DNA of 64,000 nt from Deltaproteobacteria bacterium (GTDB lineage: Bacteria > Desulfobacterota > Desulfomonilia > UBA1062), in assembly GCA_018434685.1 (NCBI GenBank), contig JAHDOV010000010.1, positions 1 to 64,000 on the forward strand, in the 5' to 3' direction. A model generated the notes under the pieces. The model saw nothing but the letters and a program-made list of their open reading frames with translations, did no database searches and was not told where the DNA came from. Each line of letters begins with the position of its first letter. The first letter of the stretch is position 1. The position numbers and the translations under genes were made by a program. This document shows, piece after piece, positions 1-64,000 of this stretch.

Positions 1-305
1 CTTATATGACCCGCCCACTCCTGCCTCTTCTCCGATCGGCTACCCTCTTTGCGGGGTTTATCTCCCATGGCGTCCCCTCCTCGGCGGATACCATGGCATG
101 GCTAACTCAACTTGAATAGATGCGGTTTATCGGGCGGTTACACACTATTTATAATATCTATCGAAGTTATCAGAAATGAGAGAGCGGATTGATGGAGTTC
201 TCATCAGTGCATCTATGACTAGCATGCTGTTGTAGCAGGGAAAAGCATAGCACAGGGGGAAGAGTTAAGGGATGTAAAAACCGTTTAAAAATAGAATTAT
301 ATCAA

Positions 306-345
306 CAAAGTAACATTTATTTGCAAAGTAACATTTAAAATGTTA
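306..345 (+). promoter_or_regulatory. Probable operator/promoter of the AbiE-like pair
   Basis: Three copies of the half-site TAACATTT are visible: two direct copies at 311-318 and 329-336, and an inverted copy at 338-345 that makes a perfect 17-bp palindrome (329-345) with a 1-bp centre. The direct repeat CAAAGTAACATTTA recurs at 306 and 324. The block lies 29 bases before the first gene. AbiEi antitoxins are known to repress their own promoter through inverted repeats, so autoregulation is a reasonable inference. Confidence 0.55.
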
Positions 346-373
346 TCGTGCAAATTAAAGTTATCATTGAGCC

Positions 374-1363
374 ATGAAAGAGCTGTCGCAAACATTTGTA
401 GAATATGTCACTGAGGTCGCCGGCCAAACGGCAGCCTGGGGTTCACCTGTGTCCACACAACTCCCTCAATACTTGACCCAACGGTATGCCCTTTTTGAAA
501 TCGCCATCGGCCGACGATGGTTCCTTGGGATTGTTCTCGAAGACAACTCTGGATTCAGACCGACAGCGTTCGAAAAGCACGTGCGTCAAATTCTGCCCCA
601 TGCCGATAAGTTGGAGGGCTACTGCCTGATTGCCCGGGATCTGCCAGGCTACGTGCGTCAGCGACTGGTTCAGCGCAGGATCCCGTTTGTGGTTCCCGGG
701 CACCAGCTTTACTGGCCGGACCTGGGTCTTGCCGTCCAAGCCAGAAGGGCTAAGAGCGCTCAGTTGCCGATGGATACTCTGAGCCCAGCGACCCAGGCGG
801 TTCTGATCTACGCCTTAACAGGCAGTATGTCGGAACCGTTCACTCCCAAGAGCCTGGCGGAAAAGCTGGACTATACGACCATGTCCATGTCCCGCGCCCT
901 CGATGAGATAGAGGCCAACAACCTGGGACAGGTGAGGCGGCACGGTCGAACACGTCTGCTTAATTTCCCGGAGGGTCGGCAATCCCTGTGGCAGAAAGCT
1001 TTGCCGTTCATGCAAAACCCTGTTCGCGAAACAGTGCGCATCAAAGAGAGCCTGCTGGTGCCTGCCTTACGCATCGTAGCCGGGGAACTGGCTCTGGCGG
1101 ACATGAGCATGCTTGCGGCCCCCCGTGAACCGGTCTATGCGCTGGGCCGTAAGGCCTGGAAAAGGATTGCCGGGAAGGTCGAAACAATTCCTGTGGAAGA
1201 CGTAGGGACCTGCCGCGTCCAGCTATGGCGCTATGATCCGGCTCTGTTTTCAAAAGAGGGGAAAGTAGATACTTTTTCACTCTATCTCAGCCTCTACAAA
1301 GAAGATGACGAACGCATTGAATCCGCCTTGGAGGAAATGATGGGGAACGTTGCATGGTCATAG
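374..1363 (+). CDS. AbiEi-like winged-helix antitoxin/regulator (putative)
   Basis: A 329-residue soluble protein. A segment around residues 135-205 (LSPATQAVLIYAL ... FTPKSLAEKL ... MSMSRALDEIEANNL) reads as a winged helix-turn-helix of the MarR/AbiEi kind. The N-terminal third contains the phrase VPGHQLYWPDLGL, seen in regulators paired with nucleotidyltransferases. It overlaps the next gene by 10 bases, so translation is probably coupled. Palindromic half-sites just upstream suggest autorepression. In AbiE systems the first protein neutralises the second and represses the promoter; that role here is inferred from pairing and fold, not from a diagnostic motif. The start ATG has only a weak ribosome site. 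Confidence 0.6.
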   Translation: MKELSQTFVEYVTEVAGQTAAWGSPVSTQLPQYLTQRYALFEIAIGRRWFLGIVLEDNSGFRPTAFEKHVRQILPHADKLEGYCLIARDLPGYVRQRLVQRRIPFVVPGHQLYWPDLGLAVQARRAKSAQLPMDTLSPATQAVLIYALTGSMSEPFTPKSLAEKLDYTTMSMSRALDEIEANNLGQVRRHGRTRLLNFPEGRQSLWQKALPFMQNPVRETVRIKESLLVPALRIVAGELALADMSMLAAPREPVYALGRKAWKRIAGKVETIPVEDVGTCRVQLWRYDPALFSKEGKVDTFSLYLSLYKEDDERIESALEEMMGNVAWS

Positions 1364-2124
1364 GGCTGGATACGTTTGCCGCACACTTCGCGGCATACCA
1401 GGATCGCTATGTGCTTATCGGCGGTGCGGCTGCCTGGCTCATTCTGGATGCGGCGGGGATTGACCCGCGTGCCACCAAGGATCTGGATATTGTGCTTTGC
1501 CTGGAAGCGCTGGACCGAGAGTTTGTCTCTGCATTCTGGGACTTTATCCGGGCTGGTGGATATCAGATCCAGGAAAAGAGCTCAGGAGCCAAAAACTTTT
1601 ACCGTTTTCAGGGGCCATCACAGCCGGGCTATCCAATCATGCTGGAGCTGTTCTCACGGAAACCAGATGTGCTGACGATCGCGGATGAAAGTCACTTGAC
1701 TCCTATCCCTGTAGGTGAAGACATCTCCAGCCTCTCCGCCATTCTGTTGGATGATGGCTATTACACCTTTCTTCACCAGCACAAACGTGAAATCGGGGGT
1801 GTTTCCATCGTCGCCGAAGAATGCCTGATCCCACTCAAGGCAAGGGCGTGGTTGGACTTGACCCGGCGCAAGGCTGCCGGAGGAAGTGCTGACAGCCGGA
1901 ATATAAAAAAGCATAGAAACGATGTCCTGCGTCTTTATCAGGTTCTTGATCCAGCGCTCCGTCTTGATTTGCCTGAGACCATCCGAAAGGACCTGGCTGA
2001 ATTCCTGCAGGCAGTTGAGCCAGAGCTGGACCAGCATCAACTGAGACAGTTGGGTATCCAAGGCATTGGTGCAGCTGAGGTATTCCAGACATTAAGGTCT
2101 GTTTACGGAATCACAAAAGCGTAA
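1354..2124 (+). CDS. AbiEii-like nucleotidyltransferase toxin (putative)
   Basis: A 256-residue protein with the nucleotidyltransferase-fold signature near its N-terminus: glycine pair GGAAAW at about residue 23, then the acidic pair in TKDLDIVL about 20 residues later. AbiEii-type toxins of type IV toxin-antitoxin systems carry this motif and transfer nucleotides to RNA targets; phage defence by abortive infection is the known role of the family. It overlaps the upstream regulator gene by 10 bases. The pair lies beside a tRNA gene, a usual site for islands. A nucleotidyltransferase without toxin activity remains possible. Confidence 0.65.
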   Translation: MVIGLDTFAAHFAAYQDRYVLIGGAAAWLILDAAGIDPRATKDLDIVLCLEALDREFVSAFWDFIRAGGYQIQEKSSGAKNFYRFQGPSQPGYPIMLELFSRKPDVLTIADESHLTPIPVGEDISSLSAILLDDGYYTFLHQHKREIGGVSIVAEECLIPLKARAWLDLTRRKAAGGSADSRNIKKHRNDVLRLYQVLDPALRLDLPETIRKDLAEFLQAVEPELDQHQLRQLGIQGIGAAEVFQTLRSVYGITKA

Positions 2125-2141
2125 CCCGAGCCTTTCTAGAA

Positions 2142-2432
2142 TCAAGGGGACATCAACGTCTTTATGGAGTCCTTCTCTCCTTTTGTGACGAGGTCATGGG
2201 TTCGTATTTCAATGACCCTGTTATCATTGCCCTTAGGAAGTGGTATTCTTGGAACTCTCTGGCCTGATTGTATTCTGGCCCAGTAGCCACGAGACGGGCG
2301 AGGAATATTATTCTTCTTGCAAATTTTGGCAAGCCAGACATCTGAGAACCCGTATTTTTTGGCAAGCTTAACAATCGGCTACGACCAGATCTGTTTGTAG
2401 AGTTCTTTCCGGTTCAGTTTTATAATGCCCAT
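2142..2432 (-). pseudogene. Small DNA-binding-like protein gene interrupted by an amber codon
   Basis: Reading leftward from an ATG at 2432 gives a 96-codon frame with one internal stop: TAG at codon 18 (2379-2381). Before it reads RKELYKQIWS; after it reads PIVKLAKKYGFSDVWLAKIC and then NNIPRPSRGYWARI. This matches a widespread family whose members contain a segment like LYxxVWS-P-VxLAK-YG-SDVxLAK-CRK--IP-P-RGYWA, a helix-turn-helix-like region. The amber codon falls where relatives have Lys or Glu, one base change away. The frame also ends earlier than most family members. No function is claimed; it is most likely a decaying remnant. Confidence 0.7.
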
Positions 2433-2560
2433 ATTGGGTATATAATAAGTTATATCGATCAGTTCCAAGATTAAAGCATGATAAAATCAGGTAGTGCGAA
2501 AATGGGGACAATGAGGGGACAAATATGGCTGATTGGTTTTAATGTGGAACATGGAAAAAC

Positions 2561-2657
2561 TGGCGGAAGCGCATGGGAATCGAACCCACCAAGGACGCTC
2601 GTCGCACCCCACACCGGATTTGAAGTCCGGGGAACCCACCAGGACCCGTCCGCTTCC
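2561..2657 (-). tRNA. selC: tRNA-Sec (selenocysteine, anticodon UCA)
   Basis: A 97-nt tRNA with the features of selenocysteine tRNA: it begins GGAAGCG, the anticodon loop reads CTTCAAA inside a CCGGA/TCCGG stem (anticodon TCA, reading UGA), it has a long variable arm, the T arm reads GTGGG-TTCGATT-CCCAT, and the 3' end is GCGCTTCC-G-CCA with CCA encoded. Acceptor pairing is 7 bp, with a G-G opposition at the eighth pair where E. coli selC has a pair. It predicts co-translational Sec insertion, but selA, selB and selD are not in this window. Confidence 0.95.
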
Positions 2658-2665
2658 ACTCGTGG

Positions 2666-2695
2666 TTCATAGCACATTCCTTTATCAAAGATCAA
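2666..2695 (-). promoter_or_regulatory. Possible sigma-70 promoter of tRNA-Sec
   Basis: On the minus strand TTGATC (2690-2695) and TATGAA (2666-2671) are separated by 18 bases and end 8 bases before the mature tRNA 5' end, a normal position for a tRNA promoter. This is judged by eye from consensus only. Confidence 0.35.
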
Positions 2696-3087
2696 ACAGT
2701 GAGTTTTAAGACTTCGCGCCATAATACTCCAGTGTATAAGAGTCACAAAGGGAGATGAACGGGAAGGGTGGTGGTGGCGGCGTGGTGGGATTGTCCGGGA
2801 ATGAACACCCGGGGAATCCCATTATTGAGGCGGCGTGTCATGGATGGCTGCGTGGGGGGGGATTACTTCGCCGGAGCAGGGGCTATCTCTTGAAGAAGGC
2901 GCTGTGTTTGCGAGTGTGCATGACCTCGTTGCCGGGACTATGGCACTCCCATGTTCCGGGTTGGTGGCCCTCCTGGCTAATTCCGGTGCCCGGCTATTCA
3001 TGCAGGCGGTGTTGATCAGCGCAATCATCTGATATAATAACCTTTCTATCTTGACAGATGCTGTGATTTGATGTCTTTGTTCAGGGT
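2696..3087. other. Intergenic stretch without a recognisable gene
   Basis: About 390 bases between the tRNA-Sec gene and the TonB-like gene. It is G-rich, with runs of G around 2765-2785 and 2850-2860. The short open frames here (for example 2755-3015 and 2835-3032 on plus) have no recognisable protein character. The last ~60 bases are AT-richer and may hold the promoter of the downstream gene. Confidence 0.5.
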
Positions 3088-3600
3088 ATGACAACAAGAC
3101 TGTTTGTGTGCATTGCCGTCTCGACCTGTATTCATGCCCTGGTGATCATACAGCCCTGGCATATCCTTGGTGCCTCGGGCATGGTCGAAAGCCCGGATGT
3201 GGCGGTGCCGGTGCGTCTTGTGGAGGAGAAACAGCCTGAGGAATCTCTGAGAGATGTCGCTCAGGAACTGGACACAGAGGAAGAGGGGATCTCCTTCGAG
3301 GTCGAGGGGGTGGTGAGCGCCGATTACCTCGACCAGCTCAAGGTGAAGATATTCGACGCCTGGGAATATCCTGCAGACGCCATCGAAAAGGCATACGAGG
3401 GTACGGTGAAGATCTCCTTTGTTCTCGATGCATCGGGGAGACTCGTGGAGATCGGTGTGCTGTCCAGTTCCGGTCACTACAGTCTTGATACGGCTGCCAT
3501 GGCTGCCATCGAGCTGGCAAACCCCTTCGGGCCGTTCACGGAGGATATCGCCGGCCAGTCATTGAAGATCACCGGTAATTTCTGCTACCTGCTTGATTGA
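3088..3600 (+). CDS. TonB-like energy-transducer C-terminal domain protein
   Basis: 170 residues. An N-terminal hydrophobic segment (about residues 5-30) is followed by an acidic linker and then a TonB C-terminal-type domain from about residue 95, with the phrase YEGTVKISFVLDASGRLVEIGVLSSSGHYSLDTAA split across its beta strands. TonB proteins use inner-membrane energy (ExbB/ExbD) to power outer-membrane transport, or serve in related cell-envelope roles. No exbB/exbD or receptor gene lies nearby, the proline-rich spacer of true TonB is missing, and the protein is short, so an envelope role other than iron uptake is possible. Confidence 0.7.
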   Translation: MTTRLFVCIAVSTCIHALVIIQPWHILGASGMVESPDVAVPVRLVEEKQPEESLRDVAQELDTEEEGISFEVEGVVSADYLDQLKVKIFDAWEYPADAIEKAYEGTVKISFVLDASGRLVEIGVLSSSGHYSLDTAAMAAIELANPFGPFTEDIAGQSLKITGNFCYLLD

Positions 3601-3732
3601 GTACCCGGTGCGTTCCTGCATGCGCGCCGGTTTGCGGATGATGCCGGCTGCAGCATTCCCTGGAGGGGCTCGGGCGATCAGGAGCTCTCCTTAGATCTTG
3701 CATATATTTTCCCATGGGGTTAGAAGAGATCC

Positions 3733-4506
3733 ATGCGATTTCTGCTTACCAATGATGACGGAATATATGCGCAGGGGCTTGCTGCAATAAAGCAGACCCT
3801 GGAGAGTGTGGGCGATGTTGTGGTCATCGCGCCGGTTACCGAGCAGTCTGCTGTGGGACACACCATCACCATCTCCGATCCCCTCAAGGTAATACCCATA
3901 CACCGGGGCGGGGAATTCTACGGATACGGCATCACGGGTTCGCCGGCCGACTGTGTGAAACTTGGCATCTCCTGTATCTTGGACGAGCCTCCCGATGTTG
4001 TGGTCTCGGGGATCAACAAGGGGGAGAACGTGGGCATAAATGTCCTGTATTCCGGCACGGTCTCGGCTGCAACCGAGGCGTTGATCCTGGGATATACGGG
4101 CCTTGCCCTTTCGGTGGATAATTACCTCGATCCGGATTATGTTGCTGCGAGTGTATACGGGGCTCGTCTCGCCTCCCAGCTCGCCTGCCTGAAAGAACCG
4201 CTGCCGTTCGCGCTCAATGTGAATTGCCCCTCGATCCCGCTCAACGAGATCCGGGGCGTCAGGCTCACCCGCCAGGGCGATTCCCGGATCGTGGACAAGT
4301 TCGTGAAGAGGGAGAACCCGCGCGGAACCACCTACTACTGGCAGGCGGGCATGACCAAGGTTGTGGACTATGCGGAAGACACCGATGCCGTGTGCCTGAA
4401 GAACAGGATGATATCCATCACCCCCATATACTACAAGCTCGGGTATAACCACGATCGCGGTATGCTCGACGGGATCGACCTGGAGGGCCTGCTCCGTGGA
4501 GATTGA
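3733..4506 (+). CDS. surE: 5'-nucleotidase SurE
   Basis: 257 residues, the normal length for SurE, a metal-dependent nucleoside-5'-monophosphate phosphatase linked to stationary-phase survival. The N-terminal metal-binding motif LLTNDDGIYAQGL is at residues 4-16. The second signature, VVSGINKGENVGINVLYSG, follows near residue 95, and the SAVGHTIT segment near residue 40. It opens a tight plus-strand cluster and its 3' end overlaps rnc by 11 bases, so surE and rnc are likely co-translated. Confidence 0.95.
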   Translation: MRFLLTNDDGIYAQGLAAIKQTLESVGDVVVIAPVTEQSAVGHTITISDPLKVIPIHRGGEFYGYGITGSPADCVKLGISCILDEPPDVVVSGINKGENVGINVLYSGTVSAATEALILGYTGLALSVDNYLDPDYVAASVYGARLASQLACLKEPLPFALNVNCPSIPLNEIRGVRLTRQGDSRIVDKFVKRENPRGTTYYWQAGMTKVVDYAEDTDAVCLKNRMISITPIYYKLGYNHDRGMLDGIDLEGLLRGD

Positions 4507-5188
4507 GGTCCTCGAGAGGAACATCGGATACACCTTCAGGGACAAGAATCTGTTATATGAGGCACTCACGCACACTACCTACACAAACGAGCACAAGGAT
4601 TCCTCCATCGGCGACAACCAGAGACTGGAGTTTCTCGGCGACTCGGTCGTGAACGTGATCATAGCACGGGAGCTGTTCGGGCAGTTTCCCGGGGACAAGG
4701 AGGGGGCGCTGACGAAAAAGCGGGCCGAGGTTATCAGTGAGGCTGCCCTGGCCCGGATTGCCAGCCATCTCTGCCTCGGGACGTACCTGCGGCTCGGCCG
4801 GGGTGAGGACATGGACGGAGGCAGGGAGAAGCCCTCTCTCCTCGCAGATGCCTATGAGGCCCTTGTCGGGGCGATTCTCCTCGACAGTTCCTACGATAGT
4901 GTCTCTGCTGTCGTTCGGAAGCACTTCGAGTCTGCGCTTGGTTCTTTAGAGCATATCTCGATAACGGATTACAAGAGTACGCTCCTGGAGTTCTGCCAGT
5001 CGCAGTACCGGTGCATGCCGAAGATTACCGTGATCGACGAGATAGGTCCGGAACACGAAAAAGAGTTTGTGGTAAATATTCAATTGAGTGGTAAGATAGT
5101 AGGCCAGGGACGAGGTAAGAACAAGAAACAGGCCGCTCAGATGGCATGCAAGGAGGCATTGCGATTGCTGGATTATCCCCTGTTGTAG
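4496..5188 (+). CDS. rnc: Ribonuclease III
   Basis: 230 residues. The RNase III catalytic domain (1-155) carries the signature NQRLEFLGDSV with the catalytic acidic residues, and DAYEALVGAI further on. A double-stranded RNA-binding domain follows (about 158-228, ending KNKKQAAQMACKEAL). It cleaves double-stranded RNA in rRNA processing and mRNA turnover. The start is a GTG inside the end of surE (11-base overlap). The 3' end overlaps the radical SAM gene by 43 bases, suggesting strict co-expression. Confidence 0.96.
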   Translation: MEIEVLERNIGYTFRDKNLLYEALTHTTYTNEHKDSSIGDNQRLEFLGDSVVNVIIARELFGQFPGDKEGALTKKRAEVISEAALARIASHLCLGTYLRLGRGEDMDGGREKPSLLADAYEALVGAILLDSSYDSVSAVVRKHFESALGSLEHISITDYKSTLLEFCQSQYRCMPKITVIDEIGPEHEKEFVVNIQLSGKIVGQGRGKNKKQAAQMACKEALRLLDYPLL

Positions 5189-6189
5189 TACCCGTATTTG
5201 TGTCCAATATCGGGTGTCCTCACCGGTGCATCTTCTGCGATCAGCGGCAGTTCTCCGAGCCGGTCCCGCCTGAGGATGTGCCCGGCGTTGTCACTGACTT
5301 CATCGCCTCCTGCGACCGTGCCGACGAGCGCCACAGGCTGATTGCCTTTTATGGGGGCACCTTCACCGGTATAGCCGACGATCTCCTCGAGAGGTACCTG
5401 GACGCAGCATCCCTGCTCGTGAAACAGGGGATAGTGCATGGGATCAAGGCCTCCACGAGGCCCGACATGGTATCCTCCGAGATGCTCGCACGGCTCAAGC
5501 GCGCAGGCTTTGTCGAGCTGGAGCTCGGGGCCCAGTCAATGGACGACAGGGTCCTGGCGGCATCCATGAGGGGCCATTGTGCCGACGATACCGTGAAAGC
5601 TGCCCGCCTGGTCAGGGATGCGGGGCTGCAGCTCGTCATCCAGATCATGCCGGGGCTGCCGGGCGAGGACCGGCAGAGTTTCCGCAGGACCGTCGATGCG
5701 GTAGCGGCACTCGATCCTGACAGCGCCCGGATATACCCCACGGTGGTCATCTGCGGGACTGCGCTCGAGGAGCTTTATCGAACGGGTGAGTACATCCCGC
5801 TGGATCTCGATGAGGCAGTGAGTCGCAGCCTGTTTGCCTATATCAGGCTCACGAACAACGGGTGCCGGGTCCTCCGGATGGGGCTGCCCCCCTCCCGGGA
5901 CCTCAGGGTTGCGGCAGGGCCCTACCATGCCTCGTTCGGTTTTCTCGTCAAGGCCCGGGCTTACCGGATCATGGCACAGAGGCTCATGGACGAGGCGGGC
6001 AGGGATGTGCAGTTGCTCGTGCACTCCAGGGATGTCCCGGAACTTGTGGGGTACCACAGAGAGAATATTAATGATTTATGCTTTGCATACAGTTTTGACG
6101 ATAGGTTACCGAGGGGATATTTACGGGCGAAAGGTTTGACAGAAAGGGGTTGTGTACAACTTAAGGATATTATAGAGTATATTTTATGA
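5146..6189 (+). CDS. Radical SAM protein, Elp3-like family
   Basis: 347 residues with the [4Fe-4S]/SAM triad CPHRCIFC near residue 24 and GGTFTG near residue 70, as in the Elp3/YhcC-like branch of radical SAM enzymes. It lacks the C-terminal acetyltransferase domain of true Elp3. Genes of this family often sit beside rnc in other bacteria, which hints at an RNA-modification role, but the substrate is unknown. The ATG at 5146 lies inside rnc; an AAGGAGG 4 bases later leaves open a non-ATG start slightly downstream. It ends with an ATGA overlap with the HDOD kinase. Confidence 0.8.
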   Translation: MQGGIAIAGLSPVVVPVFVSNIGCPHRCIFCDQRQFSEPVPPEDVPGVVTDFIASCDRADERHRLIAFYGGTFTGIADDLLERYLDAASLLVKQGIVHGIKASTRPDMVSSEMLARLKRAGFVELELGAQSMDDRVLAASMRGHCADDTVKAARLVRDAGLQLVIQIMPGLPGEDRQSFRRTVDAVAALDPDSARIYPTVVICGTALEELYRTGEYIPLDLDEAVSRSLFAYIRLTNNGCRVLRMGLPPSRDLRVAAGPYHASFGFLVKARAYRIMAQRLMDEAGRDVQLLVHSRDVPELVGYHRENINDLCFAYSFDDRLPRGYLRAKGLTERGCVQLKDIIEYIL

Positions 6190-8621
6190 GATCAGATATC
6201 GTTGATGTAAGGTCTGTGCCTGTTCTTCCCGAACTCGCGGATCATGTGATCAGAATGGCCCTGGAGGAGGATGTCTCGGTAGCGAGGCTTGCCGGTCTTA
6301 TCGAGAAGGATCAGGCGCTTACCGCTCGGATACTTTCAGTAGCGAATTCAAGTTATTATAAACGATCACGGGATATCTGCACCGTCCGTGACGCCGTGGT
6401 CGTGATCGGGATCGACTCGGTACGTACGCTGGCGTTGGGCGTTTCCGTCCTCGATATATTCCCCACGGAAAAGGACACCGGCCTTGATTACAAGGATTTC
6501 TGGCGGCACTGCATGGCCTGCGGACTCTTTGCCGAGGCACTGATGGAATCCACATCAAGAGAGCTTTCAGCCAAGGCGTTCTGCGCGGGTCTGCTCCACG
6601 ATATCGGCAAGCTTGTGCTCGACCGGATGCACCCCCATGACTACGCCCGCGTGCTCCAGGAGGCCCGGGAGGGGATCAGGCCGCTCATGGAGATCGAGGA
6701 GGAGCACCTCGGAACCAACCACGCCGAGATCGGCCGCGATGTGCTGGCATACTGGAAACTGCCGCAGGTGTACCAGGAGGGTATCTGGTGCCACCACGGC
6801 CCGGTGAAGGTGACCGGGGATGAACAGTACCGGATATCGGGGATCGTTCACATTGCAAACATCCTTGCCCACATGACCTGTGAGGGCGCATCCGGGAACA
6901 ACTACCCGCAGGAGGTCTCGAGTCCTCTTCTCAAACAGTTCGGCATCCAGGCGGAGCTCCTCGACAGGCTCATAGAGAAGGTGCCCAGGCAGGTCGACAG
7001 CATATGCGAAGAGATCGGGATCGGAAAGCCCTCCGAGGGCCTGTTCGGCATCGTGAACATGGCAAACGCGAGGCTGGCGGATATCTCGCTGAGACTCCAG
7101 CAGAATATTGTCGAGGTGAGCCTTGCCAGGAGACGTACCGAGATACTGATACAGCTGCTCACTACTCTCAACGATGCATCGAAGATCCCGGAAGTGCTCG
7201 AGAAAGCCGCGCAGAATCTTTTTGAAGCTCAGCTCATCAGCCGGTTTCTCGGCGGACTGAAGCTGGGGAAGCTCAACCTCGTGTATGAGATCGTCAAAGG
7301 CGCTGCACCGAAGGTTGCCAGGGTCGGGGGCGAAGACCTCAAGTCCATGATCCTTTCCCACAATTACACGGTGGGCATGATGCTGCCCTCTGGTGTGTTC
7401 GTGTATCTGGAGATCGAGGACCATGACCTCGGGGATGACCAGGAGTTCATCTCGTCCGTGATCGGCGCCGTCTCTTCCTCACTGAGACGGGCCCATGCCG
7501 AGAATGCGGTCCTCGAGGAGAAGGCCGTGCTGAGGAATGCCCTCAAGAGTGCATCACAGGAAAAGCACAACGCCGAGGAGATGCTGCGGCTCAACCAGGA
7601 GCTCATGGATGCATCGACGTTCGGGCTGTGTCTTGTCGACGAGGCGAACCGCGTGCGGCTGGAGAATGAAATGTCGTGTCAGATACGCACTGTCCTGGAT
7701 ATTGCCGGGGATGATATTCTCCAGGCACTGGAGAATGAACCCTCTGCGTCTCGCCAGGAACTGAAATCATTGATTGCATCGCGGTCTGCCGGGAGCATCG
7801 AGCTGCACGGCAAAGCCCGCACCTTCCGTGTGGAGACGCGGCCGATACAGGTGAACAACTGGATGCTGGTCATGGTCCGGGACATCACCGACGAGCTCGA
7901 GCAGCAGAAAAGGAGACTCGCGTATGCAAAGATGTCCGTGGTGGGAAGCCTGGCTGCATCCATGGCCCACAACATGAAGAGTCCCCTGGGCGCCATCCAG
8001 GGGTTTGGGAGCATCATCAGGGACGACTTGAACCAGAACGCCATCCAGGTCATGCGCGGTGACCATCCCGACCAGGATTTTCGCGACATGATAGACAACA
8101 TCATTACCGCATCCGAGAATGTGCTGAAGATTGTCAATCAGCTCCTCAACTTTACGAGAAAGTGGGAGAGCCCCGAGGGCGAGATCGATCTCGAGGGATT
8201 CATCGGGGGGATCACCCAGATCGTTTCTTCGCAGGCCGCCTCGGCAGGGGTCGTGCTGATGAATGCGATAGAAGCAGGCAGTGTGCGGATCAAGGCCGAG
8301 GCCATGGAACAGGTGCTCATCAATCTGCTGATCAATGCCATCAAGGCCTCTTCCCGGGGTGCGGAGGTGGAAATACGGGCCTCTCGAAGTGAGGAGGGCA
8401 TCACGTTCAGGGTCGTGGACCACGGCATCGGGATGAGAGAGGAACAGATCGAGAAGATATTCGATCCGCTGTACACTGCCTGGCCGTTAAAGACAGGCAT
8501 GGGTCTCGGGCTTTCCCTGGCAAAGGATATCATAGATTCAATGGGCGGCAGGATAGACGTAACATCGAAGCCGGGAGAAGGTTCCATATTTACAGTTTGG
8601 ATACCAGAAGGTAAGGGATAG
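6186..8621 (+). CDS. HDOD-domain sensor histidine kinase
   Basis: 811 residues in three parts. An HDOD domain (about 8-210) contains LLHDIGKL but is of the output class usually without phosphodiesterase activity. The middle (about 310-560) looks like a GAF-type region followed by a PAS-type sensor. A C-terminal kinase has phospho-acceptor His595 in MAHNMKSPLG, an N box LLINAIKAS, and glycine boxes MGLGLSLAKD. It is probably cytoplasmic, with no membrane segment seen. It starts by ATGA overlap with the radical SAM gene and is followed 2 bases later by a REC-PAS kinase, so the two likely form one phosphorelay. The signal is unknown. Confidence 0.88.
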   Translation: MRSDIVDVRSVPVLPELADHVIRMALEEDVSVARLAGLIEKDQALTARILSVANSSYYKRSRDICTVRDAVVVIGIDSVRTLALGVSVLDIFPTEKDTGLDYKDFWRHCMACGLFAEALMESTSRELSAKAFCAGLLHDIGKLVLDRMHPHDYARVLQEAREGIRPLMEIEEEHLGTNHAEIGRDVLAYWKLPQVYQEGIWCHHGPVKVTGDEQYRISGIVHIANILAHMTCEGASGNNYPQEVSSPLLKQFGIQAELLDRLIEKVPRQVDSICEEIGIGKPSEGLFGIVNMANARLADISLRLQQNIVEVSLARRRTEILIQLLTTLNDASKIPEVLEKAAQNLFEAQLISRFLGGLKLGKLNLVYEIVKGAAPKVARVGGEDLKSMILSHNYTVGMMLPSGVFVYLEIEDHDLGDDQEFISSVIGAVSSSLRRAHAENAVLEEKAVLRNALKSASQEKHNAEEMLRLNQELMDASTFGLCLVDEANRVRLENEMSCQIRTVLDIAGDDILQALENEPSASRQELKSLIASRSAGSIELHGKARTFRVETRPIQVNNWMLVMVRDITDELEQQKRRLAYAKMSVVGSLAASMAHNMKSPLGAIQGFGSIIRDDLNQNAIQVMRGDHPDQDFRDMIDNIITASENVLKIVNQLLNFTRKWESPEGEIDLEGFIGGITQIVSSQAASAGVVLMNAIEAGSVRIKAEAMEQVLINLLINAIKASSRGAEVEIRASRSEEGITFRVVDHGIGMREEQIEKIFDPLYTAWPLKTGMGLGLSLAKDIIDSMGGRIDVTSKPGEGSIFTVWIPEGKG

Positions 8622-8623
8622 TC

Positions 8624-11365
8624 ATGACTCAGAAGATTTTGATTGTCGAAGATGATCCTGTTTTCAGAAACTATCTGTTCCAGGTCCTCAAGTATGATTT
8701 TGATGTCGTAACCGCTCCCGGTCCACTCGAGGCCCTGGATGCATTCAAAGAGGATACCTTCGGGTTGATGATCACCGATCTGCGGATGCCCGACATGGAC
8801 GGGAGGGCGCTTGTCGAGAAGGTTCACGCAGAGATCGATCCCAACCTCATGGTGATCGTCATCACAGCCTTTGAAGATGACTGGCCCATGGATATCGCCA
8901 TGACCTCGAATGTCTTCCGCTACCTGCGCAAGGGTGGCTTCCTTCCCAGCGAACTGAAGCAGAATGTCTCAAAGGCATTCGAGATGCGCGGGTCCATCGT
9001 CTCGCTGGAAGAGTACAAAAGGCGGGTGGACATTACCGAGGCGCTCTATAAAGATGTCTTCGACAAGTACACGGATGCGCTCTTCATCACGGACGTGAAG
9101 CTGAGGCCCGTTGCCATAAACAGGCGTTTCGAGGAACTGACCGGCTACACCCTGGACGACTTCAGGGACAGGACCCTGCCCGATATTATCGATGCGGCAC
9201 AGAGGCAGCAGGCGATTCAGTCCTTTCATGACCTGATCGCCGGCATGCCGCCCAGGCCGGTGGATGTGCAGTTCCTCAGCAGTGACAAAACGAAAAGGCC
9301 TGTCACGGTATTTGCGCGATTGTTCACCGATATTCAGGGAATGTCCAATGCGATCTTCTGTACGGTCACCGAGGTCAAGGCCCTCGATGAGGAGTCCTCA
9401 AGGCCGGGATTGCCCGACAAGGATCTCAGGGAGGAGCTGGAGGCCAGGACCAGAGAGCTCCATGACCTCAGGAGAGGGTTCCAGAGGCTTACCGATCACG
9501 CAAAGGATATCATTATTTGGCTTGATAAAGATTTCAGGTGCGAGTATGTCAATGCCGAGGTGCAGAGGACCCTGGGGTATTCACCCGATGATTTCCTCGG
9601 CAAAGAGGTGCCCTGGAAGGATATCGTCCATCTCGATGATTACCACTTTATAGAGAAATGGCAGAAGGCAGCCCTCAACAAGGTGCCGGAGATGGAAGGG
9701 GAGCTGCGGGCCTATACGAAGTCGCGCTATATGCTCTACCTGTCCTACCGGTTATCCCTGCAGTATGACCAGAGCGGAACGTTCTCGTCTCTGGACATCG
9801 TCGCCGAGGATATAACCCAGCAGAAGATCGCAGAGCAGGAAGTGAAGAGAGCAAACAGGAAAATCCAGGAATTCAGCGACCGGCTCGCCAACGGTGTCGG
9901 CAAGAAGATCCGCGAATTGAGAGAATCGGAAGAGCGGTGCAAACAGATCGTGGAAGAGTCTCAGGATATCATATTCTCGATCGATGCCGATGCCCGTATC
10001 GTCTACATGAACAGGAGAGGCCTCCAGACGTTGAGGGTCTCCTTCGACGACATCTCGTTGCGGCCATGCCGGGAGTTCGTCTCCGATGAGGCATCCGTGA
10101 ACAAGCTCACGGAGATGATCGAGCTGGTAGCCAGGGGGGTGAATCCCGAGCCCTTCGATCTCTCTATCGAAACGCTTAAGGGGAGGAAGATCTTCAGGAC
10201 CACGATCTCTCAGACCGGCGACGATTCCCGGCCGGAGTTCGTCTGTACGGCCAGGGATATCAGTGAGGAGATTGCAAAGAACAATCAGTTGCAGCTGCTT
10301 GCCAATATTGAATACTACAGTGCCGATGCCATTATCGGATTCGACAACGCACGCAACATCATCTCCTGGAATCAGGGCGCATACACGATGTTTGGATGGT
10401 CCGAAGACGAGGCCATGGGTAAACCGATCTCTATCATCGTTCCTGAGGCGGGAATAAAAGAGGCTGAGGATATCCTCCGGAAGGTCAATGACCGGGGGGT
10501 TGTCAAAGACCTCGAGACGCAGAGAAAGACCAAGGAAGGACAGGTCATCGATGTTTCCCTGACCATAACGGCGCTGAAAGATTCCTCGGGAGAGATCTTC
10601 GGCTTTTCCTCCATCATCAAGGATCTCACGGAAAAGAAGAAGATGGAGGCAGCCCTGATTCAGTCGGAGCGCCTGGCTGCAACGGGAAAACTCTCGGCCA
10701 GTATCGCTCATGAGATCAATAATCCCCTCTACGGGATCCGGAGCTGTCTGAACCATGTGCTCGGCACCAAAAGCGACGGGGTGGATCATCAGTTCGTACG
10801 TCTTGCCATCAAGGAGACCGATCGGATCGCAGACCTCATCCGGAACATGAAGACCTTCTACATGCCCAATGAGGGCGGCGTGCAGAAGGTAGACATCAAC
10901 GAGACCTTGCGGGATGTGTTCATCCTCAACCGGAAATACCTTGAAGAACAACTGGTGAAGCTGAGGTTCAGCCCGGAGGATTCCTGCCGGGTCGAATGCG
11001 TACCCGACCAGATAAAGCAGGTGTTCATAAATATCATCACCAATGCCGCAGAGGCCATGCCCAATGGCGGGGAACTCCTGGTGAGTACGCACCAGTCAGC
11101 GGAGGAGGGAACCGTCAGTATCGTCTTCGAGGATACCGGGGTAGGTATTTCCCGGGACGATCTTCCCCATATCTTCGATATGTTCTATTCGAAGAAACCC
11201 ATGGTAAAAGGTGTCGGACTCGGCCTGTCGGTGAGCTATGGGATAATCAGACGTCATGGGGGGACCATGACCGTCCGGAGTGAAGAGGGCAAAGGTTCCA
11301 CGTTTACCGTGACACTGCCCATCAAGACTCTCTGGGCAAGGCAGATGCAGCTTGACCTCAAATAA
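8624..11365 (+). CDS. Response-regulator/multi-PAS hybrid histidine kinase
   Basis: 913 residues. An N-terminal receiver domain has phospho-acceptor Asp52 (ITDLRMPDMDG). Four PAS-like segments follow (roughly 140-260, 285-410, 430-550 and 555-670), with coiled-coil linkers at about 265-285 and 410-430. The C-terminal kinase carries His696 in SIAHEINNPL and glycine boxes GVGISRDD and GVGLGLSVSYG. Receiver-first architecture suggests that it accepts phosphate from the upstream HDOD kinase and controls its own kinase module. No transmembrane helix is visible. Its 3' end overlaps era by 14 bases. Confidence 0.9.
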   Translation: MTQKILIVEDDPVFRNYLFQVLKYDFDVVTAPGPLEALDAFKEDTFGLMITDLRMPDMDGRALVEKVHAEIDPNLMVIVITAFEDDWPMDIAMTSNVFRYLRKGGFLPSELKQNVSKAFEMRGSIVSLEEYKRRVDITEALYKDVFDKYTDALFITDVKLRPVAINRRFEELTGYTLDDFRDRTLPDIIDAAQRQQAIQSFHDLIAGMPPRPVDVQFLSSDKTKRPVTVFARLFTDIQGMSNAIFCTVTEVKALDEESSRPGLPDKDLREELEARTRELHDLRRGFQRLTDHAKDIIIWLDKDFRCEYVNAEVQRTLGYSPDDFLGKEVPWKDIVHLDDYHFIEKWQKAALNKVPEMEGELRAYTKSRYMLYLSYRLSLQYDQSGTFSSLDIVAEDITQQKIAEQEVKRANRKIQEFSDRLANGVGKKIRELRESEERCKQIVEESQDIIFSIDADARIVYMNRRGLQTLRVSFDDISLRPCREFVSDEASVNKLTEMIELVARGVNPEPFDLSIETLKGRKIFRTTISQTGDDSRPEFVCTARDISEEIAKNNQLQLLANIEYYSADAIIGFDNARNIISWNQGAYTMFGWSEDEAMGKPISIIVPEAGIKEAEDILRKVNDRGVVKDLETQRKTKEGQVIDVSLTITALKDSSGEIFGFSSIIKDLTEKKKMEAALIQSERLAATGKLSASIAHEINNPLYGIRSCLNHVLGTKSDGVDHQFVRLAIKETDRIADLIRNMKTFYMPNEGGVQKVDINETLRDVFILNRKYLEEQLVKLRFSPEDSCRVECVPDQIKQVFINIITNAAEAMPNGGELLVSTHQSAEEGTVSIVFEDTGVGISRDDLPHIFDMFYSKKPMVKGVGLGLSVSYGIIRRHGGTMTVRSEEGKGSTFTVTLPIKTLWARQMQLDLK

Positions 11366-12248
11366 GAAGAGCGACTCTTTTACCTCGGGATTTGTTACGA
11401 TTGCCGGTAAGCCCAATGTGGGGAAATCCACTTTCCTGAACTGCGTGCTCGGCACAAAGATCTCGATCACGGCCAGCAAGCCGCAGACCACGAGAGATCG
11501 GATCCTCGGCATATGGGGTGCCCCGGATGCTCAGATCATATTCCTGGATACGCCGGGCCTCCATGCCTCCGACAAGGCGCTCAACCAGTATATGATTGAC
11601 AAGGCGCTGAGCACCATGGCCGATGCAGATATCGTCCTGGTCATGGCAGAGCCGCATGACACGGCAGCGACCCTCTCGACCCTTACCCCGTACCTGGACA
11701 AATCGCACAATGAAAAGATCCTGGTTGTGAACAAGACAGACCTCATGCCTCAGGGTGCGGTGGCCCCAAAGCTCGAGGAACTCTCAGCGATATATGATTT
11801 CCGCTACGCCTGCGGGGTTTCCTCGCTGACCGGAGTGGGGATCGAAGTTCTCATGGATACCCTCAAGGCAATGCTGCCCGAGGGACCGAGATATTTTCCC
11901 GAAGATATGATCACGGACCTGTCCGTGCGGTTTCTCTCTCAGGAACTGGTCAGGGAAAAGGTGTTCGAGTTGACCCGCAAGGAGATCCCCTATGCCTCGG
12001 CGGTCGAGATCGAGGAGTTCCGGGAGGGCGACCCGACATACATCAGGGCCGTGATCCACGTGGAGCGTCCCTCGCAGAAGGGTATCGTCATCGGCGCCGG
12101 CGGCTCCATGCTGAAGACCATCGGGAAAGAGGCGCGCCTCGACATCCAGCGGCTTACCGGGACAAAAGTCTTCCTCGAACTGTTCGTGAGGGTCACCAAG
12201 GACTGGACAAAGAAACCGAAGACGCTGCGGGATCTGGGATACAAGTAA
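11352..12248 (+). CDS. era: GTPase Era
   Basis: 298 residues, standard for Era, the GTPase that binds 16S rRNA near its 3' end during 30S assembly. G1 is GKPNVGKST near residue 18, G3 is DTPGLH, G4 is NKTD. The C-terminal KH domain contains VIGAGGSMLKTIGKEAR. The start is an unusual TTG at 11352 inside the end of the hybrid kinase gene (14-base overlap), which makes era translation likely to depend on the kinase message. Its TAA overlaps the der ATG by one base. Confidence 0.95.
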   Translation: MTSNKKSDSFTSGFVTIAGKPNVGKSTFLNCVLGTKISITASKPQTTRDRILGIWGAPDAQIIFLDTPGLHASDKALNQYMIDKALSTMADADIVLVMAEPHDTAATLSTLTPYLDKSHNEKILVVNKTDLMPQGAVAPKLEELSAIYDFRYACGVSSLTGVGIEVLMDTLKAMLPEGPRYFPEDMITDLSVRFLSQELVREKVFELTRKEIPYASAVEIEEFREGDPTYIRAVIHVERPSQKGIVIGAGGSMLKTIGKEARLDIQRLTGTKVFLELFVRVTKDWTKKPKTLRDLGYK

Positions 12249-13555
12249 TGGCTGTAGTCGCAATCGTCGGAAGACCCAATGTAGGAAAATCTACCCTGTT
12301 CAATGCCCTTATCGGGCAGAGAAGGGCCATTGTCGGACCTGAGCGGGGTATCACCCGCGACCGGCTATATGCACGGTTTGCCCTGGCAGAGGGGTGCGAG
12401 GTAGACCTCGTGGATACCGGCGGGTTCGATACCATTGCCGAAGGGTCGTTCTTCCAGCCCATGCGCCAGCAGACCATTCAGGCCATCGGAGATGCCGACG
12501 TTATCCTGTGCCTCTTCGACGCGCACGACGGTATTACCCCGGATGATCAGGAACTGGTACAGGTGTTGAGGTCGTCGGGCGCGGACATCATCTATGTGGC
12601 CAACAAGGTGGATGATCCCCACGAGTCCCTGGCAGCAGCAGCCCTCTATGAGTTGGGCATCGATGGCTTCATCGAGATCTCGGCGAAAAAGAAGACCGGT
12701 GTCCAGGCGCTCATCGAGGAGATGCAAAAGTACATCAAGGCCGAACCCCGGGAGTCTCTCGAGAATGACACGGACGCCGTGCGGGTGAGTATCCTCGGCA
12801 GACCCAACGTGGGCAAGTCGCTCCTGCTCAACAAGATCATCGGAGAAGAGCGCGCCATAGTATCGCCCGAGGCCGGTACGACCAGGGACTATGTAGATAT
12901 CCGGGTCGCCCGGGCAGGCAAGGACTATGTCTTTGTCGATACCGCAGGGATCAGGAGAAAGGCGCGCATCGACGATTCACTGGAGCGTCTGAGTGTCATG
13001 AGGGCGCTGCAGAACGTGAACATGTCACACATCTGCATGCTGCTCGTAGATCCCTTCGAGGGGGTGACCGAGCAGGACAAACGCCTGTGCCGCATCATCA
13101 TGGACCACGGCAGGGCCTTCGTGCTGATCGTGAACAAGAGCGACCTCATCGATGCTGCGCAGCAGGAACAGATCAGGCACCGGATAGCATATACACTGCG
13201 GTATGTCCCTGATTTGAGAATCGTCTTCATCTCTGCACTGACCGGGAAGAACGTGGGAAAACTCTACCCCATGATCGACTCCCTCTTCGGCAAGACCACG
13301 ATGAATATCCCCACCCCGAAGATAAACCGCTTCTTCGCAGACATCGTCGGCGCCAATCCCCCTCCAGCGCTGAAGAGGAAGACGTTGAAATTCTTCTACA
13401 TCAACCAGGTGGGGACCGTGCCCCCCGAGTTCCGCATCGTTTCGAATTACCCCCGGGAGGTCCCGGTGGCCTACCACCGCTACCTGTCAAATTCGATCAA
13501 GAAGGCATGCGGTCTCGAGGGGATTCCCATCAAGCTCCAGTTCGTCGGGAAGTAA
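12248..13555 (+). CDS. der: GTPase Der (EngA)
   Basis: 435 residues with two tandem GTPase domains: GRPNVGKSTLFN at residue 8 and GRPNVGKSLLLN near residue 186. G4 motifs are NKVD and NKSD, and a C-terminal KH-like domain begins at about 350. Der acts in 50S subunit assembly. The ATG shares one base with the era stop codon, so the two ribosome-assembly GTPases are translationally coupled at the end of this cluster. Confidence 0.96.
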   Translation: MAVVAIVGRPNVGKSTLFNALIGQRRAIVGPERGITRDRLYARFALAEGCEVDLVDTGGFDTIAEGSFFQPMRQQTIQAIGDADVILCLFDAHDGITPDDQELVQVLRSSGADIIYVANKVDDPHESLAAAALYELGIDGFIEISAKKKTGVQALIEEMQKYIKAEPRESLENDTDAVRVSILGRPNVGKSLLLNKIIGEERAIVSPEAGTTRDYVDIRVARAGKDYVFVDTAGIRRKARIDDSLERLSVMRALQNVNMSHICMLLVDPFEGVTEQDKRLCRIIMDHGRAFVLIVNKSDLIDAAQQEQIRHRIAYTLRYVPDLRIVFISALTGKNVGKLYPMIDSLFGKTTMNIPTPKINRFFADIVGANPPPALKRKTLKFFYINQVGTVPPEFRIVSNYPREVPVAYHRYLSNSIKKACGLEGIPIKLQFVGK

Positions 13556-13632
13556 ACCCCTTCAGTCCCGGCGTGCACCCTCTCAGGCGCACGGTTGCCG
13601 GCCTTCCACCTCCAGGGCATGAATATTCAGGG

Positions 13633-13671
13633 TTGACAGGGCATGCAATATATGTTTCTACATATAGAAAC
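13633..13671 (+). promoter_or_regulatory. Candidate promoter with inverted-repeat operator for trpB2
   Basis: A TTGACA element (13633-13638) is followed by a perfect inverted repeat GTTTCTA-CATA-TAGAAAC at 13654-13671, which overlaps the expected -10 region. The repeat lies about 55 bases before the trpB2 ATG. A repressor binding here would be well placed to block transcription; the regulator is not identified. Confidence 0.4.
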
Positions 13672-13725
13672 TGATACTATTTGAAGAAACATAGCTGTTG
13701 AACATTGAGAAAAAGGAGGTTTTGT

Positions 13726-15114
13726 ATGGCAGTAAAGGTGTTGTTGAACGAGGATGAGATCCCGCGGCAGTGGTACAATCTGGCAGCCGATCTTCCCTCA
13801 CCGCTGCAGCCGCCGCTCGGGCCCGACGGCAAGCCTATCGGTCCCGAAGACCTGGCCCCGGTATTTCCCATGAATCTCATCGAGCAGGAGGTTTCGAGGG
13901 AGCGATGGATCGATATACCCGAGGAGATCCTGGAGATCCTCTATCGCTGGAGGCCTTCTCCCTTGCGAAGGGCCGTGTATCTCGAGAAGGCGCTCAACAC
14001 CCCTGCCAGGATCTACTACAAGGACGAGGGGGTTTCCCCTCCCGGCAGTCACAAGCCCAACACCGCCGTTGCCCAGGCCTGGTACAACAAGCAGTTCGGT
14101 ATCGAACGGATCACCACGGAGACCGGGGCCGGCCAGTGGGGCAGCGCCCTGGCATTTGCCTGTGCGATCCTGGGCCTTAAGTGCAAGGTCTACATGGTGC
14201 GGATCAGCTTCGATCAGAAGCCGTTCAGGAAGCTCATGATGAATGTGTGGGGCGCCGAGTGCGTGGCGAGCCCGAGCATGAACACGCAGGCAGGTCGCGA
14301 TGTTCTGGCCAAACACCCGGATACGCCGGGCAGCCTCGGAATTGCCATCAGTGAGGCCATCGAGGATGCAGTAAGCGACAGGAGCGGCAAGACGAGGTAC
14401 TCACTGGGCAGCGTACTCAACCACGTGATGCTTCACCAGACCATCATCGGCCTGGAGGCGAAAAAGCAGCTCGCCAAGATCGGCGAGAAGAAGGTGGATG
14501 TCGTCATCGGCTGCGCCGGAGGCGGCAGTAATTTCGCGGGGCTGGCATTCCCCTTTGTGGCCGACAAGATCAATGGCGCCCGGATCGAGATTATCCCGGT
14601 GGAGCCCTCATCCTGTCCCACCCTGACCCGGGCCCCGTTCACCTACGACCACGGCGATGTGGCAAAGATGACGCCGCTGCTGGCCATGCACACCCTCGGG
14701 CATGAATTCGTTTCACCCCCCATACATGCGGGTGGGCTGCGCTATCACGGCATGTCGCCGCTGGTGAGCCAGGCCGTGGTGGAGGGACTGCTCACTCCGC
14801 GGTCAATGGATCAGCTCCACTGCTACGAGAGCGCCCTGTTCTGGGCCAGGACCGAGGGATACATCCCGGCGCCGGAGACCTCACATGCCATAGCCGCGGT
14901 GATCGAAGAGGCGAAAAAGGCCCGGGAGGAGGGGAAGGAGAAGGTGATCCTCTTCAACTGGAGCGGACACGGACTCATGGATCTCTCGGGGTATGCGAAC
15001 TACATGGAGGGGAAACTGGTGGACTATCCGCTGCCCGAGGAAGAACTGCAGGAATCGCTCAGATCCCTCGAAGGCCTCCCCAAGGCGCCGATCGTGAAGA
15101 CCGGCAGATGGTGA
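13726..15114 (+). CDS. trpB: Tryptophan synthase beta chain, TrpB2 type
   Basis: 462 residues from the ATG at 13726, chosen because AAGGAGG lies 7 bases upstream; a TTG 21 bases earlier is in frame but poorly placed. It is a PLP enzyme of the TrpB2 branch: the Lys of SHKPNTA binds [12 protein letters not shown] is the substrate loop, and [10 protein letters not shown] binds the phosphate. The long N-terminal extension ([21 protein letters not shown]) is typical of TrpB2. These enzymes join indole and serine, often without a TrpA partner, and salvage of free indole is a proposed role. No other trp gene is near. Confidence 0.93.
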
Positions 15115-15115
15115 T

Positions 15116-15376
15116 ATGAACTCGTGCGATTATGACGAGTGCACCACGAGGTGTCCCATGCTCGGGCACCTCGTGCCGTTTCACTACTGCAGGGACCACA
15201 CCGGGGAGCTGCCATGCAGGAAGATCCTCGACTGCTGGCACGAGCGGTTTGCTGTCCATGAGTACCTGCGGGGCATCTATTCCGAGGAGGAGATCGCCCG
15301 GATCGTCTCACCCCCCAGGCCGAAGCTGCTGCAGATCATCGAGATCGCCCGGAAGGCCCGCGGTCACGAGGGCTAG
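15116..15376 (+). CDS. Small Cys-rich protein, unknown
   Basis: 86 residues, starting directly after the trpB2 stop codon, so it is translationally coupled. The N-terminal half has six Cys (C4, C9, C13, C25, C34, C40) and nearby His residues (H17, H23, H28), the pattern of a metal-binding fold; the C-terminal half is helical and charged. No signal peptide. I do not recognise the family. The context suggests a partner of the TrpB2 enzyme, which is inference only. Its 3' end overlaps by 4 bases with the convergent CheD-HDOD gene. Confidence 0.65.
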   Translation: MNSCDYDECTTRCPMLGHLVPFHYCRDHTGELPCRKILDCWHERFAVHEYLRGIYSEEEIARIVSPPRPKLLQIIEIARKARGHEG

Positions 15377-16683
15377 AAGGACTCGGCGATCACCGTGAGG
15401 TGCTCATAGACCTGCTGCGGCTGCAGGCCGAGCATTCCCATGCTCTCTTCCATGCTGGCGCTGCTGGTCTTCTCGATCTCGAGGCCGGTGAGAAACCTGT
15501 CGACGAAGACATCGGCAAGGTAGACCAGGTTGACCATTTCCTGGTTGTCCCGGGCACTGCCGGGACTGTGGTGGAAGAGGATGGCATCCCTGATGACGTC
15601 GGGGAGCTCCCATCTCTCGGTCAGGACCAGTCCGGTCTGGCAGTGATCTATGCCGAACATCTCTCTCTCGAGCTCGCTGGAGTCCTTGTTCCGGTCGTAG
15701 ATGGTGCGGTAGAACAGGGGCTGGACAGCGGCAATGTGCTGGTCGAGCACCACCTTGCCGATATCATGGAGAAGGCCTGCCGTGTAGGCGACGTCCGGCG
15801 CGATTCCTCCCCTTGCCCGTGCAAGCCTCTCGCTCAGACGCGCGGTGGCCAGGGCATGATGGTACATCCCACCCCTGCTGAGCGAATAGCCCTGTTCGCA
15901 GCCCAGATAGATCTTCTCCGTCTGAGCAGTGATGACCATCTGGATCAGGATCTTGCTCCCGAGGAACACGACTGCCTGGTCGATCGAGGCGATCTTCCGT
16001 GGTATTCCCAGGTACGATGAGTTGCACAGCCTGAGCACATTGGCGCTGAGCACCTGATCCCGCTTGATCTCATCGGCGATGGACGAGATGTTCGTGTCTT
16101 CATCCGAGAGCATGTGGGCGATACTCAGGGCGATCTGCGGTACCGGGAGCAGCCGGTCGATGGCTGCCGATATCTGGTCAAGGGAGATGTGCGTCTTAGG
16201 CAGTTCTCCCGAGCCGTTCCTGTCCAGGACCGGTTCGATCGTGCAGGTGCCGGTATCTATCTGCAGGCTCATGCAGAACGGGTTGACCCCGCTCGCCTCG
16301 AACATCTTTATGGGGATGCCGCGAGATCGCATGCATGCCAGGGTAATCTCGAGCGTCCTGTGGCCGATGTTGAGGTTCATCTCCTGGGGAGACAGCGGGT
16401 TCACCAGGGCACCGCCTGCGATGAAGGCAATCAGGTCTTCTTCGCGGCAACCCTGGGATTTCATGGATTCTATGAACAGGGGGATGCCGGTTCGTGCGTA
16501 ATAGGTGGTGTGGGACTCAGGGATAGCACTCACCGGTTCGGGCAGGAGGATATGGAGCAGGCCGCCGGAACCGGTGTGCGGATCAAAGAGACCAAGGCCG
16601 ACGCACGATCCCAGGAAGGCCTTGAGCTGGCCGCTGCTGTTGATCACCATTCCACCGGTTGGGACGATTGTCGTCATGGTCAT
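15373..16683 (-). CDS. CheD-HDOD fusion protein
   Basis: 436 residues. Residues 1-160 resemble CheD, the chemoreceptor glutamine deamidase: AFLGSCVGLGLFDP with Cys27, LLHILLP with His44, and later GGALVNP and NIGHRTLEIT. Cys27 and His44 match the catalytic pair of CheD, but the third conserved residue (Thr, six before the Cys) is Lys here. Residues about 175-380 are an HDOD domain (LPVPQIALSIAHML, LLHDIGKVVLD). HDOD proteins act as signalling outputs. No che gene is in the window. It follows the Gx-transporter gene by 55 bases on the same strand. Confidence 0.85.
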   Translation of the reverse strand: MTMTTIVPTGGMVINSSGQLKAFLGSCVGLGLFDPHTGSGGLLHILLPEPVSAIPESHTTYYARTGIPLFIESMKSQGCREEDLIAFIAGGALVNPLSPQEMNLNIGHRTLEITLACMRSRGIPIKMFEASGVNPFCMSLQIDTGTCTIEPVLDRNGSGELPKTHISLDQISAAIDRLLPVPQIALSIAHMLSDEDTNISSIADEIKRDQVLSANVLRLCNSSYLGIPRKIASIDQAVVFLGSKILIQMVITAQTEKIYLGCEQGYSLSRGGMYHHALATARLSERLARARGGIAPDVAYTAGLLHDIGKVVLDQHIAAVQPLFYRTIYDRNKDSSELEREMFGIDHCQTGLVLTERWELPDVIRDAILFHHSPGSARDNQEMVNLVYLADVFVDRFLTGLEIEKTSSASMEESMGMLGLQPQQVYEHLTVIAESF

Positions 16684-16738
16684 GCCCTTTCACCCTGCCT
16701 GTCGTGCAGGGCAATGTACGGTTCGATCCCGATGCCCT

Positions 16739-17245
16739 TCACCGCGGTGAACGTCTCTGCTGCAGTTGCATCACATTCAATATCAATTGTGCACAATATC
16801 CATTTATCATGCCGGTGACGAGAGATACAAGGAGAAAGAGGGGAAGGATATGGATGAGGGAGAGGTGTTTGATGATGAGGCTCGCGAGTACTATCTGGGC
16901 GGTCATATGGCCGATGGCGCCCCCGACGCTCACCCCCAGGATGGAGAACATACCTTTGGGCATCCACCACATGATGAGGCCGGCCGTGATTCCCCCGCCC
17001 AGTGAGAAGAAAAAGGTCGGTGTGAAGATGCTTCCGGTCAGCGCCGAGGCGATAACGACCCTGGAGATCACCACGAAGAGTGCCCAGGGGCCGCCAAAGG
17101 TGTACAGCGTGCAGATCGTTATGATGTTCGCCAGGCCAAACCTCAGAAACGGGGCCGGCCTGGGGATAAACGACTCGGTCCAGTGCAGGGCTACGGCCAT
17201 GGCGATAAACAGGGCAATCTTGGTGATCCGAAGGTTCTTCTCCAT
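16739..17245 (-). CDS. Gx transporter family membrane protein
   Basis: 168 residues with about five hydrophobic segments; motifs FLRFGLANIITI and SLGGGITAGLIMW match the family also called heptaprenyl diphosphate synthase component I. Despite that old name, the fold is that of ECF-type substrate-binding membrane proteins. The substrate is unknown. Homologues often pair with FMN-binding or NusG-domain proteins, which are not seen here. It sits between sppA and the CheD-HDOD gene, all on minus. Confidence 0.8.
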   Translation of the reverse strand: MEKNLRITKIALFIAMAVALHWTESFIPRPAPFLRFGLANIITICTLYTFGGPWALFVVISRVVIASALTGSIFTPTFFFSLGGGITAGLIMWWMPKGMFSILGVSVGGAIGHMTAQIVLASLIIKHLSLIHILPLFLLVSLVTGMINGYCAQLILNVMQLQQRRSPR

Positions 17246-17302
17246 GCTATATCCCGAGTTGGGGAATCTTTGAGGCCATCGGCCCGGGCAGAGGATCTCT
17301 CC

Positions 17303-18181
17303 TCAGGGCCATGAATAGAACCCGCCGATGTTCTCCCCTTTCCTGCGGTACAGGACCACGGTGGGGTCGTCCACGCCGGTGAGCGATTGTATCTTGGCAA
17401 GGGCATCCTCATAGTACCCCACCTCGTCGATGAGATGATAGCCCTGGCCGGCAGTCGCGGTCATGACCCGTCCATCGGTGATGATTGCAAGATCCTCCTC
17501 GGTCACCGGTCTCAGCTCGGTTACCCGTTTGATGAAGTTGCGGTGGAATTCCAGGACAATATCCGTAAGGATCGCCTTGTCCTCTTCGGTCATGTCCCGC
17601 AGGGGATTGCCCGTGTCCTTGAATTTCCCCGATGTGATGGTCTGGTTGTCGATGCCCAGTTTATCCATGAGGCCCTCGAGGCTTACCGAGGGGAGGATCA
17701 CCCCGACATTGCCCACCACTGCCGAGGGCAGCGCGATGATGTGGTCCGCGCAGAGAGCAACCATGTATGCGCCCGAGGTGCCGGACTCGGTAATACAGGC
17801 AACCACGGGTATGTCCTTGGCCTGTCTGTACGCCCTGATCCTGTTGAACACGAGATCGGATGCGGTATAGCCGCCTCCGGGCGAGTCGATCCTCAGGATG
17901 ACCCCCTTGATGTTCTTGTCCTTCTCCGCCATTTCCAGGACCGCCTCGAGCCGCTCGAAGGTGCCCTGTTTCGGCAGGAGTGCATCCCTGCTCTGGGTGG
18001 TGCTGATGAAGCCGAGGACCTCCACGACGAGCACCTTTTCCGCTGTGCCCGGTTTGATAACCCGTTCTTCCAGCGGCTGAATCTGCATGATGCCCGCCAG
18101 GTCGACAGAGATGAATGCACATCCCTGGCACAGGAATAGAGTCCCAAGCAGAATCAGCCACGATCTGACGCGAGTGTTCAT
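17303..18181 (-). CDS. sppA: Signal peptide peptidase SppA (short form)
   Basis: 292 residues, the single-domain form as in Bacillus. The N-terminus is a hydrophobic signal or anchor ending LFLCQGC, possibly a lipobox. The catalytic Ser136 lies in SGTSGAY and the general-base Lys188 in SGKFKDTG; the 52-residue spacing equals that of B. subtilis SppA. RIDSPGGGY forms the oxyanion region. It degrades leftover signal peptides in the membrane. It is the first of three co-directional minus genes (with the Gx transporter and CheD-HDOD). Confidence 0.92.
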   Translation of the reverse strand: MNTRVRSWLILLGTLFLCQGCAFISVDLAGIMQIQPLEERVIKPGTAEKVLVVEVLGFISTTQSRDALLPKQGTFERLEAVLEMAEKDKNIKGVILRIDSPGGGYTASDLVFNRIRAYRQAKDIPVVACITESGTSGAYMVALCADHIIALPSAVVGNVGVILPSVSLEGLMDKLGIDNQTITSGKFKDTGNPLRDMTEEDKAILTDIVLEFHRNFIKRVTELRPVTEEDLAIITDGRVMTATAGQGYHLIDEVGYYEDALAKIQSLTGVDDPTVVLYRRKGENIGGFYSWP

Positions 18182-18360
18182 GGTTTGTCATCCCCCTCTC
18201 TCATTGTCTGTAACCAGCCGGACAGGATTTCCCCGGTTCATATGACGCCGCCGCTTGTGACGATCCGGTATCCTCCCATCGAACTATCTAAAGAGTAAGC
18301 AGTTCGGTGTGTTCAGGCAAGTCGTCACATGAAGGCCCTGGCACGGTGCTACCCGATTTC

Positions 18361-19737
18361 TCAGCCGATGGTGATTTCCGGGATGAGCAGGGTGGGTTGG
18401 GCATCGGCCACAGGGGCCCCTTGACCGTCCTTTCCGCATGTGCCGATTCCGTATCCGAGGTCGCTGCCGACACACTCGATGGAGCTGAGGATCTTCGGAC
18501 CGTTGCCGATGAGCGTCGCGCCCCTGATGGGCTCCCCCACCGCGCCGTGCTCGATGAGGTATCCCTCGGCCACATTGAAGACGAAATCTCCGTTGACCGT
18601 GTTTACCTGGCCGCCCCCCATCTTCTTCACGAAGATGCCTCTGTCCACCTTTGCCAGGATCTCGGCAGGGTCCATGGTGCCCGGCAGGATCAGGGTGTTC
18701 GTCATGCGCGGTATGGGCCTGTGCCGGTACGATTCTCTCCTCCCGTTTCCGGACAGGGGCAGGTCGAACTTCGCCGAGGTGATCAGGTCGGTCATGTATG
18801 CCTTGAGGATACCCTTATCCACGAGGAGGGTTCTGGCGGTGGGGTTGCCTTCGTCGTCATACCCCATGCTCCCCCGCAGTCCGGCAATGGTGCCGTCGTC
18901 GACGACCGTGATGGCAGGGGATGCAACCTGTTTGCCGATCTGTCCGGAGTATACCGAGAGGCCTTCTCCTGCCAGGTCCGCTTCCAGCCCGTGGCCGATC
19001 GCCTCGTGCACCATGGTGCCGCCGGCCTCGCTGGAGAGGACCACGGGCATGGTCCCGCCCGGTGCCCGCCGGGCATGGAGCGTTCTCAATGCCCGGGAAA
19101 GGGCCCGTAGAGCGATCTGCTCCGGGGGATCCTTTTCGAGGAGCTCGAAGCCCCGTGCACCGCCGACGGGTTCATAGCCGGTTTCCATGAGCGAATCTTT
19201 CGCCACGACCCCCTGCACCACAAAGATGATGGAATCGCGGTTATCCTCGGCGATAAATCCGTTCGAGTTTGCAATCACGACCTGCCGCGATCCGTCCCCG
19301 TACATCACCTTGACCTGGACGACCGAGGCATCCTGTGCCCAGGCGGTCTTCTCGGCCCTGGTTATCATCTCGATCTTCTTTTCGGAGTCAACGAGACGGG
19401 GGTCTGTCCCGGCGCATACCATTGAGCGCCGAGGCCTCGTTTCCAGGGAGATGTCCGCGGTGAACCGGCCTGATCTGATGGCCGATGCAACCGTTGCGGC
19501 GAGGTCGTCCAGGGTTGAGAGGTCATTGGTGTAGGCATAGGCGGACCTCTCGCCGATCACCACGCGCAGCCCCACGCCGAATTCCTCTGTCGCGATGAAC
19601 TTTTCGATCTTGTGTGCCTCCGAGACGATCGAGGTGCCCTTCTTGTGCTCGATATAGAGCTCGGAGAAATCACCCCCATGGACGAGGGCCTTCTTGAGGA
19701 GCCGCTCGAGGTTGATGCCCCTTATCCCTGCTTCCAT
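18361..19737 (-). CDS. tldD: Metalloprotease TldD
   Basis: 458 residues, the normal TldD length. The metal site is MVHEAIGHGLEADL (HExxxH type, near residue 240) and the C-terminal part has the expected GxGPK and GTCGKDGQ phrases. TldD with TldE/PmbA removes leader peptides and degrades unfolded peptides; no tldE is visible. Its start overlaps the 3' end of smpB by 16 bases, which ties it to the smpB/RseC-like unit. Confidence 0.94.
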   Translation of the reverse strand: MEAGIRGINLERLLKKALVHGGDFSELYIEHKKGTSIVSEAHKIEKFIATEEFGVGLRVVIGERSAYAYTNDLSTLDDLAATVASAIRSGRFTADISLETRPRRSMVCAGTDPRLVDSEKKIEMITRAEKTAWAQDASVVQVKVMYGDGSRQVVIANSNGFIAEDNRDSIIFVVQGVVAKDSLMETGYEPVGGARGFELLEKDPPEQIALRALSRALRTLHARRAPGGTMPVVLSSEAGGTMVHEAIGHGLEADLAGEGLSVYSGQIGKQVASPAITVVDDGTIAGLRGSMGYDDEGNPTARTLLVDKGILKAYMTDLITSAKFDLPLSGNGRRESYRHRPIPRMTNTLILPGTMDPAEILAKVDRGIFVKKMGGGQVNTVNGDFVFNVAEGYLIEHGAVGEPIRGATLIGNGPKILSSIECVGSDLGYGIGTCGKDGQGAPVADAQPTLLIPEITIG

Positions 19738-20189
19738 GTTTTCACCTCTCGCGCAACGTCCCTCTTCACATCGCGATCCTTGATGACGTCTTTCTTGCTG
19801 TAGGTGCGTCTGCCCTTGGCAAGTCCGATCTCCACCTTGATGAGATTGCCCTTGAGATAGATGCTCAGCGGAACCAGGGTCAGGCCCTTTTCCTTTACCT
19901 TTGACGAGAGCCTGACGATTTCCCGGCGGTGAAGCAGGAGCTTTCTCTGCCGGGTCGGTTCGTAGTTGAAGATGTTGGCCTGTACATACGGACTGATATG
20001 GAGGTTGTTGATGTAGGCCTCTGAATTTCTTATCTGGGCAAAGCTGTCCTTGATATTACCGCCCCCGTTCCTGAGGGACTTCACTTCCGGGCCGCCCAGT
20101 ACGATGCCGGCCTCGATGGTCTCCAGGATCTCGTAGGAATGCCTGGCCTTCTTGTTGAGGCAGAGCACCTTTTTCGTCTCATCCTTCAT
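19722..20189 (-). CDS. smpB: SsrA-binding protein SmpB
   Basis: 155 residues from the ATG at 20189 (MKDETKKVLCLNKKARH). The longer open frame beginning at 20258 lies inside the upstream gene and reads unlike SmpB, so it was not used. Signatures are GIVLGGPEVKSLRNG, the tmRNA-binding surface, and the basic tail GRRTYSKKDVIKDRDVKRD. SmpB carries tmRNA to stalled ribosomes. No ssrA gene is seen in the window. It overlaps the RseC-like gene by 11 bases. Confidence 0.96.
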   Translation of the reverse strand: MKDETKKVLCLNKKARHSYEILETIEAGIVLGGPEVKSLRNGGGNIKDSFAQIRNSEAYINNLHISPYVQANIFNYEPTRQRKLLLHRREIVRLSSKVKEKGLTLVPLSIYLKGNLIKVEIGLAKGRRTYSKKDVIKDRDVKRDVAREVKTWKQG

Positions 20190-20589
20190 GAATGACCTCG
20201 ATGATCCTGGGATTATCGATCCGCTTGCCCAGTTTCCGCACGATGACGAGGCTTGCAAGAAAGCCGATTACGGCCGCAGTGGCCTGGACAGGGGTGCTCA
20301 TGTCGAGGAAACTCATCAGGAACAGGGCCAGGATAATGGCACACAGGGGGACAAAAAAGGCATAGGTGCATGCCTTGATGAGGGACACTCCCTCCAGGGC
20401 AATGATCACCCGGTCGCCCGGCGCCACCGCCATGGGGGGTCTGGGCAGCCGGAAATCCATGTCGGGCGTCGAGAGGCTGTGGCAGATACCCTGTGCCTCA
20501 CAGCCCTGGCAGGCAGCCTTCCTGCTTACGGATACCTGTACCTGGTTTTCATATACATCGATGATGGTGCCGCAGACTGTATTTATCAT
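20179..20589 (-). CDS. RseC/SoxR-reducing-system family protein
   Basis: 136 residues. A cytoplasmic N-terminal part has the redox-type Cys cluster C27xxC30, C36 (RKAACQGCEAQGICH), then two transmembrane helices (about 72-90 and 98-117). RseC proteins help reduce the SoxR iron-sulfur centre or act in envelope stress and thiamine or electron-transfer contexts. No rnf or rse operon is near, so the role is open. It is followed by smpB with an 11-base overlap and preceded by ptsI, 7 bases away. Confidence 0.8.
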   Translation of the reverse strand: MINTVCGTIIDVYENQVQVSVSRKAACQGCEAQGICHSLSTPDMDFRLPRPPMAVAPGDRVIIALEGVSLIKACTYAFFVPLCAIILALFLMSFLDMSTPVQATAAVIGFLASLVIVRKLGKRIDNPRIIEVIHEG

Positions 20590-20596
20590 CCTTAGA

Positions 20597-22366
20597 TCAC
20601 GTAATGTCGAAGATATCCGGGGTGTTCTCGATTATCTCCCTGCTCATGAAGTCGTAGATCTCCTGGGCGGTCTTGATGGAGAAGATGTGTTCCACGATGG
20701 ACCTGCATTTCTCGAGATCTATCTTCCGGGTCATCTCCTTGACATGGGATATGGCAAAGGCATTCGTGGACAGGATATCGATCCCCATGCCCAGCAATAT
20801 GGGGGTATAGATCTCCCTGCCGGCCATCTCCCCGCACATGGAGACCGGGATGCCGACATTGTGGGCCGCATCGATGGTAAACTTGATGAGCCGGAGCACT
20901 GCCGGGTGCAGCGGTTCATACAGATAGTTCACGTATTCGTTGCCCCGGTCAATGGCCAGTGCATACTGGATGAGGTCGTTCGTGCCGATGCTGAAGAAAT
21001 CCACATCGTGCGCGAGGATATCGGCGATAGTGGCGGCCGAGGGGACCTCTACCATGATGCCCACGGGAATGTTCTCGTCAAAGGGTATCCCCTGTTTTCT
21101 CAGATCGTGTTTTGTCTCGTCGAGAATGTCCTTGGCCCTGCGCAGTTCCTCCATGCCCGAGATCATGGGGAACATGACGGAGGTGTTCCCATAATGGCTT
21201 GCCCGGAGAATGCCCCTGAGCTGGGTCTTGAACATCTCGACCTCTCTCAGGCACAACCGGATAGCGCGCAGCCCCATGACGGGGTTCATCTCGTTTTTCA
21301 GCTCGCCGAGAGAGGAATAGAATTTATCGCCCCCGAGATCGAGCGTCCTGATCACGGTGTTGTAGGGGGATACCGCCTCGACAACGGCTTTATAGGCCTC
21401 GAAATGGTCTTCCTCCAGGGGGATGTCGTTGCGGTTGAGGTAGAGGAACTCGGTCCGGTACAGGCCGATCCCTTCGGCCCCATGGTCCAGGACCGTCCTG
21501 ACCTCTTCCCTGAACTCGAGGTTGCCCTTGACCTCCACGTGTGTACCGTCCTTCGTGATGGCCGGCAGCTTGGATTTTTCCTTGAGCCTGAGTTCGACGG
21601 AAAGGTATGACCGGGCCCGGTGTTCGTAATCCGAGATCTGCGACTCGGAGGGGTTCACGATCACCACGCCGGAGATGCCGTCGACGATCAGCTTGTCTCC
21701 CGGGTTGATGGAGGCCGATGCATTCTCCAGGCCTACGACTGCAGGGATCTCGAGAGAGTGGGCAATGATGGAGGTATGGGAGGTGAGTCCCCCCACGTCC
21801 GTTGCGAACCCCAGCACCTTTTCCTTGTTGAGCATGGCCGTATCGGCAGGCGAAAGGTCATGGGCAACGATGATGCTGTTCTCGAGCATATGAAACCCGC
21901 TCGTCTTCTTCCCGATGAGGTTGCGCATGAGCCGCTCGCCGACAAAGGTGGTGTCTGCAATCCTGCTCCTGATATACTCATCCCCGATGGGGTCGAAATC
22001 CTTTTCTATCTCCTGGAGCGCTGTCTTCAAAGCCCACTCGGCATTGATGTGATCCTTGTTGATGAGCTCCTTGACCCTGCTCTGGAGGGAGGGATCGGTG
22101 AGCATCATGAGGTGGGTCTCCAGGATAAAGACGTGCTCCTTGGTGATGTGCTGAGCTTCCAGTTTCTTCTTGGCCTCGTTGATCTGCCTTCTGGACAGGT
22201 CCACTGCGACATCGAACCGGCTTATTTCGTCTTCAATGAGGGACTCGGTGATGCGGATCTTGGGATAGCGTTCTATCTTCTTGGTATCGAGAAGAACTGC
22301 GTAACCGACAGCTATGCCGGCAGAGGCCGGCACACCGTGGAGTATATGGACCTGGCGTGTCTTCAT
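20597..22366 (-). CDS. ptsI: PTS enzyme I (phosphoenolpyruvate-protein phosphotransferase)
   Basis: 589 residues from the ATG at 22366, which shares one base with the ptsH stop; an in-frame TTG one codon earlier is less likely. The phospho-accepting His197 lies in GGLTSHTSI, and the PEP-binding C-terminal domain shows YRTEFLYLNR and VSMCGEMAG. It takes phosphate from PEP and passes it to HPr. It belongs to the EIID-ptsH-ptsI unit, with no EIIA, EIIB or EIIC in view, so a regulatory or incomplete PTS is possible. Confidence 0.95.
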   Translation of the reverse strand: MKTRQVHILHGVPASAGIAVGYAVLLDTKKIERYPKIRITESLIEDEISRFDVAVDLSRRQINEAKKKLEAQHITKEHVFILETHLMMLTDPSLQSRVKELINKDHINAEWALKTALQEIEKDFDPIGDEYIRSRIADTTFVGERLMRNLIGKKTSGFHMLENSIIVAHDLSPADTAMLNKEKVLGFATDVGGLTSHTSIIAHSLEIPAVVGLENASASINPGDKLIVDGISGVVIVNPSESQISDYEHRARSYLSVELRLKEKSKLPAITKDGTHVEVKGNLEFREEVRTVLDHGAEGIGLYRTEFLYLNRNDIPLEEDHFEAYKAVVEAVSPYNTVIRTLDLGGDKFYSSLGELKNEMNPVMGLRAIRLCLREVEMFKTQLRGILRASHYGNTSVMFPMISGMEELRRAKDILDETKHDLRKQGIPFDENIPVGIMVEVPSAATIADILAHDVDFFSIGTNDLIQYALAIDRGNEYVNYLYEPLHPAVLRLIKFTIDAAHNVGIPVSMCGEMAGREIYTPILLGMGIDILSTNAFAISHVKEMTRKIDLEKCRSIVEHIFSIKTAQEIYDFMSREIIENTPDIFDIT

Positions 22367-22632
22367 CAACGTTCCCCAAAACCTTCCTTGACCAGGGTTG
22401 CAAGTGCCTTGATGGCGATTGTTTCATCATCGCCGGTTGCACGGATAATGATCTTGCATCCCTTTGCAGCAGCGAGCGTGAGCAGTTCCATGATGCTTTT
22501 CCCATTCACATGCATGTGGTCCTTGATGACTTCGATGGTCGAAGAGAATTCAGATGCCTGTTTCGAGAACGTAGCGGCAGCCCGTGCGTGCAGTCCCAGT
22601 TTGTTCGGTATGGTCACTTTTTGTTCCTTCAT
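22366..22632 (-). CDS. ptsH: Phosphocarrier protein HPr
   Basis: 88 residues from the ATG at 22632. Phospho-acceptor His15 lies in LGLHARAAATF, and the regulatory serine segment is GKSIMELLTLAA, so both sites of the family look intact. The start overlaps the EIID stop codon (ATGA), and the end overlaps the ptsI ATG by one base. A longer open frame extending to 22770 is noise inside the EIID gene. Confidence 0.95.
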   Translation of the reverse strand: MKEQKVTIPNKLGLHARAAATFSKQASEFSSTIEVIKDHMHVNGKSIMELLTLAAAKGCKIIIRATGDDETIAIKALATLVKEGFGER

Positions 22633-23339
22633 CGTATCATAGTCCATATCAAAGCGAGAGTAAATACTCCATAAAATATCCTGAATACTCCTAACCTTAG
22701 CTTTCCTGCAACGATGCAGCCCACCAGGAGCAGCACCCCTGCGGTGAGACCCTGCCCGATACCATCCCACCGGGCGAGCATCACGAGGACTGCCCCTGAT
22801 AAGAATGGCGTACTGTATGAAATAAGCCTGGCCCTGTCAACAGAGAGTACCCGTCCGATATCCAGGGCACCGCCGGGTCCGTTCCTATACCCCTGCAGGA
22901 AGCCCCATGACATGGCCCAGAGGTGGATGAGGTTGTATGCGATCAGCACCAGGGCAATACCCCATACCTGGTCCACGATCACGCACAGGATGCACAGCAG
23001 CGCAATCACGGGTTTGAGGGTGGCCCAGAAAAAGTAATCCCCGATCGCTGCGAGCGAGCCCGCTATGGATGGTTGCAGCTTGTCGATCATCTCGTGGTTG
23101 TCGGCTTCCTCAAGATTCAGGAACAACCCCATGATGGTGGGGGCCATGTAGGGATGGGTATTGAAGAAGCGCAGGTACCTGCCGGCAGCCTTGTCGGAAG
23201 TGCCGGGGTGTATCTTCTTGAGGCCCGGCATCATGGCATGTACAAAGCCAATATTCTGCATGCCCTTGAAATTCCAGGTACCCTGAATGAAGAATGAACG
23301 CCACAAGATTTTTGCCGTTACCCCTTTGGATAGTCCCAC
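22629..23339 (-). CDS. PTS mannose-family IID membrane component
   Basis: 236 residues. The N-terminus (LWRSFFIQGTWNFKGMQNIGF) is the hallmark of EIID of the mannose/fructose/sorbose family, followed by hydrophobic segments in the C-terminal half. EIID normally works only with EIIC to form the permease and with EIIA/EIIB to energise it; none of these is adjacent. A GTG at 23339 is the likely start. The 3' end overlaps ptsH by ATGA. Uptake versus a regulatory role cannot be decided from sequence. Confidence 0.88.
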   Translation of the reverse strand: MGLSKGVTAKILWRSFFIQGTWNFKGMQNIGFVHAMMPGLKKIHPGTSDKAAGRYLRFFNTHPYMAPTIMGLFLNLEEADNHEMIDKLQPSIAGSLAAIGDYFFWATLKPVIALLCILCVIVDQVWGIALVLIAYNLIHLWAMSWGFLQGYRNGPGGALDIGRVLSVDRARLISYSTPFLSGAVLVMLARWDGIGQGLTAGVLLLVGCIVAGKLRLGVFRIFYGVFTLALIWTMIR

Positions 23340-23481
23340 AATGAGTGAATCAGTAGCACACGAACGATTGAAGCGTCAATGATTTAGGAGGGGTAAGGTG
23401 CGGGGTATCGGGGACGAACACCGGGAGAACCGAGAGGGATCGCCCCTGCGTAAAGAATGCGGCACAGGGCGCCCTCCGGTG

Positions 23482-25050
23482 CTATATGATCGTGGCCCCC
23501 GTGTAGAGATCATCGAGAAGACCCTCCCGGTCCATCATCACGGCCCGGGGAAGATACTCGAGGATATCCTGGGCCGTCATCCCGTCCTCCCCGATCTCCA
23601 CCGAGGCGAGGTCGCCTGAGACCCCGTGCAGGAACACCCCCTTGCGAACGGCATCAGTGACGTCGAGCCCCAGGCCGAACATGGCAGCGATGGTCCCGGC
23701 CAGGACATCGCCCGATCCTGCTGTTGCCATGCCGGAATTGCCGCTCAGGTTGATGAAGACCCGCTCGTCGGGCAGTCCGATGAGGGTATGGGCACCCTTG
23801 AGCACGATAATGGCGCCGAGCCCTTTAGCGGTCTGCTGGAGGGTGGTGATCTTGTCCTCTTCTATCTCGCGCGCGCCCCTGCCGGTGATCCTCGACATTT
23901 CGCCCAGGTGGGGTGTCAGGATCGTCGGTGCCTGTCGATTCCTGATAAGGTCGAGATCCTTGCAGACAGCGGTTATGCCGTCACCGTCGATGAGCAGGGG
24001 TTTCTCGATCTGCATGGCCAGCTCCCGCACGAGCTGGGCGGTTTCCTCATTCAGGGAGAGACCGGGGCCCACGATCACCATGTCCATGTCTTCGCAGACC
24101 CCGAGCAGGGCGTCTTTGTTCTCATACGAGATGCTGCCCGTCCTGGTCTGCTTCTGGGGGAGGAAGACAATCTCGCTGCCCTTGTTCGCGATAAAGGGCG
24201 TTATGGACTCGGGCGAGGCGAGCCGGGAATACCCGCCTCCTGCCTTGAGAAAGGCCAGCGCCGCAAAATAGGGGGCCCCGTAGTAGCCCGCAGCCCCGGC
24301 GATAAACAGGGCCTCGCCGAAGTCCCCCTTGTGACCGCTCGTATCCCGGGCCGGCAGTTGCGGGGCATGGTTGATCTCCACCCTGAGCTCCGGGGACTCA
24401 TAGAGCAGGGGGGGGAAGGATATGTGCGTGACAAAGAGCTTTCCGCAGAGATCGCTGCCGGGAAGGAGCAGGTTCCCCCGCTTGGGGAGGCCGAAGGTTA
24501 CCGTGTAATCCGCCCGTATGGCCTTGCCCATGATCTTTCCCGTGTCGCCGTTCACCCCGGAGGGGATGTCGAGGCTCAGGACGGTTTTCGAGCCGGCATT
24601 GACAGCCTCGATCACCTCTGCATAGATCCCCTCCACGTCACGGGCAAGGCCTGTCCCGAAGAGTGCATCGACAATGGCATCGCAGTGGGCGATATCGCTC
24701 CTGATAGCCTGGGCCGTCTCGACCCGCCTGATCTCCAGGGGCATGCGCGAGATGATATCCAGGTTCATCTGCGCCGACCCCTTGTATCGTGCCGGGTCAC
24801 CGAAGATGAAGACCTTTGCCCGGCCTCCTAAGGAGTGAATCTTCCGTGCAACGACGAATCCGTCCCCCCCGTTGTTGCCGAGGCCGCACAGGACAACGAA
24901 GGTCTTGCCCCTGATGCCGATTTCGCTGTTCAGCACGGAATATGCCCCCAGGGCGGCATTTTCCATGAGGAGGCTCTCCTGGATGCCGTACGTGTCCGTG
25001 GCAGCCCTGTCCATTGCCCTCATCTCGTCCACACTGCTCACCTTCATCAT
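23482..25050 (-). CDS. nnr: Bifunctional NAD(P)HX epimerase/dehydratase
   Basis: 522 residues. The N-terminal YjeF-type epimerase domain (1-215) contains GLGNNGGDGFVVARKL-like text; the C-terminal ADP-dependent dehydratase (about 235-510) has the ribokinase-like active-site phrase GSGDVLAGTIAAMFG and TPHLGEMSRI. The enzyme repairs hydrated NADH and NADPH. GGAGC precedes the ATG. The 23340-23481 gap to the EIID gene shows no feature. Confidence 0.94.
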   Translation of the reverse strand: MMKVSSVDEMRAMDRAATDTYGIQESLLMENAALGAYSVLNSEIGIRGKTFVVLCGLGNNGGDGFVVARKIHSLGGRAKVFIFGDPARYKGSAQMNLDIISRMPLEIRRVETAQAIRSDIAHCDAIVDALFGTGLARDVEGIYAEVIEAVNAGSKTVLSLDIPSGVNGDTGKIMGKAIRADYTVTFGLPKRGNLLLPGSDLCGKLFVTHISFPPLLYESPELRVEINHAPQLPARDTSGHKGDFGEALFIAGAAGYYGAPYFAALAFLKAGGGYSRLASPESITPFIANKGSEIVFLPQKQTRTGSISYENKDALLGVCEDMDMVIVGPGLSLNEETAQLVRELAMQIEKPLLIDGDGITAVCKDLDLIRNRQAPTILTPHLGEMSRITGRGAREIEEDKITTLQQTAKGLGAIIVLKGAHTLIGLPDERVFINLSGNSGMATAGSGDVLAGTIAAMFGLGLDVTDAVRKGVFLHGVSGDLASVEIGEDGMTAQDILEYLPRAVMMDREGLLDDLYTGATII

Positions 25051-25257
25051 GTTCTGCTCCTTGAAAAAGCTGTCGTTACCTTCTCCAGCACCGTGATGCC
25101 GCTGCAGAGATTGTTACATTTTTTGCAAACCTTTGAAAAGATGATTTATGTGCGCCGGACAACGGTGGGACATGGCGTCGTGATCCTGTTTCGGCATGCT
25201 ACGGTCCCCAAACCGCGGTTTCCGCTCTGTCCGGCGCTGCCAGGGTCTGCTCCTGCA

Positions 25258-25728
25258 TCAGGTTCGCAGGGTCGCGATCAGGCGCACCGGTTGGAGGAGG
25301 AGGTCGAGGGCGGAAAGGATATCCGGGCACAGGATATCTGCCGATTGTATCGTAGAGATTGCCGCGCCCTCCTGCTGACACACGGCAATCCCGAGACGGG
25401 CCTCCCTGAGCATGAGGTGGTCGTTGCGTCCGTTGCCCACGCAGACCGTGGAGGTGAGGCCGAGATCCCGGATGTATGCGAGTTTTCCCCGGTCCTGGTG
25501 AGTGCTGGGCAGGACAAAGACCTCGCAGGGATATCCGTCGAGTTCCTCGTACGCGCTGCCGAAACTGTCTGCGGTCAGCACGTGGACACGCAATGAGGCG
25601 GCGAGCTTCTCCAGGCGCTTCCCGACACCGTCTATGAGCCTGCCGTCACAGGCAAGGGTGCCGTTGTAGTCCAGGACCAGATGTTCCAGGTCGAGCCGGT
25701 CATCTCCGGGGATATCTATCGTAATCAT
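25258..25728 (-). CDS. HAD-family hydrolase (soluble P-type ATPase-like)
   Basis: 156 residues from the ATG at 25728; the open frame continues to 26268 upstream, but that part is out-of-frame text of the next gene. Motif I is VLDYNGTLA, in which the usual second Asp is Asn (DYNGT), as in the soluble P-type-ATPase-like HAD group. Motif IV is VGNGRNDHLML and Lys is in HQDRGKLAY. It is likely a small cytosolic phosphatase of unknown substrate. Confidence 0.82.
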   Translation of the reverse strand: MITIDIPGDDRLDLEHLVLDYNGTLACDGRLIDGVGKRLEKLAASLRVHVLTADSFGSAYEELDGYPCEVFVLPSTHQDRGKLAYIRDLGLTSTVCVGNGRNDHLMLREARLGIAVCQQEGAAISTIQSADILCPDILSALDLLLQPVRLIATLRT

Positions 25729-25781
25729 ATAGCCACCTGACTCCTTTGTGCATGAAGGGCTTTTTAGCTCGCGAGGAGGTG

Positions 25782-26528
25782 CTATTCCGGGGAAAGCCCC
25801 TGTATGAGTGCCATGACATTGTGCCCGAGAACCCGGTGATTGTAGCCTCCCTCGAGGAGGGCGAAACACCCCGCGCCGGTGCGCAGGCAGGCCTGCCTCA
25901 CCAGGCTGCCGATCTCGCGGTAGTCTTCGGTATCGAGCACGCCGCCCCAGTCCTGCCGGTGATTGTCGAACCCGGCGGATATCCCGATGATATCGGCGGT
26001 GCACCGCTCCATCTCGGCTTCGACCTCTCTCAGGTAGGCGTTGCGGTCGCTGGCAGCGACGTTGTGAACCCGTACATAGTCTCTCCTGCCCAGGATGTTC
26101 ACGGTGCCGTCCCCGTAGTGGAGGTCGATGTCGAGCACATAGGCGCTCGATATCAGGTCGTGGCGTCTGAGGTGTTCCAGGGCAATGGCCATGTTGTTGT
26201 AGTAGCAGAAACCCCAGCAGGAATCCGCGGAGGCATGGTGGCCGGGAGGCCTGATGAGGCCGAAGCACGGCTCGGCAAGCCCGATGGTGGCTGCCTGGAT
26301 GGCGCCGCCTGCCGCGAGTGATGCAATGGGGTGAAGGCCGTGGCGCTTGACAAAGTCGATCTGGGCTGCAGTATGCACCGCCTCGATATCGCCTTCAGAT
26401 GCATCCTGGGCAGTGATGATATCCACGTGGGGGCCTATCACCTCGATTACAGCCTCCATTCTCCCCTCGTCGGCAGCAGGATCCGAGGTGTAGACCTGGT
26501 AGAAGTCCTCATGAAAAACGACCTTCAC
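25782..26528 (-). CDS. Histone-deacetylase-fold enzyme
   Basis: 248 residues with a GTG start behind GGAGG. Signatures of the arginase/deacetylase superfamily are RPPGHHAS near residue 110, the Zn ligands in LDIDLHYGDGT, and SAGFDNH. Bacterial members remove acetyl groups from polyamines, acetoin-related compounds or protein lysines; the substrate here is not known. It is divergent from the phosphofructokinase gene across a ~120-base promoter region. Confidence 0.88.
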   Translation of the reverse strand: MKVVFHEDFYQVYTSDPAADEGRMEAVIEVIGPHVDIITAQDASEGDIEAVHTAAQIDFVKRHGLHPIASLAAGGAIQAATIGLAEPCFGLIRPPGHHASADSCWGFCYYNNMAIALEHLRRHDLISSAYVLDIDLHYGDGTVNILGRRDYVRVHNVAASDRNAYLREVEAEMERCTADIIGISAGFDNHRQDWGGVLDTEDYREIGSLVRQACLRTGAGCFALLEGGYNHRVLGHNVMALIQGLSPE

Positions 26529-26651
26529 GCCTGCCTCCTACAGGAGATTTAATATTTATCGTTGACTTGCCGAGATGATCGTATGGATTATAATACATAA
26601 GAACACACCATGTAAATCAAGAGAGTTGATATGAAAAAAAGGGGGGAGTCC

Positions 26652-27752
26652 ATGAAGAAGATAGCGATCCTCACAGGAGGAGGAGACTGTCCCGGACTGA
26701 ACGGGGCAATCAAATGGGTGACGAAGACCGCCCTCGACCCGCTCCTGGCGAAAGACCGTTCCGTACAGTTCGAGGTTCTCGGTATCCGCGACGGCTGGAA
26801 GGGACTGGTGGAGGTCGATCCTGACGATCCAAAGAGCAGGGAGGAGCATCTCAAACCCCTGGACGAGGAACGGGTGAGGACCTGGGACCGCTATGGGGGA
26901 ACGAATCTGGGAACCTCACGGACAAACCCGTTCAACCTCAAGAATGAACGGTCTGCCAGGCTGCTGGAAAATATTGAAAAGCTCGGGATCGATGTTATCG
27001 TGGCCATCGGCGGAGAGGACACGCTCGGCGTGGCCTATAAACTCCACCGGCTCGGGATACGGACCGTGGGGATCCCGAAGACCATCGACGGCGATCTCGT
27101 GGGCACCGACTATTCCCTCGGATTCGATTCCGCGGTGAACATCATCATGGAAGAGATCGACCGGCTGCGCACCACGGCCGGTTCGCACAACAGGATCTTC
27201 GTGGTGGAAACCATGGGGCGGCATGCCGGCTGGCTGGCCCTGGAGGGCGGGGAGTGCAGCGGCGCATACATCATCCTCATCCCGGAGTACCCCTTTGAGA
27301 TGGACCGGTTGTGCGAACTCCTGCTGGAGCGTAAGGGGAGGGAGATCCAGTACAGCATCGTGGTGGTATCCGAGGGTGCCAGGCTCGGCGGGAAGAAGGA
27401 ATTCTGCAAGGACGAAAAACTCGATGACTTCGGGCACCGGTCTCTCGGGGGTATCGCTGCATACATATCAGGCGAGATCCAGGAAAAGACGGGCTTCGAT
27501 TCGCGCTACGTGATCCTGAGCCACCTCCAGAGGGGAGGGACCCCGTCTGCCCGGGACCGCCTCATGGCGAGACGGTTCGGGATTGCGGCCGTGGACATGA
27601 TAATCAACGAGGATTTCGGCAGGATGGTCAGTTATGTGCACGGAGAGATCTCCTCTGTCCCCCTCAAGGAGGTCCTCAACAACCTCAAGCTCGTCGATGT
27701 GGATAAATACTACGATATCGAGCGCTACAACGGCAAAAGGACGATTCTTTAA
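26652..27752 (+). CDS. 6-phosphofructokinase, probably PPi-dependent
   Basis: 366 residues from the ATG at 26652, preferred over an in-frame ATG at 26631 because GGGGGGAG lies just before it. Motifs are TGGGDCPGLN (N-terminal phosphate loop), GGEDT, PKTIDGD and MGRHAGWLA. ATP-type enzymes have Gly at the second position after GG (GGDG) and PGTID; Asp and Lys at these two places, as here, mark the PPi-dependent or mixed group. The usual TIDND is TIDGD. It catalyses fructose-6-phosphate phosphorylation in glycolysis and is often reversible with PPi. Confidence 0.9.
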   Translation: MKKIAILTGGGDCPGLNGAIKWVTKTALDPLLAKDRSVQFEVLGIRDGWKGLVEVDPDDPKSREEHLKPLDEERVRTWDRYGGTNLGTSRTNPFNLKNERSARLLENIEKLGIDVIVAIGGEDTLGVAYKLHRLGIRTVGIPKTIDGDLVGTDYSLGFDSAVNIIMEEIDRLRTTAGSHNRIFVVETMGRHAGWLALEGGECSGAYIILIPEYPFEMDRLCELLLERKGREIQYSIVVVSEGARLGGKKEFCKDEKLDDFGHRSLGGIAAYISGEIQEKTGFDSRYVILSHLQRGGTPSARDRLMARRFGIAAVDMIINEDFGRMVSYVHGEISSVPLKEVLNNLKLVDVDKYYDIERYNGKRTIL

Positions 27753-27759
27753 AAGAGTC

Positions 27760-27887
27760 AGGGTATAAAGTCCAAGGTATAAGGTCTAAGGTATAGGGTC
27801 TAAGGTTCAAGGTTGGTACAGGTTTAGGGTATATGGTTAAAACCTAACACCTAAAACCTTATACCTTATACCTCATACCTCATACCC
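27760..27887. repeat. Inverted array of short AAGGTATA-like repeats
   Basis: The left half (27761-27813) is a run of imperfect ~7-10 bp units such as AAGGTATAAGGTCTAAGGT. The right half (27840-27887) is the complementary run, such as ACCTTATACCTTATACC. The two halves can pair into a long, imperfect hairpin. It lies between the phosphofructokinase and nikR genes, both on plus. A second array of the same units lies at 36451-36548. Confidence 0.85.
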
Positions 27888-27952
27888 GGGTTCACGAACC
27901 CCCTTGCCTGGTTTCTGCTGTTTGTGCTATCTTGTCTTCCAGAGGTGACACG

Positions 27953-28354
27953 ATGAAGGTACGCAGATTCGGGGTATCGCTTGAAGAAGACCTTCTGGAA
28001 AAGCTTGACAGCCTGGTGGAAAAACACGCATTCCCGAACCGCAGCCAGGCCATCCGCTATCTCATCAGGAACGCACTGGTGGAAGAGTCATGGCAGAGCG
28101 ACAGCGAGGTGGCAGGGGTAATCGTGCTCATCTACGACCACCACCGGCGTAATGTCGTGAACCGTCTCCTGGATATCCAGCACGACTACACCCCCATTAT
28201 CATGTCCAGCCAGCACGCACACCTGGATCACGACAGCTGCCTGGAGACCATTGTCCTCAAGGGCAGGGCATCCATGATCGTGGAACTGGCCGACGCGCTC
28301 ATCGCCATCAAGGGTATCAAGCACGGCAAGCTCGTGATATCCGGCTCAGAGTAG
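27953..28354 (+). CDS. nikR: Nickel-responsive regulator NikR
   Basis: 133 residues from the ATG at 27953 behind AGAGGTGA; an upstream TTG in frame is less likely. The N-terminal ribbon-helix-helix domain starts MKVRRFGVSLEEDL. The metal-binding C-terminal domain keeps the four high-affinity nickel ligands in the correct spacing: His77, His88, His90 and Cys96 (SQHAHLDHDSC). In other bacteria NikR represses nickel uptake; no nickel transporter gene is next to it here, so its targets lie elsewhere. Confidence 0.94.
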   Translation: MKVRRFGVSLEEDLLEKLDSLVEKHAFPNRSQAIRYLIRNALVEESWQSDSEVAGVIVLIYDHHRRNVVNRLLDIQHDYTPIIMSSQHAHLDHDSCLETIVLKGRASMIVELADALIAIKGIKHGKLVISGSE

Positions 28355-28388
28355 GAAGCCCACTTCCCCTGGCCCAGGCCGGTCCAGG

Positions 28389-29231
28389 TCAGGCCGGACG
28401 CACTCGGGTGCTCTGTCCGGGCATGAGCTCGCACGGGATTCTATCCCGGACAATCCAGACAGGGATATCGCCTGAATTGACAATCGTGGTCTTGTCTGCT
28501 GAGTGTTCGAGCCTGCCGGCAGCCATCAGGTAGTCGCAGAGCTCGATATTCGTACAGAACCAGACAGACCTGTCGCCCCCGATCTCCCGGGCGAAGTCTG
28601 CCATCAGGTTCCAGTCATTCCTGTCATGGAATTCATAGCTGTGGCCCCAGACATACAGGAGCGCCAGGGCGCCCTGCGGGACGTCGCGGTCCAGGAACGT
28701 CCGGGTCCTGTCCAGGAGATCCTCCCCATGGTGGCAGGTTGGGTGCCACTGGAGGAAGTTTTCCGGCAGCGCATAGCCATGGGTGGACCGCACGGTCCTG
28801 GCGTATGCGACCCCGAGGGCTCTGAGCACCCCTGAGATGAAATCGCTGTATTCCCCGTACGGGTAGGAGAAGCCCCGTACCGGATAACCGGCGAGCTCGC
28901 TGAGGCTGGCCATGTCGCGTGATACCTCGGAAACGATCAGGGGCTCGTCGAATTCGCACAGGTGCGGGTGGGTGACAGTATGGGAGGCGATCTCATGACC
29001 GTCATAGAGTGAGCGGATGTCGCCTGCCCGGAGATAGCCCTCACTGCCGAGCCTGCCGGAATTGAGATGAAAGGTGGCCTTTATGCCGAAGCGGTTGAGA
29101 ATCCTTATGAGCTCCCGGTCATGAACCGTGCCGTCATCATAGCTGAGCGTCAGCGCCCTGGTCTTTCCCCCGGGGAACAGGATGTCGAGGGGGTGATTCA
29201 TGCCTGCGGGCAGCTGTTCCATCGAGATCAC
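28389..29231 (-). CDS. Polysaccharide deacetylase (NodB-type)
   Basis: 280 residues, or 277 from the internal ATG. NodB motifs are LTLSYDDGT (motif 1, catalytic and metal Asp), SHTVTHPHL (motif 2, metal His residues) and GFSYPYG (motif 3). There is no signal peptide, so it is probably cytoplasmic, and the sugar substrate is unknown. It starts with GTG overlapping the exonuclease stop codon (GTGA), so the two are co-translated. Confidence 0.88.
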   Translation of the reverse strand: MISMEQLPAGMNHPLDILFPGGKTRALTLSYDDGTVHDRELIRILNRFGIKATFHLNSGRLGSEGYLRAGDIRSLYDGHEIASHTVTHPHLCEFDEPLIVSEVSRDMASLSELAGYPVRGFSYPYGEYSDFISGVLRALGVAYARTVRSTHGYALPENFLQWHPTCHHGEDLLDRTRTFLDRDVPQGALALLYVWGHSYEFHDRNDWNLMADFAREIGGDRSVWFCTNIELCDYLMAAGRLEHSADKTTIVNSGDIPVWIVRDRIPCELMPGQSTRVRPA

Positions 29232-30004
29232 CCAGGGTACCTGAACGACTGGAGGTTCAGCCCCAGCTCGATATCCTGGCGCAGCCGGATGAGCCTGCGG
29301 GCCAGCAGGGCATCGTCCGCGTGTTCTTCAAGGGCCGTGCCGTTTCTCCCGCCGATGGTCCGTGCCTGTTCGAGCACGTGCTCCAGGGTACCGTACTGTT
29401 CAAGCAGCCTGGCGGCGGTCTTCATGCCGACAGACGGCACGCCCGGGATGGCATTCGTGCTGTCCCCGGCCAGGGCCAGCAGGTCGACGAGCTGGTCCGG
29501 ATTCACCCCGAACTTTTCCCTGACAAAGGACCTGTCGAGAAAGCTCTTTCTGAAATGATCCCGCACCCTGATGTTGGCGCTCAGGAGCTGCAGAAAGACC
29601 TTGTCCGTGGAGAGGATCACGGCAATGCCGCCGCGCAGGGCGATCTTGTCCGCCAGCGTCGCAACGATGTCATCCGCCTCGATGGAGTCCTTCTCGACGG
29701 ATCTCACCCCTTCGCTCAGGAACGCCTCCTTGAACCGCGGGAGGCTCGCCTGAAGATCCTCGGGCATAGGCGGCCTTCCAGCCTTGTAGCCGCTGAAGAG
29801 CTCGTTTCTCCAGCTTGGGCCGTGGCCTTCGAACACGCAGATGACATGGGTCGGCCGGCATTCGCTCAGAGCGCGCCTGAGGGAATGGACGCACGCATCG
29901 AGCGATGCAGCCCCGTCGGAGCGGTCCTTTGTCTCTGGCCGGGCAGCATGCACCCTGCGGATGAGATTCAGGGCATCGATCAGTAAGACGTTCGGTGCTG
30001 CCAT
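29228..30004 (-). CDS. 5'-3' exonuclease / flap endonuclease family
   Basis: 258 residues, like the stand-alone PolI-type exonuclease domain (Xni/ExoIX class). Acidic metal-site residues appear in LLIDALNLI, VEKDSIEADDIVATLA and LSTDKVFLQLL, and the helix-hairpin-helix DNA-binding region reads ALAGDSTNAIPGVPSVGMKTAARLL. It trims 5' flaps or RNA primers in DNA metabolism. It overlaps the deacetylase gene by 4 bases. Confidence 0.9.
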   Translation of the reverse strand: MAAPNVLLIDALNLIRRVHAARPETKDRSDGAASLDACVHSLRRALSECRPTHVICVFEGHGPSWRNELFSGYKAGRPPMPEDLQASLPRFKEAFLSEGVRSVEKDSIEADDIVATLADKIALRGGIAVILSTDKVFLQLLSANIRVRDHFRKSFLDRSFVREKFGVNPDQLVDLLALAGDSTNAIPGVPSVGMKTAARLLEQYGTLEHVLEQARTIGGRNGTALEEHADDALLARRLIRLRQDIELGLNLQSFRYPG

Positions 30005-30022
30005 ACATTCACCTGCCTGCGG

Positions 30023-31333
30023 CTAAGAGGTCCATGATCCTGCCTCCTGCCTGGCCTTTTCCTCTTTCACGAAGGAGAGCAGGATGCCTCCTGCAATGAA
30101 GAGAACCGCCACCGAGGTGATGCCGAGCCGCGATGCCGTGGAACTGCTGTAGCCGAGAGAGCGGACGAACAGACCCACGGAGCCGATGAGGACCGGCCCG
30201 ATGATGACAGCGAACTTGCCCAGCATGTTGTAGAAGCCGAAATACTCTGCCGCCTTGTCAGGCGGGATGATACGGGCATAAAAGGAGCGTGACAGTGCCT
30301 GGATGCCTCCCTGCACGAAACCCACCATGATCGCGAGGAGGTAGAACTCGTGGCGTTCCCGGATAAAGGCCGCCCAGAGGGATATGAAGAGGTATACCCC
30401 GATCGCGATGAAGATGGAGCGCTTCGACCCGATCTTTTCCCCGATATACCCGAAGGCCAGGGCACAGGGAAATCCCACGAACTGGGTTATGAGCAGCGCC
30501 GTGATCAGGTCCTGCGACTGGAACCCCAGAGAGAGTCCATAGTCCACGGCCATGCGGATGATCGTGTCCACCCCGTCGATATAGAGCCAGTATGCCAAGA
30601 GAAACAGGAAGATCGTCTTCTGATACCGCACCTCGAGCACGGTGTGCCAGACCTGCAGCAGTCCCTGCCTGATCGTGCCGGACGCGGGTCTCGCCTTTGT
30701 GGCCTGCGGTTCTCTCACGAAGAGCATGACCGGCAGGGAGAACAGGGCCCACCAGATGCCCACGGTGAGGAACGAGACGCGCACGGCTTGTGATGCATCG
30801 GCAAACCCGAAGGTGTGGGGCCTGAGCGTCATCCAGACATTGACCGCGAAGAGCAGGCCGCCGCCGAGATAGCCCAGTGAGAACCCGAGCGCGGATACCA
30901 GGTCGGTCTTGTTCTTTGGTGAGACACTCGGGAGGAGGGAATCGTAGAACACGTTGCCGCCCGAGAAGCCGATGGTGGCAAAGACATAGAGCATCACGGC
31001 AAGTCCCCAGTTGCCCTGGGCCACCAGGGACAGCGCCGAGGTCATCACCACCCCCATGCAGGCAAAGAAGAGGAGAAAACGTTTTTTGGCAGATCCTGCA
31101 TCGGCAATGGCACCGAGGATGGGAGACGACAGGGCCACCACGATGCCGGCTAGGGAATTGGCCATGCCGAGCCGGGCCGTGCTCAGGGTCGGGTCCACCC
31201 CGGAGCTCCAGTACTGCTTGAAGAAGATAGGGAAGAACCCGGCCATGATGGTCGTGGCAAAGGCCGAGTTGGCCCAGTCGTACAGGGCCCAGGAAACGAC
31301 AGCCCTCCTGTCCGTGTTATCCGCACGAGCCAT
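30023..31333 (-). CDS. MFS transporter, UMF1 family
   Basis: 436 residues with about 12 hydrophobic segments. The N-terminus (VVSWALYDWANSAFATTIMAGFFPIFF) is the signature of the UMF1/Atg22-like major-facilitator group. Bacterial members are often annotated as amino-acid or peptide efflux pumps without proof. Its stop is 18 bases from the exonuclease start. Confidence 0.88.
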   Translation of the reverse strand: MARADNTDRRAVVSWALYDWANSAFATTIMAGFFPIFFKQYWSSGVDPTLSTARLGMANSLAGIVVALSSPILGAIADAGSAKKRFLLFFACMGVVMTSALSLVAQGNWGLAVMLYVFATIGFSGGNVFYDSLLPSVSPKNKTDLVSALGFSLGYLGGGLLFAVNVWMTLRPHTFGFADASQAVRVSFLTVGIWWALFSLPVMLFVREPQATKARPASGTIRQGLLQVWHTVLEVRYQKTIFLFLLAYWLYIDGVDTIIRMAVDYGLSLGFQSQDLITALLITQFVGFPCALAFGYIGEKIGSKRSIFIAIGVYLFISLWAAFIRERHEFYLLAIMVGFVQGGIQALSRSFYARIIPPDKAAEYFGFYNMLGKFAVIIGPVLIGSVGLFVRSLGYSSSTASRLGITSVAVLFIAGGILLSFVKEEKARQEAGSWTS

Positions 31334-31480
31334 GTTCTCTCAAAGCCCTCAATGAACCCTCCCGCAGCTCAATAAAAGAAGGATGGCTGAAGGAGACCTT
31401 GAAGTCAGCCTCCTTCAGCGGATGCATCCATATCCGGCCAGACCGGCTCCCGCATGTGGCGGAGAGCCTGTCCGGTGCTG

Positions 31481-32062
31481 TTATTCCGGTGCGTTCTCCG
31501 CTGTTGCGCTGATGATGACAACCGGTTCGCCTGGAACGTCACGGAAGCCGGCTCTTGACGTGGTGGGCATGCCCTCGATCGTATCGACCACTTCGAGCCC
31601 CTCGACCACCCGGCCGAACACGCAGTATCCCCAGCCCTGGGCTGTCTTGCCCTTGTGGTTGAGGAACTCGTTGTCCACGGTGTTGATAAAGAACTGTGAG
31701 GTGGCCGAGTTCGGGTCCTGGGTCCGGGCCATGGCAATGCTCCCCCGGACATTCTTGAGCCCGTTGTCAGCCTCGTTGGGGATGGGGCTCTTTGTGGACT
31801 TCATGTTCATGTCTTCGAGGAGGCCTCCTCCCTGGATCATGAATCCCTTGATCACCCGGTGAAAGATGGTGCCGGCGTAGAACCCTGAATCGACATACAT
31901 CAGGAAGTTCTCGACGGTTTTCGGTGCTGCCTGCCGGTCGAGCTCGATGACGATGACGCCCTTGCTGGTGATGAGGCGTACCCTGGGTTTCGGGGCATCG
32001 GCAAAGGATTCGCCTACCAGGCCCATGAGCAGTAGCGAGAAAATGAACGGTATCTTTTTCAA
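31481..32062 (-). CDS. Exported cyclophilin-type peptidylprolyl isomerase
   Basis: 193 residues. A signal peptide (about 1-21, IPFIFSLLLMGLVGESFA) precedes the cyclophilin domain with the active-site strand FHRVIKGFMIQGG and SQFFINTVD. It catalyses cis/trans proline isomerisation of proteins in the periplasm. The start is a TTG, supported by AAGGAGG six bases upstream. Confidence 0.92.
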   Translation of the reverse strand: MKKIPFIFSLLLMGLVGESFADAPKPRVRLITSKGVIVIELDRQAAPKTVENFLMYVDSGFYAGTIFHRVIKGFMIQGGGLLEDMNMKSTKSPIPNEADNGLKNVRGSIAMARTQDPNSATSQFFINTVDNEFLNHKGKTAQGWGYCVFGRVVEGLEVVDTIEGMPTTSRAGFRDVPGEPVVIISATAENAPE

Positions 32063-32089
32063 AACAATCCTCCTTAGTGTGGTGTGTAT

Positions 32090-32566
32090 CTATTCCCTGG
32101 TCTCCAGCCAGTCCTTGACTGCCGGTCCTGTTCCGAACGGCCAGGGCTTGAGTTTCTCAGGCTTGACGTAGCGTATCTCTGCGAGTTCGTCGCCGACAAC
32201 CACGTGCCCCTGCGCGGCGATGTGAAAAACGAGGATGAGCTGGTTCATCTCGGGGAAATTGTAGTAGCCGATAAAGCGCTCGATCCTTCCCTCGATGCCC
32301 AGTTCCTCGTGCACCTCGCGGAGGATCGCCTCATCGGGGTGTTCGCCCTTTTCCAGAAAACCCGAGACGAGGCCGAACATATTCTCCGGCCAGCCGTTAT
32401 TGCGGACAAGGATGACATCGCCGGCGAGCTCCACAATGGCGGCAACGACCGGGGTCGGGTTCTCCCAGCAGACAAAGGGGCACGAATCCGACGGGCAGGC
32501 CTTGCGCTCCCTGCCATCGATCTCCCGGGTCGTGAGTTCAGTGCCGCACTGGGGACAGAATTTCAT
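32090..32566 (-). CDS. Nudix hydrolase with zinc ribbon
   Basis: 158 residues. A four-Cys zinc ribbon (CPQC near residue 4, then CPSDSC) precedes a complete Nudix box, GFLEKGEHPDEAILREVHEELGI, whose catalytic residues (G, E, REVHEEL, G) are all present. The layout is that of NudC-like or ADP-ribose/NADH pyrophosphatases, but it lacks the larger NudC N-terminal domain. Substrate is probably a nucleotide sugar or NAD derivative. Confidence 0.88.
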   Translation of the reverse strand: MKFCPQCGTELTTREIDGRERKACPSDSCPFVCWENPTPVVAAIVELAGDVILVRNNGWPENMFGLVSGFLEKGEHPDEAILREVHEELGIEGRIERFIGYYNFPEMNQLILVFHIAAQGHVVVGDELAEIRYVKPEKLKPWPFGTGPAVKDWLETRE

Positions 32567-32890
32567 GCCTCAGCTTCCCCTGTGTCCGATACCCTGATAG
32601 CCGGTCTGCCCATCACTGCCATCCTTTCCATGATTCTCCCGACCTGAGCGCGGCGTCAGGCTGCTCAGCCCGGAGGGAATATTTTTCTCTGGTACCACTA
32701 TCCGGCCAAAACCTCAATCACCCAATCGTGCCATCAATTCATCCGGTTCCTGTGGCCAACACTCATGAATCCTCCTCCCGAACCACACCGGGAGCCCTTC
32801 ATGCGTCCATGGATTCTCCTCTTCTCTTTCCGATTCTTTGGTGCTATGGCTTCTCTCTGGCAACGACAACAACAGGGGTAGAGACAAACT
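32567..32890. other. Intergenic stretch between divergent genes
   Basis: About 320 bases between the Nudix gene (minus) and the EamA transporter (plus). It should hold both promoters. I see no tRNA, hairpin terminator or repeat, and the open frames here have no protein character. Confidence 0.5.
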
Positions 32891-33853
32891 ATGCAGCAGC
32901 GGTCACACTGGCTTCCAACCATTTGCCTGCTTACAGCCATGGTGCTGTGGGCAAGCTCGTTTATCGCCCTGAAGCTGGCCTTTCAAGGATACCACCCCAT
33001 GGCGGTGATCTTCGGCCGCATGTTCATCGCGAGCATCTGCTTTCTCTTTCTGCTCCCGGCCCTGAAGGGCAACACCTATGAGCGGGGAGACCTGAAGTAC
33101 ATCCTGTTCATGGTCGTATGCGAGCCATGCCTGTATTTTCTCTTCGAGGCAAAGGCCATCGAAAACACCACGGCTTCACAGGCAGGCATGATCACGGCCA
33201 TGCTGCCGCTGCTCGTGGCCATAAGTGCCGGGGTGCTGCTCAAGGAAGTGGTGACGAGAAAGACCATTGCCGGTTTTCTCCTGGCCATCTCCGGGGCGGC
33301 CCTGCTGAGCCTGAACAGCCAGTCCTCCGCGGCTGCACCGCACCCGGCGCTCGGCAATTTCTATGAATTCATCGCCATGGTCTGTGCCACCGGCTACACC
33401 ATCACCCTGAAAAAACTCACGAGCCGGTACAATCCGTTCTTCCTCACGGCGATCCAGGCCTTTGCCGGAAGCCTGTTCTACCTGCCGGTGATGCTCCTGT
33501 CCTCGGCGCCGCTGCCTCATACATTCCTTGCAGTCCCGGCGTTCAGCATCGTCTTCCTCGGCGTCTTTGTCACGCTCGGAGCATACGGCCTCTACAACTA
33601 CGGGGTCAGCCGCATCCCTGCGAGCCAGGCCTCAGCCTTCGTGAACCTCATCCCGGTCTTCACGGTCTTTCTGGGCTGGCTTGTGCTCGGGGAGAAATTC
33701 ACGCTCCTGCAGTATCTCGCCTCAGCGCTCGTCTTCGCCGGGGTATTCATCAGCCAGGACCGGTCTCGTCAGGTGCCGGAATACGAGCCTGCAGGCCTGG
33801 AAGAGCCAGCATATTCTCCGGTGCCCACAGAGGACAGACCTCCTCGGGTGTGA
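32891..33853 (+). CDS. EamA/DMT-superfamily permease
   Basis: 320 residues with about ten hydrophobic segments in two EamA halves (about 8-135 and 155-285), the usual arrangement, each half containing a GxxxLL-like packing motif. The C-terminal tail (about 290-320) is hydrophilic and proline-rich. Substrate is unknown; family members export amino acids or metabolites. A weak GGGTAGAG site precedes the ATG. Confidence 0.88.
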   Translation: MQQRSHWLPTICLLTAMVLWASSFIALKLAFQGYHPMAVIFGRMFIASICFLFLLPALKGNTYERGDLKYILFMVVCEPCLYFLFEAKAIENTTASQAGMITAMLPLLVAISAGVLLKEVVTRKTIAGFLLAISGAALLSLNSQSSAAAPHPALGNFYEFIAMVCATGYTITLKKLTSRYNPFFLTAIQAFAGSLFYLPVMLLSSAPLPHTFLAVPAFSIVFLGVFVTLGAYGLYNYGVSRIPASQASAFVNLIPVFTVFLGWLVLGEKFTLLQYLASALVFAGVFISQDRSRQVPEYEPAGLEEPAYSPVPTEDRPPRV

Positions 33854-34036
33854 CGATCATTCCCCTTTAAGGCAGGAGGGGCAGGGCAAGAATAGTCCGG
33901 CCTTTTGTTGCACCTGATGATTCTTTATGTACTTTTGTGATCCGACGAAACAGAGCACCCGCTGCATTAAGTATATTAGCAACACTTGCCGAACAACATG
34001 ATCAACAACAAGACATCGCTCACGGAGGAAATTCTT

Positions 34037-35365
34037 ATGATGAGATTCAAATGGACAAGGCAGGTTATTCTGGGAATGAGCCTGCTGCTTCTGGCAGGCT
34101 GCTCGGCAGACGACGATAATGACCCTCAATCAGGGGACATAATCAGGGCATGGGGAACGCCGGAGCTGCTGGAAACCCTGGATGCCGGCACCGCCTATGG
34201 CCCGCAGATCGACGTGGCGGCCGATGGCAGCGCCATCGCTGTCTGGTATCAGAATGACGGAACCCGCAACAACGTCTGGTCCAACCGCTTTGACGGCACG
34301 GCCTGGGACGGGCCGGAACTGCTGGAAACCGACGATGCTGGCACCGCCTATGGTCCGCAGATCGCCGTGGCGGCCGATGGCAGCGCCATCGCTGTCTGGT
34401 ATCAGAATGACGGAACCCGCAACAATGTCTGGGTCAACCGCTTCGACGGCACGGCCTGGGATGGCCCGGAACTGCTGGAAACCGATGATACCGGTGAGGC
34501 TGTTTGTCCGCAGATTGCCGTGGCGGCCGATGGCAGCGCCATTGCTGTCTGGTCGCAGAATGACGGAACCCGCTACAACCTCTGGGCCAACCGCTTCGAC
34601 GGCACAGCCTGGGACGGGCCGGAACTGCTGGAAACCGACAATGACGGCAATGCATTAGGTCCGGAGATCGCCATGGCGTCCGACGGCAGCGCGGTGGCCG
34701 TCTGGCATCAGAATGACGGAACCCGCTACAACGTGTGGGCCAACCGCTTCGACGGCGCGGTCTGGGGCGAGGCGGAACTGCTGGATAGCGAAGACCTCGG
34801 CGACGCAATTTATCCGCAGATCAGCTTGGCGTCTGACGGCAGCGCGATGGCCGTCTGGATGCAGAATGAAGGAGTCCGCGAAAACGTGTGGACCAACCGC
34901 TTTGACGGCACAGTCTGGGGCGGGGCTGAGTTGCTGGAGACCGATGATACCGGTAATGCACGGTATCCCCAGATCGGCATGGCATCTGACGGCAGTGCCA
35001 TTGCAGTCTGGTATCAGCATGACGGAGCCACCAACAACATCTGGTCCAACCGCTTTGACGGCACGGCCTGGGACGGGCCGGAGCTGCTGGAAACCGACGA
35101 TACCGGCTACGCTGATTCCGTTGAGATCGCTGTGGCCGCCGACGGCAGTGCCATCGCCGTCTGGAGGCAGCTTGACGACACCATCGAAAACCTCATGGCC
35201 AACCACTTCGATGGCGAGTCGTGGGGCACGGCCATCAATATCGAAGACGATGATACTGACAGCGCTGCTTTTGCCCAAATAAGCATTGGAGCCGACGGCA
35301 GCGCCATCGTCGTATGGGTTGCCGACGGCCCCATTACAGACATTTGGGCCAACCGCTTTGAATAA
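34037..35365 (+). CDS. Repeat lipoprotein, probable eight-bladed beta-propeller
   Basis: 442 residues from the ATG at 34037, behind GGAGG; a frame extension to 33986 lacks this. The N-terminus is a lipoprotein signal (LLLLAGC, lipid-carrying Cys22), followed by an acidic linker. From residue 42 to the end lie eight repeats of 51 residues (the last of 44), each with the core xPQIAVAADGSAIAVW and NNVWANRFDGTAW. The last unit ends in the middle of a blade, as in a closed propeller. It is probably an outer-membrane-anchored surface binding protein of unknown ligand. A hairpin terminator follows. Confidence 0.85.
   Translation: MMRFKWTRQVILGMSLLLLAGCSADDDNDPQSGDIIRAWGTPELLETLDAGTAYGPQIDVAADGSAIAVWYQNDGTRNNVWSNRFDGTAWDGPELLETDDAGTAYGPQIAVAADGSAIAVWYQNDGTRNNVWVNRFDGTAWDGPELLETDDTGEAVCPQIAVAADGSAIAVWSQNDGTRYNLWANRFDGTAWDGPELLETDNDGNALGPEIAMASDGSAVAVWHQNDGTRYNVWANRFDGAVWGEAELLDSEDLGDAIYPQISLASDGSAMAVWMQNEGVRENVWTNRFDGTVWGGAELLETDDTGNARYPQIGMASDGSAIAVWYQHDGATNNIWSNRFDGTAWDGPELLETDDTGYADSVEIAVAADGSAIAVWRQLDDTIENLMANHFDGESWGTAINIEDDDTDSAAFAQISIGADGSAIVVWVADGPITDIWANRFE
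34160..35362 (+). repeat. Tandem 153-bp repeats within the lipoprotein gene
   Basis: Eight in-frame copies of a 153-bp unit (51 codons), the last shortened to 132 bp. Copies 1-3 are almost identical in DNA (for example GTCTGGTATCAGAATGACGG recurs), while copies 4-8 have drifted. This gradient suggests recent duplication of the 5' copies. Confidence 0.9.
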
Positions 35366-35372
35366 CCCTCAG

Positions 35373-35403
35373 GGGCGGCGGTGTACCGCCGCCGCCCTTT
35401 TTT
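35373..35403 (+). terminator. Rho-independent terminator of the repeat lipoprotein gene
   Basis: An 8-bp perfect GC stem (GGCGGCGG / CCGCCGCC, loop TGTA) at 35374-35393 is followed by GCCC and six T. It begins 8 bases after the stop codon. Confidence 0.9.
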
Positions 35404-35660
35404 CAAGCCACAGCATTCACCGCGTGCTGCAGAACCGGGTCCAGGACCTGCCCCGGTGTTCATGCCATCGAATAAAGCCTCCAGGAACTGGGCACTGGAC
35501 AAGAAAAGAAGAACACAATGTTACTGAGCGCTAAAAAATGAGCTGACTCTATGGTGAGATACCACCACGAACCAGAACTCGTCCATCCGTTAAAAAACCT
35601 TGCCGAACCCTGCTTGTAATTCTGAGACAACGAGGCGGGGCATGAACGACAAATTTGCCC

Positions 35661-36431
35661 TCAGTCTTCAAAGGAGCCGTGTCTGCCTTTGCCGCCGGCG
35701 AACCGTGTTGCGCCCTCGATGGTTTCATTGCTCGCGATGACCTCCATGCCGTGGCGGAACTCGTTCAGGAATGCTCCGGGCGTGTCCAGCCAGTGTTGTT
35801 CATAGGCACTCAACCGGTCGTGTCTCAGACAGGTCTGGGGGAATCGTATCAGCTCTCTTGCCAGCTCCTCGGCGGCCTGCCTGGCGGTGCCGTCCTCCAC
35901 CACCCGGTTTGCCAGGCCCATTGCCAGTGCCTCGTCCGCGTGGACCGGCCTGCCGGTGAGGATGAGGTCGAGGGCCCGGCTCAGCCCGATGAGGCGGGGC
36001 AGCCTGATGGTGCCGCCGTCGATGAGCGGAACCCCCCACCTGCGGCAGAACACCCCGAAGACTGCGCTCTTTTCCACCACGCGCAGGTCGCAGAAACAGG
36101 CAAGCTCAAGCCCCCCGGCAACGGCATACCCGGCAACGGCAGCGATCACCGGTTTGGAGAGCAGCATGCGCGAGGGGCCCATGGGGGCGTCCCCGGCCTC
36201 GTCGAGACGGTTCATCCTTTCCATCGAGCTGACGGCACCGAGATCTGCGCCGGCACAGAAATACCCGCCGGTGCCGGTCAGTACGGCCACGTCGGAGTCG
36301 CTGTCCTGATCGAAGGCCCTGAAGGCATCGGCAAGCTCCCGGGCAGTGGGGCCGTCGACGGCGTTTCTCACCTCGGGACGGTTGATGATGATGGTGCAGA
36401 TGCGGTCGTTCTTCTCTACGAGCACGTTCAT
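35661..36431 (-). CDS. Enoyl-CoA hydratase/isomerase family protein
   Basis: 256 residues from the ATG at 36431 behind AAGGAGG. Crotonase-fold signatures are TGTGGYFCAGADL (oxyanion-hole strand) and AAVAGYAVAGGLELACFCDL. The usual catalytic Glu position (NVVEDGTA region, about 160) is occupied by other acidic residues, so hydratase or isomerase activity cannot be chosen. It probably acts on acyl-CoA in fatty-acid or aromatic degradation, and sits near other oxidoreductase genes but in its own transcript. Confidence 0.88.
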   Translation of the reverse strand: MNVLVEKNDRICTIIINRPEVRNAVDGPTARELADAFRAFDQDSDSDVAVLTGTGGYFCAGADLGAVSSMERMNRLDEAGDAPMGPSRMLLSKPVIAAVAGYAVAGGLELACFCDLRVVEKSAVFGVFCRRWGVPLIDGGTIRLPRLIGLSRALDLILTGRPVHADEALAMGLANRVVEDGTARQAAEELARELIRFPQTCLRHDRLSAYEQHWLDTPGAFLNEFRHGMEVIASNETIEGATRFAGGKGRHGSFED

Positions 36432-36450
36432 GAAACTGCCTCCTTCAAGC

Positions 36451-36611
36451 AAGGTATAAGGTACAAGGTATAAGGTTTGAGGTCTAAGGTATGAAGCCTC
36501 AGCTTAATTCTTAAAACCTAAAACCTAAAACCTAAAACCTTAAACCCTATTCCGCCGCGGCGGATTGCACCGTTCCTGAAGCCTAGTGCCTAGTGCCCAG
36601 CGCCCAGTGCC
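36451..36611. repeat. Second inverted array of short repeats, with adjoining heptamer runs
   Basis: At 36451-36490 units such as AAGGTATAAGGT alternate with AAGGTACAAGG; at 36510-36548 the complementary ACCTAAAACCTAAAACC run follows. A short palindrome CCGCCGCGGCGG lies at 36552-36563, and a different direct repeat of CCTAGTGCC/CCCAGTGCC at about 36580-36611. It is the same unit type as at 27760-27887. It separates the hydratase gene from the dehydrogenase gene, both on minus. Confidence 0.8.
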
Positions 36612-36615
36612 TTTT

Positions 36616-37503
36616 TTACATATCAAGATTATTCATCTTTTCAAAGACCTTGTAGAGTCCCTGGGTGCCGAGCTCTTCATATCCCAGCGCCGAGGCACTG
36701 ATATAGAACTGGTGGGCCAGGGCGAGGCCGGGAAGGGCGAGGTTCATCCTCTTTGCCTCGTCCAGCGCGATCCCCATGTCCTTGATAAAGTGCTTGATGA
36801 AGAAGCCGGGATCGAAGTTCCCCTTGACGATGCGTCTGCCCAGGTTGTTTATGGACCACGAGCTTGCGGCGCCCTTGCCGATGACGTCGATCACGCTGTC
36901 GGGGTCGAGGCCTGCCTTGACCGCATAGAGCAGCGATTCCACCACCCCGATCATGGTGGAGGCGATGAGGATCTGGTTGCTCATCTTGGTGTGCTGGCCT
37001 GCACCGGCAGCGCCCATGTAGGCGATGTTGTCCCCCAGGATCTCGAAAAGCGGCAGCACGGAGTCAAAGGCCTTGCGGTCGCCTCCGACCATGATGGCGA
37101 GTGTTCCCTGCCGGGCGCCGATGTCGCCGCCCGAGACCGGGGCATCCAGGGCGCGGATGCCCTTTTCCTTCGCCCGGTCATAGATCGTGGCCGCGAGCCT
37201 GGGTTCTGACGTGGTCATATCAATAACGATGGAACCGGCCCGGGCGCCTTCGATCACGCCGTCGCCGCCGAGGATGACCTGCTCCACGTCTGCGGGATAC
37301 CCCACGATCGAGAAGATGATCTCGGCCCGTGCGGCCACCTCGGCAGGTGAGTTGCACCAGTGAGCCCCCTTTTCGATCAGCGGCTCTGCCTTGTCCCTGC
37401 TCCGGTTATAGACAAAAGCAGAGTATCCGTCGTTCATGAGGTTCATGCACATGGAGCTGCCCATGACCCCGGTTCCTATCCAGCCGATGGCCGTCTGTGA
37501 CAT
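36616..37503 (-). CDS. 3-hydroxyisobutyrate dehydrogenase family NAD(P)-dependent oxidoreductase
   Basis: 295 residues. An N-terminal Rossmann motif GWIGTGVMGSSMC is followed by the substrate-binding phrase DAPVSGGDIGARQGTL, and the catalytic Lys lies in GAGQHTKMSNQ. These beta-hydroxyacid dehydrogenases oxidise small hydroxyacids such as tartronate semialdehyde or hydroxyisobutyrate; which one is not decided here. Confidence 0.9.
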   Translation of the reverse strand: MSQTAIGWIGTGVMGSSMCMNLMNDGYSAFVYNRSRDKAEPLIEKGAHWCNSPAEVAARAEIIFSIVGYPADVEQVILGGDGVIEGARAGSIVIDMTTSEPRLAATIYDRAKEKGIRALDAPVSGGDIGARQGTLAIMVGGDRKAFDSVLPLFEILGDNIAYMGAAGAGQHTKMSNQILIASTMIGVVESLLYAVKAGLDPDSVIDVIGKGAASSWSINNLGRRIVKGNFDPGFFIKHFIKDMGIALDEAKRMNLALPGLALAHQFYISASALGYEELGTQGLYKVFEKMNNLDM

Positions 37504-37649
37504 GTTCTGTCCTCCTGTATCCCTGTAGTGGCGTTGAAAGATTGCATCGGGATGAAGCGCGAGTATACCACAGGAGCAAACGAAAGATTAATCCCGATCT
37601 GTTATGTATAATGATCTCCCGGGCGGGAGGCAACGTGTTTCGGGTAGCG

Positions 37650-38162
37650 TCACCTCGATCGTGGCTCAGACCCCGGGAACCTCTGTTCCAGTGCACGGCC
37701 GGTTTTGAACAGGAGCGGGATCAGCCCAATGAGCAGGGCAGTGAAGACAGCGGCCCGGAGAAGGAAGGGACCCCACTGGATATAGCCCTGCCGGAGCGCC
37801 TGAACCAGCAGCCATGCGGTGACGGGCAGGTTGATCACGAGGGCGGTAGCGAGCCCCGGTGCATACCGTTTCAGGGCAATGGCTGCAGCGAAGTGCGGGA
37901 TGAAGACATTGATGAGCATGGCAAAGCAGTAGGAGCACAACAGGTAGACGCCGCCGCTTCCTCTGCCCCCTGTCGCGGCGAGGCCGGTCACGATCCAGGC
38001 GAGCGCGGTGAGAACCGCCACCGCGAACCTGAATTCAAAGGCCCCCACCGGGTGGTGGAATCTCCCGGCGCCGCGAGACCACTGAGGCAGCCAGAGGGCC
38101 TCTTCGATATTGTGGATGGTGATGGCCAGGGGAAACAGCCAGATCGAGGTTTCAAAGGTCAT
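37650..38162 (-). CDS. HXXEE domain membrane protein
   Basis: 170 residues with four to five hydrophobic segments. HNIEE near residue 17 is the family-defining HxxEE motif. The function is unknown; the acidic and histidine residues suggest a metal site in the membrane. It is followed on minus by nothing close, and the flavin-reductase-like gene lies upstream with 12 bases between them. Confidence 0.8.
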   Translation of the reverse strand: MTFETSIWLFPLAITIHNIEEALWLPQWSRGAGRFHHPVGAFEFRFAVAVLTALAWIVTGLAATGGRGSGGVYLLCSYCFAMLINVFIPHFAAAIALKRYAPGLATALVINLPVTAWLLVQALRQGYIQWGPFLLRAAVFTALLIGLIPLLFKTGRALEQRFPGSEPRSR

Positions 38163-38174
38163 GCCGTCACCTTC

Positions 38175-38714
38175 TCAGGCATTCACGGCACTCCGGTAGG
38201 AGGTGTCCCCGTGGATCGCGAGGATCTCTCCGAAGTATATCCGGTGATAATCTTTCAGTGGGTAGTTCTTCTCGATGGCTGCGTCGAGGAAGTGTTCGGG
38301 GACGAGATCGGAGAAGTACATCTTCCTGAGCTCCACGATGAGCTCCGCCTCGGCGAAGCCCGGTGCGGCGACCTGCCCGGATGCAATGGGCGTCAGCGCG
38401 GTCTCGGCTATCTTGTCGCCGTCTCTCCCTGACCTGGTTCCGAGGAGTTCGAGATCCTTCCGGTACCGGTGCGGGAAGGCGCACAGGGTAAAGGTGTTGT
38501 AGCGCTCCATGAATTCATAGGTGTATCTCGTGGGGCGCACGACCACCTGGACAAAGGGTTTGTTCCACATGATCCCGAAGCTTCCCCATGCCACGGTCAT
38601 GGAGTTGAACGAACCCTGTGCAAAGTCGCCGCAGGTGAGCACGAGCCATCTCTTTGACCACAGGGCATGCGCATGGATGAGAAAAGAATCGATCGGAATG
38701 GGGGTTATCTGCAT
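38175..38714 (-). CDS. Flavin reductase-like FMN-binding protein
   Basis: 179 residues from the ATG at 38714 behind AGGAGG. It has the split-barrel flavin reductase fold: SFNSMTVAWGSFGIMW (FMN-phosphate loop) and KPFVQVVVRPTRYTYEFM. Members reduce free flavins or serve as FMN-binding partners of oxygenases. Substrate not identified. It is translated together with the HXXEE gene, being 12 bases apart. Confidence 0.84.
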   Translation of the reverse strand: MQITPIPIDSFLIHAHALWSKRWLVLTCGDFAQGSFNSMTVAWGSFGIMWNKPFVQVVVRPTRYTYEFMERYNTFTLCAFPHRYRKDLELLGTRSGRDGDKIAETALTPIASGQVAAPGFAEAELIVELRKMYFSDLVPEHFLDAAIEKNYPLKDYHRIYFGEILAIHGDTSYRSAVNA

Positions 38715-38819
38715 CGTACTACCTCCTGTCATAGTTCTATGTTTTAAGGCTTTACCCGAATCCTCTCGAGCTCACAACGGGAAGATTGATTTTCTTAGTG
38801 TCTGCAGGCATGCCGGCCC

Positions 38820-39941
38820 TCAACTCGTCGGTACCTTCTCGCCCGCCTCCGAGCGTGCCAACAGGCGCCGGTAGTACGCCAGGATAAGGCAGGTCACCGG
38901 GATCGCTATGACCAGGCCGAAGAAGCCGAGCAGCTTGCCCCACACGGAAAGGGACAGGAGGATGACCGCCGGGCTCAACCCTGTCACCTTGCCCATGATT
39001 TTGGGCACGAGGAAGGTGTCCTGGATAGTCTGGACAACGGCAAAGACGAGCGCGGTGAGACCGAAGTTGACCCAGATGCTCCCCCCGGTATCGAGTGCGT
39101 GGATAAGCGCGAGGAAAAAGGCGGGGATGAAACCGACGAGCTGGAGATAGGGCACCATGTTCAACAACCCGATGAACAGCCCCAGGAGGATAGCCAGGGG
39201 CAGCCCGACCAGGACAAACCCGATGGAAAACAGCACGCCCACGATGAACGCCACTGCTGCCTGGCCCCTGAAATAGCGGCTCATGGCATCGTTGAACTCC
39301 TTGACAAACTCCACGACCTGTCTGCGGTACATGGACGGGATGAGATACTTCCATTCCTCCTGCACCTTCTGAAAGTCGAAGAGCAGGAAGACGAGGTAGA
39401 GCAGGATGATGGTGAGCCCGAGCAGGCCCAGGAGAAAGCTCGCGGTCCCGCTGATGAAGTTCCACAGCCCGGGCAGGATCTTCCGGGCAATGGTGTCGCC
39501 GATATCTATGAGGTTTAGCGAGGTGAAGAAGTCGAGCACGTCCTGTCTGGAGGCAAACTTCTTGACGATTTGCCACAAGTCGGGCGGAAGCGTCTTTCTC
39601 GCGCGTTCCGCAATATCCGCGTTGTCGACCATGGAGCTCAGGAGGTGGCCCATGCGGGTGATCTCTCCGGCGATCATGGGGACGATGATCAGGCCGACCA
39701 GGCTCAGTGCCACCAGGATCAGCGAAAGACTGATGAGCACCGCGGCGACCCGGTTGGGGACCTTTTTCTGGATGAACACCACCAGGGGATTGATGAGGTA
39801 TGCCAGGAGCAGTGCGATGGCAAAGGGGATGAGCACATCGCTCAGGTATCCCATGAGCGCCACCACCCCGACGATAATGCTCAGGATGATTGCGACACGG
39901 ATCAGCTGGTCAAACGTGATCGGTTTGTTGGAGTTGAACAT
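38820..39941 (-). CDS. AI-2E family transporter (first copy)
   Basis: 373 residues with about eight hydrophobic segments and the signature NMVPYLQLVGFIPAF. The family is named for exporting autoinducer-2 (YdgG/TqsA) but includes Na+/H+ antiporters and permeases of unknown substrate. It is a distant paralogue of the gene at 47533-48624. Nothing next to it points to quorum sensing. Confidence 0.88.
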   Translation of the reverse strand: MFNSNKPITFDQLIRVAIILSIIVGVVALMGYLSDVLIPFAIALLLAYLINPLVVFIQKKVPNRVAAVLISLSLILVALSLVGLIIVPMIAGEITRMGHLLSSMVDNADIAERARKTLPPDLWQIVKKFASRQDVLDFFTSLNLIDIGDTIARKILPGLWNFISGTASFLLGLLGLTIILLYLVFLLFDFQKVQEEWKYLIPSMYRRQVVEFVKEFNDAMSRYFRGQAAVAFIVGVLFSIGFVLVGLPLAILLGLFIGLLNMVPYLQLVGFIPAFFLALIHALDTGGSIWVNFGLTALVFAVVQTIQDTFLVPKIMGKVTGLSPAVILLSLSVWGKLLGFFGLVIAIPVTCLILAYYRRLLARSEAGEKVPTS

Positions 39942-40090
39942 GGCAGTGCCTCCTCAAGGACATAACCCTCTCTTAGTATAAAAACCGGTGGTTCTTCAAG
40001 CCGGTAAAATTGGCGACCGGCCTTCCGTGGAGAGCAGGCCGGAGCGTGCAGAGACAGCTGTCTGCCGGTCATATGCCTTTCCTCAAGCGC

Positions 40091-41269
40091 TCAGCGGGTT
40101 GCTTTCAGGTAGCATTTGAGGATGTTGCCCTGTTCCACCTCGCCAAGACAGCGGTTGCAGGAGGTGCACTGCGCCGGCTGCGTGCCCCCGTCCCGCCACG
40201 CGTTGGGCAGGCCGGGCTCGCGGATGAGCGGTCGGGCCAGCGAGATGAAATCGGCCCAGCCTGAGCGGATAATCTCCCGGGCCGAAGCAGGATTCCTGAT
40301 CCCTCCCACGAGGATCAGCGGTATATCCAGGGTGGGCTTGAGCCTCTTTGCATAGTCGAGGAAATAGTTCTCGCGGAATCTGAAAACCTTTCTCATGCCC
40401 GCCAGCGAGGCCCTCAGATACATTTTTCCCAGCGCGGTCCTGCCCCGGGTGAAGACCTCTGCGGGTGCGTCTCCGCGGGACATGCCCAGCGGTATCTCCA
40501 GGATGCCCCCGCTGATTTCCAGGGCGTTGAGACCAAGGTCTGCCAGGCGCCTGGCAACGGGAAAGCTGTTGCGGGGGGACAGGCCGAAGGGGACAAAATC
40601 CCGAAGGTTGAGCTTTGCGAGCACGGGAAAGTCCGGCCCCACCTGGGCTCTCACTGCGGAATATACCTCGGCAAGGAAGCGGAACCTGCGGGTGCTGTCT
40701 CCTCCCCACTCGTCCCTCCGGCGGTTGGTGAGCGGAGAGAGAAAGCCCGAGATGAGGTAGCCGTGGGCCGCATGGAGCTGCACTGCATCAAAGCCTGCTT
40801 CACGAGCCCGCCTGGCGGCCTGGGCGAAGTCGTCGATGGCCTGGAGAATCTGCTGATGGGTCATTGCCCTGGGCAGGGTGAAATAGACGAGATTGGGTAT
40901 GGCCGACGGCGCCAGCTGGGCTCTACGCCCCAGGATCGTCGGCTTGGCCTGCCGGCCTCCGTGCACGATCTGGAGCGCGATTGCAGCCCCGGATTCGTGG
41001 ACACGCTCCACAATGGGCCGCCATCGCTCGATCATGGCATCGGTATGTGCGCCGTTCTGCAGGGGGTAGGACTGTCCGGTCTTGTCGACATAGGCATACC
41101 CGGTCATGATGAGGCCGGCCCCGCCACGGGCGAGCCGTTCGTAGAACCGTTTCGTGTTGTCGGTGGGGAGGCCGTTCATGGTCGCCATGTTCTCGATGGT
41201 CGCTGATTTCACGATACGGTTCTTCAGGGTCATGGCACCGATACGTGCCGGTTCAAACAGCTCTGGCAT
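40091..41269 (-). CDS. Old-yellow-enzyme-type NADH:flavin oxidoreductase with Fe-S motif
   Basis: 392 residues. The TIM-barrel FMN domain has KNRIVKSAT near residue 17, ALQIVHGGRQA and the His-rich QLHAAHGYLISGFLSP. The C-terminus carries CTSCNRCLGE and a later Cys (spacing C-x2-C-x2-C-x11-C), a [4Fe-4S] site as in 2,4-dienoyl-CoA reductase-type enzymes, but the following FAD/NAD domain is missing. It probably reduces enones or enoates with electrons from another protein. Confidence 0.9.
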   Translation of the reverse strand: MPELFEPARIGAMTLKNRIVKSATIENMATMNGLPTDNTKRFYERLARGGAGLIMTGYAYVDKTGQSYPLQNGAHTDAMIERWRPIVERVHESGAAIALQIVHGGRQAKPTILGRRAQLAPSAIPNLVYFTLPRAMTHQQILQAIDDFAQAARRAREAGFDAVQLHAAHGYLISGFLSPLTNRRRDEWGGDSTRRFRFLAEVYSAVRAQVGPDFPVLAKLNLRDFVPFGLSPRNSFPVARRLADLGLNALEISGGILEIPLGMSRGDAPAEVFTRGRTALGKMYLRASLAGMRKVFRFRENYFLDYAKRLKPTLDIPLILVGGIRNPASAREIIRSGWADFISLARPLIREPGLPNAWRDGGTQPAQCTSCNRCLGEVEQGNILKCYLKATR

Positions 41270-41310
41270 GTGCTGCCTCCTCAGTTGTGTTCATGCCCGG
41301 GCCCTCTCCA

Positions 41311-42231
41311 TTACTGAATGGACCCGATGGCCTCCTGCATGGACAGGGCGCATCCGTCCAGTGCCCTGCGCTCGGTCTCGTCGAGATCGATCTCGAGGAT
41401 TCTTTCCGGTCCCTGCCTGCCGACCACCGTGGGCAGTGCAAGGCAGATGCCGTCATAACCGTAGTGTCCCCTGCACCCAACGCTCAGGGGGAATATCCCC
41501 AGCCGGTTGAACACGATGGATTCCACGATCTGGGTGATCACATGGGCGGCCGCATAGTAGCCGCTGTGGCTCTTGAGCCGCTGGGTGATGGTTGTGCCGG
41601 CACTGCGGGTCCTGCGAACAATCTCTTCGATGGCCTCCTGTCCGAGTATGCGCCGGACGGGAACGCCGCCCACGGTTGCATGGTTGACCAGGGGGATCAT
41701 GTCCTCGTTGTGGGTTCCGATGACCATGCCCCGCGCGCTGTCCACCGAGCCCCCGAATGCCTCGGCAATAAAATAGCAGAAGCGAAGGGCGTCCAGCGAG
41801 CACCCGAGACCGAAGACATTCATCTTTGGCCACGTGTTCTTCATGAACCAGGTCAGGACGTCGACAGGATTCGTCACCACGAGCACCTGTGCCTGCGGCA
41901 GGGTTGACATGATCGTGGTCCCGAGGTCCTCCATGACGGCAAGGTTCTGTCTCAACAGATCGAGGCGGGTCATGCCGGAGTGCCGTGCGCGGCCTGCCGT
42001 GATGACCACGACATCGGCTGCGGGGACCTCGTCGAGGGAGTTGCAGCCGATCACCCTGGTGTCGGTAGAGAGGTAGGGGGATGCCTGGTTGATATCCATG
42101 GCCCTGCCGATGGACAGGTCCTCCACCACATCGTAGAGATAAATCGTGCCCAGCTGCCTGCGTGCCATGACTGCGGCGCTGAATGCCCCCACTGCGCCTG
42201 CGCCGATGATAAGGATGTTCGGTATGGCCAT
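41311..42231 (-). CDS. Malate/lactate dehydrogenase
   Basis: 306 residues from the ATG at 42231 behind GGGGAGGA; the in-frame extension to 42396 is not supported. The Rossmann motif is IIGAGAVGAFSAA, the substrate loop ITAGRARHSGMTRLDLL has two Arg residues, and the catalytic His is in GTHNEDMIPL with VTNPVDV before it. The second Arg in the loop fits malate dehydrogenase better than lactate dehydrogenase, but this is a judgement from motif shape. Confidence 0.86.
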   Translation of the reverse strand: MAIPNILIIGAGAVGAFSAAVMARRQLGTIYLYDVVEDLSIGRAMDINQASPYLSTDTRVIGCNSLDEVPAADVVVITAGRARHSGMTRLDLLRQNLAVMEDLGTTIMSTLPQAQVLVVTNPVDVLTWFMKNTWPKMNVFGLGCSLDALRFCYFIAEAFGGSVDSARGMVIGTHNEDMIPLVNHATVGGVPVRRILGQEAIEEIVRRTRSAGTTITQRLKSHSGYYAAAHVITQIVESIVFNRLGIFPLSVGCRGHYGYDGICLALPTVVGRQGPERILEIDLDETERRALDGCALSMQEAIGSIQ

Positions 42232-42254
42232 AGGGTCCTCCCCGGGTAGGTGGT

Positions 42255-43046
42255 TCAGGTTACCTTTGCCTTGCGCATGATCCTGTTGAGGAGTCCCGGG
42301 ACAAACCTCTTGAGGTATATGCCGAGGATCTCCTTGCCCCCGATATAGACCTCGTCCCTGTTCTTCCCGACGGCCTCGACGATCTTGTCCGCGCACTCCC
42401 GGGGGGTCATGCCGCAGGCCTGTGCATCATCCATGGTTCCCTGGGGCGAGCCGTCGCAGGTGAGCGCATTGATGGAGATATTGGTCCTGATAAAGCCCGG
42501 ACAGACAAGCGTGACATGGATGCCCTGGTTCCAGGTCTCTGCCCGCAGAGAATCGAAGAAGCCGTGCAGGGCATGTTTCGATGCGGCATAGGATGACCTG
42601 AGCGGGGTGCCGAGCTTGCCTGCGACACTGGTTATGACAACGATGTGGCCCGAGCTGCGTTCCAGCATGGAGGGCAGGACCGCCTTGGTCAGGGCAATGG
42701 TGCCGAAGAAATTTGTCTCCATGATCTTCCGGTCGACATCCAGGCCTGTCTGCGCAACGAGCGACCGCTGGGAGATGCCGCTGTTGTTCACGAGGATGTC
42801 GATCCTGCCGTAGCGCTCCAGCACACTATGGCAGGGTCCTTCGAAGGAATCGTTTTGAAGCAGATCGAGCGGCAGCACCAGGTGTTCCCCGGGATTGCGG
42901 CACCCCTGTGCAACCTCTCTGAGCCGTGCTTCGTTCCGGGCAGAGAGAACCAGGCTGGCACCCCTGCTGCTGAATGCATGGGCAAGGGCCTCACCAATAC
43001 CGGATGAAGCGCCGGTAATCCATACAACCTTTCCCGTAAAATCCAT
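42255..43046 (-). CDS. Short-chain dehydrogenase/reductase
   Basis: 263 residues from the ATG at 43046 behind GGAGGA. The NAD(P) motif is ITGASSGIGEAL, NNSG follows, and the catalytic triad is Ser in ITSVAGKLG, Tyr and Lys in SYAASKHAL. Classical SDR; the C-terminal phrase NRDEVYIGGKE resembles the DHRS7-like branch. Substrate is unknown, possibly a lipid or steroid-like alcohol. Confidence 0.9.
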   Translation of the reverse strand: MDFTGKVVWITGASSGIGEALAHAFSSRGASLVLSARNEARLREVAQGCRNPGEHLVLPLDLLQNDSFEGPCHSVLERYGRIDILVNNSGISQRSLVAQTGLDVDRKIMETNFFGTIALTKAVLPSMLERSSGHIVVITSVAGKLGTPLRSSYAASKHALHGFFDSLRAETWNQGIHVTLVCPGFIRTNISINALTCDGSPQGTMDDAQACGMTPRECADKIVEAVGKNRDEVYIGGKEILGIYLKRFVPGLLNRIMRKAKVT

Positions 43047-43091
43047 GAACCGTCCTCCTTTCATGACAGAAGCCAGGGCATTACTTGGGCA

Positions 43092-43343
43092 TTACTCCTC
43101 CTTGCCGTATACCCCTGCCTCGATATCCTTCTGAATCCGTTCGATATCCTGCGCATTGAGATCCTGGATCTGCTTTTTGATCTTCTCACCCTTCTCCACG
43201 AGCCCTGCGCCGGTGACCTCCTTGACGGTGTCCTCGACGGCCTTTTTCGCCTCGCTGCCCTCGCAGCCACTCAGCACGGCTGCAGCGAAAAAAGAGACGA
43301 TCAGCACAATGGCTAAACCGAGCTGCCGTATCCGCTGTGTCAT
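43092..43343 (-). CDS. Small lipoprotein, unknown
   Basis: 83 residues. A signal sequence (about 5-26) ends in the lipobox AVLSGC, and the mature part (about 27-83) is charged, with heptad-like spacing (EKGEKIKKQIQDLNAQDIERIQK) that suggests a coiled coil. It is probably outer-membrane anchored. Function unknown. Confidence 0.75.
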   Translation of the reverse strand: MTQRIRQLGLAIVLIVSFFAAAVLSGCEGSEAKKAVEDTVKEVTGAGLVEKGEKIKKQIQDLNAQDIERIQKDIEAGVYGKEE

Positions 43344-43430
43344 GGGTCTACCTCCTTTTCCCTGTTACTTCTGTATGACCTTCTATCCCCGGTATCGTCA
43401 CCAGGGCATTCCTGCCGGATGCAAAGGATG

Positions 43431-44309
43431 TCATGGGTGCAGGTGTGTGAGCGCCCAGTCTGCCGTGAGCTGCATCACGAGCCCCTTGTTCCGGTCAAGA
43501 TGGCCCACGTGGCCGTTTCCGGGGATGATACGCAGTTGCTTCTCACAGGTCAGCGCACAATAGAGCAGATGGGCGCTCTCGGGCGGGTCGATCCGGTCCT
43601 CGGCTCCGTGCAGGACCAGGGTGGGCGCCGTGATCGTGTGCACGCGACTGATCGTGTCCACGATGAGCGACTGTGCGGCCCCGGGCATCGGCCATGACGA
43701 CCACATCTCCACGATCCTCGGGTTGTGCGCCCACTGCGCATTGAGCTGAGGATCGGAGAGCACCTGGATTTTCCTGAAGGCCCTGACCATGGAAAGACGC
43801 AGATCATCGCCGGTGAAAAGCCGCTTCATCCTGCCGAGGAGTATGAGGACCTGAATGACGAGATATTCGTGGTACCGCAGGGTGTTCCGTACCGTGGCAT
43901 CGAGGGTGACCAGGGCCCGTATCCTCTGGTCGACAGCCGCGCATTCCAGCACTGCCGTACCCCCTGATGAGAGGCCGAAGGCCCCGATCCGGTCCTTGTC
44001 GATCCCTTGATGATTGGTGAGAAAATCTATAGCAGCGCTGATGTCGCCGGTCCACTGTGCTATATTTACATGGAAACGCTCGCCCTGGCTCTGGCCGTTG
44101 CCGTGCATGTCGATGGCCAGTGCCGCTATGCCCCTGGCAGCGAGGAACTCGCAGAGCTCGAAATAGTTCTCCTTGAAGTCCATGGCGCCATGACAGAGTA
44201 TCAGTGCCCCCGCGGGTGAGCTGTCTTCCGGCAGGAAGAGCGTGCCAGCAATGATATCCCCGCCGGAGGAGAATCGAATGTTTTCGCTGACGATGCTCGC
44301 TTCTCTCAT
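43431..44309 (-). CDS. Alpha/beta hydrolase
   Basis: 292 residues. The oxyanion segment is LILCHGAMDF, the nucleophile elbow GLSSGG (Ser), the acid HGAEDRIDPP and the His GHVGHLD. It lacks a signal peptide, so it is cytoplasmic. The substrate is unknown; the dienelactone hydrolase/peptidase_S9-like topology fits an esterase or acyl-transfer enzyme. Confidence 0.85.
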   Translation of the reverse strand: MREASIVSENIRFSSGGDIIAGTLFLPEDSSPAGALILCHGAMDFKENYFELCEFLAARGIAALAIDMHGNGQSQGERFHVNIAQWTGDISAAIDFLTNHQGIDKDRIGAFGLSSGGTAVLECAAVDQRIRALVTLDATVRNTLRYHEYLVIQVLILLGRMKRLFTGDDLRLSMVRAFRKIQVLSDPQLNAQWAHNPRIVEMWSSWPMPGAAQSLIVDTISRVHTITAPTLVLHGAEDRIDPPESAHLLYCALTCEKQLRIIPGNGHVGHLDRNKGLVMQLTADWALTHLHP

Positions 44310-44391
44310 ATCAGGCTCCAGAACATGTTCAAGGCATCATGCCGGTATGTCACGACCACGTGGCTGCCGTCCGGAGAAACCGGGGGTTTCC

Positions 44392-45723
44392 CTACAGGGC
44401 CGAGCGTGAGGAAAGCACCGCATTCCGCGATGAGTTCATGTACGTCTTGATGCTTTCCACGATGGTTTCATAGGTCCACCGGCGTTTTTCATCGTTCATT
44501 TCGAGCAGCGTGATCCTGAAGCCCTGTTTCTTGCAGCAGAACCCGGTCAGCGGCACCACGCATATGCCGGTGGCACCGAGCAGGTAGTAGACAAACCGCT
44601 TGTCCACCTCGACACCCTTGACCTTCTCCTCGATATAGTTCCGCACCGCGGGATCGGCTATCGGGAGGGTCTGGCTGTCATTCAACACCCCATCCTCGAA
44701 CAGGACGGACATATAAAAGGACCCCTGGGGCTTATTGACCAGGATGCCTTCGATGCCGGAGAAGGTCTTCCACGCCTCCAGTGCCCTGACCTCGAACATC
44801 TTTCTCCTCTTGTCGAGATGCTCCTGGTACCGTGGATCTCCCATGATCAGCGGGATCGCATACTGCGGGAGGCTCGTGGAGCACACCTCGAGCATCTTGG
44901 CGTTGATGAGGCTCTTGACATAGCGTTTGAAGTTCAGCTTGTCCTGGTTGAAGACCTCGATCCAGCCGCATCTGGCACCCGGCCAGGGAACCTCCTTGGA
45001 TATGCCGTGGAGGGCTATGCCGGGGATCTCGGCGATCACCTCGCTGAGCAGGGCGGTTTTGCACCTGCTGTAGACGATGTTCGCATAGATCTCGTCACAG
45101 ATCATGAAGACCTTGTAGCGCCTGGCAATGTCCACCATCTTCTGGAGAATCTCCCGGGGATACACGGCCCCGGTGGGATTGTCGGGATTGATGATGAGTA
45201 TGCCGGCAATGGAATCGTTGTACCGGATCTTTTTTTCCAGGTCGTCGAGGTCGGGCATCCAGTGATTGTGCGGGTCGAGTTCGTAGGTGAGGTGGTCGTA
45301 TCCGGAGTGGGCCGCCTCTGCGGACGAGTGGGTGGAATAGGCAGGGGAGGGGCCTATCACGCGGGCTTCCCTCTTGAGGAAACCGAATATCTTGGCCACG
45401 GCATCGCCGAGGCCGTCGAAAAAGACGATATCGTCTTTGGTGATCTGGTAGCCCCCCCGTTTGTTGACCTGATCGGCGAGGAACTGCCTCGTGGCGGGCA
45501 CGCCCTGGGATGCGACATAGCCGTAGGTCTTGTCGTTTGAGACCAGCTCTATGACGATATCCTTGATCCACTGGGGCAGCTTCTCCCCCTTCTCGATGGG
45601 ATCGCCTATGTTCTCCCAGGTGATATTCACGCCCAGCTGCTTGAGCTCGTCGGCTACCCGTACGATCTCCCTGATTTCATAGGTGAGCTGTTCAGCCCCC
45701 TCATGAACGATGTCTCTTCTCAT
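44392..45723 (-). CDS. Class I/II aminotransferase
   Basis: 443 residues from the ATG at 45723 (AAGGA eight bases before it; an in-frame GTG two codons earlier is too close). PLP signatures are the NPDNPTGAVYP loop, CDEIYANIVY and the Schiff-base Lys in HGISKEVPWPGARCGW. It belongs to the aspartate/tyrosine aminotransferase-like fold; the donor and acceptor are not known. Length is normal for the class. Confidence 0.9.
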   Translation of the reverse strand: MRRDIVHEGAEQLTYEIREIVRVADELKQLGVNITWENIGDPIEKGEKLPQWIKDIVIELVSNDKTYGYVASQGVPATRQFLADQVNKRGGYQITKDDIVFFDGLGDAVAKIFGFLKREARVIGPSPAYSTHSSAEAAHSGYDHLTYELDPHNHWMPDLDDLEKKIRYNDSIAGILIINPDNPTGAVYPREILQKMVDIARRYKVFMICDEIYANIVYSRCKTALLSEVIAEIPGIALHGISKEVPWPGARCGWIEVFNQDKLNFKRYVKSLINAKMLEVCSTSLPQYAIPLIMGDPRYQEHLDKRRKMFEVRALEAWKTFSGIEGILVNKPQGSFYMSVLFEDGVLNDSQTLPIADPAVRNYIEEKVKGVEVDKRFVYYLLGATGICVVPLTGFCCKKQGFRITLLEMNDEKRRWTYETIVESIKTYMNSSRNAVLSSRSAL

Positions 45724-45874
45724 TGCCACAATCCTTTTTCAAACCCCTTCGTGCACCCGGCAGGAATGCCGGTTTTGAAGGGTTAATAGTAAAAACACAG
45801 CACAAATGCAAATTTTTTTCTTTTTCAGGAACATTCACATGTAGCCGCATGCCCTGTCAAGGGGTATCGATCGC

Positions 45875-47347
45875 TCAATCAGCTATGGGACCTGCTATGG
45901 ACCGTGGCAGTCTGATCAGCGGTTCTTCGTCCGTATAGGCCTTGTTGTCTGCCCCGGTCCTGGCCGCCCGGGAGATCTCCGCCTGTTCCATCTTCAGAAA
46001 GACCTCGACACAATCAGGACAGAGCTGGGTGCCGCTCGCCGAGTCGATGATCTGAAAGGCCTTTTCCCTGGACATGCCTTTTCGGTACGGACGGTCGCTG
46101 GTAAGGGCGTGGTACGTATCACCCACCGCTGTGATCCGGGCCCACAGGGGGATGTTTTCTCCGGAGAGGCCTTCTGGGTATCCCTTGCCGTCCATGCGTT
46201 CATGGTGATGGAGAACGATGGGGAGGATCTTTGCAAGGCTCGGTACCGGGCGGAGGATGTCCGCGCCGATAACAGGATGACGCTTGATGATGGCGAACTC
46301 TTCATCGCTGAGTTTGCCCGGTTTCAGCAGGACACTGTCGATCACGCCGATCTTCCCGATGTCATGGAGCTTTCCCCCGAGCTTTACCAGCTCGACATCT
46401 TCCTGTGCCATGCCCATATGCATGGCGATCCTCGTGGCAATGTCCGATACGGCCTCGGAATGGCCCCTCGTGTAGGCGTCCCGGGCTTCCAGTGCACAAC
46501 AGAGGCTCGTGATGCTCGCGAGGATTATTCTCTGCTCGTTTTCGAGACGTTCCTTTTCCTTGTGCAGGATCAGGAGCTTGTCGGACAGGAGTTTCTCCAC
46601 CGTGATAACGAGCTGATCGATATTGAAGGGCTTCACGAGGTAGGCATCCGCCCCGAGCTGGAGCATGTGGCGCATGATCGGGCGGTCGTTGTTGGCGCTC
46701 ATGACCACAAAGGGGATCGATGCGAGGACAGGATCGGCGTGGACTGCCTGGCAGAAGGCCTCGCCGTTCATCTCGGGCATGTCGATATCGCTGAGGATAA
46801 GGTCGGGTTTTTCGTGCCTGAGTATCTCCAGGGCGGCCCTGCCGTTCTCCGCCTTGACGACCTTGAACCCCACCTCGGCGAGGCCCTTCTCGACGAGTCT
46901 GCGTACTGTTGATGAATCGTCGACAACGAGGATCATCCGTCCCCGCTGGAACGTTGTCTTCTGGAGAACGTTCTCGATGGTTTCGATGAGGGATTCCTTG
47001 GCCTGGGTCTTGGTGATGTAGGTTGAAGCCCCTGCCTTGTACCCCCGCTTGATGTCGTCTTCCCTGTCGAGTGAACTCAGTATGACGATGGGGGTCTGCT
47101 GGGTCTTGGGATTGGACTTGAGCTTTCTGCACAGCTCTATCCCGTCCATCTGCGGCATCTCTACATCGGTAATGATGAGATCGAATTCCTTGCACAGCGC
47201 AATGTCGTAGGCCTGTTGACCGTTTTCTGCCTGGGTTACCTCGACCCCTGAGCGCAGGAGTTCCTTTGACAGCACGCTGCGTACGACGGCGGAGTCGTCT
47301 ACAACGAGGATTCGCAGCTCTTTGAGAAAGGCCGTTGTCTTTATCAT
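45875..47347 (-). CDS. Double-receiver HD-GYP cyclic-di-GMP phosphodiesterase
   Basis: 490 residues. Two receiver domains (Asp61 in IITDVEMPQMDG and Asp187 in ILSDIDMPEMNG) precede a coiled linker (about 260-280) and an HD-GYP domain with HD at 328-329 (KLHDIGKIG) and HHHERMDGKGYPEGL at 380-394. The family hydrolyses cyclic-di-GMP; two receivers suggest that it integrates two phosphorylation inputs. No partner kinase is adjacent. Confidence 0.92.
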   Translation of the reverse strand: MIKTTAFLKELRILVVDDSAVVRSVLSKELLRSGVEVTQAENGQQAYDIALCKEFDLIITDVEMPQMDGIELCRKLKSNPKTQQTPIVILSSLDREDDIKRGYKAGASTYITKTQAKESLIETIENVLQKTTFQRGRMILVVDDSSTVRRLVEKGLAEVGFKVVKAENGRAALEILRHEKPDLILSDIDMPEMNGEAFCQAVHADPVLASIPFVVMSANNDRPIMRHMLQLGADAYLVKPFNIDQLVITVEKLLSDKLLILHKEKERLENEQRIILASITSLCCALEARDAYTRGHSEAVSDIATRIAMHMGMAQEDVELVKLGGKLHDIGKIGVIDSVLLKPGKLSDEEFAIIKRHPVIGADILRPVPSLAKILPIVLHHHERMDGKGYPEGLSGENIPLWARITAVGDTYHALTSDRPYRKGMSREKAFQIIDSASGTQLCPDCVEVFLKMEQAEISRAARTGADNKAYTDEEPLIRLPRSIAGPIAD

Positions 47348-47532
47348 GTTCTCATCTCAGTCATCGTTCCATTGCCGGTTGTCGTTATTTTTCCTCATCG
47401 TCTTTTGTGGACAAAAAGATAAGCAGCAGCTCTTTCTGCACGTGTTTTTACGGGTGCACGGGAGGTTTTCTTTACGGCATGACGGCGGCAGACCGGGAAT
47501 GGTCCTTCTCCCCGGCCGGCGGATTGAGCCGG

Positions 47533-48624
47533 TTACGCCGGATGCCCGTCTGTCTCGGCCGGGGTTTTCTGACTCGCTATGGTGCCGATCCATGCCTTGA
47601 ACACGGCATGAACGAGCGTTGCCAGGGGTATGGCAAAGACCAGTCCCCAGATCCCCCAGATCCCGCCGAAGACGAGCACGGCCACAATAATGGCGACCGG
47701 ATGGAGGTCCACCACCTCCGAGAGCAGCAGCGGGGCAAGGAGATTGCCGTCGAGAGCCTGTATGATCCCATAGGCTATGGTGATGTAAAAGAAGTGTGCA
47801 TCGAGGCCCCACTGGAAAAAGGCGATCAGGACAATGGGCAGCACCATGACCGTGGCGCCGATGTAGGGGATGAGGACCGACAACCCCACAAACAATGCGA
47901 GGATCATGGAGAAACGGAGCCCCATGAGGATGAAGGTCACATAGCTGACTGCCCAGACAATGATGATCTCCCAGATCTTGCCCCTGATATAGTTAGAGAT
48001 CTGCTGGTTCACCTCATGCCATACCTTTATCGCAAGGCTTCGATCCCTGGGAAGCAACCCCTTGATCCAGTCAAAGATCAGTACCTTGTCTTTCATGAAG
48101 AAGAAGACGAGCAGCGGTACCAGGATGAGATAGACGAGAACCGATATCAATCCTCTGACGGAAGACAGCGAGATGGTCAGGATATGCTGTCCCATGGCCG
48201 CGAATTCCGAGCCTATGAATCCCAGCATCTGCTTTATCTGGTCCTGTGAGATGAATCCCGGGTATCGTTCGGGCAGGCGCATCAGCTCCTTCTGCCCCTT
48301 GGCAATCATGGTCGGCAGTTCCTGGACGAACTGGCCGATCTGTTTGGAGAGCAGCGGCAGCAGGACCACGAACAGGACGAGAAGCAGGGCAATGAAGAAC
48401 AGAAAGACAATGATGACCGAGGCGTTGCGGGGCAGGTGAAAACGCTGCAGCCACATGACGATCCCGTCGAGCAGGTAGGCGATGACAATGGCGACGAGAA
48501 CAGGCAGGAGCATGTCTCCCAGCAGGGCTATGAGGACGAACCCGACGAGGAGGAGAAATGCCAGGATGATCACCTGGGGATCGGAAAAGTAGCGCCTGAA
48601 CCAGTTGTTGATGTATTTTCTCAT
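47533..48624 (-). CDS. AI-2E family transporter (second copy)
   Basis: 363 residues, about eight hydrophobic segments, with the family phrase GLSVLIPYIGATVMVLPIVLI. It is a paralogue of the gene at 38820-39941 but clearly diverged. Nothing adjacent identifies its substrate. Confidence 0.88.
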   Translation of the reverse strand: MRKYINNWFRRYFSDPQVIILAFLLLVGFVLIALLGDMLLPVLVAIVIAYLLDGIVMWLQRFHLPRNASVIIVFLFFIALLLVLFVVLLPLLSKQIGQFVQELPTMIAKGQKELMRLPERYPGFISQDQIKQMLGFIGSEFAAMGQHILTISLSSVRGLISVLVYLILVPLLVFFFMKDKVLIFDWIKGLLPRDRSLAIKVWHEVNQQISNYIRGKIWEIIIVWAVSYVTFILMGLRFSMILALFVGLSVLIPYIGATVMVLPIVLIAFFQWGLDAHFFYITIAYGIIQALDGNLLAPLLLSEVVDLHPVAIIVAVLVFGGIWGIWGLVFAIPLATLVHAVFKAWIGTIASQKTPAETDGHPA

Positions 48625-48810
48625 ATACCCACTCTTAATAGCAGGGTTTGTGTCCCAGGGGAATACCCTTAAAACAGAGGAATAAGGCTATCGTTGCCTT
48701 CCCTGTTCGTGACAGGGGGGATCGACTTGAGACAGCACTGTTGGGGCATGGTCATAAGGGGGATCTTTCTGTGAGAAAACGAAGAAGGTGTATCTCCCGG
48801 AGTGATTGAA

Positions 48811-48846
48811 ACGGGTATAAAGGGCGCAGAGACCCTTTATACCCGT
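48811..48846. terminator. Strong hairpin downstream of the chalcone-isomerase-like gene
   Basis: A perfect 14-bp stem (ACGGGTATAAAGGG / CCCTTTATACCCGT) with an 8-base loop lies 18 bases past the stop codon of the minus-strand gene starting at 49427. It is placed as a terminator should be, but has only a short T-rich tail on that strand, so the call is moderate. Confidence 0.55.
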
Positions 48847-48863
48847 ACTGTTCCTGAAAAGGG

Positions 48864-49427
48864 CTACAGGCCGAGCATCTCCTGCTTGAGGCTCTTCTGT
48901 GCCGGTTTGTCGCAGAGCCAGATGCCGAACAGGGCCTTTTTGAACTCGAGTCCCTCTATGACAGAGGCAGCCTGGGTATTCTTGAACACCTCCACGCCCT
49001 TGCCGGGCACGTAGACGAAATCAAAGATGTCCCCTTCGTTGATCTGCTCTCTGAAGATATTGATGAAGGACTCGATCTCATTCTGGAGGGGCTCGATGTT
49101 GTTGCCTGTTGAATTCTCGAAGCCTTCCATGGTGGCATTTTCCATCTTTTCACTCGTGATGAGCGAAGAGATGATGTTCAGCCTGATAGCCATGGGCGCA
49201 TCGGCCGCGATGATGGCAGCCGCATCCTGGTTTTTCTGGGAAAGATACAGGCCCCCGACATAGAGCTTCATGAAGAATTTTTCCCTGATGCCTGCCCCGT
49301 TGAGCGCCAGGTCAGAGTCGGCAGCCTTTATCGTGTCGGGCATGTTGACCCCTCCTATCTCCAGAGCTGAAGCCATTGTAGCACACATGAACACTGCCAG
49401 GGCCAGTACAACAATCTTTTTAACCAT
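48864..49427 (-). CDS. Chalcone-isomerase-like exported protein
   Basis: 187 residues. The signal peptide covers about 1-21 (VVLALAVFMCATMASA). The mature part matches the chalcone-isomerase-like bacterial family: LNGAGIREKFFMKLYVGGLYL and later DFVYVPGKGVEVF. Bacterial members lack proven isomerase function and may bind fatty acids. RBS GAGGAGGA. Confidence 0.82.
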   Translation of the reverse strand: MVKKIVVLALAVFMCATMASALEIGGVNMPDTIKAADSDLALNGAGIREKFFMKLYVGGLYLSQKNQDAAAIIAADAPMAIRLNIISSLITSEKMENATMEGFENSTGNNIEPLQNEIESFINIFREQINEGDIFDFVYVPGKGVEVFKNTQAASVIEGLEFKKALFGIWLCDKPAQKSLKQEMLGL

Positions 49428-49569
49428 AAATTCCTCCTCGTAATGTAATGTATAATCGCTTTTGTTAAGCGTTTATCCCATAGCATCCACCGGTGTTACG
49501 GGCGGACATAATCCCTGTGCAACAGGGGATTTCTTAGCATATTCCGCCAGGAATGTGAAGGATTTCTAT

Positions 49570-50223
49570 TTACCTGACAATCAGGCCTGCACCCATGACC
49601 TGTTCCAGGTCGAGGCGCTGCTGTTCGAACTGCTCCGGGCCATCGCTGGGGTGCACGGGAATGAGATCTCCGAACCGGAGCGTCACCCTGGCAAACGGCT
49701 TGGGGATCATGAAGCGGTCCCAGCTGTTGAAGTACCAGGCCCTGTCAGCCGAGGTATAAAAAGGCGCAATGACCGCACCCCCCATCTGGGCAAGGCGGAT
49801 GATCCCTGCCTTGACTTTTCCTGCGGGGCCCCGGGGGCCGTCCACGATATGGGCTGCAATCCTGCGCTCCCTGAGTTTGTCTATCATCTGGCTCAGGGCA
49901 TCCCTTCCTCCGCGTGAAGATGAGCCGCGAACAGGATCCCAGCCCGTTCGTCTGGCAACGCCCGCGATAATCTCACCATCGGTGCTCTTGGAGATCATGA
50001 GCGGCGGCTTGAGATCCTTGTAATTGCGGAAGTGCCTGATCGCCGGGAAGAACTGCTGATGCCAGCAGCAGATAACCACATTGCCGCCTTTGCAGATGTG
50101 GTCCATCCAGGTGTGTTCGTTCTCCACCGTGAACCGGTAGGTCCATGCATATCCCCGGATACACCGGTACAGCATGGACAGGGTAATGTTTGAGGTCAAT
50201 AGCGTTTTGTTCGTTCTGGCCAT
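49570..50223 (-). CDS. Lysophospholipid acyltransferase, DUF374 type
   Basis: 217 residues. The family signature is CCWHQQFFPA (the catalytic His in an unusual WH-Q context), followed by SKSTDGEIIAGVARR and VDGPRGPAGKVKAG. DUF374 enzymes belong to the LPLAT superfamily and are thought to acylate lipid A or related lipids at the inner membrane. It is a stand-alone gene; the lpx genes are not in the window. Confidence 0.84.
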   Translation of the reverse strand: MARTNKTLLTSNITLSMLYRCIRGYAWTYRFTVENEHTWMDHICKGGNVVICCWHQQFFPAIRHFRNYKDLKPPLMISKSTDGEIIAGVARRTGWDPVRGSSSRGGRDALSQMIDKLRERRIAAHIVDGPRGPAGKVKAGIIRLAQMGGAVIAPFYTSADRAWYFNSWDRFMIPKPFARVTLRFGDLIPVHPSDGPEQFEQQRLDLEQVMGAGLIVR

Positions 50224-50392
50224 CTCGTTTCCTGTGTTGGTTTAGCTTCTATTCCTGTTTGCCGGAACCATAACAGGAAAGCTCTGCGGGTGTAAATGCA
50301 TTTATGGCATGAACCGCACCTGCCCCGGGGAGCTCCTCCTGTCCTGCACTATGGGTGCCCTGTAGCCGGCAATGGCCGGTGTGCCTGCGGAT

Positions 50393-50710
50393 TCAGGTCC
50401 TCGTATGCGTGTCGTCGTCAAGGGGTTTCAGCTCCACGAGGGTGGCTCCCCAGCCGCCTTCCATTTCCCCTGCCAGGCGGTACGAGAGAACCTCGGGGAG
50501 CCGCTCGAGGATGGAGTGTACCGTGCGCCTGAGGGTCCCGGTGCCTTTGCCGTGGACAATCCGTACCCGGAAGATGCCCTCTTCGCGGCAGGCCTGGAGA
50601 TAATCCGGGACGAGCGCCTTTACCTCCCTCGGGTGAAACATGTGCAGGTCGAGCGTGCCGTCGATGACGAGCTCGTGGTATTCCTGGTCGTCGAAGTCGT
50701 TGTCGTCCAT
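50393..50710 (-). CDS. Smr-domain protein
   Basis: 105 residues; the Smr nuclease motif LDLHM is at about residue 20, and HGKGTGTLR near residue 55, as in the small stand-alone Smr proteins. Smr domains can nick DNA or cut RNA. It lacks the MutS part. The 24-base gap to the upstream phosphatase suggests an operon. Confidence 0.88.
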   Translation of the reverse strand: MDDNDFDDQEYHELVIDGTLDLHMFHPREVKALVPDYLQACREEGIFRVRIVHGKGTGTLRRTVHSILERLPEVLSYRLAGEMEGGWGATLVELKPLDDDTHTRT

Positions 50711-50733
50711 GGTTTCTCTGTCCAGAGGTTTTT

Positions 50734-51729
50734 CTATTCCAGCAGGGTCTCGCGCAGGTGCTCGAGGTCGCGCTCCGTCATTGCCAGGGCCTCGCCCAGG
50801 TAGGTGCCGAACGATCCGTACTGGGTGTTTATGGTATCGAGCGCTGCCGTGAGATATTCCCTGCGAGCCTGGAGAAAGAGCCCGATGGTCTCGGCACCCT
50901 GCTCGAAGAGCGGCCTTACTGCCTCGAACACTTTGGACGTGAAGACATTGGTGAGCTCGTAGTCATAGAGTACCATCTCGGGAGGCACGCCCAGTGCAAG
51001 GAGCACCACGGCGGAGAGAAACCCTGTCCGGTCTTTCCCGATCGTGCAGTGCACGACTGCGGGCAGGGCATCAGGATCACCCAGGGCCTTGAGAAATGCC
51101 GAGATCTCGGGGATGAACCCGGTGACCAGGTTCTCATAGAACTCGGTGAGGAATTTCTCCGAGTCGAGCCCGTCGGGATTTCCCGCGAGTATCTGCTGGC
51201 GGATGAAATAGGGGTCTGCCTTCTCGTCGTAGATGGGCAGGTGAACGGTCTCGGGCGGATGAGCTTCAGGCAGGCGGTTCTGCTGGTTCTCGATCTCCCT
51301 GAAGGAACGGAGATCGAACACGGTCTTGAGATCGAGCGTTGCGAGATAGGCACGGTCGCCCGGAGTCAGCTCCGAGAGATCACCTGAACGAAAGAGCCTT
51401 CCCCACTTCACCCTGCGTCCGCAGCTCGTGGGGTAGCCCCCGAGGTCACGGAAATTCGGTGCGCCGGTCAGGGGGAGTATCCGCTCTGCAACGGTCTCGG
51501 CCGGTCCGTCGGGAGGCACGATCCTGAAGTAGTGGCGTCTGGACGGATCCAGTCCGATTGCGGTGACCGACGAGGCCGATCTTCGGACCACCTCCACAGG
51601 GCAATCTGCGGTGTCCGGCGAGGTGCCTGCGTAGAGCAGGAAATTTCCGTCCCCGTTCGATGCATAACGGGTAATGATGAGATCGCCCCGGGGGCCTCGC
51701 TCTACCAGTGTTCGCTCGGTTGGTTCCAT
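50734..51729 (-). CDS. Tyrosine-phosphatase-family protein (CX5R)
   Basis: 331 residues from the ATG at 51729 (GAGGA 8 bases before; a preceding TTG is less likely). The N-terminal part (about 1-85) looks like a beta-sandwich extension, then a dual-specificity-type domain follows with NFRDLGGYPT and the P-loop HCTIGKDRTG (Cys and Arg of CX5R present). Bacterial members act on phosphotyrosine or phosphoinositides. The Smr gene follows. Confidence 0.87.
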   Translation of the reverse strand: MEPTERTLVERGPRGDLIITRYASNGDGNFLLYAGTSPDTADCPVEVVRRSASSVTAIGLDPSRRHYFRIVPPDGPAETVAERILPLTGAPNFRDLGGYPTSCGRRVKWGRLFRSGDLSELTPGDRAYLATLDLKTVFDLRSFREIENQQNRLPEAHPPETVHLPIYDEKADPYFIRQQILAGNPDGLDSEKFLTEFYENLVTGFIPEISAFLKALGDPDALPAVVHCTIGKDRTGFLSAVVLLALGVPPEMVLYDYELTNVFTSKVFEAVRPLFEQGAETIGLFLQARREYLTAALDTINTQYGSFGTYLGEALAMTERDLEHLRETLLE

Positions 51730-51842
51730 CAATGGGTTCCTCGGCTGGGCCCTGAAGGCTTAAAAAGGCCTGGTTCACGTATCCTGACCGCCAGTGGGCA
51801 GGTGCGTGAACTGGTGATGCCGCTGTCCGTAAGGGGTGATCC

Positions 51843-52337
51843 TCAGCCTTCTTTTCCGCAGCACTTCTTGTATTTGAGACCGCTGCCGCAGGAACACGGA
51901 TCGTTTCTGCCCACCTTGGGCGCCTCACGCACGACCGGTTTCTGGGGAACGATGTGCCCCTCATAAAAGTACCACTTGTCGTTTTCCTTCACGAAGTCGG
52001 CCTTCTCGTGGTGATACTGTTTGTTGTTCTTGTGCTTGAAGTGGGCGATGAACTCGACCTTTCCCCGGGTATCCTCTGCCGTGCCGTCTTCCGTAGAGAG
52101 GATCTCGAGCCCCTCCCAGTCGGATTTTTCCGCCCAGCGGCGTGTTGCCTTCTCGTCGTAGTCCTTCCTCTGGCTCGGGTGGGTCGAATCGTAGATATAC
52201 TGCAGCTCCTTCTTCACATAGGCGCTGTAGCGTGATCGCATCAGCTGCTCTGCAGTGGGTGCCTCCTGCTGGCCCTTGATGATGGGTTCACAGCACTGGG
52301 AGTACTGAAGCTTTGATCCACATGGGCATTCGCTCAT
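51843..52337 (-). CDS. YchJ-like protein with two SEC-C motifs
   Basis: 164 residues. The N-terminal SEC-C motif is [13 protein letters not shown] and the C-terminal one is [13 protein letters not shown]; each is a zinc-binding CxC-x8-CC knuckle. Between them is the UPF0225 (YchJ) NTF2-like middle domain ([16 protein letters not shown]). SEC-C binds zinc and, in SecA, links to SecB/ribosome. Function of YchJ is not established. Confidence 0.9.
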
Positions 52338-52410
52338 TATTGTCTCCTTGTCTGGTGGTATTGGTTGTTGTTCTCGTGGGGGTTATACAGCATTTTTCAT
52401 GAACTGTCCG

Positions 52411-53298
52411 CTACACAAACTGGGAGGAATCCACGACACCGAGTGATTCATAGATCTTGAGCGTCGCCTTTGCGTTGTTGAGCGTGTAGAAGTGGATTCC
52501 GCGGGCATGGTTGTCGATAAGGTCCCGCACCTGCTCGGTGGCCCAGTGGATGCCGACCTTTTCGATATATTCATCGGTCCTTGCCCGCTGCACGGCTTTC
52601 AGCAGGGGTGCGGGAAACCGGGTACCCGGTGAAAGCTCCGCCATCCTGATCATCCCTGCCTGGGTGATGACCGGCATGATCCCGGCAATGATCGGCACAT
52701 GTACCCCGGCGATTTCGCACCGGTCGCAGAAATCGTAAAAGTCTCTGTTGTCGAAGAAGAGCTGGGTGATGATGTAGTCTGCACCGGCGTCGACCTTTGC
52801 CTTGAGATGTTCGATCTCAATGAGCCTGTTGGGGGTGTCACGGTGTCCCTCGGGGAAGCCTGCGACCCCGATACTCATGTGGGGAAAATGCCTCTTGATG
52901 AATGACACCAGGTCTATGGCGTAGGCAAACCCGTCTTCATCGGCCTTCCAGGTTGGATGGCCTGCAGGCGGGTCTCCCCTGAGCGCGAGGATGTTTTCGA
53001 TGCCCGAGGCATCGTAGCGTTTGAGTATCGTGTGGACATCATCCCTGCACGATTCCACGCAGGTGAGGTGGGAGACCACGGTGAGGTCTGTCTCTTTCCT
53101 GATGCGCACCACGATGTTGTGGGTGTTTTCGCGGGTCGACCCCCCGGCACCATAGGTGACGCTCACCCACGACGGCTTGAGCGCCCGGAGGTCGGCTATG
53201 GTGAGAAAGAGCCGGTCCCATGCCTCGGGGGTTTTCGGGGGGAAGAACTCAAAGCTGAATGTCGTCCTGGTAGAATCCAGTATCTCTCTAACCAACAT
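52411..53298 (-). CDS. metF: Methylenetetrahydrofolate reductase
   Basis: 295 residues, the bacterial MetF length. Motifs FSFEFFPPKTPEAWDRL (catalytic Glu), VSVTYGAGGSTR, LALRGDPP and ADYIITQLFFDN are intact. The FAD enzyme reduces methylene-THF to methyl-THF for methionine synthesis or the acetyl-CoA pathway. RBS TAGGAG. No cobalamin or SAM riboswitch was recognised in the upstream 110 bases. Confidence 0.95.
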   Translation of the reverse strand: MLVREILDSTRTTFSFEFFPPKTPEAWDRLFLTIADLRALKPSWVSVTYGAGGSTRENTHNIVVRIRKETDLTVVSHLTCVESCRDDVHTILKRYDASGIENILALRGDPPAGHPTWKADEDGFAYAIDLVSFIKRHFPHMSIGVAGFPEGHRDTPNRLIEIEHLKAKVDAGADYIITQLFFDNRDFYDFCDRCEIAGVHVPIIAGIMPVITQAGMIRMAELSPGTRFPAPLLKAVQRARTDEYIEKVGIHWATEQVRDLIDNHARGIHFYTLNNAKATLKIYESLGVVDSSQFV

Positions 53299-53411
53299 GT
53301 CACTCCTATTCCATGCTCAGCATAACGTATGGTACAAACCTAAATAAGTTCTTAGGAAATTGCAAGGATCTCCTTGCCGGATTCCGCGCCGGGGCAGGGC
53401 TGGGCGGGTCA

Positions 53412-53762
53412 TCATGAGAGGAGCTCCAGCACCTTTGAATACGAACCCGGGATCTCGAACCTCCTGCCGGCCAGATACTCCCGGGCGAGGGCGGCCATCC
53501 ACTCCCGGGAAACCCCGATGTCTCTGGCCACAAGAAAGCGTCTGTCTCCCTCGGCGACGATCTCGTAGCCCCTGATGTGCACCTCGACAGGCTCGGTTTC
53601 CCCCTTGAGGAGCAGTTCGAGCCTGATCTCCCTGTTTGTGGAATCGAGGTGGGCCTTCACGATCGTACCGAACCGCTCCACATACCGCTGCCCCATGGTC
53701 TCGAGGGCCTTGGAGACCGCCAGGTCTTTTCCCTGGCGTGCAAGGTTCCGGATTGTCCCCAT
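53412..53762 (-). CDS. Conserved hypothetical protein (116 aa)
   Basis: 116 residues from the ATG at 53762, which lies one base after the stop codon of the upstream gene; the longer open frame to 54035 reads as out-of-frame text. It is soluble and charged, with an alternating-strand segment (EIRLELLLKGETEPVEVHI), and a C-terminal EWMAALAREYL helix. I do not recognise the family. It is tightly paired with the 53764-54321 gene between galE and metF. Confidence 0.7.
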   Translation of the reverse strand: MGTIRNLARQGKDLAVSKALETMGQRYVERFGTIVKAHLDSTNREIRLELLLKGETEPVEVHIRGYEIVAEGDRRFLVARDIGVSREWMAALAREYLAGRRFEIPGSYSKVLELLS

Positions 53763-53763
53763 G

Positions 53764-54321
53764 TCAGGATTCCCGATTTGGTCTGATGCCCGTGTCGAAC
53801 TGGCGGGTCGCCATGAGAAGAACGAGATACAGGGGAGCGAACAGCTCCACATATTCGGTGTCGCCCCTGCTCCTGATGTATTTGTCCGTGACGTTGTGGA
53901 TGCTTGCCATCCATTCCTCGAGCTTTGCATTGGTGTGTGCTGCCTGGATGATCTCCTGGAAGAGCGAAATGCCGCCCTCCACGATGGTGGTTCTGTCGGC
54001 ATCGCTGTAGCCCTGAAACACCCTTGTCCCGGCATTGATCAGGAGCTCTCTGACATCGACAGGGATATCCTGCTCGTTGAGCGCATAGACAATGGGCGCA
54101 GCGCACGCTGCCATGAAGCAGGCGCCGACCGATGATTTCTCCATGGTGCTGTGGTCGGGGTGGGGGATATGGTCCGTGCCGGCCATGGCCTGCCGGGCGA
54201 TGGAGGCGAGCACGAGGGTGGCCGCCTCCATGGTATCCCTCACCAGGGGTTCACCGGAGACGATCTGCAGGCTGCCGGCCAGATCCATGATCGTGTCGTG
54301 AAATGTGCTGTGGCTATCCAT
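53764..54321 (-). CDS. Conserved hypothetical protein (185 aa)
   Basis: 185 residues from the ATG at 54321 (AAAGGG six bases upstream), just 10 bases after the galE stop; the open frame to 54480 is noise. It is mostly helical and soluble, with no signal peptide. The segment HIPHPDHSTMEKSSVGACFMAA contains the only His cluster. Family not recognised. Overlap and spacing suggest one unit: galE, this gene, the 116-residue protein, and probably metF. Confidence 0.72.
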   Translation of the reverse strand: MDSHSTFHDTIMDLAGSLQIVSGEPLVRDTMEAATLVLASIARQAMAGTDHIPHPDHSTMEKSSVGACFMAACAAPIVYALNEQDIPVDVRELLINAGTRVFQGYSDADRTTIVEGGISLFQEIIQAAHTNAKLEEWMASIHNVTDKYIRSRGDTEYVELFAPLYLVLLMATRQFDTGIRPNRES

Positions 54322-54331
54322 GGGCATCCCT

Positions 54332-55342
54332 TTATGCGTACCCGTTCGGGTTGTTCGACTGCCAGCGCCAGGAGTCCTCGCACATCTCGTCGAGGCCCTT
54401 TTTCGCAGTCCAGCCGAGTTCTTTCTTCGCCTTGGTGGCATCTGCATAGCACTGTGCGATATCGCCGGGCCTGCGGCCAATAATCGTGTAGGGGACCGCT
54501 CTGCCAGATGCCTTCTCGAAGCCGCGCACCATTTCCAGCACGCTGTATCCCTGGCCGGTGCCGAGATTGTATGTCACCACCCCGGGGCGCTCCCGGAGCT
54601 TTTCCAGTGCACAGAGGTGGCCGAGCGCCAGGTCGACCACGTGGATATAGTCGCGCACCCCGGTCCCGTCTTTCGTGGGGTAGTCGTCACCGAAGACATT
54701 GAGGTGGTCGAGCCTGCCCACGGCAACCTGGGAGATGAAGGGCATGAGGTTGTTGGGGATATCGTTGGGGTCCTCCCCGATACGCCCGCTCTTGTGTGCG
54801 CCTACCGGGTTGAAGTAGCGGAGCAGGGCGATGTTCCACTCCTGGTCCGAGAGGTACAGGTCTTTGAGGATCTCTTCGATCATGAGCTTCGTGCGTCCGT
54901 AGGGGTTTGTGGCACCCACGGGAAAGTCCTCGCGGATCGGCACCGCGTGAGGATCGCCGTAGACCGTTGCCGATGAGGAGAACACGATGTTCCTGACCCC
55001 GTGATCCTGCATCACCTCGCAGAGCATGAGCGTGCCGGTGATGTTGTTGTGGTAGTAGCGCAGCGGAATGGTTACGGACTCACCCACGGCCTTGAGACCG
55101 GCAAAGTGAATCACCGCGTCGATCTTGTGCCCGGCAAAGATGGCGTTGAGCGATGCCCGCTCGAGCAGGTCCTGCTCGTAGAACTCAAGCGTCTTGCCCG
55201 TGATCTCCTGCACCCTCCTGAGCGATTCGAACTTCGCGTTGGAGAGATTGTCTACCACCACGACCCCATATCCTGCCTCGAGGAGTTCCACACAGGTGTG
55301 ACTTCCGATGTATCCGGCCCCGCCGGTAACGAGTATGTTCAT
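54332..55342 (-). CDS. galE: UDP-glucose 4-epimerase
   Basis: 336 residues from the ATG at 55342 behind AAGGAAGAGG; the open frame to 55387 is not needed. NAD motif [13 protein letters not shown], catalytic Tyr and Lys in NPYGRTKLM, and SSSATVYG fit classical GalE. It interconverts UDP-glucose and UDP-galactose for envelope sugars. It may head the small unit with the two unknown genes downstream. Confidence 0.95.
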
Positions 55343-55459
55343 GGCCTCTTCCTTGTCTCTTTGTTCTTCCACGTCTTCACGTAGCATGTTTATCGCCCAA
55401 TTTCACATGTTTTTTCGCCAAAAGACAAAACCGGGGGAGGGGTTGTATTCACCTTCACC

Positions 55460-55699
55460 CTAGCCGATGCGGCGGATGCCCCTGAGGCGGCGGTTCTCGT
55501 CGTACTCGATCTCGAACTCCCCGGATACACCCCCGTGTGAGACAAACCTGCGCAGATACGATGCAGGGAACTTTACGCTCCTGCCGTCATACGAGCGGGC
55601 GAGCACATACCTGATCTCGCCGCTGTAGTACTTCTTGTATTCATCTGCCGCTATGTACAGGCGGAAGCATATTCTGTCTGTTTTGCCATTCATGTTCAT
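55460..55699 (-). CDS. DUF2835 family protein
   Basis: 79 residues. The family pattern CFRLYIAADEYKKYYSG, then VKFPASYLRRFVSHGGVSGEF, is intact. Function unknown; it is probably a small beta-rich cytoplasmic protein. Confidence 0.82.
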   Translation of the reverse strand: MNMNGKTDRICFRLYIAADEYKKYYSGEIRYVLARSYDGRSVKFPASYLRRFVSHGGVSGEFEIEYDENRRLRGIRRIG

Positions 55700-55904
55700 G
55701 CCACAGCATTATTACGGAAATCTGAGAAGAAAACATAACAGGAGGCTCATGCCTGAGGACAATGTCTTCCCTCCATCACCGGTTTCAAGGGGACCCATCC
55801 CGGGTGCTTACCAACGCACGTACCATTGAGATATCGCAGTGCTCTACGCTGCGAGGGAACAGGGGTGGAGAGTCTTCTTCTCCTGTTGTCATGAACCTTC
55901 TTCA

Positions 55905-56417
55905 TTACACTTGTTCAACAGCCTCATTCTTGAGAATTATGTCGACGGTCATTCGTGCGACCTCACCCACCACGGTTGAGCACCTATCCAGCATTCCATC
56001 TTTAAAAGCGGCCTCCAAATCGGCCGGGTCATACAGATTGTAGAATCTACCGAAAAACTTGCTCTGAAGGTCGTAACACCTCACCGTGCCATATTTCTCA
56101 ACAAATCGATCGCGCAGTTCTTTGGCCATCAGATTGGCGTTTACCAGTTTCATCATATCGGTAAAATCCTTTTTCTCCCTTCCGTAGAGATAGCCAATCG
56201 CGAGGGTGCCCCCGGAAAGGGCCCCACAGTGGCCGTCTCCGGTAAGCCCGACTCCATCGGCAAGAGCCGTTGCCGCCTTGAATACCGCATCATTATCTAC
56301 TCCAAGCACTTCAAATATTGCCGCGAGCGTGCACTGGGGACAGCCGCCGTTCTTCATCTCGTAATTTTTTCCGCACTCAAACGCCCTGTCCAAAGCCTCC
56401 TGTCGTGATTCTTTCAT
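55905..56417 (-). CDS. C_GCAxxG_C_C family protein
   Basis: 170 residues from the ATG at 56417 behind AAGGAGGG. The family motif is seen in GGCPQCTLAAIF and HCGALSGGTLAIGY (CGAxxGG); further Cys occur at CYDL and DRCST. These proteins are common in anaerobes and may bind a metal or redox cofactor. Function is unknown. The upstream 55700-55904 stretch shows nothing. Confidence 0.84.
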   Translation of the reverse strand: MKESRQEALDRAFECGKNYEMKNGGCPQCTLAAIFEVLGVDNDAVFKAATALADGVGLTGDGHCGALSGGTLAIGYLYGREKKDFTDMMKLVNANLMAKELRDRFVEKYGTVRCYDLQSKFFGRFYNLYDPADLEAAFKDGMLDRCSTVVGEVARMTVDIILKNEAVEQV

Positions 56418-56692
56418 GGATCCCTCCTTCATTAGAATGATTTCGCCCTATTATTGTTTTTTTGTACACACCTTCGTTTATGGAGGCAAAAGCTGCCCGG
56501 TCCTCACCTGTATGGTCTGCAGTATATAAAAAGTTGAAAGAGCTAAAAAAGACAATGAGGTCAGTCCTCAACAACCGGCAAATTAAGTTGGAATGTTGAA
56601 TGTTGCGCCCTGACCACTCTTCCGCCTTGGAGAAATTGCTGAACCTGCCAGTTTTTCTAACCTGGAGGGCACTGGTTCATTGACTGCGCTTC

Positions 56693-56935
56693 CTATCCGA
56701 CGATCAGCAGGGCAATGAATGGGACGACATTGAAGACCAGAAAGACAATCTTGAACAGTCCGAGGAACGAGTACATGACCACGTCGTAGGTTTCCCGGGG
56801 AATGGGGAACCATTTGCTCTGTGTGCGGTACACAAAGTCCGGGGCCACCAGGCACATCATGGTCCACAGGACCAGCAGGGCGCCGTTCATGATGGTGCAC
56901 CACATGAAGAACCGTGTCAGCGTCTGTATGTCCAT
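56693..56935 (-). CDS. DUF6868 small membrane protein
   Basis: 80 residues from the ATG at 56935 behind AAGGAGGG; the open frame to 57031 is noise. Two hydrophobic helices (about 8-27 and 55-78) flank a polar loop with SKWFPIPRETYDVVMYSFLG, the family's conserved region. Function unknown. Confidence 0.76.
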   Translation of the reverse strand: MDIQTLTRFFMWCTIMNGALLVLWTMMCLVAPDFVYRTQSKWFPIPRETYDVVMYSFLGLFKIVFLVFNVVPFIALLIVG

Positions 56936-57158
56936 AATCCCTCCTTTGTTATCAGTCCGTATCCGATGCTGTCTATTGGGCGCTGCCGCCACCGATAATC
57001 GAGCGCAGGAACCCGCACGTTCTGCAATCATCGATGTCTGCGGTTTCCAATGTGCTCATTATGAATTGTTTGACAGCATCACTCAGCATATCTCGGGTGT
57101 TTTCTTCATCGTTGCACACAACGTTCCGATCACCACCGGCTGTAAGCAGCCCGTTGTA

Positions 57159-58115
57159 TCAGTTTGTTCGGGTTTTTCCCTCGGGAGATCTTTCACGCAG
57201 CATCTGGATCGCTTTCTCCAGGGCGCTGTTGAAATCGTCCGGCCTGTCCATCATCAGGAAATGATCCGCGTCCTTGAGGACTATGGCATCATACGAAAAC
57301 ATGTGCCGGCGGTTTGCCTCATAGTTGATGGGCCACAGATCTCCATTCACGGTTATGACAGGGATGCGGATCTGCTCGAATACCCTTGCTGCATCTCCCG
57401 TGAGGTATTGCGACATCATTTCTCTCATTGCGCTCAGTGCGACAGCAGGCGGCGCAGCCGACATATCCGAGAGAATCCACTCGCGGAGCTGCGGGTCGGT
57501 CGTGGGTGAGATCATCTCCCCTACGAACTGCCGGCTTCCGGTTCGAAAGTCCTTCTCCAGGGGGGCGATCATCCTGGTGAGCTCTTCGCTGGTCATGGGG
57601 TACTCTATGTTATCGAGGGTATCTATGCCGATCAGGCCGATGACGCGCTCAGGTATGAGTCGAGCGGCCTCTGCAATCACCGTGCCTCCCATGGAATGTC
57701 CGATCAGGATGACGGTATGACTGCCCGTTGCCTCTGCCACAGCCCGCACATCCTCTCCGAAAGAAGCCATGGTATAGGCGGTGCGTTGTGTTCCCGAATG
57801 GCCGTGGCCGGCAAGATCGAGAACCACTACCTGGTGCCTCTTAGAAAAAACCGGCACCTGGGCACGCCAGTAGCGGGCGTCGCAGCTCCACCCATGCACA
57901 AATATCAGCGTCGGTTCTCCTGTGCCGCAGGCTTCGTACGTGATGGGGGTGCCGTCTCTGGAAAGAGTCACATGGGGCCATGCTGCCCATGCCGGTATCA
58001 CGCCGGAGGGAAGAACCAGCAGCACAAAAAAGCCGATAAGACTCAGAAGATGTTTTGAAACCGATTGATAGCGAACTGTACCGCCTCTCCGGAAAGTAGT
58101 AGCGTCATCCTTCAT
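57159..58115 (-). CDS. Exported alpha/beta hydrolase
   Basis: 318 residues. A signal sequence lies at about 18-44 (LLSLIGFFVLLVLPSGVIPAWA). The catalytic elbow is IGHSMGGT (Ser), HGWSCDARYWR forms the oxyanion region, and the acid/His pair is likely Asp in VNGDLWP and His in DADHFLMMD. The substrate is unknown. Confidence 0.86.
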   Translation of the reverse strand: MKDDATTFRRGGTVRYQSVSKHLLSLIGFFVLLVLPSGVIPAWAAWPHVTLSRDGTPITYEACGTGEPTLIFVHGWSCDARYWRAQVPVFSKRHQVVVLDLAGHGHSGTQRTAYTMASFGEDVRAVAEATGSHTVILIGHSMGGTVIAEAARLIPERVIGLIGIDTLDNIEYPMTSEELTRMIAPLEKDFRTGSRQFVGEMISPTTDPQLREWILSDMSAAPPAVALSAMREMMSQYLTGDAARVFEQIRIPVITVNGDLWPINYEANRRHMFSYDAIVLKDADHFLMMDRPDDFNSALEKAIQMLRERSPEGKTRTN

Positions 58116-58176
58116 ACACCGGCTCCCTTTTTGCAGAACACTCGAGGTCAGCTGGCTCGAGTTGTCAGAATATGTT

Positions 58177-58476
58177 CTACAAGATATCTTTCAATGCGGC
58201 CGCAGCCGGATACATACTCCCGGCACCGCAGATATAATTAACTATTCTGAGTGTTTCCATGATTTCATTTTTTGAAGCCCCATGTTCAATAGCTTGCACT
58301 GCCAGCGATCTGATGCCGTTTTCGGCATGATTGGCAGCGTCGATTGCAAGAGCGATCAGCAACTTGTGTTTTTTTGAGAGTTCCCCGCCGGTGAATGCCA
58401 GTTCCTTCATATGCTGTATCTCTGTAAAGAGTGACGAATCGGTTTTGTTGATTATCTCTAACGGATCATGCTTCAT
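58177..58476 (-). CDS. Carboxymuconolactone-decarboxylase-like protein, catalytic Cys lost
   Basis: 99 residues, a single AhpD/CMD-fold domain; RBS AAGGAGGA. Family members have a CxxC(x3)H redox site after the AAN sequence; here the same stretch reads AANHAENGIRSL, so both Cys and the His are missing. It is therefore probably a non-redox relative, with unknown function. It ends near an asymmetric inverted repeat at about 58126-58175. Confidence 0.75.
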   Translation of the reverse strand: MKHDPLEIINKTDSSLFTEIQHMKELAFTGGELSKKHKLLIALAIDAANHAENGIRSLAVQAIEHGASKNEIMETLRIVNYICGAGSMYPAAAALKDIL

Positions 58477-58711
58477 TGAGATCTCCTCCTTGTATTTTTG
58501 TACGGCGTGGCCAGCCGATTGTTCGCCCTGGCGATAGACATCATTCCTGTGTCCGACGTTAACAGAGCCGGCTCCGGTTATGTGACAGGGGATGGCATTT
58601 CATAAGTGAGTCTTGCCGATCCCATCAAGCCGCATCGGGAAGGATCTCCCGACCTCCAGATTAAACCTTATGCGGTGTCGGTCCGTCAAGCGTCGAATGT
58701 GGTCTGAGTAA

Positions 58712-58812
58712 GTCAGGAAACATCCGTGAAATTGTGACTTTCGATATGACCGAAATATCTGTTCAGAAAGGGTTGGTGCCCAAATGTCCATATTTCACGG
58801 ACATCCCCTGGT
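58712..58812 (+). repeat. Palindromic-ended repeat, copy A
   Basis: About 101 bp, diverged at its left end. The arms ATCCGTGAAAT (58722-58732) and ATTTCACGGA (58792-58801) are inverted; the inner part shares CGAAATATCTGTTCAGAAAG and GTGCCCAAATGTCCATATTT with copies B-D. It starts 7 bases downstream of the relE stop codon, in the same orientation relative to the upstream gene as the others. Confidence 0.85.
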
Positions 58813-58818
58813 TTTCTC

Positions 58819-59154
58819 TTACAGCTTTGAACCGATCAATCTTTTTAAGAGAATATCCTCAACGTTCTGACGCGAATCCAAGACAGACAAGACATAAACT
58901 CTTTTTTCTGATATCCTGTATATGATTCTCCAAGCCGATACGATCAACTCACGATACTGAATGATCCCTTGTTGCTTGAGTTCAGAGACTATACGGCCTC
59001 TATTGGGGAAAGACTGTAGGCCTGATGCTTTTTCCTGAATCTCCTTGAACTTTTCATAGGCAATAGAAGAACTGTCCTGAGCAAGGTATTCTATGATGTT
59101 TATGAGATCTTTCTCTGATGTCTCAGACCATATGATCTCATACACTTTCTTCAT
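58819..59154 (-). CDS. RelE/ParE-family toxin
   Basis: 111 residues. The family fold shows in IIWSETSEKDLINIIEYL, GRIVSEL and the C-terminal YRISEKRVYVLSVLDSRQN. RelE toxins cut mRNA in the ribosome and ParE toxins target gyrase; which one is not decided here. It overlaps the Phd antitoxin by ATGA, the usual antitoxin-first arrangement. Confidence 0.88.
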   Translation of the reverse strand: MKKVYEIIWSETSEKDLINIIEYLAQDSSSIAYEKFKEIQEKASGLQSFPNRGRIVSELKQQGIIQYRELIVSAWRIIYRISEKRVYVLSVLDSRQNVEDILLKRLIGSKL

Positions 59155-59432
59155 TTCATTCTTTCTTTCAAAATATTATCAATGTTTGCGAATACCTCTT
59201 CCTGAGATTTCGACTTCCCATTTTTTATATCCTCTTCGCCCTGAGAGATCAGTTTCAGTATGCCAATTGCATTTCTCATATTTTCATAACTCTCAGGATC
59301 CTGCAGCACAGCTTTTGGTTCTCCATTCTGAGTAATGACAACAGGTCTGTGAGTTTCGTTTATCTGCTTTAGTAAATCAGCTGCTCTGGATTTAAGATAG
59401 GTGATAGGTCTTATGTCTTCCGATAAATTCAT
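59151..59432 (-). CDS. Phd/YefM-family antitoxin
   Basis: 93 residues. The N-terminal Phd fold shows in PITYLKSRAADLLKQI and RPVVITQNGEPKAVL, followed by a helical toxin-binding tail. GGAGG lies 8 bases before the ATG. It represses its own operon with the toxin as corepressor in the known families; a perfect palindrome lies 21 bases upstream. Confidence 0.9.
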   Translation of the reverse strand: MNLSEDIRPITYLKSRAADLLKQINETHRPVVITQNGEPKAVLQDPESYENMRNAIGILKLISQGEEDIKNGKSKSQEEVFANIDNILKERMK

Positions 59433-59452
59433 CTCAGCACCTCCGGTCTTTA

Positions 59453-59464
59453 TATGGTACCATA
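59453..59464. promoter_or_regulatory. Palindromic operator of the Phd-RelE pair
   Basis: TATGGTACCATA is a perfect 12-bp palindrome, and the flanks extend the imperfect symmetry to about 59448-59471 (TCTTTA ... TAAGA). It is 21 bases before the antitoxin ATG, where Phd-type operators normally lie. Confidence 0.5.
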
Positions 59465-59499
59465 ATAAGACCGATAGTCAAGAGATACAGCTGCTTTAC

Positions 59500-59572
59500 T
59501 GCCAACGTTTGCGCATCAGCAGAGGCCGATAGCCGTCCGTCTGGATGCGCTGGCTCGGCAAAGCCGTTAATC
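59500..59572 (-). other. attC-like hairpin between two small genes
   Basis: On the minus strand the stop codon of the hypothetical gene (59567-59569) runs into TTAACGGC, then a hairpin (GCGCATC/GATGCGC, 59511-59517 and 59544-59550), and ends AAACGTTGGCA. AAC and GTT at the ends, and TTTGC/GCAAA just inside, can pair. Core boxes match the integron consensus RYYYAAC/GTTRRRY only partly, so it is a candidate, not a firm attC. Confidence 0.3.
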
Positions 59573-59896
59573 TTTTAAGCCCTCTGCAACAAACCGTATT
59601 CTCTGAAGCTTTTCCTCCTTTAAACCTTCAAGATCTTTCATTTCAATCCAACCTTCATACACCAATACTCCAAAGACCCTTATCAATACTGAATATCGGT
59701 AATCGTACTTTTGATCAATTTGTTTCCTCTTCTTCGATAGATAATCTTCCAGCCTCCAGATTTCTTTAGGGTCGGAAAGATTGTTCAACCGTTCTTTCGC
59801 TGCCTCAATAATATGGTTGCATTCATTCTGAAATGCCTTATCAAATGCTGTCCGAGCAATTGCTTTCTCTTTTTGGTTCCATTTAAAATCTATCAT
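59567..59896 (-). CDS. Hypothetical protein (109 aa)
   Basis: 109 residues; GGGAGC precedes the ATG. It is soluble, highly charged and helical, with the distinctive run QIDQKYDYRYSVLIRVFG in the middle. I have no family name for it. It runs directly into the attC-like hairpin at its 3' end. Confidence 0.65.
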   Translation of the reverse strand: MIDFKWNQKEKAIARTAFDKAFQNECNHIIEAAKERLNNLSDPKEIWRLEDYLSKKRKQIDQKYDYRYSVLIRVFGVLVYEGWIEMKDLEGLKEEKLQRIRFVAEGLKD

Positions 59897-60083
59897 ATAT
59901 TAAGCTCCCTCTTTACGTGGGGTTACCCGTTATCTGCAATTAGCTGCCCTATACTTCCCTGTCATCTACAAAATCCTATGGTAGACCCCATTCTTCTTTA
60001 TAAAAATAATCCTTCTTGGGAAATTGGATAGTTGTCGCAGTAATATTGAGCCGTGCGAGTGTTTCATGTTCTCACAATAAACT

Positions 60084-61247
60084 TCAGTGAGGATGATCCT
60101 GTCTGAACTTCACATAATCGAACAAGACTATACCGAACCCATACCCCGGGGTGCTCGGTGCCGGGTCAGTTGCGCTCAGTACAGTCATCAGGGCTTGCTT
60201 CCCGTCTTCTGAGAATGCCGGCTCATGGAGGCCTATGCTTTTGTGGTGATCCCTTTCGAAAAAGGTTATCTGTTCAAGCCTTTTCTCTGGATCTGCCTGG
60301 TTAAAGTGATAGAGATACAGCTCAACAAAATCTAATCCGGAAAAGAGGAGTGCATGGCTGGTATTGATCTCAACAAAGGCAGATGTATAGTCTGGGTTGA
60401 CCCCTTCCCATTCCCGGTAGGTGAAGCAGTCCCACACACGGCTATAGCGCTTGGTCTTCATGTCCAGGCTCAGGAGGCTGCTGAGATTCTCAAATGGACC
60501 ATACGAGCTCAACAAGAGTTCCTCATCATTTTTACCCCGGAAGTTCTGAGGTTCAAGACTTACAGGACCCACCCGCCATTTGGCCAGGAGTGTTTCAGGA
60601 TGGCTGATGGAGGGAACGCCATGCTTGTCGTATTCAATAAGGCCTGTCATGATGTTGGATCTTTTAAAAAAGTAGGACCATCCGGTGGCAAAGATGTTTG
60701 ACTCGTAGAACGGAAAAAAAGTATCGGACCAGGCGATGCGGTTCGTTTCCCTTGAAACGGCTATACCCTCCCAAGCGTAAACACCAAGAGGGATGGGCAT
60801 ACCATCATAGGGTTTCTTCAGCACCCAGAGCTCCCCGGTGAATTGACCTTTATCATAGAGGATAAGGGGGTCTTCGGGCGGCTGAGGCCCTTCTTCGGGT
60901 CCTAGCAATAAGAGGTCTCCATTGTTGAGCTTGAAGGCCCTCGTAAAGCCGGCATGATGGAAATGACCTGTAAGGTTTTTTATCTCTCTTGATGCGATAT
61001 CCATCAGGTAGACATCACCGACCTGGTTGCTCAGGAAGACAAAATGAGAACTATCGATCCATTCCGGCTTGGTCCCCCAGTTGACAAGGACTTCAAAATG
61101 CTCTGGGAAATTTATATCACAGATGTTTGTACGCCCTGCTTTTTCATGGCGGCTCATCTGTTGATGCCCCATACTTTCAGCTTTTACCTGCATGGTTAGA
61201 AAGGAAAAAAGCACCAGCAATGACAAGAAAGACGAACGAAAGATCAT
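60084..61247 (-). CDS. Exported TolB/WD-like propeller protein, unknown
   Basis: 387 residues. A signal peptide covers about 1-23 (SFLSLLVLFSFLTMQVKAES). The mature part is a series of beta-strand-rich segments with repeated aromatic turns (VFLSNQVGDVYLMDIASRE, RIAWSDTFFPFYE), as in TolB-like propellers. A His/Met-rich stretch GHQQMSRHEK follows the signal peptide. Function unknown. Repeat B lies 18 bases before its start. Confidence 0.6.
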   Translation of the reverse strand: MIFRSSFLSLLVLFSFLTMQVKAESMGHQQMSRHEKAGRTNICDINFPEHFEVLVNWGTKPEWIDSSHFVFLSNQVGDVYLMDIASREIKNLTGHFHHAGFTRAFKLNNGDLLLLGPEEGPQPPEDPLILYDKGQFTGELWVLKKPYDGMPIPLGVYAWEGIAVSRETNRIAWSDTFFPFYESNIFATGWSYFFKRSNIMTGLIEYDKHGVPSISHPETLLAKWRVGPVSLEPQNFRGKNDEELLLSSYGPFENLSSLLSLDMKTKRYSRVWDCFTYREWEGVNPDYTSAFVEINTSHALLFSGLDFVELYLYHFNQADPEKRLEQITFFERDHHKSIGLHEPAFSEDGKQALMTVLSATDPAPSTPGYGFGIVLFDYVKFRQDHPH

Positions 61248-61264
61248 AGCAAATCCTTTATGTT

Positions 61265-61373
61265 GGGTAATTTAGGGGACGTCTGTGAAATTGTGACTTC
61301 TGATATATCCGACATATCTGTTCAGAAAGGGTTTGTGCCCAAATGTCCATATTCCACAGACGTCCCCTGGTTT
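61265..61373 (+). repeat. Palindromic-ended repeat, copy B
   Basis: About 109 bp. It has perfect 17-base terminal arms but for one mismatch: GGGGACGTCTGTGAAAT (61275-61291) and ATTCCACAGACGTCCCC (61351-61367). The arm base changes relative to copy C compensate each other (CTGTG/CACAG versus CCGTG/CACGG). It fills the space between the cupin stop codon and the TolB-like gene start. Confidence 0.9.
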
Positions 61374-61381
61374 CCCTGTTG

Positions 61382-61714
61382 TCACTTTCTGGAATAGCGG
61401 CCGGGCTCATTGAAGAACGTAATATCGGCGTAACCGGCATATATTTTTCCTGAATGTGCTGTGCCTTCGGGAATGTAGTATCGATCGCCTTTCATATAGG
61501 TTTTCTTCTTGCCATCGATCATCAACTCGATTTTCCCTTCCAGGACGATGCCAAACTGCGCAGCGTGAGAATGCTCCGGCAAGTCAACGTCCTTCTCGAA
61601 TTCCATGAAGATTATCTGGTGTGAATCAGATTGTGAGAGGTACGCCTTGATTCCATCTAGTGGTATGTCTGCTTCAGGAAGATCCCTGATAGGTTCGGGA
61701 TAGATCTCTAACAT
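61382..61714 (-). CDS. Cupin-domain protein
   Basis: 110 residues from the ATG at 61714 behind AAAGGA (an in-frame ATG at 61729 is possible). Metal-type motifs are PEHSHAAQFGIVLEG (motif 1, with HxH and Glu) and GDRYYIPEGTAHSG (motif 2, His). A single-domain cupin could bind iron or zinc and act on a small ligand. Both sides are flanked by repeats B and C. Confidence 0.84.
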   Translation of the reverse strand: MLEIYPEPIRDLPEADIPLDGIKAYLSQSDSHQIIFMEFEKDVDLPEHSHAAQFGIVLEGKIELMIDGKKKTYMKGDRYYIPEGTAHSGKIYAGYADITFFNEPGRYSRK

Positions 61715-61748
61715 GATTTTTCCTTTCATTCATCCGATCTGACGTTTC

Positions 61749-61857
61749 GGGTAATTTAGGGGAGATCCGTGAAATTGTGACTTTTGATATGACCGGCATA
61801 TCTGTTCAGGAAGGGTTGGTGCCCAAATGTCCATATTTCACGGACGTCCCGTCGTTC
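61749..61857 (+). repeat. Palindromic-ended repeat, copy C
   Basis: About 109 bp. It begins GGGTAATTTAGGGGAGATCC and ends CACGGACGTCCCGTCG; arms ATCCGTGAAAT and ATATTTCACGGA are inverted. It lies 33 bases after the stop of the metallo-hydrolase gene and 34 bases before the cupin start. Confidence 0.9.
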
Positions 61858-61890
61858 CTTCTTAAGAATGATGGTAGGTGTTCTTTGTTT

Positions 61891-62652
61891 TTATAGCCAT
61901 ACAGACCAGTCGCCGTAGTCAAATGTTCCGCTACCATGATGCAATTTATCCTCAGCCTGCAACCTCCGAAAGGCGTCACGCATTCGGACCAGAATCTCAG
62001 GCTGAATATTCAAAGTGTGATGCGCAGGGAACACATGTTTCACCGGCAGCACCGAGATCCGCTCCAGAGAGTTGAGGTACGCCTCTGGATCGGTGGACGG
62101 AAAGTATGCAAAGAGCGTGTCTTTATAAACCAAGTCACCAGTGAAAAGGTAACCGCGCTCCTTTTCCCAAAAACACATATGACCTGGCGAATGACCGGGC
62201 GTATGCACTATTTGAACAAAGCGGTTTCCAATATCAATAACTTCATTACCCTTTAGCACTTTTGTCGGCTTACCCTGAAAGAATTCATATTTGTTTACAT
62301 CATAATCTTCCGGCAGGCCACATCGGTCAACGACCATGCCCTTGATTTGCTCCATTGTGAGAGGAAATTTACCGCTCAGCCAGTTCAGTTCATCTTCATG
62401 AGCGTAAAAGTCTGGAAAGTATTTATGACCACCAATATGATCCCAGTGAATGTGGGTGGCTACTGCGGTAATCGGTTTGTCAGTCAGCTTTATGACCTGG
62501 TCATAAATATTACAGATTCCGAGCCCGGTATCAATCAGCAAACTGTGTTCAGAGCCATTCAAGAGATAACAATGCGTTTCCTCCCAGTGGCGGTATTCGC
62601 TTATGATATAAGTTTCCTTGTCGATTTGATCTATTGTAAACCAATTGTCCAT
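61891..62652 (-). CDS. Metallo-beta-lactamase-fold hydrolase
   Basis: 253 residues. Metal site THIHWDHIGG near residue 66, then HTPGHSPGHMCF and FTGDLVY, the standard MBL ligands. Such enzymes include glyoxalase II-like, lactonase and phosphodiesterase types; substrate unknown. RBS AAGAGAAAG. Confidence 0.86.
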   Translation of the reverse strand: MDNWFTIDQIDKETYIISEYRHWEETHCYLLNGSEHSLLIDTGLGICNIYDQVIKLTDKPITAVATHIHWDHIGGHKYFPDFYAHEDELNWLSGKFPLTMEQIKGMVVDRCGLPEDYDVNKYEFFQGKPTKVLKGNEVIDIGNRFVQIVHTPGHSPGHMCFWEKERGYLFTGDLVYKDTLFAYFPSTDPEAYLNSLERISVLPVKHVFPAHHTLNIQPEILVRMRDAFRRLQAEDKLHHGSGTFDYGDWSVWL

Positions 62653-62715
62653 TTGACTTTCTCTTGAATTTTTCTTTTACCAAGACCCTGTTTATATATC
62701 CTTAGGAGGGAAGGT

Positions 62716-62782
62716 GGGGTCTTGTAATGCCACATTATTAAGCAGGGATGATGAAAATGTTATAATGCAAGACCTGACCCCC
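62716..62782 (+). repeat. Palindromic element of a second type (element E)
   Basis: A ~67-bp element with inverted ends: GGGGTCTTGTAATGCCACATT (left, 62716-62736) and AATGTTATAATGCAAGACC with TGACCCCC (right, 62756-62782). The arms pair at most positions. It differs in sequence from repeats A-D. It covers the 3' end of the ACT gene and supplies its stop codon. Confidence 0.75.
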
Positions 62783-63202
62783 GAGACACGTGGGAGCGCC
62801 TTGTTGGCGATGTAACTCTCTAAGTGCGGCCATTGCTCGCTCCGCACACTCAGACTGAACAAAAATATGATCGTGGTAATAACCCGCAATGACGTTTGCA
62901 CTAATACCGTGTTCGGCGAGTTTATTTGAAAACGAGGCGGTTAGACCAACAGCATCCAAGCTTGAATGGACTGATAGTGTGATGCACTTAAAGACAGAGT
63001 CATAGGATAAGCCATTTTTGTCAGCTGAAGCGCGTGGGACCACGAGTGTCATCGCTTCGTCTTCCAAGAACATAGCTAAGGGAGATAAATCGGACTTATC
63101 ACCATATTTACCACCTTCAACATAGGTAAAAATGTACTCTTCATCCCGCAGCACAGGCTTCATGGAGTCCAGTAACTTTTGCAGATTTTTTTCACCAGAC
63201 AT
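62738..63202 (-). CDS. ACT-domain protein, 3' end altered by an inserted element
   Basis: 154 residues. ACT-type text includes TLVVPRASADKNGLSYD, ITLSVHSSLDAVGLTASFS, HGISANVIAGYYHDHIFV. Known relatives end shortly after the next helix (AMAALREL); here it runs on for about 24 residues, and the last 14 (GGQVLHYNIFIIPA) and the stop codon come from element E. The normal end was therefore probably displaced. ACT domains bind small ligands such as amino acids. RBS GGGAGG, next to repeat D. Confidence 0.8.
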   Translation of the reverse strand: MSGEKNLQKLLDSMKPVLRDEEYIFTYVEGGKYGDKSDLSPLAMFLEDEAMTLVVPRASADKNGLSYDSVFKCITLSVHSSLDAVGLTASFSNKLAEHGISANVIAGYYHDHIFVQSECAERAMAALRELHRQQGAPTCLGGQVLHYNIFIIPA

Positions 63203-63214
63203 GAATTACCTCCC

Positions 63215-63323
63215 GGGTAATTTGAGGGATGTCAGTGAAATTGTGACTTTTGATATGACCGACATATCTGTTCAGAAAGGGTTGGTGGCCAAATGTCCAT
63301 ATTTCATGGACGTCCCCTGGTTT
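63215..63323 (+). repeat. Palindromic-ended repeat, copy D
   Basis: About 109 bp: GGGTAATTTGAGGGATGTCA at the left and CATGGACGTCCCCTGGTTTC at the right. Left and right arms (GTCAGTGAAAT and ATTTCATGGAC) pair with one mismatch. It fills the gap between the DUF5677-like stop (63334) and the ACT gene start (63202) and abuts the ACT ribosome site. Confidence 0.9.
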
Positions 63324-63333
63324 CATGCGTTTG

Positions 63334-63999
63334 TTAGCAAAGCTCGCAGATTTCCGTGAACTCCGGAATCAACTCTTCTATTCCGTGGTATATCTCGTCA
63401 AAGAGCATTAACGAGGCCATCAATGGTTTCATTCCAATGGTGTCAGCGAAAGAAGCGTCCCGAATTGTCTTTATCACCATGTGCCCTTCATCGATCTGCT
63501 CACCATAGGCCAACGAGACCCCTTCCCAGTTCGGATGGGCGAACTCACATAGACCGAGATACGATTCCTCAAATGCTGTATTTCTTTTTCCGACATGCTG
63601 GACTGCGGTCAATGCATTGTAGTGCTTGACTGATCCAGTACCGTCCCTAGTACCCAATAGAGCCTTCATCAAGAAGTCATCAATATCATCGACGTCGTTC
63701 TTCTTTATTGCAGCCGACACCTTAGAGAAACAGACATAAAGCATGGCCACCGTTTCCATAACGGCCCTAGTGAGCACGAAGGCTGGTAGATACGCTTTCT
63801 TCGTATACAGCAGGTGGGATGCCTGGCCCAGATCGCAAATCCTGATTTGGTACAGCGCTTTAAGACAACGGAGTTTGTACGGTACCTTAGAGATTGGACT
63901 TGTATTCTCTTTATCCACAGTTGGAGTAATTCTCTTGTCAAAAAGTGACAATAGGTCTTTGATTCTCGCAAGTGATTCTTCAGGAGATCCGATTCCCAT
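63334..63999 (-). CDS. DUF5677-like protein, possibly cut by the window edge
   Basis: 221 residues to the first in-frame ATG near the window end; the gene may begin beyond it. The central phrase KKAYLPAFVLTRAVMETVAML resembles DUF5677 proteins of unknown function, often found in defence or mobile regions. It is soluble and helical. It ends TAACAAACGC, then repeat D begins 10 bases later. Confidence 0.55.
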   Translation of the reverse strand: MGIGSPEESLARIKDLLSLFDKRITPTVDKENTSPISKVPYKLRCLKALYQIRICDLGQASHLLYTKKAYLPAFVLTRAVMETVAMLYVCFSKVSAAIKKNDVDDIDDFLMKALLGTRDGTGSVKHYNALTAVQHVGKRNTAFEESYLGLCEFAHPNWEGVSLAYGEQIDEGHMVIKTIRDASFADTIGMKPLMASLMLFDEIYHGIEELIPEFTEICELC

Positions 64000-64000
64000 A

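Follow-up and report, generated by a model that had tools for sequence, protein, structure and literature searches.

A CheD-HDOD fusion protein with a conserved Cys-His pair appears to be a CheD-HDOD gene module in fused form

Results

One gene encodes a CheD and an HDOD domain

The window analysed here is a stretch of 64,000 nucleotides from a Deltaproteobacteria bacterium (contig JAHDOV010000010.1), and the features relevant to this study are listed in Table 1. The open frame of the fusion gene starts two codons upstream of its ATG. Pfam assigned residues 46-149 of the product to CheD (PF03975; E 4.3e-15, 56.2 bits against a cut-off of 25) and residues 179-374 to HDOD (PF08668; E 1.6e-48, 165.3 bits against a cut-off of 22.9). 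We then modelled the protein with AlphaFold2, using an alignment of 52 fusions as input, and obtained a mean pLDDT of 88.0 and a pTM of 0.89, residues 155-158 being the sole stretch of three or more residues with a pLDDT below 50. By VIA-align, model residues 1-154 matched Thermotoga maritima CheD (2f9z_C) with a Z of 23.8 and an rmsd of 1.9 over 148 residues, corresponding to a TM of 0.86 by target length, and residues ~165-436 matched the HDOD structures 3p3q_B (Z 24.0, 246 residues), 3hc1 (Z 18.7) and SadB 9qzk (Z 16.6). Foldseek, also run on the model, matched both the CheD and the HDOD fold.

Table 1 Features of the fusion gene and its gene cluster in the window
Feature	Positions	Strand	Basis
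CheD-HDOD fusion gene, 436 aa	15373..16683 (incl. stop)	minus	ATG at 16683; ORF and Pfam
CheD domain, residues 1-154	16222..16683	minus	Pfam 46-149; VIA-align to 2f9z_C
Linker, residues 155-164	16192..16221	minus	predicted structure, pLDDT
HDOD domain and C-terminal helices, residues 165-436	15376..16191	minus	Pfam 179-374; 3p3q_B match
Cys27 codon (putative nucleophile)	16603..16605	minus	invariant, 52/52 fusions
His44 codon	16552..16554	minus	invariant, 52/52 fusions
Lys21 codon, place of the third triad residue (Thr21 in T. maritima CheD)	16621..16623	minus	triad numbering as in PMC7022378
His306-Asp307 codons, HD doublet	15763..15768	minus	alignment
Heptaprenyl diphosphate synthase component I-like gene (PF07456), upstream neighbour, 55 bases before the fusion	16739..17245	minus	Pfam; order kept in most own-family loci
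S49 peptidase gene, fusion's gene cluster	17303..18181	minus	Pfam and locus comparison
TldD/PmbA-like gene, fusion's gene cluster	18361..19737	minus	Pfam and locus comparison
SmpB gene, fusion's gene cluster	19722..20258	minus	Pfam, NCBIfam and locus comparison

The original prediction had read a CheD-type N-terminus, with LGSC bearing Cys27 and HILLP bearing His44, and a C-terminal HDOD domain, and both are borne out by Pfam and by the predicted fold; the structure prediction that it had proposed for the N-terminal half returned CheD. Sequence and model together confirm that the window protein is a CheD plus an HDOD in one chain. The fusion is not a chance product, since the window protein could be aligned with 51 further fusions that share its layout at 26-73% identity, and since the predicted fold matches both CheD and solved HDODs.

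We counted as a fusion every listed match that spans the query from residue 25 or earlier to residue 390 or later without a stop. Among the best four candidates per genome, at least 51 full-length fusion genes were found in at least 49 of the 395 genomes of the phylum sample, with two copies in two genomes. They occur in at least 20 family-level groups, and in at least nine of the 12 sampled genomes of the window's own family. One further fusion (L035, 73% identical) comes from a 'Deltaproteobacteria bacterium' MAG in another collection, the scan of which yielded two loci and one true fusion, so that the spread outside the phylum is poorly sampled. Phage records gave no match with 80% coverage. 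Separately, a stretch of the unannotated phage record MT835847.1 (13051-13437) is CheD-like over query residues 24-152, with 34.6% identity.

Fusions lie before cheR or outside chemotaxis loci

In the window's family the gene order is ptsI, smpB, tldD, S49 peptidase, PF07456 and fusion, facing a TrpB-like gene, and this order is kept wholly or partly at L035, L107-L111, L113 and L114. The window fusion looks like the orphaned last gene of a housekeeping cluster. A scan of 15050-20400 for promoter-like sites (4 against 2.0 expected) and terminator-like sites (3 against 3.6) was uninformative. When the whole genome was searched for MCP, CheW-domain, CheR and CheD, the 188.8 kb contig carrying the window yielded no match other than the fusion's own CheD. 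Elsewhere in the window, an HDOD-histidine kinase hybrid of 811 aa (6186-8621, plus strand) is followed by a REC-PAS-histidine kinase (8624-11365, plus strand); a homologous HDOD gene and kinase lie near the fusion at six own-family loci (L107, L108, L109, L111, L113, L114).

Fifteen fusions (L041-L055) directly precede cheR, including L044, L050, L051 and L053, which were counted as cheR-adjacent because CheR is the next gene. At L054 an HTH-receiver protein is encoded before the fusion and a PAS/GAF histidine kinase after cheR, as judged by Pfam. The L122 fusion lies ~3 kb from a che cluster that has its own CheD-HDOD gene pair. For 36 fusions, the window one included, no che gene was seen in the flanks examined, which measured ~1.5 kb or less on both sides for 12 of them and 230 bases on one side for L119. 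We refer to the branch with the window fusion, which is not linked to cheR, as the orphan branch.

The Cys-His pair is invariant and the third triad residue is replaced

The original prediction had also named conservation of the cysteine and the histidine among homologues as a test, and the alignment gave a clear answer: none of the 52 fusions lacks Cys27 or His44, even at 26% identity to the window protein. As a control we assembled 84 standalone CheDs of the same phylum, a non-random set of 48 paired with an HDOD gene and 36 unpaired. It contains a systematic sample of 40 loci, namely every third of 118 non-fused rows lacking a locus among the better-scoring matches listed, and for the rest the best-scoring rows and CheDs encountered beside HDOD genes. 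One or both of the two residues are missing from seven of the 84 standalone CheDs versus none of the 52 fusions (Fisher p 0.044, with rows that are not independent); in the systematic sample both are present in 40 of 41 CheD rows. Five second CheD paralogues near a canonical CheD (L086, L097, L100, L101, L150) carry Gly or Ser at the place of Cys27. At L117 (7362-10109) a fusion is directly followed by a degenerate CheD gene lacking Cys27 and His44, and then by a degenerate HDOD gene.

The third residue behaves quite differently. In T. maritima CheD it is Thr21 (PMC7022378), and the window protein was predicted to carry Lys instead, six residues before the Cys. This holds, yet the substitution is no peculiarity of the window protein: position 21 is Glu in 30 fusions, Lys in nine, Gln in three, Asp, Asn, Val and Arg in two each, and Tyr and Gly in one each, so that Thr or Ser is absent in 52 of 52. 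In the own-family rows (the window protein, L035 and L006-L013) it is basic, Lys or Arg, in 10 of 10, which is unusual for a catalytic triad and counts against the reading we favour below. Position 22 separates the fusions further, being Thr in 15 of 15 cheR-linked ones; among the other 37 a single one has Ser there, and 36 lack Thr/Ser at both places, including the window protein with Lys21 and Ala22. Standalone CheDs beside an HDOD gene have Thr/Ser at 21 in 46 of 48 cases, and unpaired ones have it at 21 in 26 of 36 and at 22 in nine more (35 of 36 together), as does the systematic sample at one place or the other in 40 of 41 CheD rows; the residue groups at 21 and 22 are largely clades, and these counts represent few events.

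Loss of the third residue alone does not imply a dead enzyme, because, according to PMC7022378, Cys and His mutants of NTAN1 are dead while mutation of the third residue slows the enzyme ~5-fold, and a backbone oxygen fills this place in CNF1. We nevertheless considered that the CheD half might only bind, docking on chemoreceptors or other coiled coils with Cys and His as a relic or as structural residues and leaving the work to the HDOD half. The missing third residue of the orphan branch speaks for this, as do the CheD paralogues of the phylum without Cys27 (five of 36 unpaired, two of 48 paired). Moreover, Cys and His may have been kept for another reason, since PMC3513319 describes the binding role of CheD as outweighing deamidation in Bacillus subtilis. 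However, the pair is invariant in the fusions while some non-fused paralogues lose it, and the cost of the third residue in NTAN1 is merely ~5-fold, and we therefore regard a binding-only CheD half as doubtful.

CheD and HDOD genes are neighbours in che operons

We examined whether standalone CheDs also keep company with HDOD. A same-strand HDOD gene lies within 300 bases of the CheD gene at 22 of the 40 sampled loci, an adjacency whose chance expectation we estimated at <1% from the 13 HDOD matches in the 4.29 Mb of the window's own genome. The remaining 18 sampled CheDs have no adjacent HDOD gene, which counts against our main reading. MCP, CheA, CheW, CheR or CheB is encoded nearby at 33 of the 40 loci (16 of 22 paired and 17 of 18 unpaired), and a recurrent order is cheA, cheW, cheR, cheD, HDOD, receiver, cheB (e.g. 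L134, L130). The original prediction had placed the fusion outside any chemotaxis operon; this is correct for the window gene, but it missed the wider CheD-HDOD pairing, found mostly inside che operons, of which the fusion is one variant.

Trees of both domains were then built. In a short search over 121 HDOD rows (52 fused, 46 paired, 23 other), the 52 fused HDODs together with L066, a fragment whose frame runs into the contig end, and the 46 paired HDODs together with two unpaired ones came out as sister branches (SH-aLRT 87 and 94; 84 for the two together), with the remaining 20 HDODs outside. In the CheD tree of 136 rows, a single branch separates all fusions from the rest (73/84; 76% of bootstrap trees), which gives moderate support to a common origin of their CheD halves; the two trees were rooted at the midpoint, and both contain long branches that meet. 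The simple reading of these sequence data is one old CheD-HDOD association that takes two forms, neighbouring genes that mostly sit in che operons and a fused gene, and the window protein looks like the fused form of this existing module.

Two further gene pairs were observed. In the spirochaete Leptospira interrogans (NZ_CP020413.2, L182, 6929-8292) cheD and HDOD genes, so annotated, adjoin, with no other che gene listed within 7 kb in a gene table that is incomplete. In the window's own genome (contig C46, L104, 9642-11153) a CheD-like gene without Cys27 directly precedes a zinc-ribbon-HDOD gene, with no che gene within the 20 kb examined. The latter is possibly a binding-only CheD-HDOD pair, and its missing Cys27 indicates, against our main reading, that the partnership can exist without the nucleophile.

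The own genome has chemoreceptors and other CheDs

CheD normally tunes chemotaxis receptors. The window's own genome encodes seven MCPs over the cut-off (nine matches), six CheW domains, five CheRs and two flagellin matches, together with two cheR-cheD-cheB clusters whose CheDs have Cys and His; one CheX was found, and no match to PF04509 (CheC). The fusion could then be a true chemoreceptor deamidase that acts in trans on these MCPs and is merely encoded elsewhere. The seven MCPs are potential substrates, and the pattern [AS]xx[QE][QE]xx[AS], which we take to be that of MCP substrate sites, occurs as a Gln-bearing stretch in six of eight scanned MCP frames, a count made without a chance control and not used as proof.

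Two observations seemed at first to speak against such a role. The Met-Phe pair that PMC3513319 describes as conserved in the CheDs of CheC-bearing species is absent from 52 of 52 fusions. Most standalone CheDs here lack it as well (45 of 48 paired, 27 of 36 unpaired), and we therefore stopped reading its absence as evidence that CheC or receptor binding had been lost. Likewise, the best NCBIfam CheD score of the window fusion is 65.6 bits against a cut-off of 251. Four other CheDs also fall short of their cut-offs, namely the two operon-encoded ones of the window's genome (191.5 of 223 and 112.2 of 236) and two that are paired with HDOD (131.7 of 251 and 131.6 of 240), and the miss was therefore discarded as a sign of a non-orthologue. 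The absent Met-Phe pair and the NCBIfam miss do not DISCRIMINATE, so neither speaks against CheD function, and to that extent deamidation in trans is spared two apparent objections. The lower score of the window protein shows divergence only. Still, the two paired CheDs and a cheR-linked fusion (126.4) score roughly twice as high, the window protein has no Thr/Ser at 21 or 22 and no che gene nearby, and the two other Cys-His CheDs in the cheR-cheD-cheB clusters would already serve the MCPs of this genome. Taken together, we judge a receptor deamidase acting in trans to be unlikely.

The HD residues of the HDOD half are complete

The window HDOD carries H276, H306-D307, H347, H371-H372 and D391, a complete H-HD-H-HH-D set of HD metal-ligand residues. 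All 52 fusions share H276, H306, D307, H347 and H371; 41 of them, and 17 of 26 paired HDODs, carry the whole set. These residues could make the HDOD half a metal-dependent phosphohydrolase of a nucleotide or cyclic dinucleotide, with the CheD half as its regulator, and PgpH (4s1b) and HD-GYP (4mcw) are indeed among the structural matches of the HDOD model, at Z 10.6-10.8. Glycyl-tRNA synthetase chains, however, outrank both at Z 11-13, and the GYP motif, a feature of HD-GYP c-di-GMP phosphodiesterases, is absent from the fusion translation. In addition, eight of the 13 HDOD matches in the window's genome have the full set (the fusion and seven of 12 others; two of the 13 align only in part). 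Intact HD residues thus do not set the fusion apart, and we abandoned them as its hallmark. HDODs have been described as lacking key HD active-site residues (PMC4114195) and as lacking phosphodiesterase or catalytic activity (PMC6543031, PMC4114195). The former trait is found neither here nor generally in the own genome; the latter speaks against an HDOD enzyme. Enzyme activity of the HDOD half is therefore possible from its residues, though no feature of the fusion as such, and a regulated phosphohydrolase strikes us as quite improbable.

Discussion

We propose, at about even confidence, that the fusion is a signalling protein whose CheD domain, with its Cys-His pair, binds a partner, probably deamidating it, and links it to HDOD. 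This proposal builds on the conservation, the predicted fold, the pairing and the HDOD kinship, from which we infer the activity, the partner and the output. The CheD half would dock on a helical partner that bears a glutamine, and most likely it would still hydrolyse the side-chain amide through the Cys27-His44 pair, although the loss of the hydroxyl residue would lower its rate or alter its specificity. In cis, within the same chain, this binding or turnover would be signalled to the HDOD domain, which would relay the signal to a protein or nucleotide partner, as in HDOD motility control. HDOD proteins change motility in Pseudomonas, Xanthomonas and Campylobacter (PMC11004494, PMC11813219), by a mechanism that the accounts in PMC6543031 and PMC11004494 give as not established.

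The two branches may differ in what they act on. The cheR-linked fusions probably act on a receptor-like protein methylated by CheR; for the orphan branch, with the window fusion, both target and chemistry have probably shifted, so that the target need not be a chemoreceptor. We tentatively suggest, as a rather doubtful extension, that the orphan branch is a Cys-His amidohydrolase repurposed out of chemotaxis, which would modify a non-receptor glutamine and switch its own HDOD. If so, it would represent a one-protein route of post-translational signalling derived from the CheD-HDOD module of che operons.

In the full-text, open-licence literature we found no paper that joins CheD with HDOD or with 'HD-related output domain'; the architecture itself is presumably listed in domain databases. 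The recurrence of the fusion in dozens of related genomes, and the altered active site and non-che setting of the orphan branch, point to a little-explored link between the two domains. The conserved pairing and the fusion would name CheD as a concrete biochemical partner for HDOD and would put both domains in receptor adaptation, and the orphan branch offers a natural experiment in CheD chemistry without the third triad residue and without a che context.

The window protein has in common with T. maritima CheD (2f9z_C) the fold, the LGSC Cys27, His44 and a core of GG and IGxR. It differs in having Lys for Thr21, no Thr/Ser at 22 and no Met-Phe pair, and in being fused to HDOD outside a che operon. 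Human NTAN1 (6a0e; Z 13.2) and the CNF1/YfiH-like cysteine hydrolases share the fold and the Cys-His pair (PMC7022378); NTAN1, in contrast, is specific for N-terminal Asn and has Ser as its third residue, according to the same source. On the HDOD side, the fold is shared with MmoQ (3p3q), Geobacter 3hc1, Cj0248 (1vqr) and SadB (9qzk) at Z 16.6-24.0. The N-terminal domain sets the window protein apart, being a CheD where SadB has a YbaK-like domain (PMC6543031), and its HD residues are complete, unlike those in the description of HDODs in PMC4114195 but like those of other HDODs in its own genome.

Geobacter group alpha che clusters likewise contain an HD-type protein in a chemotaxis-like setting, as HD-domain genes described as standalone, and the available excerpt of PMC2577667 draws no link to CheD. 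The adjacent cheD and HDOD genes of Leptospira interrogans and of che operons within the phylum encode the same two domains, with CheD first in the pairs examined. Here CheD and HDOD remain separate genes, and the paired CheDs of the phylum, unlike the fusions, nearly always retain Thr/Ser at position 21 (46 of 48); the paired HDODs of the phylum form the sister branch of the fused ones, in a tree that did not include the Leptospira gene.
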